A stretch of 64,000 nt of DNA from Candidatus Manganitrophus sp. GTDB taxonomy: Bacteria > Nitrospirota > Nitrospiria > SBBL01 > Manganitrophaceae. Below, one piece after another: positions 1 to 64,000 of the stretch. The notes under the pieces are model-generated. The model was not told the origin of the DNA and searched no databases. It saw only the letters and a program-made list of their open reading frames with translations. Numbering within the stretch: position 1 is the first letter of the stretch; every line of letters starts with the position of its first letter. The stretch covers positions 3,864,001-3,928,000 of the forward strand of contig CP114561.1 of assembly GCA_028865235.1 (NCBI GenBank), given 5' to 3'. Both the position numbers and the translations under genes were made by a program.

Positions 1-2
1 TG

Positions 3-140
3 TTGCGAGACCCGGTGCTTGCGGCGAAAATGGGGGAGTACGGATTTCGAAAAACATCGGAACTATTTAATTGGGATATCGTCGTTGACAAGATGGTGTC
101 TCATTGTGAACGTGTGTTGTCACCGGATAAACTGACCTGA
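3..140 (+). CDS. Glycosyltransferase family 4, C-terminal end (partial)
   Basis: An open frame enters from the left edge and ends at TGA 138-140. The last 45 residues contain the stretch KMGEYGFRKTSELFNWD, which resembles the tail of GT4 glycosyltransferases, where a conserved aromatic/Trp lies in the final helix. The stop shares its A with the ATG of the next gene (TGATG), so the two are translationally coupled. It probably transfers a sugar during exopolysaccharide assembly in the cytoplasm. The catalytic part lies outside the window, so the call rests on the C-terminus and context only. Confidence 0.55.
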   Translation: MRDPVLAAKMGEYGFRKTSELFNWDIVVDKMVSHCERVLSPDKLT

Positions 141-1207
141 TGTCAAAACCGAAGGCGGCGCTTAAAAAAATAATTTTGTTAAGCCTTTATTTTTTAACCA
201 TTGGGTTAAAGAAAAGTAATGGTCTTATGGTGTTGACATATCATCGCGTGCCTCGTCAACCCGATTTAAATGATGCGTTGAAGGTATCCGAGCATGTCTT
301 CGATCGACAGATGTGTTTTTTAAAGGAGAATTATCGCCTTCTCTCCCCGAATGAGGTGGCTCAAATCATCAATACAGGCATGGAATTCCCGCCGAGATCA
401 TGTTTGATTACATTTGATGACGGCTGGAAAGATAATTATACCTATGCCTATCCGGTTCTAAAGAGACACCATATTCCGGCGCTCATTTTTCTGACAACTG
501 ATTTTATTGGAACCAGCAGGGCGTTTTGGCATGAACAACTGGGTGATCTCCTCAGTAAAGTAAGGGGCGGGATCGACCTGGGATTGCTGGACCGTTTAGT
601 CATGGAGTATCCCTCTAATGTAAATGAGATGATCAAACGGATCTCTCACATTCAGGATGACCGCAGGCAAGATTTGATTCACGATCTAGTCGTTTACCTT
701 AAGAATTTTGACGTTCAGCAAAACGAGGGATTGGTTCTGAAACTGAATACGGTTCTCGGCATTCGGCCGAACCCTGTTGATCCCATGATGCTTTCCTGGT
801 CTGATGTCCGGGAAATGGTGGAAAATAATATTGGAATGGGATCTCATACAAAAGGTCACGAAATCCTAACGAGATTACCGATAGAACGAGTGGAAGAAGA
901 GATTTTTGAGTCAAAAAAGTGTATCCAGGATAAGACCGGGTATCCTGTCGAGTTCCTTTCGTATCCCAATGGAAACTATGATGAGCAAATTATTGAGATT
1001 GCTAAAAAGGCTGGATATGTAGGTGCTTTTACATGTGTGCAGGGGAAAAATGTTGACAGTACTCGTCCGTATGAAATAAGGAGGAGCCACATACGGGAAA
1101 ATTCGTCACTTGGATTGAGCGGCCGTTTCTCGAATTTATTTTTTGCGATTGAGTTGTCTGGGACACGCAGTTATCTCAGTAGGTTTAGGCCGAATTATGA
1201 TTATTGA
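140..1207 (+). CDS. Polysaccharide deacetylase (NodB/CE4 family)
   Basis: 355 aa. CE4 enzymes remove N-acetyl groups from GlcNAc-containing polysaccharides using a metal ion. Visible motifs: TFDDGW near residues 91-96 (motif 1, catalytic and metal Asp), SHTKGH near 235-240 (motif 2, the H-x3-H metal ligands) and YPNGNYD (motif 3). An N-terminal hydrophobic stretch (about residues 10-25) may be a membrane anchor. The start overlaps the stop of the preceding glycosyltransferase. With the neighbouring glycosyltransferases it belongs to an exopolysaccharide locus of the kind that accompanies PEP-CTERM/exosortase systems. Codon use is AT-rich compared with the rest of the window. No frameshift is seen. 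Confidence 0.9.
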   Translation: MSKPKAALKKIILLSLYFLTIGLKKSNGLMVLTYHRVPRQPDLNDALKVSEHVFDRQMCFLKENYRLLSPNEVAQIINTGMEFPPRSCLITFDDGWKDNYTYAYPVLKRHHIPALIFLTTDFIGTSRAFWHEQLGDLLSKVRGGIDLGLLDRLVMEYPSNVNEMIKRISHIQDDRRQDLIHDLVVYLKNFDVQQNEGLVLKLNTVLGIRPNPVDPMMLSWSDVREMVENNIGMGSHTKGHEILTRLPIERVEEEIFESKKCIQDKTGYPVEFLSYPNGNYDEQIIEIAKKAGYVGAFTCVQGKNVDSTRPYEIRRSHIRENSSLGLSGRFSNLFFAIELSGTRSYLSRFRPNYDY

Positions 1208-1276
1208 AGAATATATTATTCCGGGCATTGTTAGAATGATAATGATATTGTTGTAATCTGCCGGTAAGCACAATCA

Positions 1277-2386
1277 ATGACGAACAAAATAGATATATTA
1301 GCGGTTGGTGATATCACTTTGGGAAACCATCTCCTTACGGCTGGATTTGGAATCAGGGATATCATCGAGAAAAGAGGTAACCATTATATCTTTCAATTCG
1401 TAAGGTCCCTACTGCGGGAATCCGACATCACCTTCGGAAATTTAGAGTCTGTCCTATCCGATGCGAGCGCGGAAAGAGGAAATATTAAATCGATGTTTTT
1501 TCGCGGCTCTCCGAGCGCCGTAGACACCCTCTCCGATGGCGGTTTTGATATCTTGAATATTGCAAATAATCACAGCTTGCATCATGGCGTTGATGCGTTT
1601 AAAGAAACCACAGAACTCCTGAAAAAAAAGGACTTGCTTGTCTTAGGACTTGCCGGTGAGGACGATTACTCCGCAGCCCCGGTGGTGCATCGAATTAAAG
1701 ATATCAAACTTGGTTTTTTGGGGTACTCTTTCGTCAGAGAGAACTATTACGGTGGAAGGCCGTTGTATGCCCTTGGGGACCTCGGAAATGTGATTAATGA
1801 TATCAAAAGATTAAAAAGAGAAGTCGATTTTGTCGTTGTATCTTGCCATTGGGGTCTTGAAATAATAAATCGTCCTTCCCTTCACACAATCGAAATGGCG
1901 AGAGCTATGATCGATCATGGCGCCGATGTCATATTTGGACATCATCCTCACGTCTTTCAGGCGATTGAACGATATAAGAGCGGGCTTATTTTTTATAGCC
2001 TTGGAAACTTTGTATTTGATTGTTTATGGGAGAAAGAGTACGTCAGAAGTGCCATTGTGAAGGTGACATTACAGAGAGGCGAAAAGATTTCTTATGATCT
2101 GATCCCGATACGCATTAACAGTGGATATCAGCCTGTTCCTCTCACAGGCTCCGACGAAAAGGCGTTTTTGTCTTACGTCTCAGATATTTCCAACAAGGAC
2201 TATTATGATAACTATCAGGATCTTGAAGAAAGTTGTTTAAACTATTATGTCGAGTACAATCGATGTGAAAAGAGTGCCGTATACAAAAAAATACTATTTC
2301 TGATGAGAAGGCTACATAAAGTAAAGTTTAGCGTCTTAGCCATGGTATTTTGGGAAAAGTTTTTAAAAAAGGTTCTTCCTTTATGA
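1277..2386 (+). CDS. CapA-like metallophosphoesterase (capsule/poly-gamma-glutamate type)
   Basis: 369 aa, matching the PGA_cap (CapA) calcineurin-like fold. Metal-site motifs visible: AVGDITLGNH at the N-terminus, NIANNHSLHHG near residue 95, CHWG near 195, and GHHPHVFQ followed by YSLGNFVFD near 220-245. CapA proteins work in export or elongation of poly-gamma-glutamate, and homologues occur in many exopolysaccharide clusters where the substrate is unknown. No signal peptide is obvious, so a cytoplasmic or membrane-peripheral location is likely. The gene overlaps the next glycosyltransferase by an ATGA at 2383-2386. The ribosome-binding site is weak. Confidence 0.85.
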   Translation: MTNKIDILAVGDITLGNHLLTAGFGIRDIIEKRGNHYIFQFVRSLLRESDITFGNLESVLSDASAERGNIKSMFFRGSPSAVDTLSDGGFDILNIANNHSLHHGVDAFKETTELLKKKDLLVLGLAGEDDYSAAPVVHRIKDIKLGFLGYSFVRENYYGGRPLYALGDLGNVINDIKRLKREVDFVVVSCHWGLEIINRPSLHTIEMARAMIDHGADVIFGHHPHVFQAIERYKSGLIFYSLGNFVFDCLWEKEYVRSAIVKVTLQRGEKISYDLIPIRINSGYQPVPLTGSDEKAFLSYVSDISNKDYYDNYQDLEESCLNYYVEYNRCEKSAVYKKILFLMRRLHKVKFSVLAMVFWEKFLKKVLPL

Positions 2387-3486
2387 AGGTGTTGCACGTT
2401 GCTCATTATGCAAAAAGTGGAATCATTACGGTAATTAAAAATCAAATTCTCTGCTCAACGAATCCTGACATTCAATACTCTGTTGCGGTGTTCGATACGA
2501 TTGATGAGGATCTTTATAAAATTGGACAAACCCGAAATGTATCCATTTTTTTTCTCAAGTCCGGCAAGCTTTCAGTGTTCAGAAGTTTCTTGGATTACTT
2601 CCGTTTGATAAAAAAAATAGCACCGGATGTAGTGCATACACATTCGTATTTTCCAAGGATGTTGACCGGTTTTCTTGCGCTGTTTGGTGGGATGAAAAAT
2701 ATAAGGGCCGTTACCACGATTCATAACGACTATCCCTATTTTTACAACAAAGATGGGAAGAGCCTTTTGAAAAGGTTTACAGAAAGATGTTATCTACAAT
2801 GGGCTCAACCGCATGTCATTTGTGTGTCTACGTATATAAAAAAAATCATAAACCACGTCTATCGGGATGTCCATGATGTCTCCGTCATAAATAATGGCAT
2901 TTCGTTCTCTCTGAAAGAAGATCATTCTACAATAAATCGGGGTGAAGGATGCATTGTGATTACTGTTGGAAGGCTATCGTCACAAAAAAACTATGATTAT
3001 TTATTAGATTGTTGGTCCGAAGCGGTTAATAAATATCCTGAATCAGTGCTCTGGTTTGTAGGAGATGGAGAAGAGAGGCAGTCACTTGAAGCAAAAGTAA
3101 GAAAGTTAAATATCGAGTCTAGTGTTCTTTTTATGGGATGGCGGAACGATATACAAAGCATCCTCAAAAAGGCAGATATATTTGTTCTTTCTTCGAACTA
3201 CGAAGGATTTCCAATGGCTATTTTAGAGGCGCAGCGCGAAGGTTTGCCGGTAGTTGCGACAAATGTTTCAGGAGTAAGTGACATCGTCGAAAACGGTAAT
3301 AGCGGTTTTATCGTGACGAAAGGTGACAAGGCAGAGATGGTGACTGCTTTATCTATGTTGATCGGGGATCAAGTATTACGATTGAAGATGGGAAAGAAAG
3401 GACAATTATCTGTTTACAGCAAGTTTGCTATTGATGGTTATATCAAAAATGTTGAATCCCTTTATTCCGAAAAAGTGAGCTATTGA
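2383..3486 (+). CDS. Glycosyltransferase family 4
   Basis: 367 aa from the ATG at 2383, chosen over an upstream ATG at 2350 because it overlaps the capA stop (ATGA) and begins with the typical beta-strand MKVLHVAHYAKSG. The GT-B fold C-terminal domain shows TVGRLSSQKNYDYLL and the nucleotide-sugar-binding motif SSNYEGFPMAILEA with the two glutamates of the E-x7-E signature. It retains the usual family length. The role is inferred as a sugar transfer step in exopolysaccharide repeat-unit assembly on the cytoplasmic face; donor and acceptor cannot be read from sequence. Confidence 0.9.
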   Translation: MKVLHVAHYAKSGIITVIKNQILCSTNPDIQYSVAVFDTIDEDLYKIGQTRNVSIFFLKSGKLSVFRSFLDYFRLIKKIAPDVVHTHSYFPRMLTGFLALFGGMKNIRAVTTIHNDYPYFYNKDGKSLLKRFTERCYLQWAQPHVICVSTYIKKIINHVYRDVHDVSVINNGISFSLKEDHSTINRGEGCIVITVGRLSSQKNYDYLLDCWSEAVNKYPESVLWFVGDGEERQSLEAKVRKLNIESSVLFMGWRNDIQSILKKADIFVLSSNYEGFPMAILEAQREGLPVVATNVSGVSDIVENGNSGFIVTKGDKAEMVTALSMLIGDQVLRLKMGKKGQLSVYSKFAIDGYIKNVESLYSEKVSY

Positions 3487-3548
3487 AAAACTGTCAAATG
3501 CAGGTTTTTGAGTTTTAGACAATTTATCCATAGGTCGAATCAAAAAAA

Positions 3549-4748
3549 ATGGAAAAGAAAAGAAAACGTATTTGCGTCGTATATCAAGAAGATTACCCGT
3601 GGGACATCAGGGTAGAAAAAATTGCAAATGTGTTGTCCTCCGAAGAGCACGATGTATTTATCGTCTGTAGAAATGAGTCTCGAAGGATCAGAGATGAAGA
3701 TCTGAACGGTATCAAAATAAAGAGACTGCCTGCAGTTTCTAAAAAATTTGGGAAGTTAAATGAGGTCATTAATTTTCCGGCTTTTTTTAATCCATTATGG
3801 ATATCTGCAATATCGGACTGTGTTAAAAATAACAAAATCGATTTCATCGTGGTAAGAGATCTGCCATTGGCTTTGGCTGCAATCGCTGTAGGTCGGTTTT
3901 ATAAAATTCCTGTGTTTCTGGATATGGCGGAATGTTATCCTGAGTTACTTCGAAGTCTCTGGAAATTCGGTATATTTAGATTTCAAAACTTGGTTGTGCG
4001 GAACCCATATTTTGCTGATGTAATTGAAAAAATAGTGATAAAAAGAATTGACCATATTTTTGTCGTCGTTGAAGAGGCAAGGGAACGGTTGATTGCGAAG
4101 GGAGCGGATCCTCGGAAGGTTTCGATCGTGAGTAATACATCTCCATTAGCCAAGTTCAATCCGAATCTAGTTGTTTCAAAGAAAGATTCGGGTAATAAAT
4201 TAAAAATGATCTATGTCGGATATTTAACAAAGGGGAGAGGACTGACGACTCCGTTTGAGGGACTTGCGTTGTTTATAAAAGATCATAAAAGTCCGATTTC
4301 CCTGTGTGTTGTTGGTACAGGGGAGGCTGAAGATGACTATAAGAAATTAGCAAAAAGACTCGGTATAGAAGAGTTTATAGAATTTAAAGGTTGGGTTGAT
4401 AATACCAAGATCGCCGAATATATCCTTTCAAGCGATGTCGGTCTCGTCCCCCATCATGTATGTGGTCATTGGAATAATACGGTTCCTAATAAACTCTTTG
4501 ATTATATGGCTTGCGGTATACCTGTTCTTTCATCCAATACAAGACCTGTTTCAAGAATTATCAAAGAAACCGGATGCGGTTTGGTTTATAAAGACCTAGA
4601 TCCGGTCGATTTTAGAGACTGTTTAATCGAATTAACAAATGAGTCCAAACGGATGAGTTTTAGAGAAAATGGAAGGAGAGCGGTCCAGGAGAAATACAAC
4701 TGGGAAATAGATTCGAAAAGCATGGTAGCAATTATAAACACACTGTAA
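3549..4748 (+). CDS. Glycosyltransferase family 4
   Basis: 399 aa with a GT-B architecture. The N-terminal half has RICVVYQEDYPWDIRVEK, a motif common to GT4 proteins in which Asp-Ile-Arg-Val follows the first strand. The C-terminal half shows YVGYLTKGRG and NKLFDYMACGIPVLSSN, the acceptor/donor-binding segment before the final helices. It follows the previous glycosyltransferase by 62 nt and lies in the same AT-rich block. It probably acts in the same exopolysaccharide pathway; sugar specificity is unknown. Confidence 0.88.
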   Translation: MEKKRKRICVVYQEDYPWDIRVEKIANVLSSEEHDVFIVCRNESRRIRDEDLNGIKIKRLPAVSKKFGKLNEVINFPAFFNPLWISAISDCVKNNKIDFIVVRDLPLALAAIAVGRFYKIPVFLDMAECYPELLRSLWKFGIFRFQNLVVRNPYFADVIEKIVIKRIDHIFVVVEEARERLIAKGADPRKVSIVSNTSPLAKFNPNLVVSKKDSGNKLKMIYVGYLTKGRGLTTPFEGLALFIKDHKSPISLCVVGTGEAEDDYKKLAKRLGIEEFIEFKGWVDNTKIAEYILSSDVGLVPHHVCGHWNNTVPNKLFDYMACGIPVLSSNTRPVSRIIKETGCGLVYKDLDPVDFRDCLIELTNESKRMSFRENGRRAVQEKYNWEIDSKSMVAIINTL

Positions 4749-4842
4749 TTTATGGCTTGTGTTTAGGTTATGCACTCTGATACGGAGAGATTATTTGTAT
4801 CTAGGGTGTACAGTTGTTGTATAAATAAAAGTGGTTCATCTA

Positions 4843-6234
4843 ATGAATAAGATCATTGAACAGTTGTATTTCGCCGCTCCCGTGGCTGTACAAGATGTAC
4901 TTGTCTCTGCATACGGATACAAATTATACAATGAACGTTACGGTGGAAATCACAACCGATATCTAAGTGAACTTTTAGCGTCACAATATTTCAATGCGGG
5001 CAGAATCCGAGAGTTAGTTGATTCAAGTTTTATTAAGATGTTTCGGCATGCGGTTGAGAACGTTCCGTATTACCGACAGTTAGTCCGTGATGGAAGGATC
5101 GACCTCCAAGCAGTAAAAAGCGTCGACGATCTTTGTAGAATTCCGATCCTTACTAAAGAGCAAATTCGGAATGACCCCGAAGCATTCCTCGCTTCCGGGT
5201 TTGGATCCGGTCAGTTGATAAAGATCGGTACCAGCGGAACCACCGGAAAGACATTAACCATCTACATCGATAAAGATTCAAGAAGAAGGGCGTACGCATT
5301 TTTCAGCCGGTTCAAGGCGTGGTTCGGCATCGATCCCTCTCTCCCGAATGTGACATTTGCCGGAAGAGTATTCGTGGAGCCGGATAGGAAGACGCCCCCT
5401 TTCTGGCGCCGAAATCGTGTATCGAATAATTATCTTTTTTCTTCGTATCATCTTTCTCCCGCCACGCTCCCTTCATATGTTGAGGCCTTACTGAAAATTC
5501 AGCCGCATTTTATCGACAGTTATCCGTCCAGCATCTATACAATCGCAAAATATATGCAGGACAATGGGATTTCAGGTATCTTTCCTAAAGCGATCATTAC
5601 GTCGTCCGAGACATTGCTGGAACATCAACGGCGGACGATTGAGGAGGTGTTCAGGTGTCCTGTGGCGGATCAGTACGGTTGTGCAGAACAGGTCGTGTTT
5701 GTTTCGCAGTGCGAAAAGGGTACATATCATGTCCATCCTGAGTTCGGAGTGGTGGAGTTCTTGCGGGAGGATGGAAGCGAGGCGGAGCCGGGTGAACAGG
5801 CAAGATTAGTTTGCACCGGATTTACGAACGATGCTATGCCGCTGATCCGATACGAGATGGGTGATGTGGGTGTGCGATCGTCCGAGGAGTGTGCGTGTGG
5901 TCGATCGTTTCCGAGCATTAAACAAATCATCGGACGGATGGATGATACACTCATTACTGGAGATGGCCGTCGTATTGGTAGACTCGACCCCGTATTTAAG
6001 GGATTAAAATCAGTTATAGAGGCTCAGATTGTCCAAGAGGATTATGAAAATATTGTGCTTTATATTGTACCGGGTCGTGATTTTCAGATGGGACATGCAC
6101 AAACGGTCGTTTCCGAGTTACGGAAACGATTGGGGAGTTCAATGAAGGTTAGGGTTGAGTTGGTCGACGAGATTGCACGGACGTCGAGCGGAAAGTTTAG
6201 GGCCGTTGTTTCTAAGATCGTCAGGGCATCATAA
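4843..6234 (+). CDS. CapK/PaaK-like adenylate-forming enzyme
   Basis: 463 aa from ATG 4843; a GTG at 4831 is the alternative start and neither has a clear Shine-Dalgarno. The protein belongs to the phenylacetate-CoA-ligase-like branch of the ANL superfamily. The AMP-binding loop GTSGTTGKT sits near residue 130, YGCAEQ forms the adenine-binding motif, and PLIRYEMGDVG matches the A8-like hinge region. Members named CapK recur in capsule and exopolysaccharide clusters, where they may activate an organic acid for polymer decoration. Here the gene closes the exopolysaccharide block; the substrate is unknown. Confidence 0.8.
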   Translation: MNKIIEQLYFAAPVAVQDVLVSAYGYKLYNERYGGNHNRYLSELLASQYFNAGRIRELVDSSFIKMFRHAVENVPYYRQLVRDGRIDLQAVKSVDDLCRIPILTKEQIRNDPEAFLASGFGSGQLIKIGTSGTTGKTLTIYIDKDSRRRAYAFFSRFKAWFGIDPSLPNVTFAGRVFVEPDRKTPPFWRRNRVSNNYLFSSYHLSPATLPSYVEALLKIQPHFIDSYPSSIYTIAKYMQDNGISGIFPKAIITSSETLLEHQRRTIEEVFRCPVADQYGCAEQVVFVSQCEKGTYHVHPEFGVVEFLREDGSEAEPGEQARLVCTGFTNDAMPLIRYEMGDVGVRSSEECACGRSFPSIKQIIGRMDDTLITGDGRRIGRLDPVFKGLKSVIEAQIVQEDYENIVLYIVPGRDFQMGHAQTVVSELRKRLGSSMKVRVELVDEIARTSSGKFRAVVSKIVRAS

Positions 6235-6543
6235 ATGGATTGATAATGGAGTTAGGAGTGCCATTCTCCGAGTGTTGCTGAAAAAGAACGACCATCTCGA
6301 CTCGACCGAACAAAAAAGAAACAGATCTATATTCCACGCCAGTCACCCTTGTTAGGATGATCAGTCAGTGGGTTTTCAGTGCATGGAAATCTCAGCTTCG
6401 GACTGTTCAAATCCCTAATACTTCGCGACTAAACGGAGGAATTACTAGGGTTAGATATTGTATGGCCTCCTAATTAGAGTTGTTTCGATAGAAACTTATA
6501 CCTCCTGAGACCAAAGCCACTGAAATTTGTCCTACCCTGATGG
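6235..6543. other. Intergenic, no gene recognised
   Basis: About 310 nt between convergent genes. I see short AT-rich stretches and stop codons in all frames, and no clear hairpin with a T-tract. An open stretch just after the CapK stop (RSAILRVLLKKND) has no start and looks accidental or a decayed remnant. This is also where base composition shifts from AT-rich to GC-rich, so a boundary of the exopolysaccharide block could lie here. Confidence 0.4.
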
Positions 6544-7578
6544 TCATTGCACCCTCAAGTTAGTGGGAGGATTTGGTACCGTGTTGCCCGACTCAGGATC
6601 GGTCATCGCCCAGGACACGTCTGAGGCTGCAGTTGCGATAGTAATCTTCGAATAGTAGCGTTTGTGGGCTGGGCAGTCGTAGGCTGGCTGGCACAGCGTG
6701 CCCGCGAACTCAATCCAGCCTAGATCCGTGGAGGATCCCAACGTCTTAATTCCCGTTGAGGTTGACCCGGTCAGTCCATACTCAGCAATCTCTGTTCCGT
6801 TCACGTATAGACGAACGTAGCCTCCGGTCCCAGTCGTGTTCTGTGCCTTGATGACGAACACGAAATTGTACCAGGTCTCATAACTAAGCTGGATGGGGTT
6901 TGTATTGCTGTATCCATTCTTGTTTTGATAATAGACATCATTGTGTTCAAGCGAGGGGTTAAAATGCCCGCTGGGATTAGAGATCCAAGCAGTGAACTTA
7001 TGGTTCTGATTGGCGGAATAGGAATCCCACTGTCCAAATGAAACTCCCCATCGAAAAGCCGCGGCGGAATCACCACGTAACTCTACCCCTTTTTCTCCCG
7101 ATTGGACACCGTTGCCTTCCTGGAATATATCGCACTCGATTCCGCGGTTAGCCTTATTGCAGCCAGGAACCCGGGTCAGATTCATTTGAAAGGCCAAATA
7201 GAGAACGGTACCGTTTATGAGCGGTGTCCCAATCCCTCCATTTGGTTTGAGCTCATTATAGAGATCATGAACATCATTCTGATTAACGTTCCAGAATAGA
7301 CACTGAGCTAATGGAGCAGCCGCTGCCGGATCACATGTTGATGATGCCGCTGCTTGACCAATGATAGGAGAATCTGACCCACACTGTCTTCCACACCAAG
7401 GCGGATTCGGCAGATTTTGGCCATTAGTATATGAATATGTGTCGGGCGTAAAAAGGACTGTTGCATGAGAGACGCCTGTTCCCAATAGCGATATAGGGAA
7501 AGGGGCGACCAGCAACAAGAGGAAAATCGACCCAGCCATGATTTGTATTTTATGTTTAGCCCAGTGTTTCGCGTACAT
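6544..7578 (-). CDS. Secreted protein, possibly ConA-like, under c-di-GMP riboswitch control
   Basis: 344 aa with a strong ribosome-binding site (AGGAGG, 7 nt before the ATG) and a typical signal peptide: basic start, hydrophobic core IMAGSIFLLLLVAPFPISLL, and cleavage near SHA. The mature part is rich in Trp, Tyr and Asn and contains ETWYNFVFVIKAQ and GGYVRLYVNGTEI, a pattern typical of laminin-G/ConA-like jelly rolls or polysaccharide-lyase-like folds. At least six Cys suggest disulfides. The C-terminus stops at NPPTNLRVQ, a sequence that often begins a fibronectin-III domain, so the protein may have lost downstream domains. The riboswitch upstream suggests a role in biofilm matrix or adhesion. 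Enzymatic activity is not established. Confidence 0.65.
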   Translation of the reverse strand: MYAKHWAKHKIQIMAGSIFLLLLVAPFPISLLGTGVSHATVLFTPDTYSYTNGQNLPNPPWCGRQCGSDSPIIGQAAASSTCDPAAAAPLAQCLFWNVNQNDVHDLYNELKPNGGIGTPLINGTVLYLAFQMNLTRVPGCNKANRGIECDIFQEGNGVQSGEKGVELRGDSAAAFRWGVSFGQWDSYSANQNHKFTAWISNPSGHFNPSLEHNDVYYQNKNGYSNTNPIQLSYETWYNFVFVIKAQNTTGTGGYVRLYVNGTEIAEYGLTGSTSTGIKTLGSSTDLGWIEFAGTLCQPAYDCPAHKRYYSKITIATAASDVSWAMTDPESGNTVPNPPTNLRVQ

Positions 7579-7703
7579 AATGATGACCTCCTACAATGAA
7601 TTCCATACATTCCATAAAATCATGATATGCAATGCTACACCACAACTTATTTAATAGCATATCATGCACCTTCCGGCTTAATGTTTTCTTATTTTCTTAA
7701 GAT

Positions 7704-7737
7704 AATAAAAAAGCCGCCAAGTGAATCCTTTGGCGGC
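7704..7737 (-). terminator. Intrinsic terminator, expression platform of riboswitch 1
   Basis: On the minus strand an 8-bp stem GCCGCCAA/TTGGCGGC (7737-7713) is followed directly by TTTTTTATT. It sits immediately after the aptamer and about 125 nt before the start codon of the 344-aa secreted protein, so it is the likely on/off element of the riboswitch. Confidence 0.8.
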
Positions 7738-7845
7738 TCGGCGGGCATGGCCTTTCAGCTTTAGCCCCGTTACTCTGCGTCCCCACCTTTCGATGGGTTT
7801 GCTCTGAGCAAAGGTCGAAATGTAACTTGAGTTACGCCATCGCGT
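7738..7845 (-). ncRNA. Class I cyclic-di-GMP riboswitch (GEMM-I) aptamer 1
   Basis: Read on the minus strand, the segment has the GEMM-I core: GAGCAAACCCA, a GAAA tetraloop, GGTGGGGACGC, then GGGGCTAAAG and GCCCGCCGAGCCGCC, matching the tetraloop/receptor arrangement of this class. The A-rich bulge after GC and the GGACGC strand are intact; the usual GCAAAGCC is GCAGAGTA here. The base preceding CAAAC is G, the identity I associate with c-di-GMP rather than cGAMP recognition. It directs the secreted protein at 6544-7578 through the terminator at 7704-7737. Confidence 0.85.
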
Positions 7846-7904
7846 GAGATTCTTCAGCGCAACCCACTCTGACGCTTCGACTTATGTGGTGTTAATAACG
7901 ATAT

Positions 7905-7933
7905 AAAATACTATATTCTTTTTTCCCCGTCAA
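7905..7933 (-). promoter_or_regulatory. Sigma-70-like promoter for riboswitch 1 transcript
   Basis: Minus-strand TTGACG (7933-7928) and TATTTT (7910-7905) are separated by 17 nt, which predicts a transcript start near 7898, upstream of the aptamer. The flanks are AT-rich. This is pattern matching only, with no mapped start. Confidence 0.5.
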
Positions 7934-8114
7934 CTATAATCACCCTCCACTTAATCTATACCGCTTCGACTTATTCAAGATCTTCCTGTCGTTCAACGTT
8001 CTCGATCAATCCTCGGCAAGATATAAGAAAAGTGAACCGAGATCAATCGGAAGGTCAACGTAGCGGACCTTCGTAAGTGATTCATACTTAATGAGTCGAT
8101 CGCCGGTGCCGCGT

Positions 8115-10355
8115 TCATTTCTTGATTCCCTTCCGAAGCGCCGCAAGCGAGAGGACCAGAATCAGCCCGATCATGTCGGCCGAATGGCCCGGTCTCGAAG
8201 CGGTTCCGGAGTTCGGCGAAACCATCGCGCAGCCGCCACCGCCCCCCGCGCCGTCGTCGTCCGCATTCGAGCTGCCCGCCGAAAACCCGAAAGGCATTGC
8301 AGAAGCATGCGCCGTGTGCTGATAGTTCCCGTTGTTATCGTAAGAGGAGGCAGAATAGTAGTAGGTCACGTTTTCCTGTAACCCTGCATGGAGGACGGTG
8401 ATGCTCTCATCGGTACGTCCCGAAAAGTCCCCGAGGATCTCGCCATCATCAAGATCATTGGGGAACCGATCGGTCCGGTAGACGATGCGGACCCCGACGA
8501 AATCGGAATCGGACGGATTGACCCAGCTTAATGTGACCACCTGGGTCCCCGGGACGGCGGTGAAGTTTTCGACGTCCGCCGGAGGGGTGGAATCGGTGAG
8601 CGGGTTTGTCGTGAAAGTATGATCAGCCGACACGGAGAGATTGCCCAGGGCATCGGCGCTTTTGACACGATAGTGATAGACCGTGTTCGATTGGAGGCCG
8701 GAAAGGATCCGGCTGTGGCTGTTCGACAGGGTGGCGTTGACCCCGGTGCTGTTTCCGTATCCCGCGGTCAGGCCATACTCCACCTCGCTGGTCGCAGGCT
8801 CATCGGTCCCCCAGTGGATCGTCACCCCTTCCGTGGTCATCTCCCGCGCATCGATCGCCGACAGAACCGGCCCGATCGTATCGGAAGAAGACGGGGCGGC
8901 CGTTGTAAACGAATTGTTCCCGGAGGTGGCGGTGTTTCCGGCGGCGTCCCGGCTGATGACCCGATAGTTGTAGGTGGTGGCCGGCTGGAGATTCGTCAAC
9001 GAAGCGCTGTGGTCGGCCAGAAGGGTCGTATTTAATGTGCTGAGAGAGCCGTACGCCGTGGTCGGCCCGTATTCCACTTGGGAGGTGGCCGCTTCATCGG
9101 TGCTCCAGGAAATGACAACTGAAGTGGAAGCAATGTTCCCCGCGGCGATACCGGAGAGAACCGGCGCCGTCGTATCGGGGGTGGCGGAGGTGGTGAAGGT
9201 TCTATTTCCGGAGACCGAGATGTTTCCGGCCCCATCTTGGCTGATGACCCGGTAGTTGTAGGTGGTGGCGGGGCTCAGGCTGGTAAGAGTTCGGCTGTGA
9301 CTGGTGACCGGCGTGGCGCCTAATGCGGAGGAAGAACCATACGATGTCGTCGTTCCATATTCGACTTGGGAGGTCGCCGTTTCATTGGTGCTCCAGGTGA
9401 TCACTGCGGAGGTCGATGCGATGTTGCTGGCGGCAATATTGGAAAGGGTCGGCGCGGTGGTGTCGGGGGGCGCGGCGGTGGTGAACGTTCGATCTCCCGA
9501 GGTGGCCAGATTCCCGGCGCCGTCCCGGCTGCGGACGCGATAATGATAAAGGGTGGCGGGGAGAAGGCCGGTGACCTGTTGGCTGTGGTTGGTGGTCAAG
9601 GTGGTATCGAGCGTCGTGGAGCTTCCGTATGAAGTGGTTGTCCCATATTGAATCTGGGTGTCGGAACTCTCATTGGTCGTCCAGCTGATTGTGGCCGCGG
9701 TGGTGGTGATATTCGAGGCGCCGATTCCGGAAATCGCCGGCGCGGTGGTGTCGGGCGCGGCGGAGGTGGTGAAGGTGCGGTCCCCCGAGGTGCCGGTGTT
9801 CCCGGCGGCATCTCTGCTGATGACCCGATAGTGATAGGTCGTTGAAGGGTTCAAGCCGCTTAACACACGGCTATGGCTGGTGACGAGCGTTGAGTTGAGC
9901 GCAGAGAGGGAGCCGTAAGCGGTCGTGGCGCCGTACTCCACCTGGGAAGTGGCCGTTTCGTTGGTGCTCCAGCTGATGGTTGCTCCGGCGCTGGTGATGC
10001 TGCCGGCCGCAATGGCGGAGAGGGTCGGAGCGGCGGTGTCGCCGAAGCTCTTGCTGACTTCATTAGAGTAGCCGCTTTCCGCCCCCAAGGTGTTGTATGC
10101 GCGGACGGCAAAATAATAGGTCTGACTGCTGCTTAACCCGTTTACAGTGAAAGACGTTTGATTGCCGACGTCCACGGGGGCGCCGTAGCTGCCGGAGGAG
10201 GTTCCATAGTAAACTTTATATCCACCGAGATCGTTTTCCGTGTTGGCGTCCCAGGAGAGGGAGGCGTCCGCAGCCATCGCAGGGGTTTTCCAATTCAGGA
10301 GAAGGATCATCCCGATGATCATCAGAGCGCTTCGCTTGATCAATGAGGTCTGCAT
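8115..10355 (-). CDS. Secreted protein with seven fibronectin type III domains and a Gly-rich/Cys C-terminal anchor signal
   Basis: 746 aa from ATG 10355, chosen because it follows GGAGGAAC at the right spacing and lies downstream of the riboswitch terminator; longer frames upstream run through the aptamer. A signal peptide (residues 1-30, ending AMAADA) is followed by one Fn3 domain (YKVYYGTSSGSYG), five near-identical Fn3 repeats each beginning with DTTAP or similar and carrying ATSQVEYG and YHYRVISRD, then a divergent seventh. The C-terminus has GGGGGCAM, a spacer, a hydrophobic helix IGLILVLSLAALRK and basic residues, resembling rhomboid/CAAX-protease sorting signals (MYXO-CTERM or JDVT-CTERM type). 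It is probably a surface adhesin or matrix protein controlled by c-di-GMP. Confidence 0.85.
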   Translation of the reverse strand: MQTSLIKRSALMIIGMILLLNWKTPAMAADASLSWDANTENDLGGYKVYYGTSSGSYGAPVDVGNQTSFTVNGLSSSQTYYFAVRAYNTLGAESGYSNEVSKSFGDTAAPTLSAIAAGSITSAGATISWSTNETATSQVEYGATTAYGSLSALNSTLVTSHSRVLSGLNPSTTYHYRVISRDAAGNTGTSGDRTFTTSAAPDTTAPAISGIGASNITTTAATISWTTNESSDTQIQYGTTTSYGSSTTLDTTLTTNHSQQVTGLLPATLYHYRVRSRDGAGNLATSGDRTFTTAAPPDTTAPTLSNIAASNIASTSAVITWSTNETATSQVEYGTTTSYGSSSALGATPVTSHSRTLTSLSPATTYNYRVISQDGAGNISVSGNRTFTTSATPDTTAPVLSGIAAGNIASTSVVISWSTDEAATSQVEYGPTTAYGSLSTLNTTLLADHSASLTNLQPATTYNYRVISRDAAGNTATSGNNSFTTAAPSSSDTIGPVLSAIDAREMTTEGVTIHWGTDEPATSEVEYGLTAGYGNSTGVNATLSNSHSRILSGLQSNTVYHYRVKSADALGNLSVSADHTFTTNPLTDSTPPADVENFTAVPGTQVVTLSWVNPSDSDFVGVRIVYRTDRFPNDLDDGEILGDFSGRTDESITVLHAGLQENVTYYYSASSYDNNGNYQHTAHASAMPFGFSAGSSNADDDGAGGGGGCAMVSPNSGTASRPGHSADMIGLILVLSLAALRKGIKK

Positions 10356-10395
10356 GCTGTTCCTCCATGCATCAATAAAAGTGTTTGGTCTGTGT

Positions 10396-10424
10396 AAAAA
10401 AAAGCCCATTCCTCGGAATGGGCT
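10396..10424 (-). terminator. Intrinsic terminator, expression platform of riboswitch 2
   Basis: Minus strand: a perfect 10-bp stem AGCCCATTCC/GGAATGGGCT (10424-10403) with a 2-nt loop, followed by a run of eight T. It lies between the aptamer and the ribosome-binding site of the Fn3 protein, so ligand binding probably decides read-through. Confidence 0.85.
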
Positions 10425-10435
10425 TGTGCCTAAAG

Positions 10436-10545
10436 ATGCGCCGGCATCGTCATGGCAACCAGACGAACCGTGGGAAGTGGATCCCCTACTCATCGGTCTC
10501 TTGGCTTTGCGTCCTACCCTCTCGGATAGTTTGCCCTTTTCACGA
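10436..10545 (-). ncRNA. Class I cyclic-di-GMP riboswitch (GEMM-I) aptamer 2
   Basis: The minus strand reads GGGCAAACTA, a GAGA tetraloop, then GGGTAGGACGCAAAGCC and, further on, CTGGTTGCC. These are close to the GEMM-I consensus, with a canonical GGACGCAAAGCC strand. The paired bases around the GNRA loop (CTATCC/GGGTAG) form a good stem. The G before CAAAC suggests c-di-GMP rather than cGAMP. It precedes the Fn3 protein gene. Confidence 0.9.
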
Positions 10546-10559
10546 GTTGCTATCGTATG

Positions 10560-10579
10560 TTGCGTATCGGTATACGCAA
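10560..10579. promoter_or_regulatory. Perfect palindrome, candidate operator
   Basis: TTGCGTAT-CGGT-ATACGCAA is a perfect inverted repeat with 8-bp arms. It directly adjoins the riboswitch 2 leader and overlaps the putative -12 region on the minus strand. It could bind a dimeric regulator or act in the RNA as a 5' hairpin. Confidence 0.45.
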
Positions 10580-10590
10580 GCGACATGCCT
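10576..10590 (-). promoter_or_regulatory. Candidate sigma-54 -24/-12 promoter for the Fn3 gene
   Basis: The minus strand reads aGGCATG-TCGC-TTGCg. The GG and GC dinucleotides have the correct sigma-54 spacing, and only the outermost bases depart from TGGCAYR-N4-TTGCW. It has the same layout as the stronger site at 14562-14577. Direct repeats lie upstream, as expected for enhancer-binding sites. A sigma-70 reading (TTGCGT, 16 nt, TACGAT) is also possible. Confidence 0.45.
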
Positions 10591-10616
10591 GTGAAACACG
10601 AATGGAGAAAAGAATG

Positions 10617-10702
10617 GATTCTATCCAACGATTATGGAAGGAGTTCTCAAGGGTCGAATCAGGAGGATAGATTCTATCCAATGATTATGGAAGGAGTTCT
10701 CA
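10617..10702. repeat. Two 33-bp direct repeats in the divergent promoter region
   Basis: Copies at 10617-10649 and 10670-10702 start with GATTCTATCCAA and end with GGAAGGAGTTCTCA, with one base different (C/T at position 13). The period is 53 bp, about five helical turns, so both copies face the same side of DNA. They lie between the riboswitch 2 promoter and prsK, so they could be upstream activator sites for either gene. Confidence 0.7.
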
Positions 10703-10863
10703 GGTCCATAGGAGGGTGTTCGGTCCGGGAAACGGCATTTTTATGGCTGGAACCTCTTTTTGTCTCTCCGATGTGAAGCCAATTACCCAGGGACCCCCCC
10801 CCGATTGAGGGGATTGTGCCGCGCCCGAGTTTCTACTAAAATACTCTGATTTCCAAAAAATAG

Positions 10864-12996
10864 GTGATGATGATCTTTCCCTCTTTTATCCCGTTATTGA
10901 ATGCCCTTCTCTGCATCGGGCTGGCGCTGTTCATCTTCCTTGAGGACAGGCGGTCCTTTGTCCACCGGGTATTTTCTTTCGGGATGATCGCCCTGGCCTT
11001 TAAAGAGTTTTTCGTCGGAATGGCGATGGGAACCCCCCTTCCCTCGGAAAGGGTCGATTGGGGGGCCTGGGGGCTGACAGCGGCCAGTATGCTTCCCGGA
11101 AGCTGGTTTTTGTTCAGCCTCAGTTTCGGTCGTTCGAATTACAAAGAGCTGGTGGCAAAGTGGAAGTGGTTTATCCTCTTCTCTCTGACCTTCCCGCTTT
11201 CCATGACGGTGTTGTTTAGGGAATCCCTCTTAGTGTCCGCTTTTCCGGAGGAAGGGGGCGCTCCCATCGTCCGGCTTGGATGGTCCGGTTATACCTTTTA
11301 CCTTTTCTATCTTTTGGCTTCCGTAGTAATACTGATGAATCTGGAGGGGACTCTCCGGGCTTCCACGGGGAATAAGCGGTGGCAGGTCAAATTTATGCTC
11401 CTGGGGATCGGGGGGCTCTTTGCCGTTCAAGTTTATACGGTCAGTCATACCCTTCTCTTTTCATTAATTAATTCGGGGATGGAATCGATCAATTCTTTTG
11501 CAGTTTTGGTGGCGAATATCCTGATTATCCTCTCACTCCTGCGTAATCGCTTCCTCAATGTCGATATTTATTTCTCACGCACATTGCTTTACAACTCGAT
11601 TACCATCGTGGTGGTCGGGGCCTATCTTCTGACGGTCGGTATCCTTGCGAAGGCGATCGCTTATTTTGGGGGGAACCAGGCCATTCCCCTGGGCACCTTT
11701 TTCGTTTTTGTTTCGCTCCTTGCCCTAACGGCCATCCTTCTTTCCGATCAGTTGCGGCAAGAGCTAAAGCGATTTATCAGCCGGAACTTCTATCAGCCGC
11801 GTTACGATTATCGCAAGGAGTGGACGGCATTTACCCAACAGACCACTTCGTTGATGAATGTAAACGATCTCTGCTCCGCAGTATCAAAGATGGTTTCGGA
11901 AGCGTTCGGCGCCCCCTCCGTAACGATCTGGTTGGTCGATGAGGGTTCCAACCTGATTTATTTCGGGGGGTCTACTGTGTTTTCCGATGCCCGGATCCTG
12001 GATTTGAAGAATAAGGGTAAAATATGGGATGAGCTTCTCTCATTTATCAACACCCACCCGGCGCCGTTTGATTTGGATTCAACCAAAGATGAAAAATTGA
12101 GGAGGTTGAAAGAAGCGGAGGGAAGTTATTTTGAAAAGGCCCGAGTCAGCTATTGCGTTCCGCTCATTTCCAACCGAAAACTTCTGGGGATAATGACCCT
12201 GAATCATCGTGTAACCAAGGAGCGGTTTTCGGTGGAAGATGCCGATTTATTGAAAACCATCGCCGATCAGGCGGCGGGGAGTCTCCTGAATGTGAAGCTG
12301 ACGGAGCAACTTTTAAAAGCAAAAGAAATGGAAGCGTTTCAGAGCCTCTCGGCCTTTTTCATCCATGACTTAAAAAATTTGGCATCGATGCTTTCGCTCA
12401 CGATGCGGAATCTGCCGGCCCACTTTGATAATCCCGAATTTAGGAGTGATGCGCTGCGGGTGATCTCCCAGAGCGTCTCCAAAATGAACGACATGTGCAG
12501 CCGTCTCTCCCTTTTGACGAAAAAAATGGAGCTGCAGTGTGTTGAAGTCGATCTGAATGAATTGGTCGCCTCCACCCTGGGAGGGATGAATGGATCGGTC
12601 AAATCGACGGTGGAGAAAAACCTTCAGGCGTTGCCGAAGTGCATGATCGATCCCGACCAGGTCCAGAAGGTGATCGTAAATCTTATCCTCAATGCAAACG
12701 AAGCGGCCGACCAAAAGGGGGTTATCCGGATCGAGACCGACCGGACGGAAGAGTGTGTTGTTTTCTCCGTCAGCGACAACGGTTGCGGCATCTCAAAACA
12801 ATTTATTGAGCGCTCTCTTTTCCAGCCGTTTCAAACCACAAAGAGTCAGGGGCTCGGGATCGGTCTGTTTCATACGAAGAAAATTGTGGAAGCGCATCAC
12901 GGTAAAATCGAAGTGGAGAGCGAGGAGGGGGTCGGGACCACTTTTCGGGTGATCCTGCCGATCCGTAGCGTCAATGGGACAGAACACAAAATATAA
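10864..12996 (+). CDS. prsK: PrsK, PEP-CTERM system membrane histidine kinase
   Basis: 710 aa from GTG 10864 (ATG 10867 and 10870 are alternatives). The N-terminal third has about eight hydrophobic segments, followed by a GAF-like domain (about 320-470), then the dimerisation/H-box FFIHDLKN with His501. The ATPase domain shows NLILNANEAA (N box), VSDNGCGI (G1) and QGLGIGLF (G2). This layout matches the PrsK family that pairs with PrsR to control PEP-CTERM protein genes. prsR overlaps its 3' end by 23 nt, and a PEP-CTERM gene follows. It probably senses a membrane or envelope signal and phosphorylates PrsR. Confidence 0.9.
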   Translation: MMMIFPSFIPLLNALLCIGLALFIFLEDRRSFVHRVFSFGMIALAFKEFFVGMAMGTPLPSERVDWGAWGLTAASMLPGSWFLFSLSFGRSNYKELVAKWKWFILFSLTFPLSMTVLFRESLLVSAFPEEGGAPIVRLGWSGYTFYLFYLLASVVILMNLEGTLRASTGNKRWQVKFMLLGIGGLFAVQVYTVSHTLLFSLINSGMESINSFAVLVANILIILSLLRNRFLNVDIYFSRTLLYNSITIVVVGAYLLTVGILAKAIAYFGGNQAIPLGTFFVFVSLLALTAILLSDQLRQELKRFISRNFYQPRYDYRKEWTAFTQQTTSLMNVNDLCSAVSKMVSEAFGAPSVTIWLVDEGSNLIYFGGSTVFSDARILDLKNKGKIWDELLSFINTHPAPFDLDSTKDEKLRRLKEAEGSYFEKARVSYCVPLISNRKLLGIMTLNHRVTKERFSVEDADLLKTIADQAAGSLLNVKLTEQLLKAKEMEAFQSLSAFFIHDLKNLASMLSLTMRNLPAHFDNPEFRSDALRVISQSVSKMNDMCSRLSLLTKKMELQCVEVDLNELVASTLGGMNGSVKSTVEKNLQALPKCMIDPDQVQKVIVNLILNANEAADQKGVIRIETDRTEECVVFSVSDNGCGISKQFIERSLFQPFQTTKSQGLGIGLFHTKKIVEAHHGKIEVESEEGVGTTFRVILPIRSVNGTEHKI

Positions 12997-14332
12997 AATC
13001 CTCATCGTCGATGATGATGAGACGATCCGCCAGCAGATGAAATGGGCTCTGGCCGACGAGTACGAGATCTTCTTGGCCGAAAACCGAAGGGGCGCGATCG
13101 ATCTTTTCCGGCGGGAGCTCCCTCCGGTGGTGACCCTCGACCTCGGTCTTGCTCCTCATCCCCGAGAGGCGACGGAGGGGTTGCTGGCCCTCTCCGAAAT
13201 GCTGGAGATCGACCCCCGGGTCAAAATTATCATCGTCAGCGGCAACTCTGACCGGGCGAATGCCCTCAAGGCGATCGAGCAAGGGGCCTATGATTTCTTC
13301 ACCAAGCCGATCGATCTCGACGAGATCCGGGTAACCCTCCGGCGGGCGATTCACCTTTTTCAGTTGGAGGAGGAGAATCGCCAATTAAAGAAGCGTCCCA
13401 CACTCGAGGGAGGGATGATCGGCACCAGCCGGGTGATGGAAGGGCTCTACGCGACGATCCGCAAAGTTTCAACGACCGATATCCCCGTTCTGATTACCGG
13501 CGAGAGCGGCACCGGGAAAGAGCTGGTCGCTCAATCGATCCATCAGCATAGCGCCCGGAAGGACGGTCCTTTTATCGCGATCAATTGCGGCGCGATTCCG
13601 GAGAACCTCTTGGAAAGCGAGCTCTTCGGCCATGAAAAGGGGGCGTTCACGGGGGCGCACGCGCAGCGGAAGGGCCGGATCGAATATGCGGCGGGAGGGA
13701 CCCTTTTTCTGGACGAAATCGGAGAGCTTGGATTGGGCCTTCAGGTGAAGCTGCTCCGTTTTCTTCAGGAGAAGACGATTGAGCGGGTTGGCGGAAGGGA
13801 GAGTCTTCATATCGACGCGAGGGTGATTGCCGCGACAAATCGTGATCTGAAGGAGAGGATGGCGAGCGGCGTTTTTCGAGAAGACCTTTTTTATCGGTTA
13901 GGGGTCGTTTCTATTTCGGTTCCCCCCTTACGTGAGCGAAACGGGGATCTTCTCGTTCTCACCCGCGTCTTCATCGCCCGTTTTTCGGAAGAAACCGGAA
14001 AGAAGGTGAAGGGGTTAACCCCTGCGGCCGTTGAGGCGCTCACGGCCCATTCCTGGCCCGGGAACGTCCGTGAACTGGAAAACAAGGTCAGGAGGGGGGT
14101 TGTAATGACCGACGGGGTTCATTTAACCCCGGAAGACCTGGAATTGGCCGTACCGAATGAAGCCGCGCCCCTTCCCAGGCTCAAGGTGGCAAGAGAAAAG
14201 CTGGAGCGGGAGTTAGTCGAGCAGGCATTGGCGCGTCTGGGGGGAAATGTCACCCAGGCGGCATCCGTCCTTGGAATTTCACGGCAGGCCCTCCACGATA
14301 TTCTTTCAAAGCACAAAATCGATCGAACGTAA
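12974..14332 (+). CDS. prsR: PrsR, PEP-CTERM sigma-54-dependent response regulator
   Basis: 452 aa, NtrC-type. The receiver domain (1-125) has the phosphoacceptor Asp56 in TLDLGLAP and the late Lys in FFTKPID. The AAA+ domain has Walker A GESGTGKE, the sigma-54 contact loop GAFTGA near residues 223-228 and Walker [11 protein letters not shown]. The C-terminal Fis-type helix-turn-helix is [16 protein letters not shown]. It overlaps prsK by 23 nt. The family activates sigma-54 promoters of PEP-CTERM genes; the paralogous pair just downstream, with a strong -24/-12 site and upstream repeats, is the obvious target. Confidence 0.92.
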
Positions 14333-14343
14333 GACCGCCGACA

Positions 14344-14488
14344 GAAAAGTTGACACCTCTCCCTCCCCCTTATTTATCCGATGTAACTGATTTCTAAAGA
14401 GATTCTTATAAAGTCCCTTTCTAAATCGATTCCTAAAAGACGGAAAAGTTGACACTCTCACTTCCGGGATTAAAATGCTTCGGAAGTG
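14344..14488 (+). promoter_or_regulatory. Candidate PrsR-binding upstream activator region
   Basis: A 13-bp direct repeat GAAAAGTTGACAC occurs at 14344-14356 and 14443-14455 (99 bp apart, each followed by CTCTC or TCTC). An inverted repeat CACTTCCG/CGGAAGTG (14459-14466 and 14481-14488) abuts the second copy. The sites lie 75-220 bp upstream of the sigma-54 promoter, the usual enhancer distance. Assignment to PrsR is an inference. Confidence 0.6.
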
Positions 14489-14561
14489 TTCGAGGCGAAG
14501 AGATTAAATTATATTTTAAAAATCAATGTCTTAGATGTAATGTTTTTTCCATGTTGCTGTG

Positions 14562-14577
14562 TGGCATGTGCTTTGCT
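14562..14577 (+). promoter_or_regulatory. Sigma-54 promoter of the PEP-CTERM gene pair
   Basis: TGGCATG-TGCT-TTGCT matches the -24/-12 consensus TGGCAYR-N4-TTGCW at every defined position. It lies 54 nt before the first PEP-CTERM start codon and directly downstream of the sigma-54 activator gene prsR and its presumed binding sites. Confidence 0.85.
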
Positions 14578-14631
14578 CTTAGAGTCCCCGAGTTTAGATA
14601 AACAAACAATCCAACTAGGCAAGGAATCGAA

Positions 14632-15348
14632 ATGATGAATCTAAAGCGGAAATTCCGGACAGCGATCTTGAGTGCGCTCTTGCTCTCTTCGCTCACATTG
14701 CTCTTCAGCTCCCCTGCGTTGGCGGTTCCCATCGTGTTTAACTTGGGATACGGCGGGACGGTCTCTTACGCGGGCGGGAACAGCGCGTTTACAACAACGA
14801 ACGGGGCGGTGACCTCGGTCGGAAATGGTTCGACGACCCTCGCCATTGCAGGCGGGGATCTTGACTTCGCCACCGGAAACCTTATCGGCGGCGGTGCGAC
14901 GGCGACCGGGTTTGAGAATGTCTATGGAGCGGGCGGATCGGTGACGATCTACGGAGATGTCGGGTCGGGCTCGGTTCTGCTCATGCAGGCAGACTTCGCC
15001 GATACCTCCACATTCGCTTGCTGCTCGGGGAGCTCGCCGGTTCTGGTCTCTTCTTTCAGCGGCCTTCTCGATATCGCCTACGTCGATCCGACGCTGGCTG
15101 CGGCGCTGAACTTTAATAACCCCCCGGTCGGCGGATCGATTGCCCAGGTCGAGATCTTCTTCGGCGCTTCGCCCACGACTTCCGGAACGGCCTTCTCAGG
15201 AACGCAGGGTGGGGGAGCCGTGGCGGTCACCGATACGGCGGTGGTTCCCGAACCGACGACCCTTTTGTTGCTCGGTTTCGGCATGATCGCGATCGGGATT
15301 TGGGGTCGCAGGCTCAAGGGAAATCTGGTCCAGGTGAAGACAAAGTAA
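14632..15348 (+). CDS. PEP-CTERM protein, copy 1
   Basis: 238 aa with an AAGGAA ribosome-binding site. A signal peptide (to about residue 32, ending SPALAVP) is followed by a Gly/Thr/Ser-rich beta-type domain with a CCSGSS motif. The sorting signal VVPEPTTLLLLGFGMIAIGIWGRRLKG carries the PEP motif, a transmembrane segment and a basic tail, recognised by exosortase (XrtA). After cleavage the protein is expected to be released or anchored with the exopolysaccharide at the cell surface. It is first in a probable two-gene transcript from the sigma-54 promoter at 14562. Its function in the matrix is unknown. Confidence 0.9.
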   Translation: MMNLKRKFRTAILSALLLSSLTLLFSSPALAVPIVFNLGYGGTVSYAGGNSAFTTTNGAVTSVGNGSTTLAIAGGDLDFATGNLIGGGATATGFENVYGAGGSVTIYGDVGSGSVLLMQADFADTSTFACCSGSSPVLVSSFSGLLDIAYVDPTLAAALNFNNPPVGGSIAQVEIFFGASPTTSGTAFSGTQGGGAVAVTDTAVVPEPTTLLLLGFGMIAIGIWGRRLKGNLVQVKTK

Positions 15349-15419
15349 GTCCGGACCCACGGTAAGAACAAATAGTAAAGAAACAAAAACAGATGGAACA
15401 AAACAGAGGAATCTTAAAT

Positions 15420-16109
15420 ATGAAGGATTTCAGAACAATGAAGAAAGCGGCCGTGATCGTGGCTTTGTTCACCCTCTTCGTCGGGTTCTCCAGTCTCCCC
15501 GCGTTGGCGGTCCCGATCGTCTTTAACTTGGGTTTTGGCGGGACGGTCTCTTATGGGGGGTGGAGATAGCGCGTTTACGACGACAAACGGGGCGGTGACC
15601 TCGGTCGGAAATGGATCGACGACCCTTTCTATCGCGGGCGGAGATCTCGACTTCGCCACCGGCAACTACATCGGCGGTGGATCGACGGGGAGCGGCTTTC
15701 AGAATGTCTATGCGGCGGGCGGATCTGTCAGCATCACCGGAAACATCGGTTCCGGCTCGGTTCTTCTGATGCAGGGGGACTTCGCAAATAACTCGACATT
15801 CAACTGCTGCACCGGCTCTTCACCCGTGTACGCCTCGTCATTCGGCGGTCTTCTTGACATTTCTTATCTTGATGCCGACCTGGCTGCCGCGCTTGGCTTC
15901 AATCTTCCGGCCTCCGGCGGATCGCTTGCCCAGGTGGAGATCTTCTTCGGAACCTCTCCTACAGCCAGCGGGGTTGCTTTCTCCGGAACACAGGGGGAGG
16001 AGCGCTCAGCGTTTCGGAAGTGCCGGAGCCGGGCAGTCTCTTGCTTCTCGGATCTGGTTTGGCCGGTTTCGCAATCTGGGGCCGTAAGAAGCTGGCGATC
16101 AAGCGATAA
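15420..16109 (+). CDS. PEP-CTERM protein, copy 2 (two compensating frameshifts)
   Basis: A paralogue of the preceding gene, 71 nt downstream with no promoter of its own. The frame opens at ATG 15420 with a signal peptide and GFGGTVSY. It is broken by one extra G in a G6 run near 15555, continues as GGDSAFTTTNGAVTSVGNGS, then is broken again by one missing G near 16003, after which the sorting signal VPEPGSLLLLGSGLAGFAIWGRKKL is read to TAA 16109. With both corrections the gene is 690 nt (229 aa). The two shifts cancel, and other genes here show the same defect, so error is likelier than decay. Slipped-strand variation is an alternative. Confidence 0.8.
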
Positions 16110-16136
16110 TATTTTTTAGTAAAGATTTTCGTAAAT

Positions 16137-16182
16137 GAAAGAGGGCCGGGTAACCGTCGGGTTATCCGGCCCTCTCCGTTTA
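16137..16182 (+). terminator. Intrinsic terminator after the PEP-CTERM pair
   Basis: GAGGGCCGGGTAACC and GGTTATCCGGCCCTC form a 15-bp stem (one G-T pair) with a GTCG loop, flanked by an A-rich left side and a short T-containing right side (CCGTTT). It closes the PEP-CTERM transcript. Confidence 0.7.
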
Positions 16183-16284
16183 GAAAGTGAATGAACCGAG
16201 ATGCGACCGGAAGCGGTTTGCCCTCCCTGATTTCAAATAACGGTTCTTGCATCTTCCCCCCTTTATCTTGTAGGCTAGCGTTCC

Positions 16285-17462
16285 ATGGAATCATTTCGCT
16301 TAAATAAAACAGTTGCCACCCGCGTCATACAGGGGGGGGGGCACCCCTGGATCTATCGGAACGAGTTACCGAAGCTCCCGCTCGATTTTCCGCCTGGAGA
16401 GCTGGTGGAACTCGTCGATCCAAAGGGGAGGTTTATCGCGATCGGGTATTGCAATCCGAAATCAGTGATTTCGGTCCGTATTCTCTCCCGGGAGCGGGAG
16501 AAAATCGACGGCGACTTTTTCCTAAGAAAGATCGCGGGCGCCGACGCTTACCGAAAACGGTTTTATGCCGGGGAAGAGAGTTATCGGGTTGTTTACAGCG
16601 AGGCGGACCTCCTCCCCGGGCTGATTGTCGATCGATATGGATCCGATATCGTCATTCAGCTCTTGACCGCCGGGATGGAGCGGCATACCGAATCGATCCT
16701 TGCTGCGATCGAGTCGCTTTTCTCCCCTCAGGCGATCGTCGCCCGCAACGATATTCCTTCTCGCGCCCTGGAGGGGCTTCCTGTCGAGCGGAAGGTCCTT
16801 TCCGGGAAACTGGAGCCGCCCGTTGTGATCTTGAAGAACGGCCTTGCCTTTGAGATCGATCTATTGGAAGGTCAAAAGACCGGATTCTTTTTGGATCAAT
16901 CCGAAAATTACCTTCAGTTGGAGGGGCTCGTTGCCGGGGGAGAAGTGCTCGATACCTTCTGTTACACGGGGGGTGGTCGGTGCATGCGGCCCGATTCGGC
17001 GCCAAAGCGGTGATCGGGATCGATGCCTCGGAGGGGGCTCTCGATCTCGCGCGCCGGAACGCGGCGCGCAACGGTTTCGAGTTGCGATGCCGTTTCGAGG
17101 CGGGTAATGTCTTTGACCTTCTAAAGGCGCAGGAGGGGGAGGGGAGAGAGTACGATTGTATCATCCTCGATCCCCCTTCTTTCGTGAAGCGCCGGAAGGA
17201 GGTTGAGAACGCGGTCCGCGGTTACAAGGAAATCAATCTTCGTGCGATGAAACTTCTCCGTCCGGGCGGGTTTCTGTTGACCTGTTCCTGCTCGTATCAC
17301 CTTTCGGAGGGCCGGTTTCGGGAGATCCTCCTCGATGCGGCGCGAGACGTCGGAAGAACGCTCCGATTGGTGACGCTCCGTTCACAGGCCAAAGATCACC
17401 CGGTGCTCTTACCCCTGCCCGAAACCGAATATCTCAAATGTGCCGTCCTGCAGATGCTCTAA
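16285..17462 (+). CDS. rlmI: RlmI-like class I rRNA (cytosine-C5) methyltransferase, frameshifted
   Basis: About 392 aa when rejoined. The N-terminal PUA domain (1-75) contains GHPWIYRNEL; the middle domain has ADLLPGLIVDRYG and KTGFFLDQSENY. The Rossmann domain shows DTFCYTGG, VIGIDAS and the motif IV LDPPSF, with TCSCSYH near the C-terminus holding the catalytic-type Cys. A single missing G in the run at 16968-16973 breaks FCYTGG from WSVHAARFGA; restoring a seventh G gives the canonical CYTGGWS. RlmI methylates a cytosine of 23S rRNA with S-adenosylmethionine. Family members differ in target base, so the exact specificity is inferred. Confidence 0.85.
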
Positions 17463-17469
17463 AAAAATA

Positions 17470-17643
17470 GGGGGTAAGGGGCAAGGGGGCAGGGTGTAGG
17501 GTGTGGGGTGATAGGGTGTAGTTAAAGCTTCCACCCGCTACTACCTATTTCTCTTTCTTCTCTTCTCTTCTCTTCTCTTCTCTCCCTACCCCCTGCCCCC
17601 TATCACCCTACCCCCCCCTGCCCTCTTGCCCCCTACACCCTGT
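17470..17643. repeat. G-rich/C-rich inverted array flanking a CTTCT microsatellite
   Basis: The left arm (17470-17522) is built from units such as GGGGCAA, GGGGGCAG, GGGTGTAG and GGGTGATAGGG. The right arm (17583-17642) carries the complements of the same units. Between them about five copies of the pentamer CTTCT occur (17549-17582). The plus strand of the left arm has several G-tracts able to form quadruplexes, and the arms can also pair as a long imperfect hairpin. No coding potential is seen. Confidence 0.8.
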
Positions 17644-17720
17644 TCTTCTCCCACTTTACCGATTCTCCTAAATCCGCTAGAATAAAATACAATCACTGAA
17701 ATTCTACGTGGAGGAGACTG

Positions 17721-18856
17721 ATGAGCGACTATTCACCGGGATTGGCGGGGGTTCCTGCGACACGGTCCAAGGTTAGTTATCTGGATGGGACCAAGGGGTT
17801 CTCGAGTATCGAGGGATTCGATTGGAGACCCTGGCCGAGCGGAGCAACTTCATCGAAACGGCCTACCTTCTCCTCTTCGGAAACCTGCCGACCCCCACCC
17901 AGCTTGAGAAGTTCGACAAAGACCTCCGCGTGCACCGGCGGATCAAATACCGCATTACCGATCTGATCAAATGTCTTCCCGACAACGGTCACCCGATGGA
18001 TGCGCTTCAGGCTGCGGTCGCGGCGCTCGGGATGTTCTATCCCGATAAGAATGTCCAGGATGAGCAGACCCAATATCTTTCGGCCGTTCGTCTGATCGCC
18101 AAAATTCCGACCATCGTCGCCGCTTATGCCCGTCTTCGGCGCGGAGACGATCAGATCCAGCCGCGCGACGACCTCAACTACACCGAAAATTTCCTCTACA
18201 TGCTGACCGAAAAGGTCCCGGATAAGGTGATGTCGGAGATTCTCGACACCTGCCTCATTCTCCACGCCGAGCATACAATGAACGCCTCGACGTTCAGCGG
18301 GCTGGTGACCGCTTCGACCTTGGCCGACCCTTATACCGTTGTTTCCTCTGCCGTCGGGACCCTGAAAGGGCCGCTTCACGGGGGGGCGAACGAAAAGGTC
18401 CTTACGATGCTGAAAGAGATCGGCTCGATCGATCGGGTGCGGCCGTACATCGAAGCAAAGGTCAAAGCCAAGCAGCGGATCATGGGGTTGGGGCATCGCG
18501 AGTACAAGGTCAAGGACCCCCGCGCGATCATCTTACAGCGCCTGGCCAAACGCCTGTTCGAGCATTATGGCAAATCGCCCCTTTACGAGGTGGCGGTCGA
18601 GGTCGAGAAGATCGGCGAAGAGTACCTTGCCTCTAAAAAGGTCTATGCGAACGTCGACTTCTACTCGGGAATTCTCTACCAGAAAATGGGGATCGAGACC
18701 GACTTCTTCACCCCGATCTTCGCGATGGCACGGGTGGTCGGCTGGCTGGCCCATTGGATTGAACAGGTGAAAGACAACCACATCTTCCGTCCCACCGAGA
18801 TCTATGAGGGAGAGCACGACCGGGCGTATCTGCCGATCTCTGAGCGGAAGGGATAA
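17721..18856 (+). CDS. gltA: Citrate synthase, frameshifted near the N-terminus
   Basis: About 378 aa when rejoined, with GGAGGAG before ATG 17721. The frame runs SPGLAGVPATRSKVSYLDGTKG and is then broken by one missing G at 17795-17798. With the G restored it continues VLEYRGIRLETLAERSNFIETAYLLLFG. Catalytic elements: HAEHTMNAS (His of the oxaloacetate site), GPLHGGANE (second His), GLGHREY, YANVDFYSG (active-site Asp in strand) and the C-terminal Arg-containing RPTEIYEG. It condenses acetyl-CoA with oxaloacetate at the entry to the TCA cycle. Methylcitrate synthase is the main alternative. Confidence 0.9.
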
Positions 18857-18996
18857 TCGGCGTTTACATAGACGGTTGGGAGGGCTCTAAACAAAACTAC
18901 TTGACTCCTTTTTGGGAATATTGTAATTCTTGAGGCGGGATCTTATCACGCTTGCAATCGGTTACCTGTCTAAATACACGGGAGGGGGTCAAATCG

Positions 18997-19638
18997 ATGA
19001 AGAGGGGAGTGAAAAAGAAAAAAGCGGCAACGAGAACCGCCAAGAAAGCGACCAAAAAGACGGCCAGTAAAACGACACGGAAGAAAACGGCTGCAAAACC
19101 GAAAAAGAAAACCACGGCCAAGTCAAGAACGACCGCGAAGAGAAAAACGGTCGCAGCCAAGAAGAGCACGGCGAAGAAAAGCACCGCTAAGAAAACAACG
19201 GCGAAAAAGACGACGGCCAAAAAAACGGCGGCAAAGAAGTCCACCGCCAAAAAAGCCGCCGCTCCCCCTCCAAAGCTCTCCTCCGCCCCGAAGATAGAAA
19301 AACGACAGGCCCCGGTCATCCCGATGAGAGAAACGGCCGCGCCTTTACCCTCCGCCGCAGCGGCCGCCCCCGCGCCCACGGCGGCGCCGGCCGAGCAATC
19401 GATCGGCGTCGTGACCCATTATTACTCCCACCTTTCCGTTGCGGTCGTTCAACTGAACGAAGGGCCGTTGCGGGTCGGTGACCCCATCCATATCAAAGGG
19501 CATACCACTGATCTGCGGCAATCGGTTGAATCGATGGAGGTCGATCATCAATCGGTTCAAGAGGCCGCTTCGGGTCAGATATTCGGGTTGAAGGTGCGCG
19601 ATCACGTAAGAGAACACGACCAGATCTATCGGGGTTAA
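18997..19638 (+). CDS. Histone H1-like Lys/Ala tail fused to an EF-Tu domain II-like barrel
   Basis: 213 aa from ATG 18997, preceded by GGGAGGGGG; an upstream in-frame ATG at 18952 lacks a site. Residues 1-95 are almost entirely Lys, Ala, Thr and Arg in repeats such as AKKTTAKK, like bacterial histone H1 homologues (HctB/BpH1-type) that bind DNA non-specifically. A Pro/Ala linker follows. The last 75 residues (IGVVTHYYSHLSVAVVQL, RVGDPIHIKGHTTDL, VREHDQIYRG) match small stand-alone proteins related to domain II of elongation factor Tu/IF2. Each part is recognisable; the combination is unusual. It is possibly a nucleoid or ribosome-associated RNA-binding protein; function is inferred only. Confidence 0.75.
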   Translation: MKRGVKKKKAATRTAKKATKKTASKTTRKKTAAKPKKKTTAKSRTTAKRKTVAAKKSTAKKSTAKKTTAKKTTAKKTAAKKSTAKKAAAPPPKLSSAPKIEKRQAPVIPMRETAAPLPSAAAAAPAPTAAPAEQSIGVVTHYYSHLSVAVVQLNEGPLRVGDPIHIKGHTTDLRQSVESMEVDHQSVQEAASGQIFGLKVRDHVREHDQIYRG

Positions 19639-19702
19639 CGCCCCCTTCGATCCATCCTCCATCGACTGATCGGACGATGCGTCTGCGCGCAGGTACGATG
19701 CC

Positions 19703-20161
19703 GTGTCAACACGAGATCCGGATGCCGAGAAACATTTTAATCATGGTCTCGAATTATCCAAGAAGGATAAGGAAGGGGCGCTCGCCTCTTTCCGAAAAGC
19801 GATCGCGCTTTCGCCCGATTACGCCGAAGCCTATTACAATGCCGGCGTTGTTCTCGGCAACCTAGGCCGTCCGGAAGAAGCGGCGGAGGCGTTCCGAAAC
19901 CTGATCCGCATCAAGCCGGAGCTGGCGGAAGGCTATTTTAATCTCGGCACCCTTTATGGGGTGATGGGAAGAAAGCAAGAAGCCGTCGAGATGTTAAAGC
20001 GGGCCGTCTCTCTGCGCCCCGATTATCCCGAGGCCCACTTCAACTTGGGAATTACCTATATCAGCCTAAAGAATCAGGCGTCGGCGCTGGAAGAATATAA
20101 AATCCTCTCCGATCTCGATCGTAAACGGGCGGAGCGGCTCTTTGGTCTCATCTATGCGTAG
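19703..20161 (+). CDS. Tetratricopeptide-repeat protein
   Basis: 152 aa from GTG 19703, no clear signal peptide. Four TPR units are visible, for example ALASFRKAIALSPDYAEAYY, EAAEAFRNLIRIKPELAEGY and EAVEMLKRAVSLRPDYPEAH, covering most of the protein. TPR superhelices mediate protein-protein contacts; the partner is unknown. It follows the histone-like gene by about 65 nt on the same strand and may share its transcript. Confidence 0.8.
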   Translation: MSTRDPDAEKHFNHGLELSKKDKEGALASFRKAIALSPDYAEAYYNAGVVLGNLGRPEEAAEAFRNLIRIKPELAEGYFNLGTLYGVMGRKQEAVEMLKRAVSLRPDYPEAHFNLGITYISLKNQASALEEYKILSDLDRKRAERLFGLIYA

Positions 20162-20273
20162 TCCCTCCTAACCTCTTTCCCCTTTTTTTGCTCTTACTTG
20201 CATTTTCATTTTCAATCGATTTACACTTTGAGAGGTTTATATCTGAACGTGATCCTTCAACAAGGAGGGTGCC

Positions 20274-20570
20274 ATGGCGACCTATATTATGCTCAGCACG
20301 CTGACCGACGACGGGAGCGAGACGCTCAAAGAAAATCCAAGCCGGCTCAAAGAGGTCAATAAAGAGATCGAAGGAATGGGGGTGAAGATCATGAGCCAGT
20401 ACGCGACCCTTGGGCCGTATGACTTCGTCAACATTATCGAAGCGCCCGACAACGAGACGGTCGCACGCCTCTCCGTCGAGCTGGGAGGGCGGGGATCGGT
20501 CAAGCTCTTGACGATGCCGGCCATTCCGATCGACCGGTTTATTGCAAGCTTGCAGCCGCAGAAAAAATAA
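20274..20570 (+). CDS. GYD-domain protein
   Basis: 98 aa with a strong AAGGAGGG site. The sequence YIMLSTLTDDGSETLKENP, the motif LGPYDFVNIIEAPDN and GGRGSVKLLTMPAIP match the GYD family (PF08734), small ferredoxin-like-fold proteins of unknown role that often occur as single genes. It is complete and has the usual family length. The following gene is convergent. Confidence 0.85.
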   Translation: MATYIMLSTLTDDGSETLKENPSRLKEVNKEIEGMGVKIMSQYATLGPYDFVNIIEAPDNETVARLSVELGGRGSVKLLTMPAIPIDRFIASLQPQKK

Positions 20571-20580
20571 ATTCGGTCGG

Positions 20581-21279
20581 TTAATTCTTGTCCAAGAAGG
20601 CCCGTATCTTTCGGAAGACCGCGTCGAACATCGGCTCCGTCAAACGGCCGGTCTGCGTGTTCTGGCGGCTGGGATGATAGGAAATGAAGAGGCGGAGCTC
20701 CGAGCGGCCGATTTCATAAGCGGCCGCATGTTGAAAAGGAGCCGCGGCCGCCGGAAGGTCGATCCCGTGCGCCTCGGGAAGGGCGGCGCGAAATCCGCCC
20801 AGGGCGATTTTCCCAAAGACCAGGACCGCCTTCACCTTCGTCAGAACCCTTAACTCCTCCACAAGATAATGCCGGCATGTTTCGATTTCGGCGGGCAGCG
20901 GTTTGTTGTCGGGCGGGGCGCAATGGACGACCGCGGTCAGGTAGGCATCTTTCAATTGGAGGCCGTCCTCCCTGTGGAGTGATGTCGCCTGATTGGCGAA
21001 GCCGGCCTTGTGAAGGGCGCGAAAGAGAAAATCGCCGGAAGCATCTCCCGTAAAAACGCGGCCGGTCCGGTTGCCGCCGTGCGCGGCGGGGGCCAGACCG
21101 ATCATCAGCAGCCGCGCATCGGGATCGCCCCATCCGGGAACCGGCTTTCCCCAATACGCCTCATCTCGATAAGCTCTTCGTTTCGTCCGTGCGATCTCGG
21201 AGCAATATTGCACCAGCCTGGGGCAGCGGGTGCAGCGGATGACCTCTTCCTGGAGGGATGCGACGGTTCTCTCTTTCAT
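20581..21279 (-). CDS. Uracil-DNA glycosylase, family 5 (UdgB type)
   Basis: 232 aa. CTRCPRL near residue 16 supplies two Cys of the 4Fe-4S cluster, the motif A region reads GLAPAAHGGNRTGRVFTGD, and motif B is SYHPSRQNTQTGRL. The absence of the polar catalytic residue of family 4 (GEAPG becomes GLAPA) is characteristic of family 5, which removes uracil and other deaminated bases and starts base-excision repair in the cytoplasm. The gene is intact and convergent with the GYD gene, leaving only about 10 nt between them. Confidence 0.88.
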   Translation of the reverse strand: MKERTVASLQEEVIRCTRCPRLVQYCSEIARTKRRAYRDEAYWGKPVPGWGDPDARLLMIGLAPAAHGGNRTGRVFTGDASGDFLFRALHKAGFANQATSLHREDGLQLKDAYLTAVVHCAPPDNKPLPAEIETCRHYLVEELRVLTKVKAVLVFGKIALGGFRAALPEAHGIDLPAAAAPFQHAAAYEIGRSELRLFISYHPSRQNTQTGRLTEPMFDAVFRKIRAFLDKN

Positions 21280-21331
21280 CCGCCGGATCGTATCAAATCA
21301 GGCTCGATCTGACAAGACTTCTAAATTAATG

Positions 21332-23188
21332 TTATTCACTCCGTCGAAAGAGTCCGACCTGATAAGGAGAGAGTCGAAGTTTTGTCGCGCGACCTTTTTC
21401 CAGACGCTCGGGAAGAAGGGTCTCTTCCGATCCGCCGAATTGTTTCTCCTGGCTGTCGAGGAGCCGTTCCCAAGTCCCTCCGGGAAGGGAGATTGGGAGG
21501 GAGACGATTTTGGGATTAAAGCTGAGGACGATCCAAAGTTTGTCCCCCCGATGAAACGTAAGACAGGCCTCCTGATCGTGTCCCTTCACCGAAGCCGATC
21601 CACCGGTGGGATGAAGATCAGGCTCCGATTTTCGAAGCGCGATAAGCCGCTGATAAAAAGCGAAGAACCGGTTGTGCGGTTCCTGATAACGTCGTGAGAG
21701 ATCGAGCTTGGACCGCTGAAATGTCTCCTCCGACTGTGGATCGGGGACCTCACCCTTCCATCCGAATCCGATCGCTTCTTCCCACCGTCCCTTTCGAACC
21801 GCCTCACCAAGCGCCGGATCTTGGTAGTGCGTGAAATATTGGAAGGGGGCGGTTTCGCCATACTCTTCCCCCATGAAGAGGAGGGGAAGATTCGGAGCGA
21901 GGAGCACCGCGGCGGCGGCGAGTTTTTGCGCTTCAAATGGAATGAGCGTCGAGAGCCGGTCTCCCAATATGCGATTTCCGGTCTGATCGTGATTTTGAGA
22001 GAAGACGACGAATTTGGAGGGAGGTTGGTCGTCGGAGGGGCTCCCATGAATCCGGTCCCGGAACGGAGAGTAGACGCCTGCCATGACGAAGCCCTTTTGG
22101 ATCGCCTGCGCCATCTGATCAAGCCGTCCGAAATCTTGGTAGTAGCCTTCCCGCTCTCCGGTGAGCAGCGTGTGGAGGCAATGGTGAAAATCGTCGCTCC
22201 ACTGGGCATCCAACCCGTAACCTCCCTGCGCCGGCGCGCGGATGATTTTGGGGTCGTTCAGATCGCTTTCGGCGATCAAATAAACCGGCCTTCCGAGCCT
22301 GCGGGCCGTCTCGTCCGCCGCCTCCTTCATCTCCTGCAGAATGTGTTTGGCGGAAAAATCATAGATGGCGTGGACGGCGTCGAGGCGGAGGGCGTCGATG
22401 TGGTACTCGCGGATCCAGTAGAGGGCATTGTCGATCACGTAGCGGCGGACGAAGTCCGACCCGGCATCGTCGAAATTCACCGCATCTCCCCAGGGGGTCT
22501 TGTACTTCGACGTGAAGTAGGGGCCGAACTCTCGAAGGTAATTTCCCTCATGTCCGAGGTGATTGTAGACCACATCCAGCACCACCGCCAGGCCGGCGGC
22601 GTGACAGGCGTCGACCAGCCGCCTCAGCCCGTCGGGCCCACCGTAGCTGTTTTGCGGGGCAAAGAGATGGACGCCATCATAACCCCAGTTTCGGCGTCCG
22701 GGAAACTGCGCCACCGGCATGATCTCCACGGCGGTGATTCCGAGATCCTGCTTGAGGTAATTCAGGTGAGGGATGATTGCATCAAAGGTCCCTTCCGGGG
22801 TAAAGGTCCCGGGGTGGAGTTCATACAGGATGTACTCTTCGAGCGGGATGCCGCGCCAGCTCCGATCCGACCAGACAAAGGCATCCGGATCGACCACTTC
22901 GGAGGGACCGTGGACCCCTTCGGGTTGAAAGCGGGAGTAGGGGTCGGGGCGATCTTTATCGCCGTTGATCTGGTAATAATAGCGGGTGCCGGCGGAAACG
23001 TGGGGGACAACCGCTTCGAAGCAGTGCCGCTCGGTCGCCTCCATTGCGATCTGAAGGGGCAGGCCTTGGCCGATGAGCTTGATCTGTACCTCTTTAGCAT
23101 AGGGGGCCCAAACACGAAATGCGACGGCGCCGTCCTTCAAAACCGATGCACCAAACGACGGATGGTGTGAAAAGTTCGGGGTCCGCAC
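21332..23188 (-). CDS. treZ: Malto-oligosyltrehalose trehalohydrolase
   Basis: 618 aa starting at GTG 23188 behind AGGAGGATTTCC. The N-terminal beta domain (FSHHPSFGASVLKDG, FRVWAPYAKEVQIKL) is followed by a GH13 barrel: EIMPVAQFPG, LDVVYNHLG (region I), ALRLDAVHAI (region II with nucleophile Asp), YLIAESDLNDP (region III with acid Glu) and FSQNHDQTGN (region IV). TreZ cleaves maltooligosyl trehalose to release trehalose, after TreY has isomerised the chain end. No treY is in the window. The gene is uninterrupted, which is notable among its frameshifted neighbours. Confidence 0.92.
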   Translation of the reverse strand: MRTPNFSHHPSFGASVLKDGAVAFRVWAPYAKEVQIKLIGQGLPLQIAMEATERHCFEAVVPHVSAGTRYYYQINGDKDRPDPYSRFQPEGVHGPSEVVDPDAFVWSDRSWRGIPLEEYILYELHPGTFTPEGTFDAIIPHLNYLKQDLGITAVEIMPVAQFPGRRNWGYDGVHLFAPQNSYGGPDGLRRLVDACHAAGLAVVLDVVYNHLGHEGNYLREFGPYFTSKYKTPWGDAVNFDDAGSDFVRRYVIDNALYWIREYHIDALRLDAVHAIYDFSAKHILQEMKEAADETARRLGRPVYLIAESDLNDPKIIRAPAQGGYGLDAQWSDDFHHCLHTLLTGEREGYYQDFGRLDQMAQAIQKGFVMAGVYSPFRDRIHGSPSDDQPPSKFVVFSQNHDQTGNRILGDRLSTLIPFEAQKLAAAAVLLAPNLPLLFMGEEYGETAPFQYFTHYQDPALGEAVRKGRWEEAIGFGWKGEVPDPQSEETFQRSKLDLSRRYQEPHNRFFAFYQRLIALRKSEPDLHPTGGSASVKGHDQEACLTFHRGDKLWIVLSFNPKIVSLPISLPGGTWERLLDSQEKQFGGSEETLLPERLEKGRATKLRLSPYQVGLFRRSE

Positions 23189-23265
23189 GGAAATCCTCCT
23201 TCAGCCGGGTTATTGTCGTTCTTAATTGTAGCCAACTGAAGGAGGACGATGCAATAGAGGGGGAG

Positions 23266-24090
23266 TTACTTCACCGCACCGGCGAGGAGAGCTTGATTTA
23301 CCATGATGATTTTTCCATTTCTTCTGAAGCGGGCGATCTGGCCGAACGCTTCACTCTCGATCTCTTCCTGCTCGGTCGCGGAGAACCGGTCGAGCGGTTC
23401 CCGGAGGGTTCCCGATTCGGTATTGATGGCCCAGTACGTTTCAAAATCATCGAACGTATACGATAAGAGGAGCGGTTTGATCTCGAACTGCTCGAACCCG
23501 GCGGCCTTTAAAAGCGCTTCGAGCTTTCCCGGGGGGCCGAGATCGGCCATCTTGGGGAGGGGCGGGCGCTGCCGGGGGAAGGCGCTTCATGATCAATTCC
23601 CAAATCAGATGGAGCGATTCGATCCGGTGGAATTCGCTCCAGACCGCAATCGCCATCTTCCCCCCCGGCTTCATCACTCGCCGCATCTCTTTGAGTCCTT
23701 GAAGGGGATCGTCGAAGAGCATCACGCCGAACCGGCTGATGACCCGGTCGAACCGGTTTGAAGGAAAAGCAAGCGCCTCGGCCTTCATCGGTTGGAAGGT
23801 GACCCCGAAAGCCCCTCCTTCCGGCGCTTTTCTTCCGCCACGGCGACCATCGCCTCGGCGCCGTCGACGGCGGTGATCCGGACCGCCGATCCGAAGCGCC
23901 GGGCGATCGTCAGCGAAGGCTCTCCCGTCCCGGCGGCGACATCTAAGATCTCGTTCCCTTCCGAGAGATCGGCCAGAGAGATCAGCGCCTCGGCGACCGG
24001 CTGGATATAAGGAAGCCACCGGTCGAAGCTCTTTGACATCTCATTCCAATCGATGGTATTGCTTTGAGAAGAATTCGGCGGGATCGACAT
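23266..24090 (-). CDS. Class I SAM-dependent methyltransferase (UbiE-like), frameshifted
   Basis: About 275 aa when rejoined. From ATG 24090: FDRWLPYIQPVAEALISLAD, motif I EILDVAAGTGEPSL, ITAVDGAEAMV. A missing C in the plus-strand C4 run near 23812 separates this from GAFGVTFQPMKAEALAFPSN and RVISRFGVMLFDDP. A second indel near 23573 (G5 run) separates the C-terminal AGFEQFEIKPLLLSYTFDD. The order of motifs fits Methyltransf_11/UbiE proteins that act on small molecules or quinones. The substrate is unknown. It lies alone between treZ and a response regulator. Confidence 0.75.
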
Positions 24091-24144
24091 GGGTCGATTT
24101 TTATCGAAGCGGAAAGAAAAGTCAAGCGGGATTGATGTGAGAGG

Positions 24145-24665
24145 TCAGGAAGGTTTCTTTGAGGCGGGTGAAATGAATTGGAGGAATTCGTCCGGGATTG
24201 TGGCTGTCTCCAGTTCGTCGATGAGGATCATCCCTTCTGCCGTTTCGTCCGATGCTTCCACCGGAACCAGGGGCCTGCCGGGGTGCGCTTTCTCGAATTC
24301 TTCGCCCCATCTTTCGACCGCTTTTTTTAAAGTATCATTGTCCCAAGGTTTGACGATCAGATGAGAAACCAGGCCCCGGTCGACGGCCGGCATCACTTCG
24401 TCAATTTCCTCTTGCCCGGCTCAAAAGAATCCGGATCGACTCCGGATGCCGCCTTTTTCACATCGGTCAGAAAATCGGTTCCGGATCGACCCGGCATCCT
24501 GTAATCGGAAATGACCGCCGAGAACGATTTCTTTTCAAGAATAGCGAGCCCATCCTCCGCGCTCTCCGCCAAGAGCGTATCATATCCTTCTCTCTGAAGG
24601 AGCCGGGCCAGGCTGCTTCGAATGCTCGGTTCATCATCGACAATGAGGATAAAGTGCCTTTCCAT
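24145..24665 (-). CDS. Single-domain response regulator with C-terminal extension, frameshifted
   Basis: About 173 aa when rejoined; AGGAGG precedes ATG 24665. The receiver starts HFILIVDDEPSIRSSLARLL with the acidic pair, the phosphoacceptor Asp in SAVISDYRMPG and the Lys in IVKPWDND. Between DVKKA and EVMPAVDRG, two one-base insertions (near 24458 and 24420) scramble a stretch that otherwise reads RHPESIRILLSGQEEID. About 40 residues after the receiver (EGMILIDELETATIPDEFL) form no known output domain. It may relay signals from a kinase elsewhere; an FHA/kinase cluster lies just upstream. Confidence 0.75.
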
Positions 24666-24822
24666 AAGGCCTCCTGGGTGGGGGACCTTCCTTTGGAAGG
24701 AGATCCTTCCAAGGGATATCTACCGAGAGTAAATGCAAGCTCTATTCCGTATTTGTATGAGATCTCTCATCAGAAAGAAATCAATGTGTTATGAAGGGGC
24801 CTCTGGAAGGGAGTGATCACCG

Positions 24823-25440
24823 TCACGGGGGAGGGGGACGAAATTCGGCTTCAATGGGAAACCGATTCCCTTCGATAATTTCTTTTACTTCTTCTGTTGG
24901 AGGGAAATCTGAAAAGAGGGTATTCCCCGCACGGATTTGATCGTTATTCTTCAGGACTTCTTCCTGCACCATGAAGCCGTTGACCAGGGTGCCGTTTGCG
25001 CTCTTCAGGTCGCGAAGGATCGCCGTCTCGCCGTAAATTTGAATCACGCACTGTTGCCGGGAGACCTCCGGGTCCCTCAAGACCAGCTCCACCTCTTTTC
25101 GTCCAATCCGGATCACCGGCTTGGAGAGGAGAAAACGTTTTCCTTTGTCGTCCCCTTCCAGGATGGTGAGGATCCATGATTTTTCCGCGGGGAGGGAGGG
25201 GCTTTTCCGTGATCATTTTGTGGACGGCGGAGCCTTCACTCTTTCGCTCTCCTTCGATGTAGTTCAGCATCGTCTTGCTGGGGTCGATTCCCATCTCTCC
25301 GCCGGCGCCCCTCCAAACTGAACGGAGGGGGCCTTTTTCTTCGGCTTGTTGATATGCTCGCAATAGGGACATCCGGCGAGGCCGCTCTTTTCGGGCGGGA
25401 GTTCATAAACGGTAAAACAATTTTCACAGGTGATCTGCAT
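24823..25440 (-). CDS. Zinc-ribbon plus FHA-domain protein, two compensating frameshifts
   Basis: About 205 aa from ATG 25440. The N-terminal CENCFTVYELPPEKSG...CPYCEH forms a four-Cys zinc ribbon (MJ0042-like). The C-terminal half is an FHA domain: VIRIGRKEVELVLRDPEVSR (conserved GR and SR), CVIQIYGETAILRDLKSANG (NG motif) and TLVNG. One missing base near 25307 and one extra base near 25190 break the middle; both lie in G/C runs and cancel. FHA domains bind phosphothreonine. The gene starts 13 nt after the Ser/Thr kinase gene, so it is probably the kinase substrate or effector. Confidence 0.75.
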
Positions 25441-25452
25441 GCCGACCCCCCC

Positions 25453-27808
25453 TTAATATTTCTCAACCACATTGACCTTGGCGATTTTCCAGTGGTCACC
25501 CACCTTCTCCAGTTTCCAAAAAACAAGCGCCTTCTCGACCTGACGGGCGGCGACTTTATCCGATTGAAGGACAATCGTTTCGAGGGCCGAGACCGATGCT
25601 TCTTTCCCTTCGACCTTGAGCTCATAGACCTCATAATTGGCCGAAACCCGATCAAGCGTTGGAACCACTGCCCCACTTTCTGCCGGAAGGCCGGCAGAGG
25701 ATGGAGGTAACTTTGAAGCACCCCTTCTGTATTTTTACTTTCAAATCCTCTCTTCAGATTTGAAATAAGCAGCCGGATCAGTTCCTGATCGTCGAGCAGA
25801 GAGGGGGCGGCGGGGGGAAGGGCCGCCGACTGAAGCGGCGGCGATGCCGGCTTTTCTCCCGGTTCCTCCCGCGTTTCCGGCTTCGGGGCAAGGATCGGTG
25901 GCGCGGCGGCCGGTCGGGGGGCTCCATCTGTTTCTTCGGGAGAGAAGCGGTCGGCCGCGGCCGTTGCCCCAGTTTTTGTAAGATCTCTTGGGCGCCCTCC
26001 GCCTCCGGGGCCTGGGGGGAAAGTTTCATCGCCAAAGTTAACTCTTGTGCGGCGAGAGAGTCGACCCCCTTCTTAAAATAGAGGAACCCCAAATCATAAT
26101 GAAGGATCGCCTCTTTTGGCAAAAGCGCCGCCGCGTCGGCAAAGATCCGGAGGGCTCTGTCGGGCTCTTTCTTCTCCTGGTAGACCGTCCCGAGGAGGTG
26201 ATACGCTTGCACCTCATTCGGGTCGGTTTCGATGATTTGCCGCAGTTTCCGCTCCATTTCATCCAGCCGGCCGGCATTGTAATCTTCTTTGGCTTCCCGA
26301 TAGAGGCTCGGAATATCCGGCGCCGGAGGAGAGGGAGCCGCCGGCGGCACTCGGCCTCCGAGCCGGTTGCACCGGGAGGGACCGGCGAAGCCGCCTCCGA
26401 TTCCGGACGGGCTAGCATCACGGCAACCGCTTCCTCTTTCGGAGGGGGCGCGACGGAGGAAGGCTCCGGCTCTCCCGTTTCAACCAGTTGAAAAATTCCC
26501 TCCTTGAAGCGATCCAGAAAAGAGAGCAATCCTGTCCCTTCCAGGGAGGCCGCGATCTTGACCTTCGATTCCTCCAGGAAAGGAAATTTCGATCGTAGCC
26601 GGGCGACAAAGCTGATATCGGAGAGAAAGAGAAGCAATAAGAAGACTGACCACGAGGTTAAGAAAAGGGTGGCCGAGACCCACCGCGATAATCGGCGTCC
26701 TTTCGGCGGCGGAAGAACGATCTTGCTCTGGCTGATGCTTTTTCGTACGGCGGCCGCAGGATCGGCGGGGACCGGGGTTGCGGCCGCGTGTGCGGGACGA
26801 ACGACGGTGCTGCGATCTTCCACCGGGGCCGTCTGATGCGCCTGACTGGTGAGCAATTGGAATCGCCGGGTATCGTTTAAAATCTCCTCTGCGAAGAGGG
26901 CCTGCATATAATGAGAAAGGGAGAGGCTGCTGAAGGCGTAGCCCTTTTTTGTGATCAGATCTTCCAGCGCCATCTCCATCTCCGAGGCGGTCTGATACCG
27001 ATCCTCCGGCTCTTTGGCCATCGCCTTTTTGAGAATGGCTTCGAGCTCGGGGGGAATGGCGGGGTTCAGTTGCGTCGGCGGGGGGACCTCCGCCTTTCGG
27101 ACCTTCTCCAAAATGGAGATTTCATCGTTTGCCGCTGAAAAGCCGCTCCCCCGTGACCGCTTCGTAGAGAACGATCCCCAGCGCGAAGAGATCGGTCCGG
27201 CCGTCGACCGGTTTCCCCCACGCCTGTTCGGGAGACATATAGGCGAGCTTCCCTTTCAAGACGCCGGTCTTCGTCTCCTGTCCCCCCATCGCCGCTTTGG
27301 CGATTCCGAAGTCGACCAGCTTGACCTCCCCTTCGTAGGAGACCAGGATATTCTGCGGGGAGATATCGCGGTGGACCAGGTGCAGGTCGTTTCCGTTGAG
27401 ATCCTTCTTCCGATGGGCATAGTCGAGGGCGGAGCAGATCTTGCTGACGATCAGAAGCGCATCGCCGATCGAAAGGGGAATGTTCTTCGATTTTCCGTGA
27501 TTGATCACGGTGCGAAGGTCTTTCCCCATAATATATTCCATCGCGATGTAATGACACTGATCGACGTTTCCGAGATCGTAAATCTGGACGATATTCTGGT
27601 GGGTCAGAAGGGCCGCGAGTTTCGCCTCGTTGATGAACATCGCGATGAACTCGGAGCCTTGGGTGAGGTGCGGCAAGATCCGTTTGATGGCGACGGACTT
27701 TTCAAAACCGGAAAGGCCGGTCTGCTTCGCAAGGAAGAGCTCGGCCATGCCGCCGGTGCCGATCTTGTCGAGGAGAAGATATTTTCCGAACCGGATCGGC
27801 TGACTCAT
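25453..27808 (-). CDS. Ser/Thr protein kinase with membrane segment and TPR repeats, multiply frameshifted
   Basis: About 785 aa when rejoined. The kinase domain (1-290) has the Gly loop KIGTGGMAELFLAK, VAIKRILPHL (Lys), HRDISPQN (catalytic loop), VDFGIAKA and YMSPEQAW. Near 440 a hydrophobic helix (SATLFLTSWSVFLLLLFL) predicts an inner-membrane anchor. A TPR region follows (LYREAKEDYNAGRLDEME, AYHLLGTVYQEKKEPDRAL), then a Pro/Ala linker and an NTF2-like tail (YEVYELKVEGKEA, WKIAKVNVVEKY). Indels near 27135, 26370, 25915-25921 and 25675 split it into four frames; each is repaired by one base. It phosphorylates Ser/Thr of partners, probably including the FHA protein encoded 13 nt downstream. 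Confidence 0.8.
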
Positions 27809-27978
27809 TTTAACATTCTCACTGGATCGGATCCTTTAACGGTTTTCCTGTTCGGCGGTGCTCAAACAGGAATGACATGGCCTGCAATAACGTGGCGATT
27901 CGGGCAGAACAAAATCTACCACCCGATCAAAAAGCTGTCAAATTACGCGGGGTTCAGAAGAGAGGCGATAAAGTCGGA

Positions 27979-28758
27979 TTAGGAAAACTTGAAGAGTCGC
28001 TCGGCGTTGGCGGAGGTGGTTTCTGCGATTTTCTCGAACGGAGTGTTTCTGATCTGCGCGATCTTTTCGGCCACCGCGCGGACGTAGGCCGGTTCATTCC
28101 TTTTTCCCCGATACCCTTGCGGCGCCAGGTAGGGGGCGTCGGTCTCGATGAGAAGCCGCGAGAGATCGACGGCGGCGGCGGCCTGTTGAAGCGGGATCGC
28201 CTTCGGAAAGGTCATGATGCCCGAGAAAGAGAGATAGAAGCCGAATTGAACCGCCTTCTCCGCGACCGCGCCGTCTCCGGTGAAGCAGTGAAAGACCCCG
28301 CCGACCTCGGCGGCGTGGGATCGCCCTCCTTCTTCCTCTAATATTTTGAAGGTTTCGTCCCAGGCTTCTCTCGTATGAATCACCAAGGGGAGCCGCTTTC
28401 GCTTCGCCAGCCGGATCTGTTCGATAAACGCCCGGCGTTGTTCCTCCGGGCTGGAATAATTGTAGTGAAAGTCGAGGCCGGTCTCCCCCAGGCCGACCAC
28501 TTTGGGGTGCTCCGCCAATTTCTCAATCGCCTGAAGGAGGTTTTCGTCGAGCGATTTCGCTTCGTGCGGATGCAGGCCGACCGTCGCCCAGAAAAAGGGG
28601 TATTGGGCCGCAAGGGTCACCGCCCTTTGGCTGGAGGCGAGGTCGGTTCCGATCAGGACCATCTTTCGGACCCCCGCCGCGAGGGCGCGTTCGATGACGG
28701 CCCCCCGGTCGGCGTCGAATTCGGGGTCGGCGATATGGGTATGCGTATCGATCAACAT
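27979..28758 (-). CDS. tatD: TatD-family metal-dependent DNase
   Basis: 259 aa, uninterrupted. Metal ligands are visible as IDTHTHIADPEF (HxH), GLGETGLDFHY (Glu), VIHTREAWDE (His), GVFHCFTGD (His) and LLIETDAPYL (Asp), the full TatD/YcfH set. The family hydrolyses DNA 3' ends and acts in oxidative DNA damage repair; deacylase activities have also been reported for relatives. The usual neighbour metG is elsewhere in this window (49625). Length is normal for the family. Confidence 0.9.
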   Translation of the reverse strand: MLIDTHTHIADPEFDADRGAVIERALAAGVRKMVLIGTDLASSQRAVTLAAQYPFFWATVGLHPHEAKSLDENLLQAIEKLAEHPKVVGLGETGLDFHYNYSSPEEQRRAFIEQIRLAKRKRLPLVIHTREAWDETFKILEEEGGRSHAAEVGGVFHCFTGDGAVAEKAVQFGFYLSFSGIMTFPKAIPLQQAAAAVDLSRLLIETDAPYLAPQGYRGKRNEPAYVRAVAEKIAQIRNTPFEKIAETTSANAERLFKFS

Positions 28759-28869
28759 TTCAGAGCCCTCTTCATGAAGAAGGGATCATGTTACTTCCGA
28801 TGAATAAAAAATTCAACCTTGTGCATGTTTTTCACAAATTCGATCATCCTGAATTGAAATTGATCCTAA

Positions 28870-28989
28870 ATGGATCAGTCTATTGAAACCTGGCTTACGT
28901 ATCGCGAGGGATCACTCTTTTTAGCGGGCCTGGTTTTTGCTTTATTACATTTCAGTTCCATCCTCAGAAGACCCTTGTTCAAGACATAA
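28870..28989 (+). CDS. Possible 39-aa single-span membrane protein
   Basis: ATG 28870 to TAA 28987-28989. The sequence contains a hydrophobic helix SLFLAGLVFALLHFSSIL followed by a basic RRPLFKT tail, as in small inner-membrane proteins with N-out/C-in topology. The ribosome-binding site is weak (TGATCC upstream), which lowers confidence. It ends 35 nt before the BON lipoprotein and could be cotranscribed. No family is recognised. Confidence 0.35.
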   Translation: MDQSIETWLTYREGSLFLAGLVFALLHFSSILRRPLFKT

Positions 28990-29024
28990 GAAATAAAATG
29001 TAAGCGATAAGAGGAGACTGTCTA

Positions 29025-29538
29025 ATGAAGAGAACGGTGTGGGTTGTCTTGATCGTGTCGCTTTTTTGAATGGCTGTGGCGCGAAAAATCGCCGTGCGGA
29101 GGTTCCTCCGAAGAACGAGGCGATCGAATCGAAGATTCAGAGCAAACTAAAAGGTGATCCCCTCACGGCGGCTTGGCAGATCCGCCCGAAGCTGAAGGGG
29201 GATACCGTGACCCTGACCGGTCTGGTCGATCGTGAGGAAGAGCGTCAGCGGGCGGAGGAGTTGACGAAGTCGGTCGTCGGCGAGCTTCGACGGGTGGATA
29301 ATCAACTGATGCTGACGCAGGAGGTCATTCTGGACAATTCAATCGTGGCGGCGTTGAAAACCGAGCTGGTGACTGATCCTGCCACGCGCCAGGCCAACAT
29401 CGATGTGCAAAGCCGCAGAGGGGTCGTTGTCCTGGAGGGGGAGGTTCAAACAAAGGACCAGCGGCGTCAAGCCGAAGCGCTGGCGAAGGAGATCGCCGGC
29501 GTCAAACAGGTTGAGAATAATCTGAAGGTGCAGGGTGA
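29025..29538 (+). CDS. BON-domain lipoprotein, frameshifted
   Basis: ATG 29025 follows GAGGAGA. The signal peptide KRTVWVVLIVSLF is broken by one missing T in the T6 run at 29062-29067; with seven T it reads SLFLNGC, a proper lipobox with Cys as the lipidation site. Two BON domains follow: IESKIQSKLKGDP...VTLTGLVDREEE and VAALKTELVTDP...VVVLEGEVQTKDQRRQ...VKQVENNLKV. Such proteins sit in the periplasm and bind membranes. As sequenced, the frame runs on into the next gene; one extra G at 29533-29535 would give a TGA stop directly before the neighbour's ATG. Confidence 0.75.
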
Positions 29539-29542
29539 TCCC

Positions 29543-30816
29543 ATGACCGATTATGATGTCATTGTGGTCGGCCTCGGTCCGGCCGGGGCGATCGCCGCGT
29601 ATGAGCTGAGCCGGCGGGGACACCGGGTTCTGGCGTTGGAGCGATCTTCTCTCCCCCGGGGGAAGATCTGCGGGGGGGCCCTGACGGTTCGGGCCGCCGC
29701 GTTGATCCCTTTCGATATCAGCGATCAGATCGAGCAGACGATCCAGGGGGTCCGTTTTGATTTCTGCGGCAAAGACCCGTTCATGATCGAAACGCCCGAG
29801 CCGGTCGCCTCGACGGTGTCGCGCGACCGCTTCGACTATCTTTTGGCCTCGAAGGCGGAAACGGCGGGGGCGGTCCTCTGTGACGGGACCGAGGTGGTCG
29901 AGTGGACGGAGGAGGACGGGGAGATCGCGGTCCGGACCCGACACGACGGATGGCGTTGCCGTTACCTCATCGGGGCGGACGGCCTCAACGGCCTGATCCG
30001 GCGCGGCGGGGGGCTGCCGGGCGAAGGGGCGGTCGGCGTGGAGAGCGAGATCCCTTATCAGGGGGGAGAGCATGAGGATCACAGCCTCATTCAGATCGAT
30101 CTCGGATCGGCCCCGCACGGCTTCGGCTGGCGCCTGCCGAAGCGGGATCATCACGCAACGGGCGTTTCCGGCGCGGACCGAAAGGTCAAAAGCGCCGGAG
30201 AGCTCTACGGCCAGTTCATCGAAAATCAGGGGATCCTCAAGGAGGCGTCGGGACAACCGGTGAGTGTTTTCCAGCGGGCCTCCATCAGCGAGAGGACGCC
30301 GCTTCATGAGGGGGTGTCCTCTGGGTCGGCGACGCCGCCGGCCTGATCGATCCCCTTTCCGGGGACGGCCTTTATTATGCCCTCCTGACCGGACTGATTG
30401 CGGCGGAGGTGATCTCGAATAACCTGAAGGGGACCGGAGAGGGCTTGTCGGCTTATACCGCGCGGGTCCGGGCCGAGACGGCGGAAGAGTTCAAGGCCGC
30501 CCGCCGGTTTGCGCGCCTCTTCCACAAATGGCCTGAGACGAGCTACCGATTCCTTCAGAGCCACAAGTGGATCGCCGAGCTTTACTTCGAGGTCCTCCGG
30601 GGGCGGGAGCGGTACGATCACATCTGGCCGGTGGTCGAAAGGGAGTGGCTGCGGTTTGCCTGGAAATACTGGCTGACGCCGAGAAGGTCTCAGACCCAAC
30701 CCCTCCGGCAGACGACGCTCGGCGCTTTCTGGAGAAAAGGGAGCGAGCTTTTCTTCCATCGTGATCGGAGCGACCACTATGCTCATCCGGATCGGCGGGC
30801 CCACCGGCGGGCGTGA
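29543..30816 (+). CDS. FAD-dependent oxidoreductase, geranylgeranyl reductase family, frameshifted
   Basis: From ATG 29543: the dinucleotide-binding motif DVIVVGLGPAGAIAAYELSR, the family signature RGKICGGALTVRA, and YLIGADGLNGLIRR. A missing G in the run near 30311 interrupts the second FAD motif, which when repaired reads VLWVGDAAGLIDPLSGDGLYYAL. The family reduces isoprenoid double bonds in lipids or acts on related hydrophobic substrates at the membrane. The 3' end is uncertain: the same frame runs to 30816, but another frame reading EKVSDPTPPADDARRFLEK ends near 30764 and looks equally natural. Confidence 0.75.
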
Positions 30817-30976
30817 GGTTAGGTTTCTCGGCCGTGCCAGTCCGCCATATGCTCGGCGCGTCAATGCGACGGTTTTCTGCGCCCGGCTCCAAGGCGCTTG
30901 CTTTCTGAACCCCGAGATTCAGTCGGCCGCCGTCCGCTGCGCTCCCGCAAACTACGGCTTTACGTCCAATAAAAGG

Positions 30977-31777
30977 TCAAGCGCGGGTGCGGGTCCGATA
31001 ACGAGGAGCGGCGCGGACGAAGCCGTGGCCGGGGCCGTAGACGACGCGGATCACGCGGCTCGGCGCGTCGGCGGGGGGAATGATCACCGTCTCGCCGACC
31101 GGCAGCGCCTCGCCGCCGAGGCGGACCCGCCCCTCCCGCACGCTGATGAGACCCCCTTCGCCGGCCGCCAGCAGCAGGCTTAACTCGGCGCCGGGTTCGA
31201 GGCGCGAGTCGGTAAAGCGGCGGAGGTCGCCGTGAACGCGAAGCGGCGACTTTCCGCCGATCATCTCTTTCGTCTCGACACCGCGTCCCTCGCCATAGCG
31301 AGGGGCTTCGTCGTCTTTTAGGACATGAAAAGCGGTTTCCTCCGGGACCGGATCGGTGCTGTAGACGAGGATGTAGGCGCGCGTGGGAAGGTCGCCGTTG
31401 TTCCACTCGGAGTGGAGCATCCCGCGCCTCCCCTCGGTAAACTGACCGACGTCGGCGGGGCCGATATGACCATGGATGTCGTTCCATGCGTCGTCGTGGT
31501 CGAGCTCCCCCTGCTCGATGTAGAAGAGCCGCTCGTTGAACCGGTGCGGGTGATGTCCGATGCCAAGGTGCGGCGCAACGGTGGCGTCGTGCACGGTGAT
31601 GAGGGGGCCCGTCGCTTGGATCTCCGTGAAGGGGCCGATCGACTCGACGGCGCGAAGACCGGGCGTCCCGAACTCGCTCTCGCCGAGAACGGCATGTTCT
31701 TCGGGGCGGAGGATGAGGTAAGGACGGGTATCGTCAGTCGGAATGTTTTTCGGAGCGGTTTCATCTTTTTTCGACAT
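30977..31777 (-). CDS. Pirin-like bicupin protein
   Basis: 266 aa from ATG 31777, chosen for the AAAGGAGAG site; an in-frame upstream start (31837) has none. The N-terminal cupin has PHLGIGHHPHRFNERLFYIEQGELDHDD, whose His/Glu cluster matches pirin metal ligands. The later GMLHSEWNNGDLPTRAYILVY corresponds to the pirin second cupin motif. The C-terminal part (LEPGAELSLLLAAGEGGLISV, VIIPPADAPSR) is a second cupin barrel. Pirins bind iron and include quercetinases and redox-linked regulators; the role here is unknown. Confidence 0.75.
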   Translation of the reverse strand: MSKKDETAPKNIPTDDTRPYLILRPEEHAVLGESEFGTPGLRAVESIGPFTEIQATGPLITVHDATVAPHLGIGHHPHRFNERLFYIEQGELDHDDAWNDIHGHIGPADVGQFTEGRRGMLHSEWNNGDLPTRAYILVYSTDPVPEETAFHVLKDDEAPRYGEGRGVETKEMIGGKSPLRVHGDLRRFTDSRLEPGAELSLLLAAGEGGLISVREGRVRLGGEALPVGETVIIPPADAPSRVIRVVYGPGHGFVRAAPRYRTRTRA

Positions 31778-31960
31778 GGCGTCTCTCCTTTTGAGAGGGT
31801 TCGCCCATATCAGATGCAATCTCTTTACCACGGGCATTTCCCCGGAATGATATCATGACCGTTGTGGAGGGGGAATCCGAGCGGACGGATGGCTTCGCTT
31901 GAGGTAGGGAATTGCCGAAGAAGGTGGGGGTAGCTTGGTTACATCTAGCCCGTTACGTTC

Positions 31961-32257
31961 TTAATACTCAAAAACAACATTGTAGAGCGCCGGGACCATC
32001 TCCACGCCGAGCTGTGCTAACTTCGCCTTCATCGGCGTGACGCTCTTTTCGTAGGCCTTCCAGTAGATCTCTTCATTCTCCCAGATCGCGACGTTGATGA
32101 AGTTGAATTTACTGTCCGGCTTGATGCTCCGATGGAACTTTCCGCTGATGAATCCGGGTTGCTGGGTGATACTTGCCTTCGCCTCCTGCCACCACTTCAC
32201 GAACGCTTCTTCTTTGCCCTTCGGGACCGAAAAGACATTAATTAAGGTGACTGCCAT
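31961..32257 (-). CDS. Antibiotic biosynthesis monooxygenase (ABM) domain protein
   Basis: 98 aa, complete. TLINVFSVPKGKEEAFVKWW, QPGFISGKFHRSI and FNFINVAIWENEEIYWKAYE match the ABM ferredoxin-like dimeric fold (PF03992), which includes small cofactor-free monooxygenases and haem-degrading enzymes. No specific haem-ligand Asn/His pattern can be assigned. It lies in a run of small minus-strand enzymes and has its own intergenic space on both sides. Confidence 0.8.
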   Translation of the reverse strand: MAVTLINVFSVPKGKEEAFVKWWQEAKASITQQPGFISGKFHRSIKPDSKFNFINVAIWENEEIYWKAYEKSVTPMKAKLAQLGVEMVPALYNVVFEY

Positions 32258-32344
32258 GACGCATCCCTCCGTTTTTTAGAGTTTCAACCCACTCGGTCCG
32301 GAATCCCGCATCATTCCGAGGGCGCCTACCCCTGCATTTATCGC

Positions 32345-32413
32345 ATAACGGCAGGGTATCCCTCTTACCTGCGGAGAGTCAATCGTTAAGTAGGGTGTTC
32401 CCCGAACGTACGG
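32345..32413 (+). repeat. Copy 1 of a 65-70 bp dispersed repeat
   Basis: Shares ATARCGGSAGGGTA, GGAGAGTCAA and AAGTAGGGTGTTCC with the copies at 37021-37087 and 41547-41612. The last 35 bp resemble the part at 45389-45426. All copies are in the same orientation and intergenic. Confidence 0.65.
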
Positions 32414-32538
32414 AGAGCACTGACTACCCCTCTTTTACAAAACACCCATTTTGGGGCATTGTGCCGAATGAGAGCCCCTTTTATACTGAGGTTGAACTGG
32501 AAGAATTGGGCGAAAGACACTAATCGGAGAGCCGCAAA

Positions 32539-32955
32539 ATGAAAAAATGGAGTGTGTGGTTGGGGATTTTGATCGGTATCGTCTTTTCTGTGACGGCCCT
32601 GGCGGAGCCGGCGAATCCTAGCCGGAAGGTCACGGCATTTACTCTGAAAAGCGATATGAAGGGGGAGAAGCGTTTGTTTGTGGGGGCCGGCGGGAAGATC
32701 GACGGCCAGGTCAATCCGACCCTCTTTGTGAAAGAGTGGGATGTCGTCGAAGTAACACTGATCAATACCGACGGCCTGCCGCACCATCTTGCGCTGCCCG
32801 ACTTTTTTATTCTCTCCAGTGAAGTGAAGGAAAAAGGGGAGAAGACGACGATTACTTTCGTCCCATTCAAGTCAGGGGGCTTTGTATACTACTGCGACCT
32901 GGAGGGACACCGCAAGCTCGGGATGGAAGGCCAGATGGTGGTCGTCCGCTCCTAA
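32539..32955 (+). CDS. Secreted blue-copper (cupredoxin) protein
   Basis: 138 aa with a signal peptide (WSVWLGILIGIVFSVTALAEP). The mature domain has the type 1 copper ligands: His in DGLPHHLALP, then Cys, His and Met in YYCDLEGHRKLGMEG (C-x4-H-x4-M). One Cys only, so it is not a CuA site. It resembles plastocyanin-like electron carriers and the cupredoxin domains of multicopper oxidases and nitrosocyanin. It is probably a periplasmic electron carrier. It stands alone on the plus strand among minus-strand genes. Confidence 0.88.
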   Translation: MKKWSVWLGILIGIVFSVTALAEPANPSRKVTAFTLKSDMKGEKRLFVGAGGKIDGQVNPTLFVKEWDVVEVTLINTDGLPHHLALPDFFILSSEVKEKGEKTTITFVPFKSGGFVYYCDLEGHRKLGMEGQMVVVRS

Positions 32956-32999
32956 CAAATCGACTGAGCTGGGCTAAGAGAAGATTTGACCTCTTTGCG

Positions 33000-33500
33000 T
33001 CATGCCGTGCGCTTTCCCTCGTAGGCCTGCTTGAGCTTCGCGAGGTCGATCTTCTCCATTTGAAGCATCGCTTTCATCGCGCGCTGCGATTTTTCGGAGT
33101 CGGGATCGCCGACCCATTCGTCGATCCCCTTCGGAAAGACCTGCCAGGAGAGGCCGTATTTGTCTTTGAGCCAGCCGCACTGTGATTTTTCTCCCCCTTT
33201 GGAAAGTTCGTTCCAGTAATAGTCGATCTCTTCCTGTGTCTCGCACGGCACTTGAAGCGAAATCGCCTCGTTGAATTTGAAGACCGGGCCGCCGTTGAGC
33301 GCGGTGAACTGCTGGCCGTTGATCTCAAACTCCACCGTCATGACCGATCCCTCCGGCCGTCCGTGGATCTCGAAGCCCTCTTTTCCGAAGCGGGTGATTT
33401 TTCCGATCTTGCCCTTCTTGAAGACGGAGGTGTAAAACCTCGCCGCCGCTTCGGCCTGGTTATCGAACCACAAACAGGGTGTTATTTTCGGAATAGACAT
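33000..33500 (-). CDS. PhnB-like VOC family protein
   Basis: 166 aa. KITPCLWFDNQAEAAARFYTSVF at the N-terminus, GQQFTALNGGPVFKFNEAISL and the signature CGWLKDKYGLSWQVFPK match the PhnB/3-demethylubiquinone-methyltransferase-like branch of the vicinal oxygen chelate fold. Enzymatic function is unassigned in this branch. It is followed by another VOC gene after 29 nt, so the two may have duplicated and share a transcript. Confidence 0.85.
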   Translation of the reverse strand: MSIPKITPCLWFDNQAEAAARFYTSVFKKGKIGKITRFGKEGFEIHGRPEGSVMTVEFEINGQQFTALNGGPVFKFNEAISLQVPCETQEEIDYYWNELSKGGEKSQCGWLKDKYGLSWQVFPKGIDEWVGDPDSEKSQRAMKAMLQMEKIDLAKLKQAYEGKRTA

Positions 33501-33529
33501 TTTGCATTCTCCTTCCGACCGGCATGATT

Positions 33530-33907
33530 TTATTTCATCGAATGCAGGCCGATCATGTTTCCTTCCGTATCGGTGACCAGCGCGATCTGGCCGTATTCTC
33601 CGATGGAGGTCTTAGGCCGTTTGATTTGTCCGCCGGTGCGGGCTGCGCGCTCCGCCTCCACGGCGCAGTCGTCACAACTGAAATAGACCAGCGTGGCGTT
33701 GCCGCCCGACGCGAACCCCTCCATTTTGACCAGGGCTCCGGCAGCGCCATAGCGGTTCATGTCGGCCGGAAACCCCCAGAGCTCGACTCCCGGGAACGGC
33801 GCGTTCAGCTTCTGGAACGTGATCTGAAAGACGGCCTCATAGAACCGCTTCGCGCGATCGATGTCTTGAACATAGATTTCAAACCAGTTGACGGGATTGC
33901 TTTGCAT
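33530..33907 (-). CDS. VOC family (glyoxalase-like) protein
   Basis: 125 aa. PVNWFEIYVQDIDRAKRFYEAVF is the typical first beta-alpha-beta unit, followed by YFSCDDCAVEAERAARTGGQ and IALVTDTEGNMIGLHS, where the metal-type residues of the second module lie. The family includes dioxygenases, glyoxalase I and resistance proteins; this subgroup has no assigned substrate. The gene is 29 nt upstream of the PhnB-like gene in the direction of transcription. Confidence 0.85.
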   Translation of the reverse strand: MQSNPVNWFEIYVQDIDRAKRFYEAVFQITFQKLNAPFPGVELWGFPADMNRYGAAGALVKMEGFASGGNATLVYFSCDDCAVEAERAARTGGQIKRPKTSIGEYGQIALVTDTEGNMIGLHSMK

Positions 33908-33947
33908 TTGATTCCTCCGGAAGGGTGAACGCGCGCCGATTTGCCGA

Positions 33948-34274
33948 TCAGGTGCCGCAGATCAGCGCGGCGATCTTATCGTTCTTGAGGGTGAAGTGGT
34001 AGCGCAGTTGAATCGGACTTCCTGGAAAGGTGCCGCTGACGCGGGCGGTGACGACATACGCGCCGCCTGACGAGGCAAGATCGACGACCTCGGCGGTCGG
34101 GTTGTAGTTTGTATTCACTCTGTCGATCCATTTTTTGATGGCGGCGCCGTGATAGTCCTTCCCCTCATCGGTGACGAGGGCGTCGCCGGTAAAGAGCGCC
34201 ACGACGGCATTCGCATTATGCGTATTGAATGCTTTGAAAAAAGCGAGGATCGGCGGCGGCAGTTTGATATCCAT
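33948..34274 (-). CDS. SnoaL-like/NTF2 fold protein
   Basis: 108 aa. PPILAFFKAFNTHNANAVVALF, GKDYHGAAIKKWID and IQLRYHFTLKNDKIAALIC match the SnoaL-like polyketide-cyclase/ketosteroid-isomerase fold. These proteins use a hydrophobic cone for small ligands; no catalytic Asp/His pair can be assigned with confidence. It belongs to the same minus-strand run as the two VOC genes (about 40 nt spacing). Confidence 0.8.
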   Translation of the reverse strand: MDIKLPPPILAFFKAFNTHNANAVVALFTGDALVTDEGKDYHGAAIKKWIDRVNTNYNPTAEVVDLASSGGAYVVTARVSGTFPGSPIQLRYHFTLKNDKIAALICGT

Positions 34275-34407
34275 TTGCCCGAATGCTCATTGATGGTGCC
34301 GATGTGTCTCGGCGAACGACTAGAAGCTCTGATCGACGTTGGCCGGTGACCCGGTTTGGAATGTCATCGTCGATGAGAACCCAGGGGTCGCCGGATCAAT
34401 GGTAATT

Positions 34408-34524
34408 TTAGATGAATCTCATTTTACGCACTTCCACCATTTGGTTTAACTCCGCCCGCTCCGAACCTTTACGAATCTCAACGATCGCTTGCAATACGGC
34501 TTTAATCCTTGACAGGTTTGTCAT
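34408..34524 (-). CDS. Possible 38-aa ORF of unknown function
   Basis: ATG 34524 to TAA 34408. The sequence contains LSRIKAVLQAIVEIRKGSE and ends VRKMRFI; it looks helical and charged. There is no good ribosome-binding site. The rest of this 366-nt intergenic space holds nothing I recognise, so this may be a remnant rather than a gene. Confidence 0.2.
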   Translation of the reverse strand: MTNLSRIKAVLQAIVEIRKGSERAELNQMVEVRKMRFI

Positions 34525-34639
34525 ATCACGACGAAGCCATTAAAAGCAATGCCGTAACTATAAACACGTCTGCAGGGCAGCATCGGAGAATTCGGGAAGT
34601 CTCTTCACCCGTCTACGATTGCGTCTAGGACGAGCAAGG

Positions 34640-35086
34640 TTACTCTTGAATCTCCGCCTCGACCAGTTTTGCAAGTAAGGTGAGCGATTCTTGCCAGCCG
34701 AGATAGCAGGCCTCCAGTGGAATGACGTCGGGGATCCCTTCTTGGATGATGTTCATTTCCGTTCCGACGGAAACCGGCTTCAATGAGATCGTCACCTTCA
34801 TTTCTCCCGGCAAATTCGGGTCGTCGAATTTGTCGGTATGGACAATCCGTTCATTTGGCACCAATTCAAGATACTCCCCGCCGAACGAGTGGCCGTGGCC
34901 GGTGGTGAAGTTCATGAATGACATCTTGTAGGTGCCGCCTACTTTGGCATCCAGATGATGAACCTTGCCGGTGAAGCCGTTCGGCGGAAGCCATTTGGCC
35001 ATTGCGTCGGCATCGAGGAACGCCCGATAGATTCTTTCCGGGGTGGAACGGAGGACCCGGTGAAGTCGGACAGTGTTTTTAGACAT
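34640..35086 (-). CDS. AHSA1/SRPBCC-family protein
   Basis: 148 aa. VRLHRVLRSTPERIYRAFLD, MAKWLPPNGFTGKVHHLD, GGTYKMSFMNFTTG and a long C-terminal helix (WQESLTLLAKLVEAE) match the AHSA1 (activator of Hsp90 ATPase homologue) branch of the START-like SRPBCC fold. Bacterial members are generally of unknown function and often lie near small VOC and DUF1801 genes, as here. Complete and of usual length. Confidence 0.85.
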   Translation of the reverse strand: MSKNTVRLHRVLRSTPERIYRAFLDADAMAKWLPPNGFTGKVHHLDAKVGGTYKMSFMNFTTGHGHSFGGEYLELVPNERIVHTDKFDDPNLPGEMKVTISLKPVSVGTEMNIIQEGIPDVIPLEACYLGWQESLTLLAKLVEAEIQE

Positions 35087-35131
35087 GATTTCATCTCCTA
35101 TTAAAATGGGGTGAGTGTTTTAAGCCGCCCT

Positions 35132-35428
35132 TCATCCTCCCGCGATGGCGCCGATGATGAGAAACGGCTCTTCTCCGGTCGCCACCTTCTCGGGGAGCGG
35201 AGCGTCAGGAGAGTCGAGCGAGAGATCTTCTCCGCAGGCGAAGAACCGAAGAAATGGCCGGCGCTTCTGCGTCACATGGTCCCGAATGGTTCCGGCCAGC
35301 ATCGGATAGCGCGCTTCAAGGGCATCCAGCACGGCCCGCTGCGTCACCGGGCCGTCGATCTGGAGTTGGACCTCCGCATCGACTCTCGCCAGGTTTCGCA
35401 GATGATAGGGGAGCCCGACGCGGATCAT
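35132..35428 (-). CDS. MoaD/ThiS-like ubiquitin-fold protein
   Basis: 98 aa from ATG 35428, which overlaps the stop of the upstream propeller gene (ATGA 35428-35425). [13 protein letters not shown] forms the first hairpin, and the C-terminus ends IIGAIAGG, the double glycine that is adenylated or thiocarboxylated in MoaD and ThiS sulfur carriers. The chain is longer than MoaD (about 80 aa) because of an insert around [15 protein letters not shown]. No molybdopterin or thiamine gene is nearby, so a partner E1-like enzyme must be elsewhere. Its tight coupling to a BNR-type propeller suggests a joint function, not a metabolic one. Confidence 0.75.
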
Positions 35429-36616
35429 TTTAGTGTCTGCACTTCGACCGAATAGACGGCCGGCAGATCGTGCACGATGGCGTTCCAGTTCTCCCCGCCG
35501 TCGGGCGACGCGTAGACCTGTCCGCCGGTGGTGCCGAAGTACACCCCGCAGGAGTCGAGCGTGTCGACCGCCATCGCGTCGCGCAGGACGTTTACGTAGC
35601 AGTTGCTTTGCGGCAGTCCCTTCGTCAGCGCCTCCCATTCGTTGCCGCCGTTACGGCTGCGATAAACGCGGAGCTTCCCCTCCGGCGGATAGTGCTCCGA
35701 GTCGCTCTTGATCGGGACGACGTAGATCGTGTCCGGCTCGTGCGCGTGCACGTCGATCGGGAAGCCGAAGTCGGTCGGCAGGTTGCCGCTCACCTCCTGC
35801 CAGGACTCGCCGGCGTTGTCGCTGCGGAGGACGTCCCAGTGCTTCTGCATGAACAGGACGTCGGGGCGCGACGGATGCAGGGCGATGCGGTGGACGCAGT
35901 GGCCGACTTCGGCGTTCGGCTCCGGAATATATTGCGAGGTCAGCCCCTGGTTGATCGGCTTCCAGCGTCTTCCCGCCGTCGTCGGTGCGGAATGCCCCCG
36001 CGGCGGAGATCGCGACATAGATGCGATTCGGATTTGTCTGATCGAGCACGATCGTGTGCAAGCCCATCCCGCCCGCGCCGGGCTTCCATTGGGGCCCGGT
36101 GCCGTGGCCCCGCAGACCGGCCAGCTCGTGCCAGGTCTTGCCGCCGTCGGTCGTGCGGAAAAGCGCCGCATCTTCGACGCCGGCATAGGCACGGTTTCCG
36201 GATCGTTCAGGGATGGCTCGAGGTGCCAGACCCGCTTGAACTCCCACGGGTGCTGCGTGCCGTCGTACCACTGGTGGGTGGTGAGCGGCTTGCCGGTGTC
36301 GGGGGAGGTGTCATAAACGAACTTGTTGCTCTCCCCCTTGGGCATTCCTTCGGGGGTCGTGGTCGGCTCGCCCGGCGGGGTGCCGGGCTGGTCCCATGTC
36401 TTGCCGCCATCATCGGATCGCTGAATGATCTGTCCAAACCAGCCGCTGGTCTGGGAGGCGTAGATGCGGTTCGGATCGCGCGGGAGATCCTTTCAGGTGG
36501 TAGATTTCCCATCCCCCGAAGTGCGGTCCGCTAACCTCCCACTTCGCGCGCTTCCCATCCGAGGTGAGGATAAATGCCCCTTTCCGTGTGCCGACCAAAA
36601 CGCGTACACCGCTCAT
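35425..36616 (-). CDS. BNR/sialidase-like beta-propeller protein, frameshifted
   Basis: About 395 aa when rejoined; AAGGAGA precedes ATG 36616. It begins [20 protein letters not shown] without a signal peptide. Asp-box-like motifs recur: [38 protein letters not shown] and SPDGGENW, which mark sialidase/YCF48-type propeller blades. Indels near 36490, 36200 and 35955 split it into overlapping frames that join smoothly. No sialidase catalytic Arg triad or Tyr/Glu pair can be placed, so a binding rather than hydrolytic role is likely. It is translationally coupled to the MoaD-like gene. Confidence 0.75.
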
Positions 36617-36794
36617 ACTGGATTCTCCTTATTTTTGTTCAGATGAAGCCTTTTTTAATCCGGATCAGTGTAATTCATCATCTTTTTTTTGACAATCACC
36701 TTCCTGCATTGAGTAGTCGTCAAGGGGGGCCTGAAATCGACATCGGGTATGGCAAATTTTAATTAATTGTTTCAGTACCGGGATTGAAGCTCCC

Positions 36795-36897
36795 CGCAGC
36801 AAGCTGCGAGGAATCTTCGACCCGAAAGGATGGAAAGACTCTATTTTGTATTCGCGCGTCTAACCTTCGCAGCAAGCTGCGAGGAATGCGACGCGCG
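36795..36897. repeat. Two hairpin repeats, CGCAGC-AA-GCTGCG
   Basis: The 20-bp unit CGCAGCAAGCTGCGAGGAAT occurs at 36795-36814 and again at 36868-36887. The second copy is enclosed by an outer stem CGCGCGTC/GACGCGCG (36853-36860, 36890-36897). A variant hairpin, CCCCGC...GCGGGG followed by GGAAT, occurs at 41623-41646. The sequence around both reads GATTGAAGCTCCCCGC or similar, like the imperfect hairpins recognised by IS200/IS605 or RAYT-type transposases. Confidence 0.6.
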
Positions 36898-37020
36898 TGC
36901 GTGTTCAATAATGAAGGAGACGGCCCAATTCCTCGAAAAGAAAATGTTTTCGTGCCGATGTTTTCCGTGTAAATGAGGAGTAAGGTGGGTAGGGGTGCGA
37001 TCACCCGGGTTCGTCTCGCC

Positions 37021-37087
37021 ATAGCGGGAGGGTACACTCCTCCCTAGGGGAGAGTCAAGAATGATGTAGGGTGTTCCTGGAATGCGG
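37021..37087 (+). repeat. Copy 2 of the 65-70 bp dispersed repeat
   Basis: Begins ATAGCGGGAGGGTACAC, continues GAGAGTCAAGAATGATG and ends GTTCCTGGAATGCGG. It is closely similar to 41547-41612 and more distantly to 32345-32413. It lies in the 590-nt spacer between the propeller and PKD genes, which holds no recognisable gene. Confidence 0.7.
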
Positions 37088-37131
37088 CCTGGTGTTCATT
37101 TTTAGGAGGGTGAAACATTATAAAATGATAC

Positions 37132-37163
37132 CCGGATAGAGACCGAAATAGGTCTCTATCCGG
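37132..37163 (-). terminator. Perfect 13-bp hairpin downstream of the PKD gene
   Basis: CCGGATAGAGACC and GGTCTCTATCCGG are perfect complements with a 6-nt loop, located about 45 nt after the PKD gene stop. The following minus-strand sequence is AT-rich (GTATCATTTTAT) without a clean T-run, so it could be a terminator or an mRNA-stabilising hairpin. Confidence 0.55.
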
Positions 37164-37205
37164 AGGCCGTACACCCTTTCTGTCCCTGATGTACCGGACC
37201 GGCGG

Positions 37206-40200
37206 TTATCTGCGTGTGACGTTCACGTCCACTCGGTCCGAGGACGATACCCCGTCATTGTCGGTTACGGTCAGCTCGAAGGTCAGCTTCGTGGTTGTCG
37301 AGACGCGCGGAGCGACAAAACTTGGAGATAGGGTCGTGCTGCCAGAAAGCGTCACGGTGGGACCGGCCACCTGGCGCCAGCGGACTCTAACGATTTTTCC
37401 ATCAGGATCGGTCGACCCGCTGCCGTTGAGCTTTACCGTCGTTCGCTGCGTCACGGTCCGATCGGAACCGGCATTCGCGGTGGGAGGCTGGTTCTGGATA
37501 GAAACGTCGGCGCTGGCAGGCGAAGAACTCATCTCACCGTCGCTGACAACCAGTGTCACGCGGTATGATCCGATCGTCGTGTAGCTATGCGTGACGGTCG
37601 ACGTACTGCTAATCAGACTGGAACCATCTCCAAAGTCCCAATGGTAGGTTAGGGTATCGCCATTCGCATCGGAGGAGCCGGAGCCATCCCACGTCAGCAC
37701 CGACGACTTGAACCCGGTAGCGGGCCCGCTTACCCGAGCGATCGGAGCCGGATTATTTACGGTCACTTGTGCGCCCGCGGGAATCGAATTGGTAATGCCG
37801 TCGTTGACGGTAAGCGTGACCGTGTAGGTGCCGCTGGCAGCGTACGTGTGCATCGGGTTGGTGCCGCTGCCGGTGGTGCCGTCGCCGAAGTTCCAGGTAT
37901 AGGTTAGCGGATCGCCATCGGCATCAATCGAAGCGGTTCCGTCAAAGCGAATGGCGGCGTTTTTCACTCCGCTGTACGGGCCGCCGGCGTTTGCAATCGG
38001 TGTCTGATTAAGTATCGTCACCACCGTGGTTGTCGGAGCAGAATCGACCTTTCCATCGCTCACCAAGAGCGTCACCGTGTAGCTTCCGGCTTCCGCATAG
38101 GTATGGCTCACGGTAGGGCCAACGGCGGTGGTGCCATCACCAAAGTCCCAGCGATGGTTAACCGCCGCGTCGCCGTCCGGATCCGTTGAGCCGGTGCCCG
38201 AGAAAGAAATCGGTTTGCGCTTGAGTAGCTCCTGTGGAGAATAACCGATCTTAGCAATTGGCGGCCGGTTCTGAATCGTGACATCGACGCTGACGGGTAA
38301 TGAGCTCGTCTCACCGTCGTTTACCGTGAGCGTCACGCGGTATGATCCCTCGGTCGCATAGCTGTGCGTGGCAGTCGGCGTGCTAGTGGTTAGGGTGGAA
38401 CCATCGCCGAAGTCCCAACGGTAGCTCAGGAGATCGCCATTGGCGTCGGATGAGCCGGAGCCATCCCAGGTCAACACTGACGATCTGAACCCACTCGCAG
38501 GCCCGCTCACCTTTGCCACAGGGGGCGTATTGCTTATCGTCACTTGTGTCGTAGTTGGTATCGACCTGCCGGTGCCGTTGTAGACGGTGAGCGTGACCGT
38601 GTAGGTGCCGTTGCTGGTGTATGTATGCATTGGGGAGGCGCCGCTTCCGGTGTTACCATCGCCGAAGTCCCAGCCATAGGTTAACGGACGGTTAAGGGCG
38701 TCGGTCGAAGCGCTCCCGTCGAGGCGGATGGCGATGTTCTTCGCTCCATTATAAGGGCCACCGGCATTCGCCATCGGCATCGGATCTGTTACCGACACCA
38801 CTACGGTTGCCGGAACTGAATTGTCCGTGCCATCGCTCACGACGAGTGTGACCGTATAGTCCCAGGGACTCGCGTAGGTGTGGCTTACGACAGGACCGAC
38901 GGCGGTGGTACCATCACCGAAGTTCCAGCGATAGTTAACGATCTGGTCGCCGTCGAGGTCGGTTGAGCCAGTACCCGAGAAAGAGATCGGTTTGGTTTTG
39001 AATGGAGCTTCTGGCGAATAAGCGATGCTGGCGACCGGCAGCCGGTTTTGAATCGTAACGTCGGCGCTGACGAGCGATGAACGCTTTTCACCATCGTTGA
39101 CCGTAAATAGCACGCGGTATGACCCCGACTTTGCGTAGCTGTGTGTCGTGGTCGGTGTACTGCTCGTCAAATTCGAGCCGTCGCCGAAGTCCCAGTGGTA
39201 GGTCAAGGTATCGCCATCGGCGTCGGAGGAGCCGGAGCCATCCCAAGTCAATACGGAAGACTTGAGCCCGCTGGTAGGCCCGCTCAGCCGCGCGATCGGG
39301 GCAGTGTTGCTGACAGTCACTTGTGCGCGAGAGGGGATCGAATTGATGCTGCCGTCATTAACGATGAGCGTGACCGTGTAGGTGCCGCTTTTGGCATATG
39401 CATGCGTCGGGTTGGGGCCGCTGCCGGTGGTGCCGTCGCCAAAGTCCCAAATATAGGCCAGGGGATCGTTATCGTGATCGGTGGACGCGGTCCCGTCAAA
39501 TCGGATGCCGTTTCTCGTTCCGCTATATGGGCCGCCGGCGTTTGCGATTGGCTGGACATTGGCTACCCCCACTACCACGGTTGCCGGAGCAGAATCGGCC
39601 TTGCGGTCGTTCACTACGAGCGTCACGGTGTAGTTTCCTGCCTCCGCATAGGTATGCGTCACGATTGGATCGAGGGACGTAGTGCCGTCGCCGAAATCCC
39701 AATGATAGGTGCCATAGGCAAACAGGTCGTCACCGTCCGGATCTGTTGAGTCTGTAGCCCAGAAAGAGACCGGTTTGCGCTTTTCTATATACTGTTGTGG
39801 ATACTGTGGCCCATAACCGATGACAGCGATCGGTGGGCGGTTGCCCTGTAACCGGATCGCCCAGCCTTCACTCTTACCGGAGGGATTCGTGCCGCGACCG
39901 ACGATGGTATTCCCGTCGTTTGACAACGCCTCGGCCTGGAGATTTTGCCAGCCGCTGATGTCGACGTTGCTGGCGGCGAGCAGGTCGCGCAGCGAGCTCA
40001 CCCCGCCGGCCTCGGTCCAGACGAAAGGCTCGCTATGACCGTCGCTGTAGTAGCTTTGTCCAAGAACGACCGCGCCGTCATCCGATACGCCTATCGCGAA
40101 TGACATCTGCGCGCCGGGCAGGCCTCCCAGCGAGACGATTCCGCCTGTTTCGCTCCAGCGGAACGCTTCGGCTCCGAGGTTCCAGTCTCCGCTCAGCCCG

Positions 40201-41089
40201 ACGACGAATCGACCGTCGCGCGACATCGCCCGCGGGATTGTGACGACGGCACTGGGTAGGCCGCCGAGATCGGTCATGCCGATCTCCTCTGTCCACCGAA
40301 ACGCTGCATTGCGCGACGGGTCGTACGAAAAATTCACAGACCCTACGATTACTCGCCCGTCCCCCGAAACAAAATTCGCCTCGCTTCCCGTTCCTCCCGG
40401 AAGGAACCCGAGCCCGACCATGCCGGTTGCCTCGGTCCATCGGAATGCCTCCCGCTCTGCATTCGCACTCGTACTCGAACCAACGATAACGGTGCCGTCC
40501 CCCGACACCGCATTGGCGTTGCTGAAGGAGTTGCTCCCCCCGGCAGATAGCCGAGTCCAACAAAATAGTTATAGGAACTAAAACTACTAATATAGGTACG
40601 CGACCAACGCACTGCTCCCCAATTCGAATTAGGATAGCCGCTGTTGTACACGGCACCAACCATCATGCTGCCGTCAGCAGAAATCGCGTTGGCAGTGCTG
40701 TTCGAGTAGCCGGGTAAAACCATCGGAAAGATCGGGCCGGTGAGAGATGACCAGTAAAAGCTGCCGGTGGTGGACCATCCCAAGTTGCCGATGATCTCCT
40801 CTCCGGTCGCCGACATTGCCGTGACTCTGGTGGAACTCGAAACGATGCGGAGGTTCAGCGGGCCGATATCGTTACGCCACTGTACCACATAGCTTCCGCC
40901 ATACACGTCTGACGTGCCCGCGATCGTCCTGCCGTCGGCCGAGACCGCGTTCGCCGCGCTCCCTAAGGAGGTGGAATCGGGCACAGCGCCTAGCGGCGTG
41001 AAGTCAGCCGCATAAGCAGCGCTTCCTGCGAAAAGGGCGATGACAAAGAGACAATCACGAACGGAAGCAACGACGGAACGTATCGACAT
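37206..41089 (-). CDS. Large secreted HAF-repeat/PKD-domain protein, one frameshift
   Basis: About 1294 aa when rejoined. The signal peptide (DCLFVIALFAGSAAYAADF) is followed by about six HAF repeats (for example MVGLGFLPGGTGSEANFVSG; AFRWTEATG), which form a propeller-like unit (to about residue 410). Then come ten PKD-like domains with WDFGDGTT and HTYAEAGSYTVTL motifs. Domains 1-9 follow an A-B-C order three times: A contains KRKPISFSGTGSTD, B starts ANAGGPYSG, C starts ARLSGP. The tenth (TANAGSDRTVTQ) is divergent. A missing base in the C6 run at 40536-40541 breaks LGYLPGG from SNSFSNANAVSG. There is no C-terminal anchor. It is probably an extracellular adhesin or matrix protein. Confidence 0.85.
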
Positions 41090-41719
41090 TCGAGTCTCCC
41101 ATTATTTTAAGCTCAAAGCGAGCGGTTTTGTGAGTAAAGCAACTTCAACGATGGACAAAGACGACTGTTTCATTAAACTAAAAGCTGCGGCGCTATAACT
41201 GATATTGGCTCAAAAACATCTCTTATATGCTTAATTGGTATAAAACTTTACGGTATAAATCGTTTTTCAGCAACCCCCTCAAATGAGGGGAGGGCCACTG
41301 ATTGCCTGAGGTGGTGAAAAGTGCTTGATCGCTCTACGATTCAAAGGTGTTTGCATGGACAGAAGGGGAGGCGTAGACTCCCACGACTGAAAGGGATGTT
41401 CAGAGTGGTCCGTTTACGCACCGGTTACGTACCGGGTGATCGAGGAAATTGGAGGGATCCTAGGGGGCACCACACTTAAAGGGCTGTTGTTTTGGCTCTG
41501 ATTTCGATGTTGGGGGACTGGAAAAGGGGACAGATTTATTTCATTAATGGCGGGAGGGTACACTTCTCCCTATGGAGAGTCAATCATGAAGTAGCGTCTC
41601 CCTGGAATTCGGAATTGAAACTCCCCGCCGCGAGCAGCGGGGAATATGCCGTTATAAACCGGGTACGAAGCACCTCCATTCACATCGCGAAGCCATCTTC
41701 GACCCGAGAAGTGAGGTGG
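41090..41719. other. 630-nt spacer with repeats, no gene recognised
   Basis: Apart from the repeat at 41547-41650, it contains a small hairpin CCCCTCA-AA-TGAGGGG (about 41276-41291) and the phrase GGGGACAGATTTATTT (41527-41542), which resembles arms of REP-type palindromes. Open frames here are short and lack ribosome-binding sites. Confidence 0.5.
41547..41650 (+). repeat. Copy 3 of the dispersed repeat plus hairpin
   Basis: ATGGCGGGAGGGTACAC to CCTGGAATTCGG (41547-41612) is the best match to 37021-37087 (only scattered substitutions). It is followed directly by AATTGAAACTCCCCGCCGCG with the hairpin CCCCGC/GCGGGG and GGAAT, so the repeat and hairpin probably form one mobile unit here. Confidence 0.65.
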
Positions 41720-41860
41720 TCAATTTTTTGGAGATGGATCCGGGTTTGCTTTGGAGGCGATTTCTTTTTTCTTCAGCTTGTTCTGTCTTTTTTCTTCCTG
41801 TTTCTTTTTCTTCGCGATATCTCGCTGACGCTTTTCATGTTGATAATTCGGTTTTGCCAA
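41720..41860 (-). CDS. Small Lys-rich protein (46 aa)
   Basis: Read from TTG 41860 it begins MAKPNYQHEKRQRDIAKKKK and ends NPDPSPKN. AAAGGAC stands before the TTG. The start MAKPNY-EKRQ-AKKKK is, from memory, a recurrent small basic protein in Proteobacteria of unknown function, which supports the rare start codon over the longer in-frame ATG (41944). A hairpin AACGCT/AGCGTT lies in the leader about 30 nt upstream. High Lys/Glu content suggests a helical nucleic-acid- or ribosome-binding protein. Confidence 0.6.
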   Translation of the reverse strand: MAKPNYQHEKRQRDIAKKKKQEEKRQNKLKKKEIASKANPDPSPKN

Positions 41861-42019
41861 ATGGTTGTCCTTTTTGTTGAGGAAAGGAACGCTTCGGAGC
41901 GTTGCGCCTTTCGCGTTTAGGGGAAATCGGCGCGGCAGACTCAATTCGCCTTTGTTCGTTTACGCCGAAACAGATCGATTATCTTGTATTTCGCAAAAAG
42001 TGTCCATCCCTATTTTAAT

Positions 42020-42535
42020 TCATCTATGGAGCAAGAGGGGGGCAAGTCTGTCCTCCTTCCTCGGGGGGAACGGCTCCGACGTTGAACCGCCGCGCCGTGA
42101 TGTGACGGTCGCGCCGCTCCACCTCAGGATATCGTCGATCTGCTGATTCATGGTCGGCTTGAGGGCGCCACCTGCGAAGCCGGGCTCGGCGTCGAGGGAG
42201 AAGGGAACAACCCATAACGTGATGGGTTGATAGGATTTGAAATAATACTGAATGTTGAGTTCCGAAACGGATGGATCGTAGAACAAATGGGCATACGAGG
42301 CACTGTAACCGAGAGCAAAAATGCTGTGGATAGGCCAGGAATCGCGAAGGTGCAACGTGTTCTCGTCCACCCGCTCAACGGACCACTCCGGCTCGGCCTG
42401 TTGTGCGACTCTCTGAAGGGGGTTGTCGGGGACGCTTGCCCTGATATAACTTGCTCCTGAGCAACCAAAAGCGGCAAGCGTGAAGAACAGAAGAAAGAAC
42501 CAGAATGGCGCTGAAACTTGACGACGCAGAGACAT
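42020..42535 (-). CDS. Lipoprotein of unknown function
   Basis: 171 aa from ATG 42535 (AGGAGG 7 nt upstream; a second ATG lies two codons earlier). The signal peptide PFWFFLLFFTLAAFGC ends in a lipobox with Cys. The mature part has WSVERVDENTLHLRDSW, a tyrosine-rich stretch (YSASYAHLFYD) and YYFKSYQPITLWVVPFSLDAEPG. No family is recognised. It is probably outer- or inner-membrane attached and faces the periplasm. Confidence 0.65.
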   Translation of the reverse strand: MSLRRQVSAPFWFFLLFFTLAAFGCSGASYIRASVPDNPLQRVAQQAEPEWSVERVDENTLHLRDSWPIHSIFALGYSASYAHLFYDPSVSELNIQYYFKSYQPITLWVVPFSLDAEPGFAGGALKPTMNQQIDDILRWSGATVTSRRGGSTSEPFPPRKEDRLAPLLLHR

Positions 42536-42555
42536 GGGCATCCCTCCTTGACTGT

Positions 42556-42945
42556 CTATGTGGGTTTCTCGACGATCTTCCAGTACGAGTCCTTCCTGAT
42601 GACCTTCCCGTCCCGGAACTCCCAGTGGTCGCATCCGCGTACTCGAACTAAAACTCCGTCGGGTGTCGTGCCGGTGAGCAGCCACTCCGACACGCCCATA
42701 TTGCCGCTGACCCAATGCCGGTCATCGCTGTAGTGGACGTCCGGGAGCCCCTTGAAGCGTGTCGCTAACCCTTCTCGCACGGCCGCTTTACCGGTAAAGC
42801 GCCTTCCCCAGGGCTCCGGTCCCCGCGGCAGGTCTAACGAGCAATCGTCGGCAAAGAACGTCATGATGGCGTCCAGATCGTGGGCGTTAAATGCTTCGGT
42901 GATTGCCTTCAATGTTGCGACGGAGACCGATTGCCGTTTAGCCAT
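42556..42945 (-). CDS. SnoaL-like/ketosteroid isomerase family protein
   Basis: 129 aa from ATG 42945 (AGAGGAAC upstream). LKAITEAFNAHDLDAIMTFFADDC, GKAAVREGLATRF and VRGCDHWEFRDGKVIRKDSYWKI match the NTF2-like SnoaL fold. The ligand is unknown. It is the second SnoaL-like protein in the window; the two share the fold but little sequence. It lies 20 nt after the DHFR-like gene and probably shares its transcript. Confidence 0.85.
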   Translation of the reverse strand: MAKRQSVSVATLKAITEAFNAHDLDAIMTFFADDCSLDLPRGPEPWGRRFTGKAAVREGLATRFKGLPDVHYSDDRHWVSGNMGVSEWLLTGTTPDGVLVRVRGCDHWEFRDGKVIRKDSYWKIVEKPT

Positions 42946-42964
42946 CGCGGTTCCTCTTTTCAGC

Positions 42965-43609
42965 TCATGTTCTCTTGAGCACGACATGGGTCGCGTTTTC
43001 TGTTGCGATATGTTCAATGCATTGGTACCCCAGCTCCACCAGGTTCAATCCGGAAAAGAGGGGCTCGCCCGATCCGAGAAGGATGGGGGAGATGGCGATG
43101 TGCATTTCATCGATCCATCTTTCCTTCAAATATTGCCGGATCGTCGAAACGCCCCCTCCGACCCGAACGTCCAGGCCGTTGGCAGCCTTCTTGGCGGCGG
43201 CCAATGCGGCATCAATCCCGCCGGTCACGAAGTGAAAGGTGGTGCCCCCTTCCATCGAGATGGAGGGTCTCGGGTGGTGGGTCAGAACGAACACCGGCAC
43301 GTGATAGGGCGGGTTCTCTCCCCACCATCCTTTCCATTTTTCATCCGGCCAGGGTCCGCGCACCGGGCCGAACATGTTCCGGCCGAGAATCCATGCGCCG
43401 ATATTTTTGAAGCCGCGCGCCGCATAGTCATTGTCTGTTCCGGTGGCGCCGGCTTTATTTCCGAGCATCTTCTGAAAGGTGGCCGTCGGTAAGACCCATC
43501 CATGCAGCGCCTCTCCGCCGACCCCCAGCGGATTCTCAAGGCTCTGATGGGGCCCCGCCCCGAAGCCGTCGATCGAGATGGAGAAACTTTCCACCCGCAG
43601 TTTGCTCAT
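42965..43609 (-). CDS. RibD C-terminal/dihydrofolate reductase-like protein
   Basis: 214 aa, intact. LRVESFSISIDGFGAGPHQS, AWILGRNMFGPVRGPW, VFVLTHHPRP and ISPILLGSGEPLFSGLN match the RibD_C (YwjB/YyaP) group of the DHFR fold, which binds NADPH. It is not the housekeeping folate enzyme; members are frequent in accessory clusters and their substrates are unknown. It sits 18 nt after the methyltransferase gene. Confidence 0.88.
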   Translation of the reverse strand: MSKLRVESFSISIDGFGAGPHQSLENPLGVGGEALHGWVLPTATFQKMLGNKAGATGTDNDYAARGFKNIGAWILGRNMFGPVRGPWPDEKWKGWWGENPPYHVPVFVLTHHPRPSISMEGGTTFHFVTGGIDAALAAAKKAANGLDVRVGGGVSTIRQYLKERWIDEMHIAISPILLGSGEPLFSGLNLVELGYQCIEHIATENATHVVLKRT

Positions 43610-43626
43610 GATTCACTCCTTGGCCG

Positions 43627-44426
43627 TTAAGCCACCCCCTCTTTCCAGCCGATGACGCCAATGGTCGCATAATAAATCGCCGATGAATCGGGGTCGGCGG
43701 TGAAGGCTTCGTAGTCGTCGATATCGGCCGGGGCGGCTTTCCCCGTGGCGATATATTTTTCCTTCAATGGGATCGAGGACATCCTCATCATCTCGGCGAT
43801 TTCCGATCCGCCTCGGGAAATCGGGGCGTCATTCTCAACCACGACCTCCTTCGCTCCCAACTCCTGAAAAAGGACAGGAAGCTTCATTCCCAAAGCGGGA
43901 TCGATCCCTTTGGAAGAATACATCTCGTTAATGGCTTGGTGGATGTTTTTGAAGGCCCGTTTTCCCGCGTCGCTCCCTTCGATCGCGCGAAAGGAAGAAA
44001 AGTCCGGCTCCTCGATGACGAGGCTTCCCCCGGCTTCAGCGATCTCCAGAGGGTTTGCAGGACGGTTTGATATTCCGAGATATGGACCAGAACGTAGCGG
44101 GCGTGAATCAGATCGAATGAATCGGGTTTCAAAGGGACCGTCTGAATGTCGCCGCATAAGAGCTGTACATTCGGCGGCGGATTGCTGATGAAGCGCGTGT
44201 TGATATCGACGGCGGTCACGTGGCCGGAGGGGCCGATCTCGGAGGCGATCCAGGCCATGATCGAGCCGGCGCCGGCCCCGACTTCCAGGCAGCGCATTCC
44301 TCTTTTCAGGCCGGCGGAAAGGAGTCGGCGGCGCGTTTCCGGATCAAAGATCGCCTCGATCGATCTCAGGCGATTCAATTCGGCTTGAAATGAAGTGTTT
44401 TGAAAAACATACTCGGTCCGGCTCAT
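43627..44426 (-). CDS. Class I SAM-dependent methyltransferase, frameshifted
   Basis: About 266 aa when rejoined. LRSIEAIFDPETRRRL, motif I CLEVGAGAGSIMAW, HVTAVDINTRF and FDLIHARYVLVHI precede a missing base in the C5 run at 44027-44031. After repair it reads LKPGGSLVIEEPDFSS and continues with the C-terminal region EMMRMSSIPLKEKYIA. It resembles arsenite- or ubiquinone-type methyltransferases, but the substrate cannot be fixed. The start overlaps the stop of the DUF1801 gene (ATGA at 44426-44423). Confidence 0.8.
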
Positions 44427-44803
44427 TGGAACTCCGCTCCGGCCTCATCTGCGCTCAGCCGTTCTTTAATGTCCGCGTATGCGGCGAGGACCAGGGCTTC
44501 CAAAGCCGCACTGTCGATGGGGATTCCCGGTTTCAGTTTGACGTGGCGCATGTATTTTCCGGTTCCCTCCAACAGGCGGGCGGGGTCGCGCACAGATGCG
44601 CCGTGGAAGAAGCCGACGTTGACGTGCGCCCTGAAGACACCCACGTATCCAAAAGGGGCATCTTCTACACACGCCGTTGGATACCCGTCATGCATCAGCT
44701 CTCGAACATCGGCGCCGCATTGGCGCATTTTCGAAAACCACGTCCGGGCAATGAAGCCCAGCTGGGCGGGCCGTTCGGCCAGCCAGGTGTCGATTGTCGG
44801 ATC
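44423..44803 (-). CDS. DUF1801-family protein, start uncertain
   Basis: The frame reads DPTIDTWLAERPAQLGFIAR, MRQCGADVRELMHDGYPTAC, FGYVGVFRAHVNVGFFHGA and KYMRHVKLKPG, a typical DUF1801 (YdhG-like) protein. The only ATG (44728) would cut off the conserved first helix. The frame stays open to 44876 without ATG, GTG or TTG, so the true start may be a rare codon or be lost through an indel. The coordinate given starts at the first conserved residue. The gene is coupled to the methyltransferase by an ATGA overlap. Function of the family is unknown. Confidence 0.65.
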   Translation of the reverse strand, partial: DPTIDTWLAERPAQLGFIARTWFSKMRQCGADVRELMHDGYPTACVEDAPFGYVGVFRAHVNVGFFHGASVRDPARLLEGTGKYMRHVKLKPGIPIDSAALEALVLAAYADIKERLSADEAGAEFQ

Positions 44804-44875
44804 TCTTCGGACGGCTCCCGAAAATCGAAGTAAGGCGTACAGGACCCAGACCTCCCCACTCTTTTACTGTTAATT

Positions 44876-44882
44876 GTTAGGC
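44876..44882 (-). other. attC-like box GCCTAAC overlapping a stop codon
   Basis: The minus strand reads GCCTAAC, matching the integron R'' consensus RYYYAAC, with the stop codon TAA of the membrane-protein gene inside it, as in typical gene cassettes. The matching right-hand box (GTTRRRY) is not evident downstream. Confidence 0.35.
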
Positions 44883-45269
44883 GCTGCCCCGTTCGGGTTG
44901 CCCGCGCGCGGCACGCCGAAACAGCCAGGCCGATCCGGAAAACAACGCGATGAAGAACCCATTGAGCAGAATAATCTCCGCCGGCGGGCTCCACGGCAGA
45001 CCCAACCCTGCGATCAGCGCGATCGCGGCGACCAACCCCTGCGCGAGCGCCGTCGCGAACAACGCGCGCGCCATCCCCTGGGGTTGGAAGCGCGCGATAA
45101 TGGCGCGGATGATTCCGACGGCGAGCACTCCGAAATACATCCGGTTGGCGGGATCGCCGTCCGCCCCGATGATGCCGACGCCCAGACTCAGCCAGACGAG
45201 GAGGGCTGCTGCAGCGAGCGCAACGCCGATGGCGGATCGGTACGTGGTGCTGTTTACACGTGTTCGCAT
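44877..45269 (-). CDS. Small integral membrane protein of unknown function
   Basis: 130 aa with about four hydrophobic segments: IGVALAAAALLVWLSLGVGI, MYFGVLAVGIIRAIIA, LFATALAQGLVAAIALIAGL and IILLNGFFIALFSGSAWLF, and a basic C-terminus. No family recognised with certainty. It is flanked by attC-like boxes (GTTAGAG 26 nt before the start; GCCTAAC over the stop), suggesting it travels as a cassette. Confidence 0.6.
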   Translation of the reverse strand: MRTRVNSTTYRSAIGVALAAAALLVWLSLGVGIIGADGDPANRMYFGVLAVGIIRAIIARFQPQGMARALFATALAQGLVAAIALIAGLGLPWSPPAEIILLNGFFIALFSGSAWLFRRAARGQPERGSA

Positions 45270-45295
45270 GAGCGTGTCTCTAATATCATGCTAGG

Positions 45296-45302
45296 CTCTA
45301 AC
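45296..45302 (-). other. attC-like right box GTTAGAG
   Basis: Minus-strand GTTAGAGCC, 26 nt before the membrane-protein start. It follows an inverted repeat AATCCGT/ACGGATT (near 45319-45334). One base off the GTTRRRY consensus. Confidence 0.3.
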
Positions 45303-45359
45303 TTACAATAGAAAGGTGAATCCGTCACGGATTCTTTGTGAAGCGAGGAAGAAGTCGGC

Positions 45360-45432
45360 GCCTAACGTATAGAATTCAGCTTAAGGGCTGTCAAGAATTT
45401 AAGTATGGTGTCCCCGGAATTCCGCGTTAGTC
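45360..45432 (-). other. attC-like site between TolB-like and membrane-protein genes
   Basis: The minus strand starts GACTAACGCGGAATTC six nt after the TolB-like stop and ends GAATTCTATACGTTAGGC. CTAACG/CGTTAG and GAATTC/GAATTC form nested arms, and GTTAGGC fits the R' consensus exactly. The interior contains the REP-like phrase GGGGACACCATACTTAA. This is the best attC candidate by box sequence. Confidence 0.5.
45389..45426 (+). repeat. Partial copy 4 of the dispersed repeat
   Basis: TGTCAAGAATTTAAGTATGG, then TGTCCCCGGAAT, matches the right half of copies 1-3 (GTCAAGAATGATGTAGGGTG, then TTCCTGGAAT in copy 2). It lies inside the attC-like site. Confidence 0.55.
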
Positions 45433-45438
45433 ATACAA

Positions 45439-46469
45439 CTACTTAATATCAACCTGCTTTAACCGGGATCCGTCTTTATTAATTATCCATAACCGGGGCT
45501 CGCTTCTAGAACTAAACAGGCCGTCGTTAATGTATTCAACCGTGCGGAAAACGAGACGCGAGCCATCCTTTGAAAAGTGCGCATCATATATTGGTCCTTC
45601 TAAGTTCGTAACCCGTTTTGCCTTATTGGTTTTCATGTCCATAATGTAAACTTCTCGACGGTATTCCTTCGAGTAATGACCCTCCCAGGTAAAAAGGAGG
45701 GAAGTCCCGTCTGGCGAGAACTCCGGGCCATATAACCTGTCGTAACTAATCGCTTTCAAATTAAGCAAGGGTAATCTGCTTTTATAGAGATCGAGATCCG
45801 GCTCGAGAGGTCTCCTGGATGTCGGGTTATCGATAGGAATCTGCCACACGGAATACAGTCCCTTATACTCGAAAAGAGTTGCCATGAGAGTTTTGCCATC
45901 GGGGCTTATGGATAAATCTCCTATTCGATAATACCTGTCGAAGGTGATCCTCTTCAGATCGGAGCCGTCGATATTGATGGAATAAACGTCAATATTATGC
46001 CATGCCGGCATTGCGACGGGAGAAAAGTTTCCCCACCATGCAGCTCGTAAAAAAATATCCTTTTCCCATCAGGAGAGAATATCGGGTTAAAGTCATGCTC
46101 AGGTCCCGTGGTCAGGAATATCTTTTCCGAACCATCCGGCTTCATCAAGCACAAATCGGCCTGTTTATTGTTCGATATTGAAGAAAACAATATCTTTGCG
46201 CCATCCGGTGAATAAACGGGATCAAAATCAAAAGTGTCGCCTTTAGTGAGGGCGACAAGACCCATTCCATCGGTTTTGACCTTGTAAATGTTACTGCTTT
46301 TCTCAGTCCGAATTGAAAATACAATTTCATTTCCATCTGGCGTAAATCTCGCTGGCCCTATATCTTTTCCGCTTAAGAAGGTTGTTTCCGATTTCTTTGG
46401 CATGGTTATGCAGCCAGAAAGAAGCGAGTAGGCGAGGAAGGTCAAAAGAACGATTTTCGTAAATTTCAT
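45439..46469 (-). CDS. TolB-like PD40 beta-propeller lipoprotein, frameshifted
   Basis: About 343 aa when rejoined. The signal peptide KIVLLTFLAYSLLSGC has a lipobox Cys. Propeller blades show the PD40 motif repeatedly: ARFTPDGNEIVFSIR, PVYSPDGAKILFSS, PIFSPDGKRIFFY, LSISPDGKTLMAT, PEFSPDGTSLLFTW and AHFSKDGSRLVFR. A one-base indel near 46037 splits it after FFYELHG. Base composition is AT-rich relative to the core genes. It is probably a periplasmic protein-interaction module; the true TolB partners (TolA, Pal) are not nearby, so it is not the cell-envelope TolB itself. Confidence 0.75.
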
Positions 46470-46480
46470 GTGCGTCGACA

Positions 46481-46500
46481 GGGTCAGGTCTTTACTTTGC
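46481..46500. repeat. Solo REP-like arm
   Basis: GGGTCAGGTCTTTACTTTGC resembles one arm of the palindrome at 46564-46643 (GGGTCAAGTCTTGA). No matching second arm is visible nearby. It is located in the leader of the TolB-like gene. Confidence 0.4.
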
Positions 46501-46563
46501 CATCAAGAATTCCGTGGATCTTTTTTCTGAATTGCTTATCGTTTTCTATTCGTATTAAAGAAT

Positions 46564-46643
46564 GGGGTCAAGTCTTGATAATTGATGTTTTCGGTTCTTT
46601 TATTACAGCGCAGCCTGCATTATCAATATTCAAGACTTGACCC
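46564..46643. repeat. REP-like palindrome with 14-bp perfect arms
   Basis: GGGTCAAGTCTTGA (46565-46578) and TCAAGACTTGACCC (46630-46643) are exact complements; inner segments ATAATTGAT and ATTATCAAT extend the pairing. It lies directly after the AbiGi-like stop codon. The form matches REP elements mobilised by RAYT/IS200-type enzymes. Confidence 0.7.
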
Positions 46644-46664
46644 TAATTTTCTAATTTTTTTCGA

Positions 46665-47398
46665 TCAATCCTCATCGTGCTTCTCATTGATAAGATCCTC
46701 ATATGCCACAATTTGAAATCCATTAGGATTCTCGATCTTGCCATGGCAGTTTCGTGGTGCAATGAGGAAGGCGATATCCTCCCTACTGAAAGCAAAATAG
46801 GACTTATCACCCTCTGTGACAAGTTTGCCCGTGTAAGGGGGTAACCTTCTCTCTGAGACCAGTATTTTGCATTCGGGCGACGGAGTTTCTCCTCTGGGAC
46901 GAGTGTCTGTTCTCCGAGTCGCCACTCCCGTTCATAATAGAACGTGTCATGGCCATCAGCACGACCGTCAGAAAGCCGCTGGATGAAGTAGAAATGTCTG
47001 TGCAAGGCTCGAAACAGATTGGACGGCAACGTCGTCTGCTGCACTTGCTCTTGAAGGAAGTGAAAGATCGTGTCCATGTCACGTTTGCAGGCATGCGATG
47101 CGTAAAATACCGGTTGAGCTCCGACGTTCATCAGCTTCAACTTCTGAAACGCAATTCCAAATCTGCCATACCGCTTGCAGTGCTCGCTGGAGTGCCGAAG
47201 AGGTACATCTGTGAAGCAGACCATCTTTTCGTTGATCTCGTGGGACCAGTCGAAAAGGTGAAGACGGTTGTATGATAGGAATAGCCGGAGCGTGGACGCA
47301 ATAGTGCCGAGGATGCTGGCGCCGTGTGCGCCGCCTTTTTTCCCCGTCCAGTGTATCAGGTAGTCACTGATATAGCCGTTGTCTGTGGGTGTACTCAT
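46665..47398 (-). CDS. AbiGi-like abortive-infection protein, frameshifted
   Basis: About 245 aa when rejoined, from ATG 47398. YISDYLIHWTGKKGGAHGAS, MVCFTDVPLRHSSEHCKRYG, RFGIAFQKLKLM and YEREWRLGEQ match the AbiGi family (putative antitoxin/phage-resistance protein, PF10899). One missing base in the plus-strand G5 run near 46835 separates it from PPYTGKLVTEGDKSYFAFSR, EDIAFLIAPRNC and the stop at 46665. Family members are reported in abortive infection, but the mechanism is unclear and no AbiGii partner is present here. An attC-like site ends 5 nt before the start. Confidence 0.7.
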
Positions 47399-47403
47399 CT
47401 CTT

Positions 47404-47491
47404 GATCGAACGTTAAGGTGAGCCGCCGCGAAAGGAAGCTCCACAAAATACGACGGCTTTATGCGGTCGGCTCCAGTGGAAGGTTAGAGCC
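47404..47491 (-). other. attC-like site between PIN-domain and AbiGi-like genes
   Basis: The minus strand reads GGCTCTAACC four nt after the PIN-gene stop, then CTGGAGCCGACCGC ... GCGGCGGCTCACC and AACGTTCGATC five nt before the next ATG. The arms GAGCCGACCGC and GCGGCGGCTC pair with one unpaired base, which is the typical attC L''/L' asymmetry. The outer box GTTCGAT has one mismatch to GTTRRRY. Confidence 0.5.
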
Positions 47492-47493
47492 CA

Positions 47494-47985
47494 TTATGGC
47501 GCAGCCTCCTCCATGAAGTTCCATACTCGTATCCCCTCCTGTCGTGCAGCCACCGTGAGATTTTTGTCTCCAGTAACGAGAATGGTTTTTGAGTCCCCAA
47601 CCAAACCAGAAAAATAACCAGCCTTGACACTGAGAATCTGAAAAGCATCTGATAAGTCCAATGACGTATTTTTGGAGAGTCGCTGCGCATCAGCAAATGT
47701 CGTTCGTGATGTAAAGTCGATGTCATTTATGCGCACCGTTGCAGCGCGGTACCAGGCCGCAAGTTGAAAGGAAGCTTCAAGGTATTGGTCTCGTGAGATC
47801 TCCTTTCGGTACAGCCATTTCACTTTGAGTACGTTTAAAGCTTCGTAGAAGCAGAACGGCGTTGTGTACTTTGTTGCTTCATGATTGAAGTAGTGTCGCA
47901 CTACATCCGCCCCATCCTCATCAACATGAAGTTTAACGAGGGCAGATGCATCAAAGCAGTTGGCGCGAACCGCGATGCTAGTCAT
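47494..47985 (-). CDS. PIN-domain (VapC-like) nuclease
   Basis: 163 aa. The acidic residues of the PIN active site can be placed in CFDASALVKLHVDEDG (first Asp), FYEALNVLK (Glu), LDLSDAFQILS (Asp) and LVTGDKNLTVAA (last Asp). VapC toxins cleave tRNA or rRNA. A classical VapB antitoxin (AbrB, Phd or RHH type) is not encoded next to it; the upstream 66-aa gene has no such motif. It could be an orphan toxin or a solo PIN nuclease. An attC-like box (GTTAGAG) ends 7 nt before its start. Confidence 0.85.
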   Translation of the reverse strand: MTSIAVRANCFDASALVKLHVDEDGADVVRHYFNHEATKYTTPFCFYEALNVLKVKWLYRKEISRDQYLEASFQLAAWYRAATVRINDIDFTSRTTFADAQRLSKNTSLDLSDAFQILSVKAGYFSGLVGDSKTILVTGDKNLTVAARQEGIRVWNFMEEAAP

Positions 47986-47992
47986 TGATGGA

Positions 47993-47999
47993 CTCTAAC
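47993..47999 (-). other. attC-like right box GTTAGAG
   Basis: Minus-strand CATGTTAGAGTCC ends 7 nt before the PIN-gene start codon. The left half of the presumed site appears displaced by the REP-like palindrome at 48026-48083. Confidence 0.3.
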
Positions 48000-48025
48000 A
48001 TGTATAGACATCCAGAGTAACATCG

Positions 48026-48083
48026 GGGCCAGGTCTACAAATTATGTATTAGAATTCTAAAGTCAATTTCGTAGACCTGGCCC
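48026..48083. repeat. REP-like palindrome, 13-bp perfect arms
   Basis: GGGCCAGGTCTAC (48026-48038) and GTAGACCTGGCCC (48071-48083) are exact complements. It is homologous along its length to the palindrome at 48337-48396. It overlaps the last codons of the 66-aa gene. Confidence 0.75.
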
Positions 48084-48263
48084 TTTTATACGCCGAAACA
48101 GATCATGGGCCTCTGACAACTCTGAAGGGGTCAGGCCGGCAAGCCGTCTGATGGTCGGCGTGTCGGTTTCGGTTTCCAACAGAGCGACCGAAATCGCTGG
48201 GATCTCTTCACGGCGAAGGTGTGCATGAAAAAGCAGTGCTTCGGCTACATCGACTGTCATCAT
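48063..48263 (-). CDS. Small protein (66 aa), C-terminus altered by a REP element
   Basis: Begins MMTVDVAEALLFHAHLRREE and contains LLETETDTPTIRRLAGLTP and EAHDLFRRI; the pattern ETxTPxxRRLAGL...DLF is shared with small helical proteins of unknown function. The last seven residues (KGPGLRN) are read from the REP palindrome, so the original C-terminus was probably cut. It precedes the PIN gene by 77 nt but shows no antitoxin DNA-binding motif. Confidence 0.5.
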   Translation of the reverse strand: MMTVDVAEALLFHAHLRREEIPAISVALLETETDTPTIRRLAGLTPSELSEAHDLFRRIKGPGLRN

Positions 48264-48273
48264 CCACTACACC

Positions 48274-48455
48274 TTCTAACGTTTGTAATTCCGGGGATTT
48301 CCTTCGCGCTTTCTCGGCGGCGAACGTTAACTAGTCGGGACCAGGTCTACAAATTGTGTACTAGAGTTTCTATAGTCAAGTTTGTAGACCTGTCCCTATT
48401 TCGAGGTCATTACAACTTAAAAAATGCGACCGTTTTATGTGGTCGGCTCCAGCAG
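48274..48455 (-). other. attC-like site after the HsdR_N-like gene, interrupted by a REP element
   Basis: The left part GAACCCCTGCTGGAGCCGAC overlaps the 3' end of the HsdR_N-like gene and aligns with TAACCTTCCACTGGAGCCGA of the site at 47404-47491. After the REP palindrome the sequence resumes with TTAACGTTCG, then a second right-hand box AACGTTAGAAGG 10 nt before the next start codon. Confidence 0.4.
48337..48396. repeat. REP-like palindrome, second copy
   Basis: GGGACCAGGTCTACAAA and TTTGTAGACCTGTCCC are complements apart from one extra C. The interior (TGTGTACTAGAG, TATAGTCAA) aligns with the 48026-48083 copy (TATGTATTAGAA, TAAAGTCAA), so both derive from one element. Confidence 0.75.
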
Positions 48456-49280
48456 GGGTTCTCCTTTCCCTGCTGAGGGTGCTAGTGCGGCACTGGAAAT
48501 TGGCGAGGGCTCGCTCACCTCTTCTTGTTTTTCTCTCTTGGAGCGGAGTAATCGACCAGCAGTTTTTTGAAGCTTTTTACGGGCTGCCTCGGCTTTATCA
48601 CCTTCGATGACTTCCCGCTTTAGGACCTCTTGTTTCAGAGCTGATCGAAGGTCCTCAATTTGGACCTTCACTTCGGGTGAAAGCCTCCTCAGCTCTCTAC
48701 GCATTGATTCGAGTACGGCATCGCCTAAGAGCACTGCACCAAGATAGAATTTGTTGGTTGCTTGTAGTTGATCGTGATAGGCATATAGGCCGGATTTGAG
48801 CATACTTTCACGTGTAAGGAGAAATAAACTTTCGAGGTGGCTTAGGTCTTTGTGATTTAGCGATAGAAGGTCGATATCGAGAACGACTTCAGCGTCGATG
48901 GGCTTGGCAAATATAACCCTGAACACCTTCCAAATGCTCCCATTTGTTAATGCGATCCACTCTATACCCTGATTTGCGCCGTAGTCTACCGCTTGCTTCA
49001 CATGGCTATCTTTTAGATCTAGACCGATTGCTTTGACCTCGACAAGCATCTGGAATTTGCCGTCGATCCGTGTTGCAAGGTCACAGAACGTTCCTCGTAT
49101 GCATAATTCGCGTGTGATCTCGCTGTATTTGTCATAGCCGAAAAGCTCGGCCATCAGGTCAGTGACCATTATAGAAGTATCGGATTCGTTGACATCGCGG
49201 TGCTTGGCTGCTGCGAGAATAGGCTGAAATCGCTTTAGGCCTGAAGCAAGACGGTCGGCTACCTTGCTGGGAATTGGCAT
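48435..49280 (-). CDS. HsdR N-terminal-domain-like (type I restriction-related) protein
   Basis: 281 aa, intact. VADRLASGLKRFQPILAAAK, ESDTSIMVTDLMAELFGYDK, FCDLATRIDGKFQMLVEVKA (nuclease-type D...E-x-K) and YGANQGIEWIALTNGSIWKV match the HSDR_N_2 fold, the PD-(D/E)xK module of restriction subunits. There is no helicase domain. A coiled, charged C-terminus (KAEAARKKLQKTAGRLL) replaces it. Stand-alone versions are common and possibly defence-linked; DNA cleavage is unproven. Its stop codon lies in the hairpin CGACC/GGTCG before a T6 run, which may serve as terminator. Confidence 0.8.
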   Translation of the reverse strand: MPIPSKVADRLASGLKRFQPILAAAKHRDVNESDTSIMVTDLMAELFGYDKYSEITRELCIRGTFCDLATRIDGKFQMLVEVKAIGLDLKDSHVKQAVDYGANQGIEWIALTNGSIWKVFRVIFAKPIDAEVVLDIDLLSLNHKDLSHLESLFLLTRESMLKSGLYAYHDQLQATNKFYLGAVLLGDAVLESMRRELRRLSPEVKVQIEDLRSALKQEVLKREVIEGDKAEAARKKLQKTAGRLLRSKREKQEEVSEPSPISSAALAPSAGKGEPLLEPTT

Positions 49281-49447
49281 TGGTTTATCTCCCCTTATTA
49301 GACTGTATTAGTTGTTTTGATCTCATTTGCTGCCTTTCATATTAGGAGATTAAAAAAAAGCAATGAAATTAACTGCTTTTGATATGAGGAAGAGGTATCT
49401 TAACGCATACGCCAGAAAGCCAAGTATTGAGAAGAGCAGATCGCCTT

Positions 49448-49487
49448 AGAAAAAAAAAACCCAAGGATTTATTGAAATCCTTGGGTT
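49448..49487 (-). terminator. metG: Intrinsic terminator of the tmk-holB-metG operon
   Basis: AACCCAAGGATTT and AAATCCTTGGGTT form a perfect 13-bp stem with an ATTG loop; on the minus strand it is followed by about ten T. It lies 140 nt beyond the metG stop. Between them (49490-49620) no credible gene is seen. Confidence 0.85.
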
Positions 49488-49624
49488 CAATTAGAGCGAC
49501 AGAAATCTGCAAGCTCAAGATCGATCACGATCATTTCCCCTGGCTGGATTATCTTTAGGTTCAGCTTGGCAGGGAATCTATCATGACTTACAAAAGGGTG
49601 TCAATATGAAGATTCTCGGATGGG

Positions 49625-51598
49625 CTATTTAATCCGAGTCCCAGGCGGGATCTCTTCAAGAAAGGTCGCCAACTCCAAAACCTCCTCCGCCCCCGCGGCA
49701 AGCAGCATCCCCTGCGACTCCACCCCCATGATCTTAGCAGGCTGAAGATTCGCCACCAGCACGATCCGCTTTCCGATCAGCGCCTCCGGCGCATACTTCG
49801 TCCCGATGCCGGCAACGACCTGCCGCTCCTCCGAGCCGAGCGAAACGCGCAGCTTGAGGAGCTTCTTCGATCCGGGAACTTTTTCGGCGGCGAGAATCAC
49901 CGCCACGCGCAGGTCGATCTTGGCAAAGTCATCGTAGGCAATAGCAGGGTTTAAAACCGGCCGGGGAGGCCGGAGCGCTCTTTTTTTCGGCAGGGGCTTT
50001 TTCAGCGGGGGTGGGAGCAGCGGCGGTCGGTTCTTTTTCCAATGTCTTCTCCGTCTTTTTTTCGATGCGTGGAAAGAGCGATTTTCCCTTGGCGATTGGC
50101 ATTTCGGCCGGCAGCCGGCCCCATTGCGCCGCCTCCTTCAGTGAGATCCCTTCGAAGAGAGGGGAGTCCCATCTGCCGCGCCATCTCTAACGCCGTCGCC
50201 GGCATAAACGGGGAGACGAAGAGGGTGACGATCCGGAGCGCCTCGGTCGTATGGTAGAGGACCGTCTGCAGCCGCTCCGCGTTGGCGGGATCTTTCGCCA
50301 GGACCCATGGCGCGGCCCCCTCGATATACCGGTTCGCCTGATTGACCGCGTCCCAAATCTCGATCAACACCTTCTGAAATTCCAGCTTTCCGAGCAGGAC
50401 ATCGACCCGCGCCGGCAGCGCCTCCATCTTTCGCCGCAGATCGAGATCTTCCGGCTGCTTCCCCTCGTGCGCGGGGGGTGCGGCCGCCGGTGTAGCGCTC
50501 CAACATCGTCAGCGTCCGCGAGAGAAGATTGCCGAGGTCGTTCGCGAGATCACTGTTGATCCGGTTGATCAGCGCCGTCTCGGAGAAGTCGCCGTCCTGC
50601 CCGAAGGGAACTTCCCGGAAAAGAAAATAGCGGAAGGGATCGACGCCGTACCGGTCGATCACCTCGCCGGGATTCACGACGTTGCCGCGGCTCTTCGACA
50701 TCTTCTGTCCGTCCACCGTCCACCAGCCATGCGCAAAAAGGGTCTTCGGGAGGGGGAGGCCGAGCGCCATCAGGATCGTCGACCAGTAGACGGCATGTGT
50801 TGTCAGAATATCTTTCCCGACGAGATGAAGATCGGCCGGCCACCATTTTTGAAAACGGGCCGGATCGGTGGCGTAACCGGGGATCGAGATGTAGTTGACC
50901 AGCGCATCGAGCCAGACATAGGTCACATAGTTTGTGTCGAACGGAAATTCGATCCCCCAGGGCAGGCGGCTCTTGGGACGGGAGATGCAGAGATCGCCGA
51001 GCGGCTTCTCCAAAAATCCCAAGACCTCGTTCCGCCGGCTCTCCGGCTGAATGAAGGTAGGGTTGTCGCGAATATATTGCTGGAGGCGGCCTTGGTATTG
51101 GCTCATTTTGAAGAAGTAGTTCTGCTCCGAAAGATGCTCCACCGGTCTTCCGCAGTCGGGGCATTTTCCGTCGACCAGATCTTTCTCGGTCCAGAACCGC
51201 TCGTCGGGGAGACAGTACCATCCTTCGTAGCTGTCGGTGTAGAGCTCTTCCTTCTCCTTCAGCTCTTTCAGAACGGTCTGAACCACCCGCTTGTGCCGCT
51301 CCTGGGTTGTCCGGACGAAATCGTCGTTGGAGATGCCGAGCTTCTTCCAGAGCGCCTGAAAGCGAACGACCGTCTCGTCGGCATGCTGCTGCGGGGGAAC
51401 GTTCCGCTTGGCGGCGGCCTGCGCCACCTTCTGCCCATGCTCGTCGGTGCCGGTGAGAAAGAAGACATCATGTCCAAGCAGCCGGTGGTAGCGGGCGAGG
51501 ACGTCGGCGGCGATCGTGGTGTAGGCATGGCCGATGTGCGGCTCATCATTCACATAATAGATCGGAGTGGTCAGGTAGAACTTTTCTTTGGAGGTCAT
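49625..51598 (-). CDS. metG: Methionyl-tRNA synthetase, multiply frameshifted
   Basis: About 658 aa when rejoined; ATG 51598 overlaps the holB stop (ATGA). The catalytic domain has YYVNDEPHIGHAYTT (HIGH), a zinc knuckle CPDCGRPVE, YVWLDALVNYIS and GQKMSKSRGN (KMSKS). After ERYTGG, single-base indels near 50475 (G6 run), 50130 and 49955 split the anticodon-binding domain (ALPARVDVLLGKLEFQKVL, ANRYIEGAAPWVLAK) and the C-terminal EMAP/tRNA-binding domain (IDLRVAVILAAEKVPGSKKL, VVAGIGTKYAPE). It charges tRNA-Met in the cytoplasm. An essential gene with three or more frameshifts strongly suggests sequence error. Confidence 0.88.
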
Positions 51599-52683
51599 CC
51601 GGAGGCCTTCTGTTTTTGGCTCAGCACTTTGTCTCTTAATTGCATCAGGAGCGTTTCGAGGGCGAGCTGGCGGTTGACGTTGCGGACCTGCGCCTGGTAA
51701 ATCTCTTGAATGTCGGCCAGGAACGATCCGACTTCGTGTGAATTCATCCGCGCCGCCCATCGCCGGATCTCCTCATGCCGCCAGCTGTAGACGAGCCAGG
51801 AGGGATCGAGGATTTCCGGATTCGGGACCGATTGCAGCACTAGGACATCGCGGAACCAGGCGGAGAGATAGTGGAGCGATTGGGCCATGACCTCTTCATC
51901 CCGGGAATGGGTGGTGGCGGCGTCGAAGAGGGCGTCATAATCGTTGAGGGTCGTCTCGGAGACGAGGGTGTAGAGCGCCCCTTCGAGCTCCCGCGCCCCC
52001 TCGATCTCCAGCGAGAGCGCTTCCCCCAGATCGCCGCCGGTGAGGGAAGCGATCAACCGGGCTTCCTGAGTCGAGCATCCTTTCCGCTCGGTGAGAAGGC
52101 TCTCCACCTGCGACAGGGAGAGGGGATAGAAGGAAATTTTTTGGCAGCGGGAGAGGATCGTCTCCGGAAGGGAAAAAGGTTTTGAGGTGACCAAGATCAG
52201 GATGGCATGGCTCGGCGGCTCTTCTAAGGTTTTCAAAAGGCCGTTGGCCGCCGCGGCGTTCATCTTGTCGGCGGGGTCGATGAGGACTATCCGCTTCGGC
52301 CCGTCGAGCGGCTTGTAAATGATTTTATCCTGCAGGGCGCGGATCTGCTCGATCTTGATCGAGGCTCCTTCCGGTTCGACGATCGTCAAATCGGGATGGT
52401 TCTGCGCGGCGAATTTCTGGCAGGAAAGACACCGATTGCACGGCTCGATCCACCCTTCTGATTCCCCCTCCGGCATCCGGCGCTCGTGGCAGAGGAGCGT
52501 CTGCGCGAAGGTGAGGGCGACGGTCCGCTTGCCGATCCCCGCCTCCCCCATAAAGAGGAGGGCATGGGGGATCTCCTCGGAGAGGAGCATCGATTGCAGG
52601 ATATCGAGCGCCCGCGGGTGCCCGATAATATTACGAAAGCCACCCTGAAAAGCGGGCTTGTCAGGGGACCCGGAAATAGTCAT
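51595..52683 (-). CDS. holB: DNA polymerase III delta' subunit
   Basis: 362 aa from ATG 52683, chosen because GGAGGCGGTGG precedes it and it overlaps the end of tmk by 23 nt. Walker A ALLFMGEAGIGKRTVALTFA, a four-Cys zinc module (CHERR...CNRCLSC), IVLIDPADKMNAAAANGLLK and the sensor motif SRCQKISFYPLS match HolB. It is part of the clamp loader that places the beta clamp on DNA. The order tmk-holB-metG is conserved in many bacteria. Confidence 0.88.
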   Translation of the reverse strand: MTISGSPDKPAFQGGFRNIIGHPRALDILQSMLLSEEIPHALLFMGEAGIGKRTVALTFAQTLLCHERRMPEGESEGWIEPCNRCLSCQKFAAQNHPDLTIVEPEGASIKIEQIRALQDKIIYKPLDGPKRIVLIDPADKMNAAAANGLLKTLEEPPSHAILILVTSKPFSLPETILSRCQKISFYPLSLSQVESLLTERKGCSTQEARLIASLTGGDLGEALSLEIEGARELEGALYTLVSETTLNDYDALFDAATTHSRDEEVMAQSLHYLSAWFRDVLVLQSVPNPEILDPSWLVYSWRHEEIRRWAARMNSHEVGSFLADIQEIYQAQVRNVNRQLALETLLMQLRDKVLSQKQKASG

Positions 52684-53287
52684 CCACCGCCTCCTTAATT
52701 TTTTTTGCGATCTCTTCGACACCGGCGTCGGTCCGGATCACCCGGATGCGGCGCGGGTTTCTTTTGGCCAGATTGAGATAGCCTTTTCGGACCGCTTCAT
52801 GAAACTGAAGTGCTTCCTGGTCGAGCCGGTTGATTTCCTCTCGTCCCTTCAATCTGGCGAGACCTTTTTTGACATCGATATCGAGCAGCAGGGTCAGATC
52901 GGGGGAGAGCCCCCCCGTGACGAAGCGGCCGATCAGCTCGATCTCCCGCTTCGAAAGGCCGCGGCCGTATCCCTGGTAGGCATAGGTGGCGTCGGCGAAC
53001 CGATCGCAAAGGACCACCTTCCCTTCCGCCAGGGCGGGGAGAATCACCTCTTTCAGATGTTGGACGCGGCTGGCGAGGTAGAGCAAGAACTCCGTTTTGG
53101 CGTCCATCATCTGATTTTTAGAGTCGAGGATGAGTGCGCGGATGGCGTCGCCGATCTTGGTGCCGCCCGGCTCGCGCGTCCGAACGACGGGGTATCCTCG
53201 TGTTTCGAGGGCGTGGCCGAGGATCGCCATTTGCGTGGTTTTCCCGCTCCCTTCGACCCCTTCGAATGTGATAAAATGCCCCTTCAT
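52661..53287 (-). CDS. tmk: Thymidylate kinase
   Basis: 208 aa. The P-loop FITFEGVEGSGKTTQMAILG, the DRF motif in VVLCDRFADATYAYQGYGRG and the LID-like region KGREEINRLDQE match thymidylate kinases. It phosphorylates dTMP to dTDP with ATP in the cytoplasm. First gene of the tmk-holB-metG set, intact. The leader (53288-53345) is AT-rich. Confidence 0.93.
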   Translation of the reverse strand: MKGHFITFEGVEGSGKTTQMAILGHALETRGYPVVRTREPGGTKIGDAIRALILDSKNQMMDAKTEFLLYLASRVQHLKEVILPALAEGKVVLCDRFADATYAYQGYGRGLSKREIELIGRFVTGGLSPDLTLLLDIDVKKGLARLKGREEINRLDQEALQFHEAVRKGYLNLAKRNPRRIRVIRTDAGVEEIAKKIKEAVDDYFRVP

Positions 53288-53347
53288 ACAACCTCCGAAA
53301 CAATCATCATAATGGAGGCATTATTAAATTGCAACGAGGTTGTTGTG

Positions 53348-53457
53348 ATTGCGGAATGCGGATTTCGGATTGCGGATTGAAAGGCGCATAGAAAACGACG
53401 GATTCATTCTGTTTTCTATTCCGCAATCCGCATTCCGCAATCCGAAATTGAATTGTT
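53348..53457. repeat. Inverted GATTGCGGAATGCG repeat between tmk and the YheT-like gene
   Basis: The left arm (53348-53380) reads GATTGCGGAATGCGGATT and then repeats the GGATTGCGGATT unit. The right arm (53418-53450) carries the complement, CCGCAATCCGCATTCCGCAATC. They can form a long hairpin in the divergent intergenic region. It resembles a dispersed intergenic repeat seen in many genomes (from memory). Confidence 0.7.
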
Positions 53458-53468
53458 CGGGTATCCTG

Positions 53469-54457
53469 ATGCAGATCGATGACTTTAACCCGGCCTGGTG
53501 GTGTCCCGGCCCGCACCTTCAGACCGTCTGGCGGCGGCTCTATGGGGAGATTCCGACCGTCACCCTTCGGCGGGAGCGGTGGGAGACTCCCGATGATGAC
53601 TTTCTCGACCTCGACTTCTTCGATCCCGAACCGACCGCGAGAGAACCGGTCCCGACCGTCTTGTGCCTCCATGGTCTGGAAGGCTCCTCCCGCGCGAAGT
53701 ATATTCTCGGCATGCTCCGGGAGGCGAACCGCCTCGGCTGGCGGGGGACGGCGCTCAACTTCCGGTCGTGCAGCGGGGAGATCAACCGGCAGCGGCGGTT
53801 TTACCATTCGGGGGAGACGAGCGATATCGATTGGGTCGTCCGGCGACTGATCGAACGCTTTCCGGGCTCTCCCTTCTTTCTGATCGGATTCTCGCTCGGC
53901 GGGAACGTCCTTCTCAAATGGCTCGGCGAGCAGGGGGAGAAGGCCCCCGATCCGGTCCGGGGGGCGGTGGCGATCTCGGTGCCGTTCGACCTCGCGGAGG
54001 CGGCGCGGAACATCGATCGGGGATTCAGCCGGATTTACGGGAAGGTCTTCTTAAGAACGCTCAAGGAGAAGGCGTTGATCAAAGAGCGGCAATATCCCGG
54101 CCTGGTCGATCCGGCACGGCTGCGGCGGATCGCCTCCTTCGCCGCGTTCGACGACCAGGTGACGGCGCCGGTCCATGGATTCCGGGACGGCGTCGATTAT
54201 TGGACGAGCACCAGCTCGAAAAGTTTCTCGATGCGATCCGCCGGCCGGTCCTCCTCATCAACGCGCAGAACGATCCCTTCCTGCCGAGGGAGTGCCTTCC
54301 CTTCAAAATCGTCGAGCAATCGAAATGGCTCACGGCCGACTTTCCTTTCTCCGGCGGCCATACCGGTTTCGTCGGAGGTTCCTCGCCCTGGAAGGTCCGT
54401 TATTGGTCTGAAGCGCGCGCGTTTGCTTTTCTCTCGGCGGTGCGGGATCGCTCGTAA
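53469..54457 (+). CDS. YheT-like alpha/beta hydrolase, one frameshift
   Basis: About 329 aa when rejoined, from ATG 53469. FNPAWWCPGPHLQTVWRRLY is the typical N-terminus of the YheT (COG0429) family; TVLCLHGLEGSSRAKYILGM forms the oxyanion region, LIGFSLGGNVLLKWLG holds the nucleophile Ser, INAQNDPFLP the Asp and GGHTGFVGG the His. One missing T near 54202 separates RDGVDY from LDEHQLEKFLDAI. The family contains predicted lipid or ester hydrolases; the substrate is unknown. Divergent from tmk. Confidence 0.85.
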
Positions 54458-54513
54458 CATCGGGGATCAATCGCGTATGAGGGAGCGTTCGGGGGTTGTC
54501 CGGACAGGGGGGC

Positions 54514-54945
54514 TTACTTCGTAATCTTCACGACTTTGACTTTGTCGATCGGGGCGTTGGCCGAGACATAACCGACAGCGTCGGCGTTTTCCGCGATGTA
54601 GGCGAGCACGTCGGCGTCGGATGATTTTTCGGGAGGAGGGACGTCACGGCCGGAGAAGATTTTCTGGCGCCAGTAACTGTTGATCGCCGTTACAGATTTA
54701 TCATGGATCTCTTTGGAGAATTTTTCGCGGATCGGCGAGGAGGTGACCTGATCGACCGGGAGGGCCTTCCGTCCGTTTTCCCATTGGGTGACCTTCTTTA
54801 GAAAGAGCTCTGAGACCTGCTCCTTCGTCATGGAGGAGATATTGTTGGTAGGATTCACAATGATCTTGAATGAAGCGGTTTCTTGCGCCGAGGCGGTGTC
54901 GATCATCAAGAGGTGCATGATCAGCGCCAGAAGAACAATTTTCAT
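54514..54945 (-). CDS. Small periplasmic phosphate-binding-like (PBP fold) protein
   Basis: 143 aa with a signal peptide (IVLLALIMHLLMIDTASAQ). FKIIVNPTNNISSMTKEQVS, WENGRKALPVDQVTSSPIRE, FSKEIHDKSVTAINSYWRQK and AENADAVGYVSANAPID match short single-lobe relatives of PstS-type substrate-binding proteins. Its length is about half of a full PstS, so it probably does not serve an ABC transporter alone. It lies 150 nt downstream of a porin on the same strand, a pairing that suggests shared regulation. Confidence 0.8.
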   Translation of the reverse strand: MKIVLLALIMHLLMIDTASAQETASFKIIVNPTNNISSMTKEQVSELFLKKVTQWENGRKALPVDQVTSSPIREKFSKEIHDKSVTAINSYWRQKIFSGRDVPPPEKSSDADVLAYIAENADAVGYVSANAPIDKVKVVKITK

Positions 54946-55095
54946 CGAAAGACAATCCCTTCGATCTTATGAGGACGGGGGAGATCCGCCCAGCGGTCTC
55001 CCCGCACCGGCTCTCCAGGTTTACACCCCTGGAATCATCCCTACCATATCTAAAAAAGGCTCACCTGTCAAAGCGAAAGCCTTTTGCTCCAACGT

Positions 55096-56175
55096 TTAGA
55101 ACAGGAAAGAGATGCTGGTGGCGTAAAGCCGCCATTCCTCTTCGGGGTTGGGGTTATCCGCCGCGGCGAGAAGGGCGGTGCCTTTGATAAAGTGGACATC
55201 GGCCTTCCAAACCAGAAACTCGGTCATGTTGTAGTTGAAGCCGACGGTGAGGTCCTTTTGATAATCGGCGGAGGTGTTTACGTCGCGCCGGCGGGGATAA
55301 TAGACATCATAACGGACCACCGGCATCAGGCGCTCTGCGATCATGTAGGTCGCTTCCACATAGTAGCCGAGCCGTCGGGGATCTTTCGGGTTCTTCAGCT
55401 CACCCTGGTGGTAATGCAGGCCGAGCTCGCCCCGTATGTTCAGCCCGATGGGAGAGAAATATTCGATCGACGGAATATAGGTGCTCATCCGAATCCGCTG
55501 TCCGGCGGTCGCCCCGGTGTCGGGCATCTCGGTGCCGGAAAAGAGGGTCTGTCCGAAACGGAGGACGCGATTCGGTGAATTCAGCCAAAGGCGGGCGCCC
55601 GTCACAGATTCGTATCGACGCGTGTTTGTCGAGTGATTGAAGTAGCTCGTTCCCCCGAAGAGGTCGTATTCGATTTCCATTCCGAGCGCGGAGGTTCGGC
55701 CGCTCAGGCCGCCCCCTTTGAACGTCGCCGGGCTGAACTCGGTGGCCTCCGCGTAAAAGGCGGGAAGAACGGAGAGGGGCAGCATCGGGTAGACGTCCCG
55801 CATCTCGTTATAGATCCCGATCGGCGCCGGGATTTTCCCGAACTTCAGATGAATCCGGTCGCTGAAGATATATTCGCCGAAAGCCCATTCCAGCATGACC
55901 ATGTCGTCCAGCTGGGAAGAAGAGAACAACTCCAGCCAGACCTGAAAACGTTCGGTCGGATTTGCTTTGAAAAGGAGGTTGTAGGCGCCGAAATCGAAGG
56001 TCCCCCTCGAATCGGTGCCGAGAAATTCGTTCTCACTGGTTCTGAGATATCCTTGGGTTCCGAAGGCGTCGATCCGCAGCCGATCGTTGACCTCGAAGGA
56101 CCATCCCATCTTCGGAAGCGAAACAAAGAGCATTGCCGCTACAATCAGCTGTAACAGGAATTTCGGTGGTCGCAT
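55096..56175 (-). CDS. Outer-membrane beta-barrel (porin-like) protein
   Basis: 359 aa from ATG 56175, preceded by GGAGGAGA (the ATG at 56187 lies before this site). A signal peptide (FLLQLIVAAMLFVSLPKMGW) is followed by alternating aromatic strands such as FGAYNLLFKANPTERFQVWL, LHLKFGKIPAPIG-type loops and RLGYYVEATYMIAERLMPVV. The C-terminus ends SISFLF with terminal Phe, the BAM recognition signal. This fits a 16-18 strand porin-like barrel. The substrate is unknown; the neighbouring phosphate-binding-like protein makes an oxyanion porin possible. Confidence 0.75.
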   Translation of the reverse strand: MRPPKFLLQLIVAAMLFVSLPKMGWSFEVNDRLRIDAFGTQGYLRTSENEFLGTDSRGTFDFGAYNLLFKANPTERFQVWLELFSSSQLDDMVMLEWAFGEYIFSDRIHLKFGKIPAPIGIYNEMRDVYPMLPLSVLPAFYAEATEFSPATFKGGGLSGRTSALGMEIEYDLFGGTSYFNHSTNTRRYESVTGARLWLNSPNRVLRFGQTLFSGTEMPDTGATAGQRIRMSTYIPSIEYFSPIGLNIRGELGLHYHQGELKNPKDPRRLGYYVEATYMIAERLMPVVRYDVYYPRRRDVNTSADYQKDLTVGFNYNMTEFLVWKADVHFIKGTALLAAADNPNPEEEWRLYATSISFLF

Positions 56176-56541
56176 TCTCTCCTCCATTTCAGTTTGGATT
56201 GAATCGAAGGTCCGCGCTTTTCAAAGCCGGAGCCTATCCTGAGCTGGAATATACCGCTCAAGGGGCCGTAGATGGCCGTTTGCGTGTTTGACGCCATCCC
56301 GGCCGGAGATACCTAGGACGATACCTTAAAGCAATAGTAGTGCCAAGAGTGGTGGATGTCGGATGCGCTGTTTTTCTTCAACAATTCCAATCGCGAAAGC
56401 AAGAATCAGACGGCCGGTCGGGAAAAGGTCGGCAACCGTAGAAGTTTAAACTTGTGGAGGAGATTTCACAGCGAGTGACATTTTTGGGCAAAGGGGGGAG
56501 TGGATGTTCCATGAAGAGGACGGAAGGCGACCCGGAAGGGT

Positions 56542-56611
56542 TCATCAATAAAACCGGGTTTTTTAAACCGGTTCACGCGTGGCTCACCGGCGCGTCGTCG
56601 CGCCGGTGAGC
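56542..56611. other. Two adjacent hairpins, possible small RNA or terminator
   Basis: AACCGG/CCGGTT around a T6 run (about 56552-56571) is followed by a perfect 13-bp stem GCTCACCGGCGCG/CGCGCCGGTGAGC (56582-56611, loop TCGT). No gene is seen in the stretch 56190-56750 apart from these structures. Confidence 0.45.
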
Positions 56612-56756
56612 GTCCGCATTGTTCGAAAAGAGGAGGAAAGGTGATCCAGTCCGCTCAAAGCGTTTTACGGAATGGGTTGAGCGACCGGTTTTCTGGCGGA
56701 CAGTTGATGAAGCTGGGCCATCGGGAGGGCAGGGCGTCTTGTCACCTTTTTTATCA

Positions 56757-56897
56757 TCAGCTTGGCCGATCTGGGAGCCCGTTTTTTCTCATCGTGCGAG
56801 GGGGAGGAGTGATAGCCGTGTCCCAAAACCAAACAAGGTTGCCGAAAAGAAAGGCCGCCAGGATGAACCATCCAAACCCAATCGATTGGAGCATCAT
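56757..56897 (-). CDS. Small single-span membrane protein (46 aa)
   Basis: ATG 56897 (or 56894) follows AAAGGAGAAA, a strong ribosome-binding site. The sequence MMLQSIGFGWFILAAFLFG begins a membrane segment that runs to about residue 28 (NLVWFWDT), followed by a Pro/Arg-rich tail ending GLPDRPS. No family is recognised. The good site and clear hydrophobic helix support a real gene despite its size. Confidence 0.5.
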   Translation of the reverse strand: MMLQSIGFGWFILAAFLFGNLVWFWDTAITPPPRTMRKNGLPDRPS

Positions 56898-57129
56898 TTT
56901 CTCCTTTATTGAAAGTCTCGGTGAGAGTAACGGCATCGGGTCGGCCGGATTCCGGCAGATTGAAATTCGGCCCGATCACGATGCCGGATCACCCTATCAA
57001 ATTTGATTTTTAATGGGTACGGGGTGTTTTCTAGATTGACTTGAAAAAAGTTGTAGGTCGAAACTATTTTCCGAAGAATTCGAGAAGAGAGTTATGGTAC
57101 AATTTCGGAATTCTCAGGAGAAAGCAGCC

Positions 57130-57974
57130 ATGCGGGCGATCGACATGCATGTCCATCCCGGGACCAGGGAGTATCTGGTCGATGCCGGGGGGAAATACCT
57201 TTCCGACGCGCTTCATTATTTTCATCGGCACGACGCCGTCGTCAGCGTGGAGGAGATGGCGGCCTATTATCGCCGGCTCGACATGATGGGGGTGCTGCTC
57301 GCCTGGGACGCGGAGACACACACCGGCCTCCCGCCGGTCACCAACGACTACGTGGCGGGAATCGTTAAAAAATATCCCGACGTCTTCATCGGTTTTGCCG
57401 GCGTCGATCCCTGGAAAGGGGCCCTGGCGGTCCGGGAGTTGGAACGGGCGGTCAAGGAACTCGGGCTGCGCGGATTAAAATGCCATCCGATCATCCAGGC
57501 TTTCTTTCCGAACGACCGGAAGTTTTATCCGCTCTGGGAATGTTGCGAAGCGCTGAAGATCCCGCTTCTCCTTCATACCGGGACGACGGGGGTCGGGGCG
57601 GGGGTCCCGGGGGGGAACGGTCTGAAGTTGAAGTATGCCCAGCCGATTCCCTGCATCGACGACATCGCTGCCGATTTTCCCAATTTAACGATCATCGGCG
57701 CCCATCCTTCATGGCCCTGGCAGGAAGAGATGCTGGCGATCGCCGTCCATAAGACGAACGTCTACATCGATCTCTCCGGCTGGTCGCCGAAATATTTTTC
57801 TCCCTCGCTGGTGCAACATGCCAATAGTCTTCTCCAAGATCGGGTCCTCTTCGGCTCCGATTACCCCTTCCTCACACCGGAGCGCTGGATCGCCGATTTC
57901 GAGAAGGCCGGGTTTAAGCCGGCGGTGTGGGAGAAAATTCTTTTGGAAATGCGAAAAGGTTGCTTGGGTTGTAG
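57130..57974 (+). CDS. Amidohydrolase (PF04909, ACMSD-like), frameshifted at the end
   Basis: About 281 aa from ATG 57130 (AGGAG upstream). The metal-binding start AIDMHVHPGTREYLVD (HxH), KCHPIIQAFFPND, LLLHTGTTGVG (His), IIGAHPSWPWQEE (His) and LFGSDYPFLTPERW (Asp) form the amidohydrolase site. One missing A near 57948 changes the end: repaired, it reads LLENAKRLLGL and stops at TAG 57974. The family includes decarboxylases (ACMSD, OrsB) and hydrolases; the substrate is unknown. Confidence 0.82.
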
Positions 57975-58123
57975 GCGGCTTTCCTTTCCGAGTTCGGGGA
58001 AAAAAATATTGCAAGCAGCCTGAAAAGTCAGGTATATTGTCTCGTTTGCATTGAATTTACCCTGATGATCCATCACGTCCCGCTTCGGGCCGGTTTAACT
58101 CTAAAGGCGTCAACCTCGTCCAG

Positions 58124-59608
58124 ATGAAAGACGGAAAGAAAAAGGGAGGCCATCGTAAGCCTCCGGCGACGCGGCGAACCAGCCGGAAAAAGGAGATTGT
58201 CTCGAATGCGCCTGGGAAGATTTCGGGCGCGTCGGGCGAACGGGCGGCGATTGTTCTGGCGGCCGGTCAAGGGAAACGGATGAAGTCGAAGTGGGCGAAA
58301 GTTCTTCATCCGCTCGCCGGTGTCCCGATGCTCTTCTACGTTCTCGATCTGGTCAAGCGGGTGGAGATTCAGCGGACCTTCGTCATCGTCGGTCATCAGG
58401 CGGAGCAGGTCTCCGAAGCGGTTTCATCATCGGGGGTGACCTGCCTTCTTCAAGATCCCCCTCTGGGGACGGGGCATGCCGTTCTTCAGGCGAAGAAAGC
58501 GCTCGAAGACTTTTCCGGCTCGGTCTTAATCCTCAGCGGCGACACGCCGCTTCTTCGGCGGGAGACGGTGCAGCGGCTCTGGGAGGTTCATCAAAAGGAG
58601 CGGGCGACGATGACGTTGCTGACCACGCGCCTGGCGAACCCTTATGGATACGGCCGCATCCTCCGAAAGAAGAACGGTGCGATCGCCAGGATCGTTGAAG
58701 AGAAAGATGCAACCCCGGCCGAGCGCTCGATCCAGGAGATCAACACCGGTGTCTATATCATCGAAGCTCCGTTTCTCTTCGATGGGCTTGGGGAGGTTCG
58801 GCCGAACAACCAGCAGAAGGAATATTATCTGACCGATCTGATCGGGATCGCCGCCCGCCGGGGAGAGCGGCTCGCCGGTGCTGCGGCCGATCCGGACGAG
58901 GTGATCGGAGTGAACAGCCGCGCCGATTTGGCGACGGCCGAGGGAACGCTCCGGAAGCGGATCGCCGCCCGCTGGATGGCCGAAGGGGTGACGATCCTCG
59001 ATCCGGTTCGGGTCCGGATCGACGCCTCGGTGGAGATCGGACGGGATGTGGTGATCCATCCCGGCGTCGCCCTGGAGGGAAATACGAAGATCGGTGAAGA
59101 TTGCGTCCTGCACGCCTGCCGGATCGAGGACAGCCGCTTGGGCGAGCGCGTGGTGGTAAAGGATTACAGTGTCATTGAGAAATCCGAAATCGATGCGGAT
59201 GCTTCGATCGGCCCCTTCGCTCATCTCCGGCCCGGAACAGTGCTTCGGAAGGGGGCCAAGGTTGGAAATTTCGTCGAGATCAAGAAGAGCGAGCTGGGAG
59301 AGGGTTCCAAGGCGAACCATCTGAGCTACCTCGGCGACGCGGTGGTCGGCAAAGGGGTCAACATCGGCGCCGGGACGATCACCTGCAACTACGACGGCGA
59401 AAAGAAATACCAGACGATCATCGAAGATGAGGTTTTTATCGGAAGCGACACGCAGCTGGTGGCGCCGGTCCGCGTCGGCGCTGGCGCGTTGATCGCCGCC
59501 GGCTCGACGATCACGCGAGACGTCCCGCCGGAGGCGCTCGCCATTTCACGCGTCCGGCAAGAAAACAAAGAAGGCTGGGCTCGTAAGAGAAAAACAAAAA
59601 AGACGTGA
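58124..59608 (+). CDS. glmU: Bifunctional GlmU (UDP-GlcNAc pyrophosphorylase/GlcN-1-P acetyltransferase)
   Basis: 494 aa, with about 40 Lys/Arg-rich residues before the usual start, which may be a real extension or a misplaced start. The pyrophosphorylase signature AIVLAAGQGKRMKSKWAKVL, LSGDTPLL and the C-terminal left-handed beta-helix (VEIGRDVVIHPGVALEGNTK; IGPFAHLRPGTVLRKGAKVG; NIGAGTITCNYDGEKKYQT) are intact. It makes UDP-GlcNAc for peptidoglycan and LPS in the cytoplasm. glmS follows after about 50 nt, placing two successive steps in one operon. Confidence 0.93.
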   Translation: MKDGKKKGGHRKPPATRRTSRKKEIVSNAPGKISGASGERAAIVLAAGQGKRMKSKWAKVLHPLAGVPMLFYVLDLVKRVEIQRTFVIVGHQAEQVSEAVSSSGVTCLLQDPPLGTGHAVLQAKKALEDFSGSVLILSGDTPLLRRETVQRLWEVHQKERATMTLLTTRLANPYGYGRILRKKNGAIARIVEEKDATPAERSIQEINTGVYIIEAPFLFDGLGEVRPNNQQKEYYLTDLIGIAARRGERLAGAAADPDEVIGVNSRADLATAEGTLRKRIAARWMAEGVTILDPVRVRIDASVEIGRDVVIHPGVALEGNTKIGEDCVLHACRIEDSRLGERVVVKDYSVIEKSEIDADASIGPFAHLRPGTVLRKGAKVGNFVEIKKSELGEGSKANHLSYLGDAVVGKGVNIGAGTITCNYDGEKKYQTIIEDEVFIGSDTQLVAPVRVGAGALIAAGSTITRDVPPEALAISRVRQENKEGWARKRKTKKT

Positions 59609-59611
59609 GGG

Positions 59612-59634
59612 GTGAGGCGGGCTTCATGCCTCAC
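59612..59634. other. Hairpin between glmU and glmS
   Basis: GTGAGGC and GCCTCAC are perfect 7-bp arms with a 9-nt loop in the 52-nt spacer. There is no T-run, so it is more likely an mRNA-processing or stability element than a terminator. It has no resemblance to the glmS ribozyme, which this glmS lacks. Confidence 0.45.
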
Positions 59635-59660
59635 GCTTCGCGGCATTTCGGAGTCATCCT

Positions 59661-61490
59661 ATGTGCGGCATCATCGGTTATATCGGAGAGAAAAACGTCG
59701 TGTCGATTTTGGTCGACGGGCTTCGGCGGTTGGAGTATCGGGGGTATGATTCGGCCGGGATCGCCTACTTCTCGGACGGGGCGTTGGAGGTGAAGCGATC
59801 GGTCGGAAAGCTCGCCGCGCTCGAATCGACCCTCTCGCGCATCCCGCCGAAGGGCTATTTAGGAATCGGCCATACCCGGTGGGCGACCCACGGAAAGCCC
59901 TCCGAAGCGAATGCCCATCCGCACCGGGCCGGTTCCTTGGTCGTGGTTCACAACGGAATTATCGAGAACTATCTTTCTTTGAAAAAAAGCCTCCAGGCCG
60001 AAGGAAGGGTCTTCACCTCCGATACCGATACCGAGGTGATCGTCCAGCTCGTCGATCATCTTTATCAAAAAGGGATGCCGCTCGAGCAGGCGGTCCGGAG
60101 CGCCATTGAAAAGATGGTCGGAAGTTATGCGATCTGTCTGATCTCGGAGAAAGAGCCGGAGAAGCTGATCGTCTTCCGTTCGGGCTGTCCGCTGGTGATC
60201 GGGGTGGGGGACAAAGAGTTTTTCGTCGCCTCCGATATCCCTGCTTTTTTGAGCCACACGCGCGAGGTGATCTTCTTGGAAGATGGGGAGCTGGCTGTCC
60301 TTTCCCGGAACGGCGCGGAGATCTCCGACCTCAAGGGAGCGCTCCTCTCAAAGAAGAGCCAGCATATCTCATGGGACCCGGTGATGGCCGAAAAGGGGGG
60401 CTATCGCCACTTCATGCAGAAAGAAATTCACGAGCAGCCGCGGGCGATCGTCGATACCATCCGCGGCCGCGTGGCGCAGGAGGCGGGGGAGGTTTACCTC
60501 GACGAGATCGGCTGGTCGCAGGGCGATCTTCAAAAGTTCCAGCGGGCGATCCTCATCGGATGCGGCACCTCCTGGCATGCCGCCCTGGTCGGAAAATTTC
60601 TGATCGAATCGCTCTCCCATCTTCCGGTCGAGGTCGATATCGCCTCGGAGTTCCGTTATCGAAATCCGCGGCTCTCTTCCAACGATCTCCTCGTCGCCAT
60701 TTCGCAGTCGGGAGAGACGGCCGACACCCTGGCGGCGCTCAAGGAGGCGAAATCCAAAAAGGCCCGGACCCTCTCGATCTGCAACGTGGTCGGCAGCAGC
60801 ATCAGCCGGGAGGCGGAGACCGTTTTCTACACCCATGCCGGTCCGGAAATTTCGGTCGCCTCGACGAAAGCCTTCACCACCCAATTGACCGCATTGACCC
60901 TTTTGGCGATTTATCTCGGTCGAAAGCGGGGGATCCTTCCTGAAGAAGAAGGAAAGCGGCTGATCCATGCTATGGTCCATCTTCCGAAGTTAATCGAAGA
61001 TCTCCTCCGGCACGAAGAGCGGATCGCGGCGATCGCGAAGCACTTTTTCCGGCACCGGGATTTTCTCTATCTGGGGCGGGGAATCCAGTACCCGGTCGCC
61101 TTGGAGGGGGCGCTCAAGCTGAAGGAGATTTCCTATATCCATGCGGAAGGCTACCCGGCGGGTGAAATGAAACATGGGCCGATCGCTCTGATCGACGAGA
61201 ACATGCCGGTGGTCATTCTGGCGCCGAAGGACGATGTTTACGATAAGATCGTCAACAACGTGATGGAGGTGAAGGCGCGCGGCGGGATCATCATCGCTTT
61301 TGCGGAAGAAGGGGACAGCGAAATTGCCTCCCTGGCCGATGAGGTTTTCTATGTCCCGAAGATTCATCCCCACGTCAGCCCGATTTTGATGACGATCCCG
61401 CTCCAGTTGCTGGCATATCATATCGCCGTGCTGCGGGGGAGCGATGTCGACCAGCCAAGGAATCTGGCAAAAAGCGTCACGGTGGAGTAA
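59661..61490 (+). CDS. glmS: Glutamine-fructose-6-phosphate aminotransferase
   Basis: 609 aa, intact. The N-terminal Cys2 nucleophile in CGIIGYIGEKNVVSI, RRLEYRGYDSAGIAYF, GHTRWATHGKPSEANAHPH and the two SIS domains (GCGTSWHAALVGKFLIES; ISQSGETADTLAALKEAKSK; ASTKAFTTQLTALTLLA) are all present, as is the C-terminal DQPRNLAKSVTVE. It converts fructose-6-phosphate and glutamine to glucosamine-6-phosphate, feeding the GlmM and GlmU steps. It forms an operon with glmU and probably uvrD/pcrA and gatC. Confidence 0.95.
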   Translation: MCGIIGYIGEKNVVSILVDGLRRLEYRGYDSAGIAYFSDGALEVKRSVGKLAALESTLSRIPPKGYLGIGHTRWATHGKPSEANAHPHRAGSLVVVHNGIIENYLSLKKSLQAEGRVFTSDTDTEVIVQLVDHLYQKGMPLEQAVRSAIEKMVGSYAICLISEKEPEKLIVFRSGCPLVIGVGDKEFFVASDIPAFLSHTREVIFLEDGELAVLSRNGAEISDLKGALLSKKSQHISWDPVMAEKGGYRHFMQKEIHEQPRAIVDTIRGRVAQEAGEVYLDEIGWSQGDLQKFQRAILIGCGTSWHAALVGKFLIESLSHLPVEVDIASEFRYRNPRLSSNDLLVAISQSGETADTLAALKEAKSKKARTLSICNVVGSSISREAETVFYTHAGPEISVASTKAFTTQLTALTLLAIYLGRKRGILPEEEGKRLIHAMVHLPKLIEDLLRHEERIAAIAKHFFRHRDFLYLGRGIQYPVALEGALKLKEISYIHAEGYPAGEMKHGPIALIDENMPVVILAPKDDVYDKIVNNVMEVKARGGIIIAFAEEGDSEIASLADEVFYVPKIHPHVSPILMTIPLQLLAYHIAVLRGSDVDQPRNLAKSVTVE

Positions 61491-61500
61491 TATCCGGTAG

Positions 61501-61521
61501 GGGCGAACTTTGTGTTCGCCC
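61501..61521. repeat. GGGCGAAC/GTTCGCCC hairpin between glmS and uvrD
   Basis: A perfect 8-bp stem with a TTTGT loop. The GTAGGGGCGAAC context is a common intergenic palindrome in several phyla (from memory). No T-run, so read-through into the helicase gene is expected. Confidence 0.55.
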
Positions 61522-61551
61522 GTTGAGAGCGAAAGACGAAAGGATTTTCGA

Positions 61552-63817
61552 TTGACTGATCTTCTCAGCGGTTTGAATCCCCAGCAGCGCGAAGCGGTCC
61601 GGCATACGGAGGGGCCGCTTCTTATTTTGGCCGGCGCCGGAAGCGGCAAGACCCGCGTGATCACCCACCGAATCGCCTATCTGGTCGAGCAGTGCGGCGT
61701 TTCCCCCGCTTCGATTCTCGGGGTGACCTTCACCAACAAGGCCTCCGAAGAGATGCGGGAGCGGATCGCGCAGCTGGTTTCGCCTGAGAAATGCCGGCGG
61801 CTGACGATTTCGACCTTCCATGCGGCTTGCCTCAAATTCCTGCGGCGCAACATCCATCTGCTCGGCTACAAGAATGACTTTCTGATCTACGACGCCGCCG
61901 ATCAGCTCGCCTTGGTGAAGGGGTGCACCGAGGCGCTGGCGGTCAATGAAGATCTCTATCCGCCGCGCACGTTCCTGACCCGGATCAGCCAGCTGAAGCA
62001 CCAGCTGATGAGCCCCGCCGAATTTGCGGAGAAGGGGGCCGACTACGGCCTCGACGACAAGCTCAAGAAGGTCTATGCCCTCTACCAGGAACGGTTGATC
62101 GCCGCGCAGGGGCTCGATTTCGACGACCTGCTCGGGGTGACGATCCGGCTGTTTGAATCGGTCCCGGAGGTCTGCCGGCGCTATCGAGAACAATACGAAT
62201 ATATTCTGGTCGACGAGTATCAAGACACCAACCCGGCCCAGTATCGATTGATTCGGCTCCTCACCTCGGAGCGGCGGAATCTCTGCGTCGTCGGCGACGA
62301 CGATCAGTCGATCTATGCGTTTCGCGGGGCCGACGTCGGGAACATTCTCAGCTTCGAGCGCGACTTTCCCGACACGAAGGTGGTGATCCTCAACCAGAAT
62401 TACCGGTCGACCCGGACGATCCTTGCGGCGGCCTCCGCGGTGATCGAAAACAACACCAAGCGGAAATCGAAACAGCTCTTCACCGAGAACCCGACGGGGG
62501 AGCCGATCCTCTGGTCCCAGGTCGAAAGCGAGGAGGAAGAAGCGGGCTTCGTTCGCGACACGATCCGGGGGCTGGTCGACCGGGAAGGGCGGACCCTCTC
62601 CGACTTCTGCATCCTCTATCGGACGAACGCCCAGTCGCGCGTGATGGAGGAGGCCCTTCGCAACGCCGGGATTCCTTACTTCATCTTCGGCGGCCTTCGA
62701 TTTTATGAGCGGAAAGAGATCAAGGACCTCATCGCCTACCTTCGGCTGACCGTCTATCCGGAAGATGCCCTCAGCTTGCGGCGGGTGATCAATCTCCCCC
62801 AACGGGGGGTCGGGACGACCTCGCTCGACCGGCTCGCGACCTATGCGGAGACACACGCCCTCTCGTTGTACGATGCCATCGGTCGGATTGTCTCGGGGAG
62901 CGACGCGATGCTTCCCGATCAAATCGAACTGACCGGCGGGGCGAGACGGGGCCTCTCGGCTTTTTTATCAGTTTATCGAGGCGATCCGAATCGTCTCAGA
63001 GAGCCAACCGTTATCGCAGGTCGTCCGTTATCTCATCGAAGAGCTTCATTATCTCGATTATCTGAAGAAGGAATTTACGACGGAGGCCGAAGGGCGGATC
63101 GAGAACGTGATGGAGTTCATCGACGCGGCCGATCAGTTCCATCCGATCGTCGACGAGGAGGAGCTTTCCGGCGTGGCCGAAACCGAGCGTCCCACCGACC
63201 TGAAGGCTTTTCTCGACCAGATCGCATTGGTCTCGAATGGGGATGAAAGGGACGCGAGCGGCGGCGGGGTGACGCTGATGACGCTGCACTCGGCGAAGGG
63301 ACTCGAATTTCCGGTGGTCTTCCTGATCGGGATGGAGGAGGGGCTCTTTCCCCACTCGCGGTCGCTTACCGATCTTCGGGAGATGGAAGAAGAGCGGCGA
63401 CTCTGCTATGTTGGAATGACCCGTGCGATGGAGCGGCTCTACCTCGTCAGCGCCGCGCATCGGCGGCTCTACGGCAGCTCTCAGTGGAACGCGCCGTCCC
63501 GATTTATTCAAGAGCTGCCGAAGGAGGGGATCACGATTGTGAGCCGCCGGCCGGCCTTCCGTCCGGAGGCGGACGGCCGCCGCGCGCAGAGCTGGCGGGT
63601 CAAGAAAGAGTCGGACGATCCGGTGTATAACGATATCCAGGAGAGCGAGGCGGGGCTCTTCCCGGTCGGCGCGATGGTCCGCCATCCGCTCTTCGGAATT
63701 GGCCGTGTCCAGCGGTGCGAGGGGGAGGGTGAGGGGGCAAAAGTCACCGTCGCCTTCTCCTCGGCCGGGACGAAGAAATTGGCATTGAAATATGCTAGAC
63801 TGGAAAAATGTTTGTAA
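61552..63817 (+). CDS. pcrA: UvrD/PcrA-type 3'-5' DNA helicase, one frameshift
   Basis: About 755 aa from TTG 61552 (AAAGGA upstream). Motif I LILAGAGSGKTRVITHRIAY, Ia VTFTNKASEEM, II YILVDEYQDTNPAQY, III DDQSIYAFRGADV, IV NYRSTRTIL and V TLMTLHSAKGLEFPVVFLIG are followed by VI RLCYVGMTRAMERLYLV. One extra T in the T6 run at 62961-62966 breaks the chain after SAF; with five T it continues YQFIEAIRIVSES. The C-terminal GAMVRHPLFGIGRVQ is the PcrA Tudor-like tail that contacts RNA polymerase. Roles: repair and removal of RecA filaments. Confidence 0.92.
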
Positions 63818-63846
63818 AAATCAGCGGGTGATCGGGGGAAAATAAG

Positions 63847-64000
63847 GTGAAAATCAGTCGGGAAGAGGTGTTGCACGTCGCGAAGCTGGCGCGGCTGGAG
63901 CTGTCGTCCGAAGAGATCGAGCGGCTGACCGATCAGCTCAGCAACATCCTCACCTATGTTGAGAAACTCAATCAGCTCGACACAAAACAGGTCGAGCCGA
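63847..64000 (+). CDS. gatC: Glu-tRNA(Gln)/Asp-tRNA(Asn) amidotransferase subunit C (partial)
   Basis: GTG 63847 opens a frame that reads KISREEVLHVAKLARLELSS, EEIERLTDQLSNIL and YVEKLNQLDTKQVEP before the right edge. This is the N-terminal half of GatC, which holds GatA and GatB together in the enzyme that converts Glu-tRNA(Gln) to Gln-tRNA(Gln). It starts 29 nt after the helicase gene. Confidence 0.9.
   Translation, partial: MKISREEVLHVAKLARLELSSEEIERLTDQLSNILTYVEKLNQLDTKQVEP

What the first reader, a model, noticed from the sequence alone, without database searches (positions are those of the whole stretch)
44870..48460. Gene-cassette-like array with attC-like boundaries and no integrase in view
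Several consecutive minus-strand genes (HsdR_N-like, 66-aa, PIN, AbiGi-like, TolB-like, membrane protein) show cassette geometry. CTAAC boxes sit 4-6 nt after a stop or overlap it (47483, 45426, 44876), and GTTAGR/GTTCGA boxes sit 5-26 nt before the next start (48274, 47993, 47404, 45296). One site has GAGCCGACCGC/GCGGCGGCTC arms with an unpaired base, as in attC; another ends in an exact GTTAGGC. Three contents are defence- or toxin-like. This fits a CALIN (attC cluster lacking an integrase).
Basis: inference. Interest (0 to 1): 0.65.

Follow-up and report, generated by a model that had tools for sequence, protein, structure and literature searches.

The report
Decayed integron cassette remnant beside metG
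This stretch is the worn-out remnant of an integron (a bacterial gene-collecting system): one gene-capture site is still intact behind a toxin-like gene, the others are damaged or doubtful, and the enzyme that would move the genes was not found in this genome.

Summary
I built an attC covariance model only from 25 attC sites in integrase-bearing genomes of the same phylum. It finds one clear attC in the window: 47405-47489 (-), just after the PIN gene, 36.3 bits, E=3e-6 for the window and 2.5e-4 genome-wide. Its L''/L' stem is perfect (10/10), with the extrahelical A in the usual column. A sister species carries an 82% identical attC inside a five-attC cluster, behind a different gene. PIN relatives in two other bacteria sit next to attC sites. 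The other boundaries are weaker: HsdR_N keeps only a half-site (48421-48452); the TolB-like site (45360-45432) keeps R''/R' boxes but has a transposon-end-like core (14 bits, not significant); the membrane gene keeps only R''. With one significant attC it misses the usual CALIN threshold of two. No IntI was found in the genome (86.7% complete). The same genome holds a better, five-attC CALIN at 1.27 Mb. The site downstream of metG is variable: the sister species carries QatABCD there. Side-result: palindromes of one general design (GGGNCARGTCT...AGACYTGNCCC) cluster in these cassette regions in both species.

The parts
47405..47489 (-). Intact attC site of the PIN cassette (R'' CTCTAAC, L'' GAGCCG-A-CCGC, L' GCGGCGGCTC, R' GTTCGAT)
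   Evidence: R2 covariance model 36.3 bits, E=3.4e-6 in 64 kb, 2.5e-4 genome-wide; 10/10 L pairs with extrahelical A; 82% identical to an attC in the sister species
47494..47985 (-). PIN-domain gene, the cassette gene of the intact attC
   Evidence: PF01850 25.3 bits; relatives at 51-55% identity sit next to attC sites in L101 and L102
47993..47999 (-). GTTAGAG, putative start of the PIN cassette, exact complement of its own R'' (CTCTAAC)
   Evidence: sequence; 7-bp match, only suggestive
48421..48452 (-). L''-side half of an attC at the end of the HsdR_N-like gene; right half missing
   Evidence: 88% identical over 32 nt to the PIN attC, the only other such place in the genome, E=2e-4; not found by R2
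48435..49280 (-). HsdR N-terminal-domain-like gene (281 aa)
   Evidence: PF13588 22.4 bits, below cut-off; 54% identity to Leptospira weilii plasmid proteins annotated as HsdR N-terminal-domain proteins
48063..48263 (-). 66-aa ORF, runs into a palindrome at its 3' end; possible antitoxin partner of PIN (inference)
   Evidence: no Pfam or PADLOC match
46643..47446 (-). AbiGi-like gene (ATG more likely at 47397), frameshifted near its C-terminus
   Evidence: PF10899 49.9 bits, PADLOC AbiGi 47 bits; C-terminus continues in another frame
45439..46469 (-). TolB-like (PD40) gene split by a frameshift
   Evidence: PF07676 in both ORFs; frames
45360..45432 (-). Putative degenerate attC of the TolB-like gene: R'' GACTAAC and R' GTTAGGC kept, core replaced
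   Evidence: R2 14.0 bits, E=0.5 in the window, not significant alone
45380..45423 (-). Transposon-end-like core (GGGGACACCATACTTAA...) inside that site
   Evidence: 86% identical over 44 nt to a place in the sister species that lies just upstream of a RAYT-like N-terminus (RAYT assignment by eye)
44877..45269 (-). Small membrane protein gene (130 aa)
   Evidence: no Pfam match; 51-64% identity to predicted proteins on rhizobial and a cyanobacterial plasmid
44876..44884 (-). GCGCCTAAC, R'' of the membrane-protein cassette, exact 9-nt complement of its start GTTAGGCGC at 45358-45366; rest of attC missing
   Evidence: chance of a 9-nt match within 600 nt about 0.004
48335..48400 (-). Palindromic element, family 1 copy
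48023..48087 (-). Palindromic element, family 1 copy (folding z = -6.4)
46558..46650 (-). Palindromic element, family 2 (GGGTCAAGTCTTGA...TCAAGACTTGACCCC; folding z = -4.4)

Best explanation
The region is a degraded, integrase-less remnant of an integron cassette array lying in a variable island downstream of metG. Accessory genes, all on one strand, were brought in as attC cassettes by an integron integrase (IntI), either one lost from this lineage or one acting from elsewhere. SHOWN: one intact attC behind PIN; homologous attC sites in a sister species' five-attC cluster and a five-attC cluster elsewhere in this genome; PIN relatives beside attC sites in other bacteria; no IntI in the held genome; different content at the same locus in the sister species. 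INFERRED: that HsdR_N, TolB-like and membrane-protein genes were cassettes too (half-site, R''/R' pair with replaced core, R'' only), and that palindromic or transposon-derived elements broke those sites. With IntI supplied in trans, only the PIN attC would be expected to recombine, through its folded bottom strand; the rest is now fixed as ordinary island genes.
For: attC model R2, built without window sequence: 36.3 bits at 47405-47489. Canonical geometry with the extrahelical base in the usual column; 0.1 such sites per shuffled window. Sister species G183 attC, 82% identical over 71 nt, behind a glyoxalase-family gene in a five-attC cluster. Own genome: five-attC cluster at C1:1270583-1273302 and a single attC at 3341739-3341841. 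PIN relatives beside attC in L101 and L102. No IntI over cut-off in G000, only XerC/D-like proteins; IntI in 60 of 246 genomes of the phylum. Window flanks syntenic with G183 but 42024-49624 replaced. Membrane cassette ends 9-nt complementary.
Against: Only one attC passes threshold; the TolB-like site is 14 bits and not significant, and the HsdR_N half-site is not found by the model. The PIN attC's R' (GTTCGAT) is off consensus and its bottom-strand fold is not better than shuffles (z -1.0), though its sister homologue is (z -3.1). The palindrome at 66-aa/PIN means the true PIN cassette start is uncertain. The genome is only 86.7% complete, so a missing IntI is weak evidence.
Confidence: 0.75

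Rival explanations
1. Only PIN is a cassette: a single PIN-attC cassette was inserted (by IntI in trans, at a secondary site) into an unrelated accessory/defence island, and the other CTAAC/GTTAG boxes are coincidence or palindrome debris.
For: Only one significant attC; no attC at 66-aa, the AbiGi-like end or the TolB-like start; palindromes sit at those boundaries; same-locus island in G183 carries QatABCD with no attC.
Against: HsdR_N ends in a half-attC of the same type, found nowhere else in the genome; membrane-protein ends are 9-nt complementary; the TolB-like site has R''/R' boxes in the right place and orientation.
Confidence: 0.17
2. A functional CALIN whose cassettes can all still be excised and shuffled by an integrase in trans.
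For: One intact attC; other attC sites in the genome.
Against: All other sites lack L boxes or halves.
Confidence: 0.04
3. An ordinary defence/accessory island; all attC-like features are chance.
For: Boxes alone are only mildly enriched; hotspot content is defence-like in both species.
Against: The PIN attC is significant genome-wide and homologous to an attC in a sister cluster; PIN relatives lie beside attC.
Confidence: 0.04

Closest known systems
CALIN (cluster of attC sites lacking an integron integrase; IntegronFinder, PMC9024848)
   Same: attC-bounded single-gene units in one orientation, no IntI found in the genome, chromosomal, variable between sister species
   Different: only one significant attC, below the default of two; neighbouring sites damaged or carrying palindromes
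CALIN in the same genome at C1:1270583-1273302 and in the sister species at G183:C20:239559-243620
   Same: same attC architecture; one G183 attC is 82% identical to the PIN attC; G183's cluster also holds palindromes of the same general design
   Different: those keep five attC each; cargo is RibD_C, YCII, MtlR-like (own) and alcohol dehydrogenase, glyoxalase (sister)
REP/RAYT-type palindromic elements
   Same: short intergenic palindromes; one core resembles sequence upstream of a RAYT-like reading frame in G183
   Different: very low copy (7 in this genome, 4 in the sister), no Y1 transposase found in the genome, concentrated near attC arrays

Membership tests
attC site (47405-47489) | R''/R' boxes with conserved AAC...GTT | tested here: met
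   CTCTAAC...GTTCGAT; R' off consensus beyond GTT
attC site (47405-47489) | L''/L' stem with extrahelical base at the usual position | tested here: met
   10/10 pairs, same geometry as seed sites
attC site (47405-47489) | Covariance-model score above threshold | tested here: met
   R2 36.3 bits, E=2.5e-4 genome-wide; model is home-made, IntegronFinder's own was not available
attC site (47405-47489) | Bottom strand recombined by IntI | not testable with these tools
   needs an assay
CALIN | At least two attC sites clustered (IntegronFinder 2.0 default) | tested here: not met
   one significant site; second candidate 14 bits, E=0.5
CALIN | No integron integrase nearby | tested here: met
   no IntI over cut-off in G000; genome 86.7% complete
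Complete integron | intI plus attI | tested here: not met
   only XerC/D-like recombinases; attI not searched
Known defence system | Complete set of required genes | tested here: not met
   window: AbiGi only (annotated antitoxin of a pair, partner not seen); PIN, HsdR_N and 66-aa without PADLOC match
RAYT/REP element | Y1 transposase in the genome | tested here: not met
   no PF01797 match in G000; remnant N-terminus by eye in G183

The most novel reading that the evidence does not exclude
Palindromic elements of the GGGNCARGTCT...AGACYTGNCCC design preferentially land in, or travel with, integron cassettes in this genus (perhaps because attC hairpins are good single-strand targets), inactivating attC sites and fixing cassettes in place, or serving as an alternative cassette boundary. 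In two species 3 of 7 and 3 of 4 copies lie within 1.5 kb of an attC (0.26% and 0.17% of the genome). The four remaining copies in this genome occur as two pairs, each around short same-strand genes.
Probability: 0.2. Interest if true: 0.55.

Novelty: new member of a known kind. Interest (0 to 1): 0.33.

Why it matters
It shows that integron cassettes reach and decay within an island downstream of metG, in a lineage where no integrase was found, and gives a concrete case of cassettes becoming fixed genes. IntegronFinder 2.0 reported only two CALIN for the phylum Nitrospira (PMC9024848); if this phylum is the same one, IntI in 60 of 246 sampled genomes makes integrons far commoner there than that record suggests. 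The palindrome association, if general, would point to a route by which cassette arrays are frozen.

Tried and rejected
Rfam: no attC family hit, only two c-di-GMP riboswitches elsewhere. Strict consensus R''/R' scan: missed the window sites, whose boxes are off consensus. First attC model R1 (loop trimmed out): missed the PIN site because it penalises the loop; replaced by R2, made from untrimmed hits; the PIN site was not used in either model. MAFFT alignment of full attC sites misaligned the L' arm. AbiGi-like protein and the PIN attC against plasmids: nothing. Palindrome against plasmids: nothing. PIN in solved structures: nothing. attC in the paired-palindrome loci L104/L105: none, so the idea that those are attC arrays too is not supported. 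Pseudogene claims for AbiGi and TolB-like dropped: metG in the window is also broken into several frames against an intact 703-aa frame in the sister, so the assembly carries indel errors. The taxon is unnamed; I think it is Nitrospirota but did not verify it.

Full report
What the sequence shows. On the minus strand between metG and a DUF1801/methyltransferase cluster lie an HsdR_N-like gene, a 66-aa ORF, a PIN gene, an AbiGi-like gene, a TolB-like gene and a small membrane protein gene. As short words they are only mildly enriched, so a structural test was needed.

Structural test. In integrase-bearing genomes of the same phylum I collected attC sites from the arrays next to IntI, all in much the same geometry: R'' (7 nt), about 9 nt, L'' with an extrahelical base usually after six pairs, variable loop, L', about 8-9 nt, R'. 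The PIN boundary, 47405-47489 (-), fits that geometry: 9/9 pairs with the loop trimmed out and 10/10 in the full site, where shuffled windows give 0.1 such sites. A covariance model (R2) built from 25 of those sites, with no sequence from the window, scores it 36.3 bits: E=7e-7 in 14 kb, 3.4e-6 in the window, 2.5e-4 in the whole genome. An earlier model (R1), built with the variable loop cut out, did not find it; I report that because the result depends on modelling the loop.

Other boundaries. HsdR_N ends in a 32-nt stretch 88% identical to the L'' half of the PIN attC, the only other such place in the genome; its right half is missing and a palindrome follows. The TolB-like gene is followed by GACTAAC ... 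GTTAGGC 73 nt long, but the stem between is replaced by a sequence (45380-45423) that matches, at 86%, a place in the sister species just upstream of a RAYT-like reading frame; the model gives 14 bits, not significant. The membrane gene begins at GTTAGGCGC and ends in GCGCCTAAC, a 9-nt complement over its own stop codon, as R'' and R' of one cassette should be (chance about 0.004), but its attC is cut off. The 66-aa ORF and the AbiGi-like end have no attC.

Relatives. The same-genus genome G183 is syntenic across the window, but 42024-49624 is replaced there by about 11 kb of other genes, including QatABCD next to metG. About 50 kb further, G183 has a cluster of five attC; one is 82% identical to the PIN attC and follows a glyoxalase-family gene, and the next gene is an Arr-type rifampin ADP-ribosyltransferase. 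The own genome has a five-attC cluster at C1:1270583-1273302 and a single attC at 3341739-3341841. PIN relatives (51-64% identity) are scattered in other bacteria; in Methylotenera sp. UBA6020 (L102) the gene lies between two attC, and in Pseudoduganella rivuli (L101) it is followed by attC and a further array. No integron integrase passes the cut-off in the own genome; the best hit examined is XerC-like; but the genome is only 86.7% complete.

Interpretation. The evidence supports a decayed, integrase-less cassette remnant with one intact attC, in a variable island that carries defence genes in the sister species. It does not meet the two-attC default for a CALIN (PMC9024848), so the label is 'single attC plus damaged neighbours'. 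That PIN alone arrived as a cassette is the main rival. Frameshifts in AbiGi and TolB-like cannot be read as decay, because metG itself is broken in this assembly.

Side-result. Palindromes of the design GGGNCARGTCT...AGACYTGNCCC occur seven times in this genome and four times in G183 (some copies found by similarity rather than by the pattern). Three of seven and three of four lie within 1.5 kb of an attC (binomial 6e-7 and 2e-8, treating copies as independent, which they may not be). The family and the 1.5-kb distance were chosen after seeing these loci, so the numbers describe the pattern rather than test it. The other four copies in the own genome form two pairs, each around short same-strand genes, with no attC there.

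Noticed in passing
G000:C1:1270583-1273302 (L088:8584-11303): A well-formed five-attC CALIN in the same genome, with YCII, two RibD_C, MtlR-like and two unassigned genes; no integrase found.
   Followed up: partly
L080:13165-18091: Complete QatABCD defence system at the metG-adjacent site of the sister species (QatA 821 bits, QatC 578 bits): a variable, defence-bearing locus.
   Followed up: partly
L092:7560-12146: Sister species' five-attC cluster with a glyoxalase-family gene, and an Arr-type rifampin ADP-ribosyltransferase gene directly after the last attC.
   Followed up: partly
L104:3183-5174 and L105:3696-4440: Two further loci where a pair of the 65-bp palindromes surrounds short same-strand genes. 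At L105 a partial copy of the thiI 3' end reappears on the far side of the inserted genes, as if something had integrated there.
   Followed up: partly
window 49628-51694: metG is split into several reading frames while the sister's is intact (703 aa): the assembly carries indel errors, so single frameshifts in the window should not be read as pseudogenes.
   Followed up: yes
window 7729-7813 and 10450-10544 (-): Two c-di-GMP-I-class riboswitches 2.6 kb apart (RF01051, RF03167).
   Followed up: no
phylum sample: Integron integrases in 60 of 246 genomes of the phylum (50 over the curated cut-off), often at contig ends, so arrays are probably under-assembled.
   Followed up: partly
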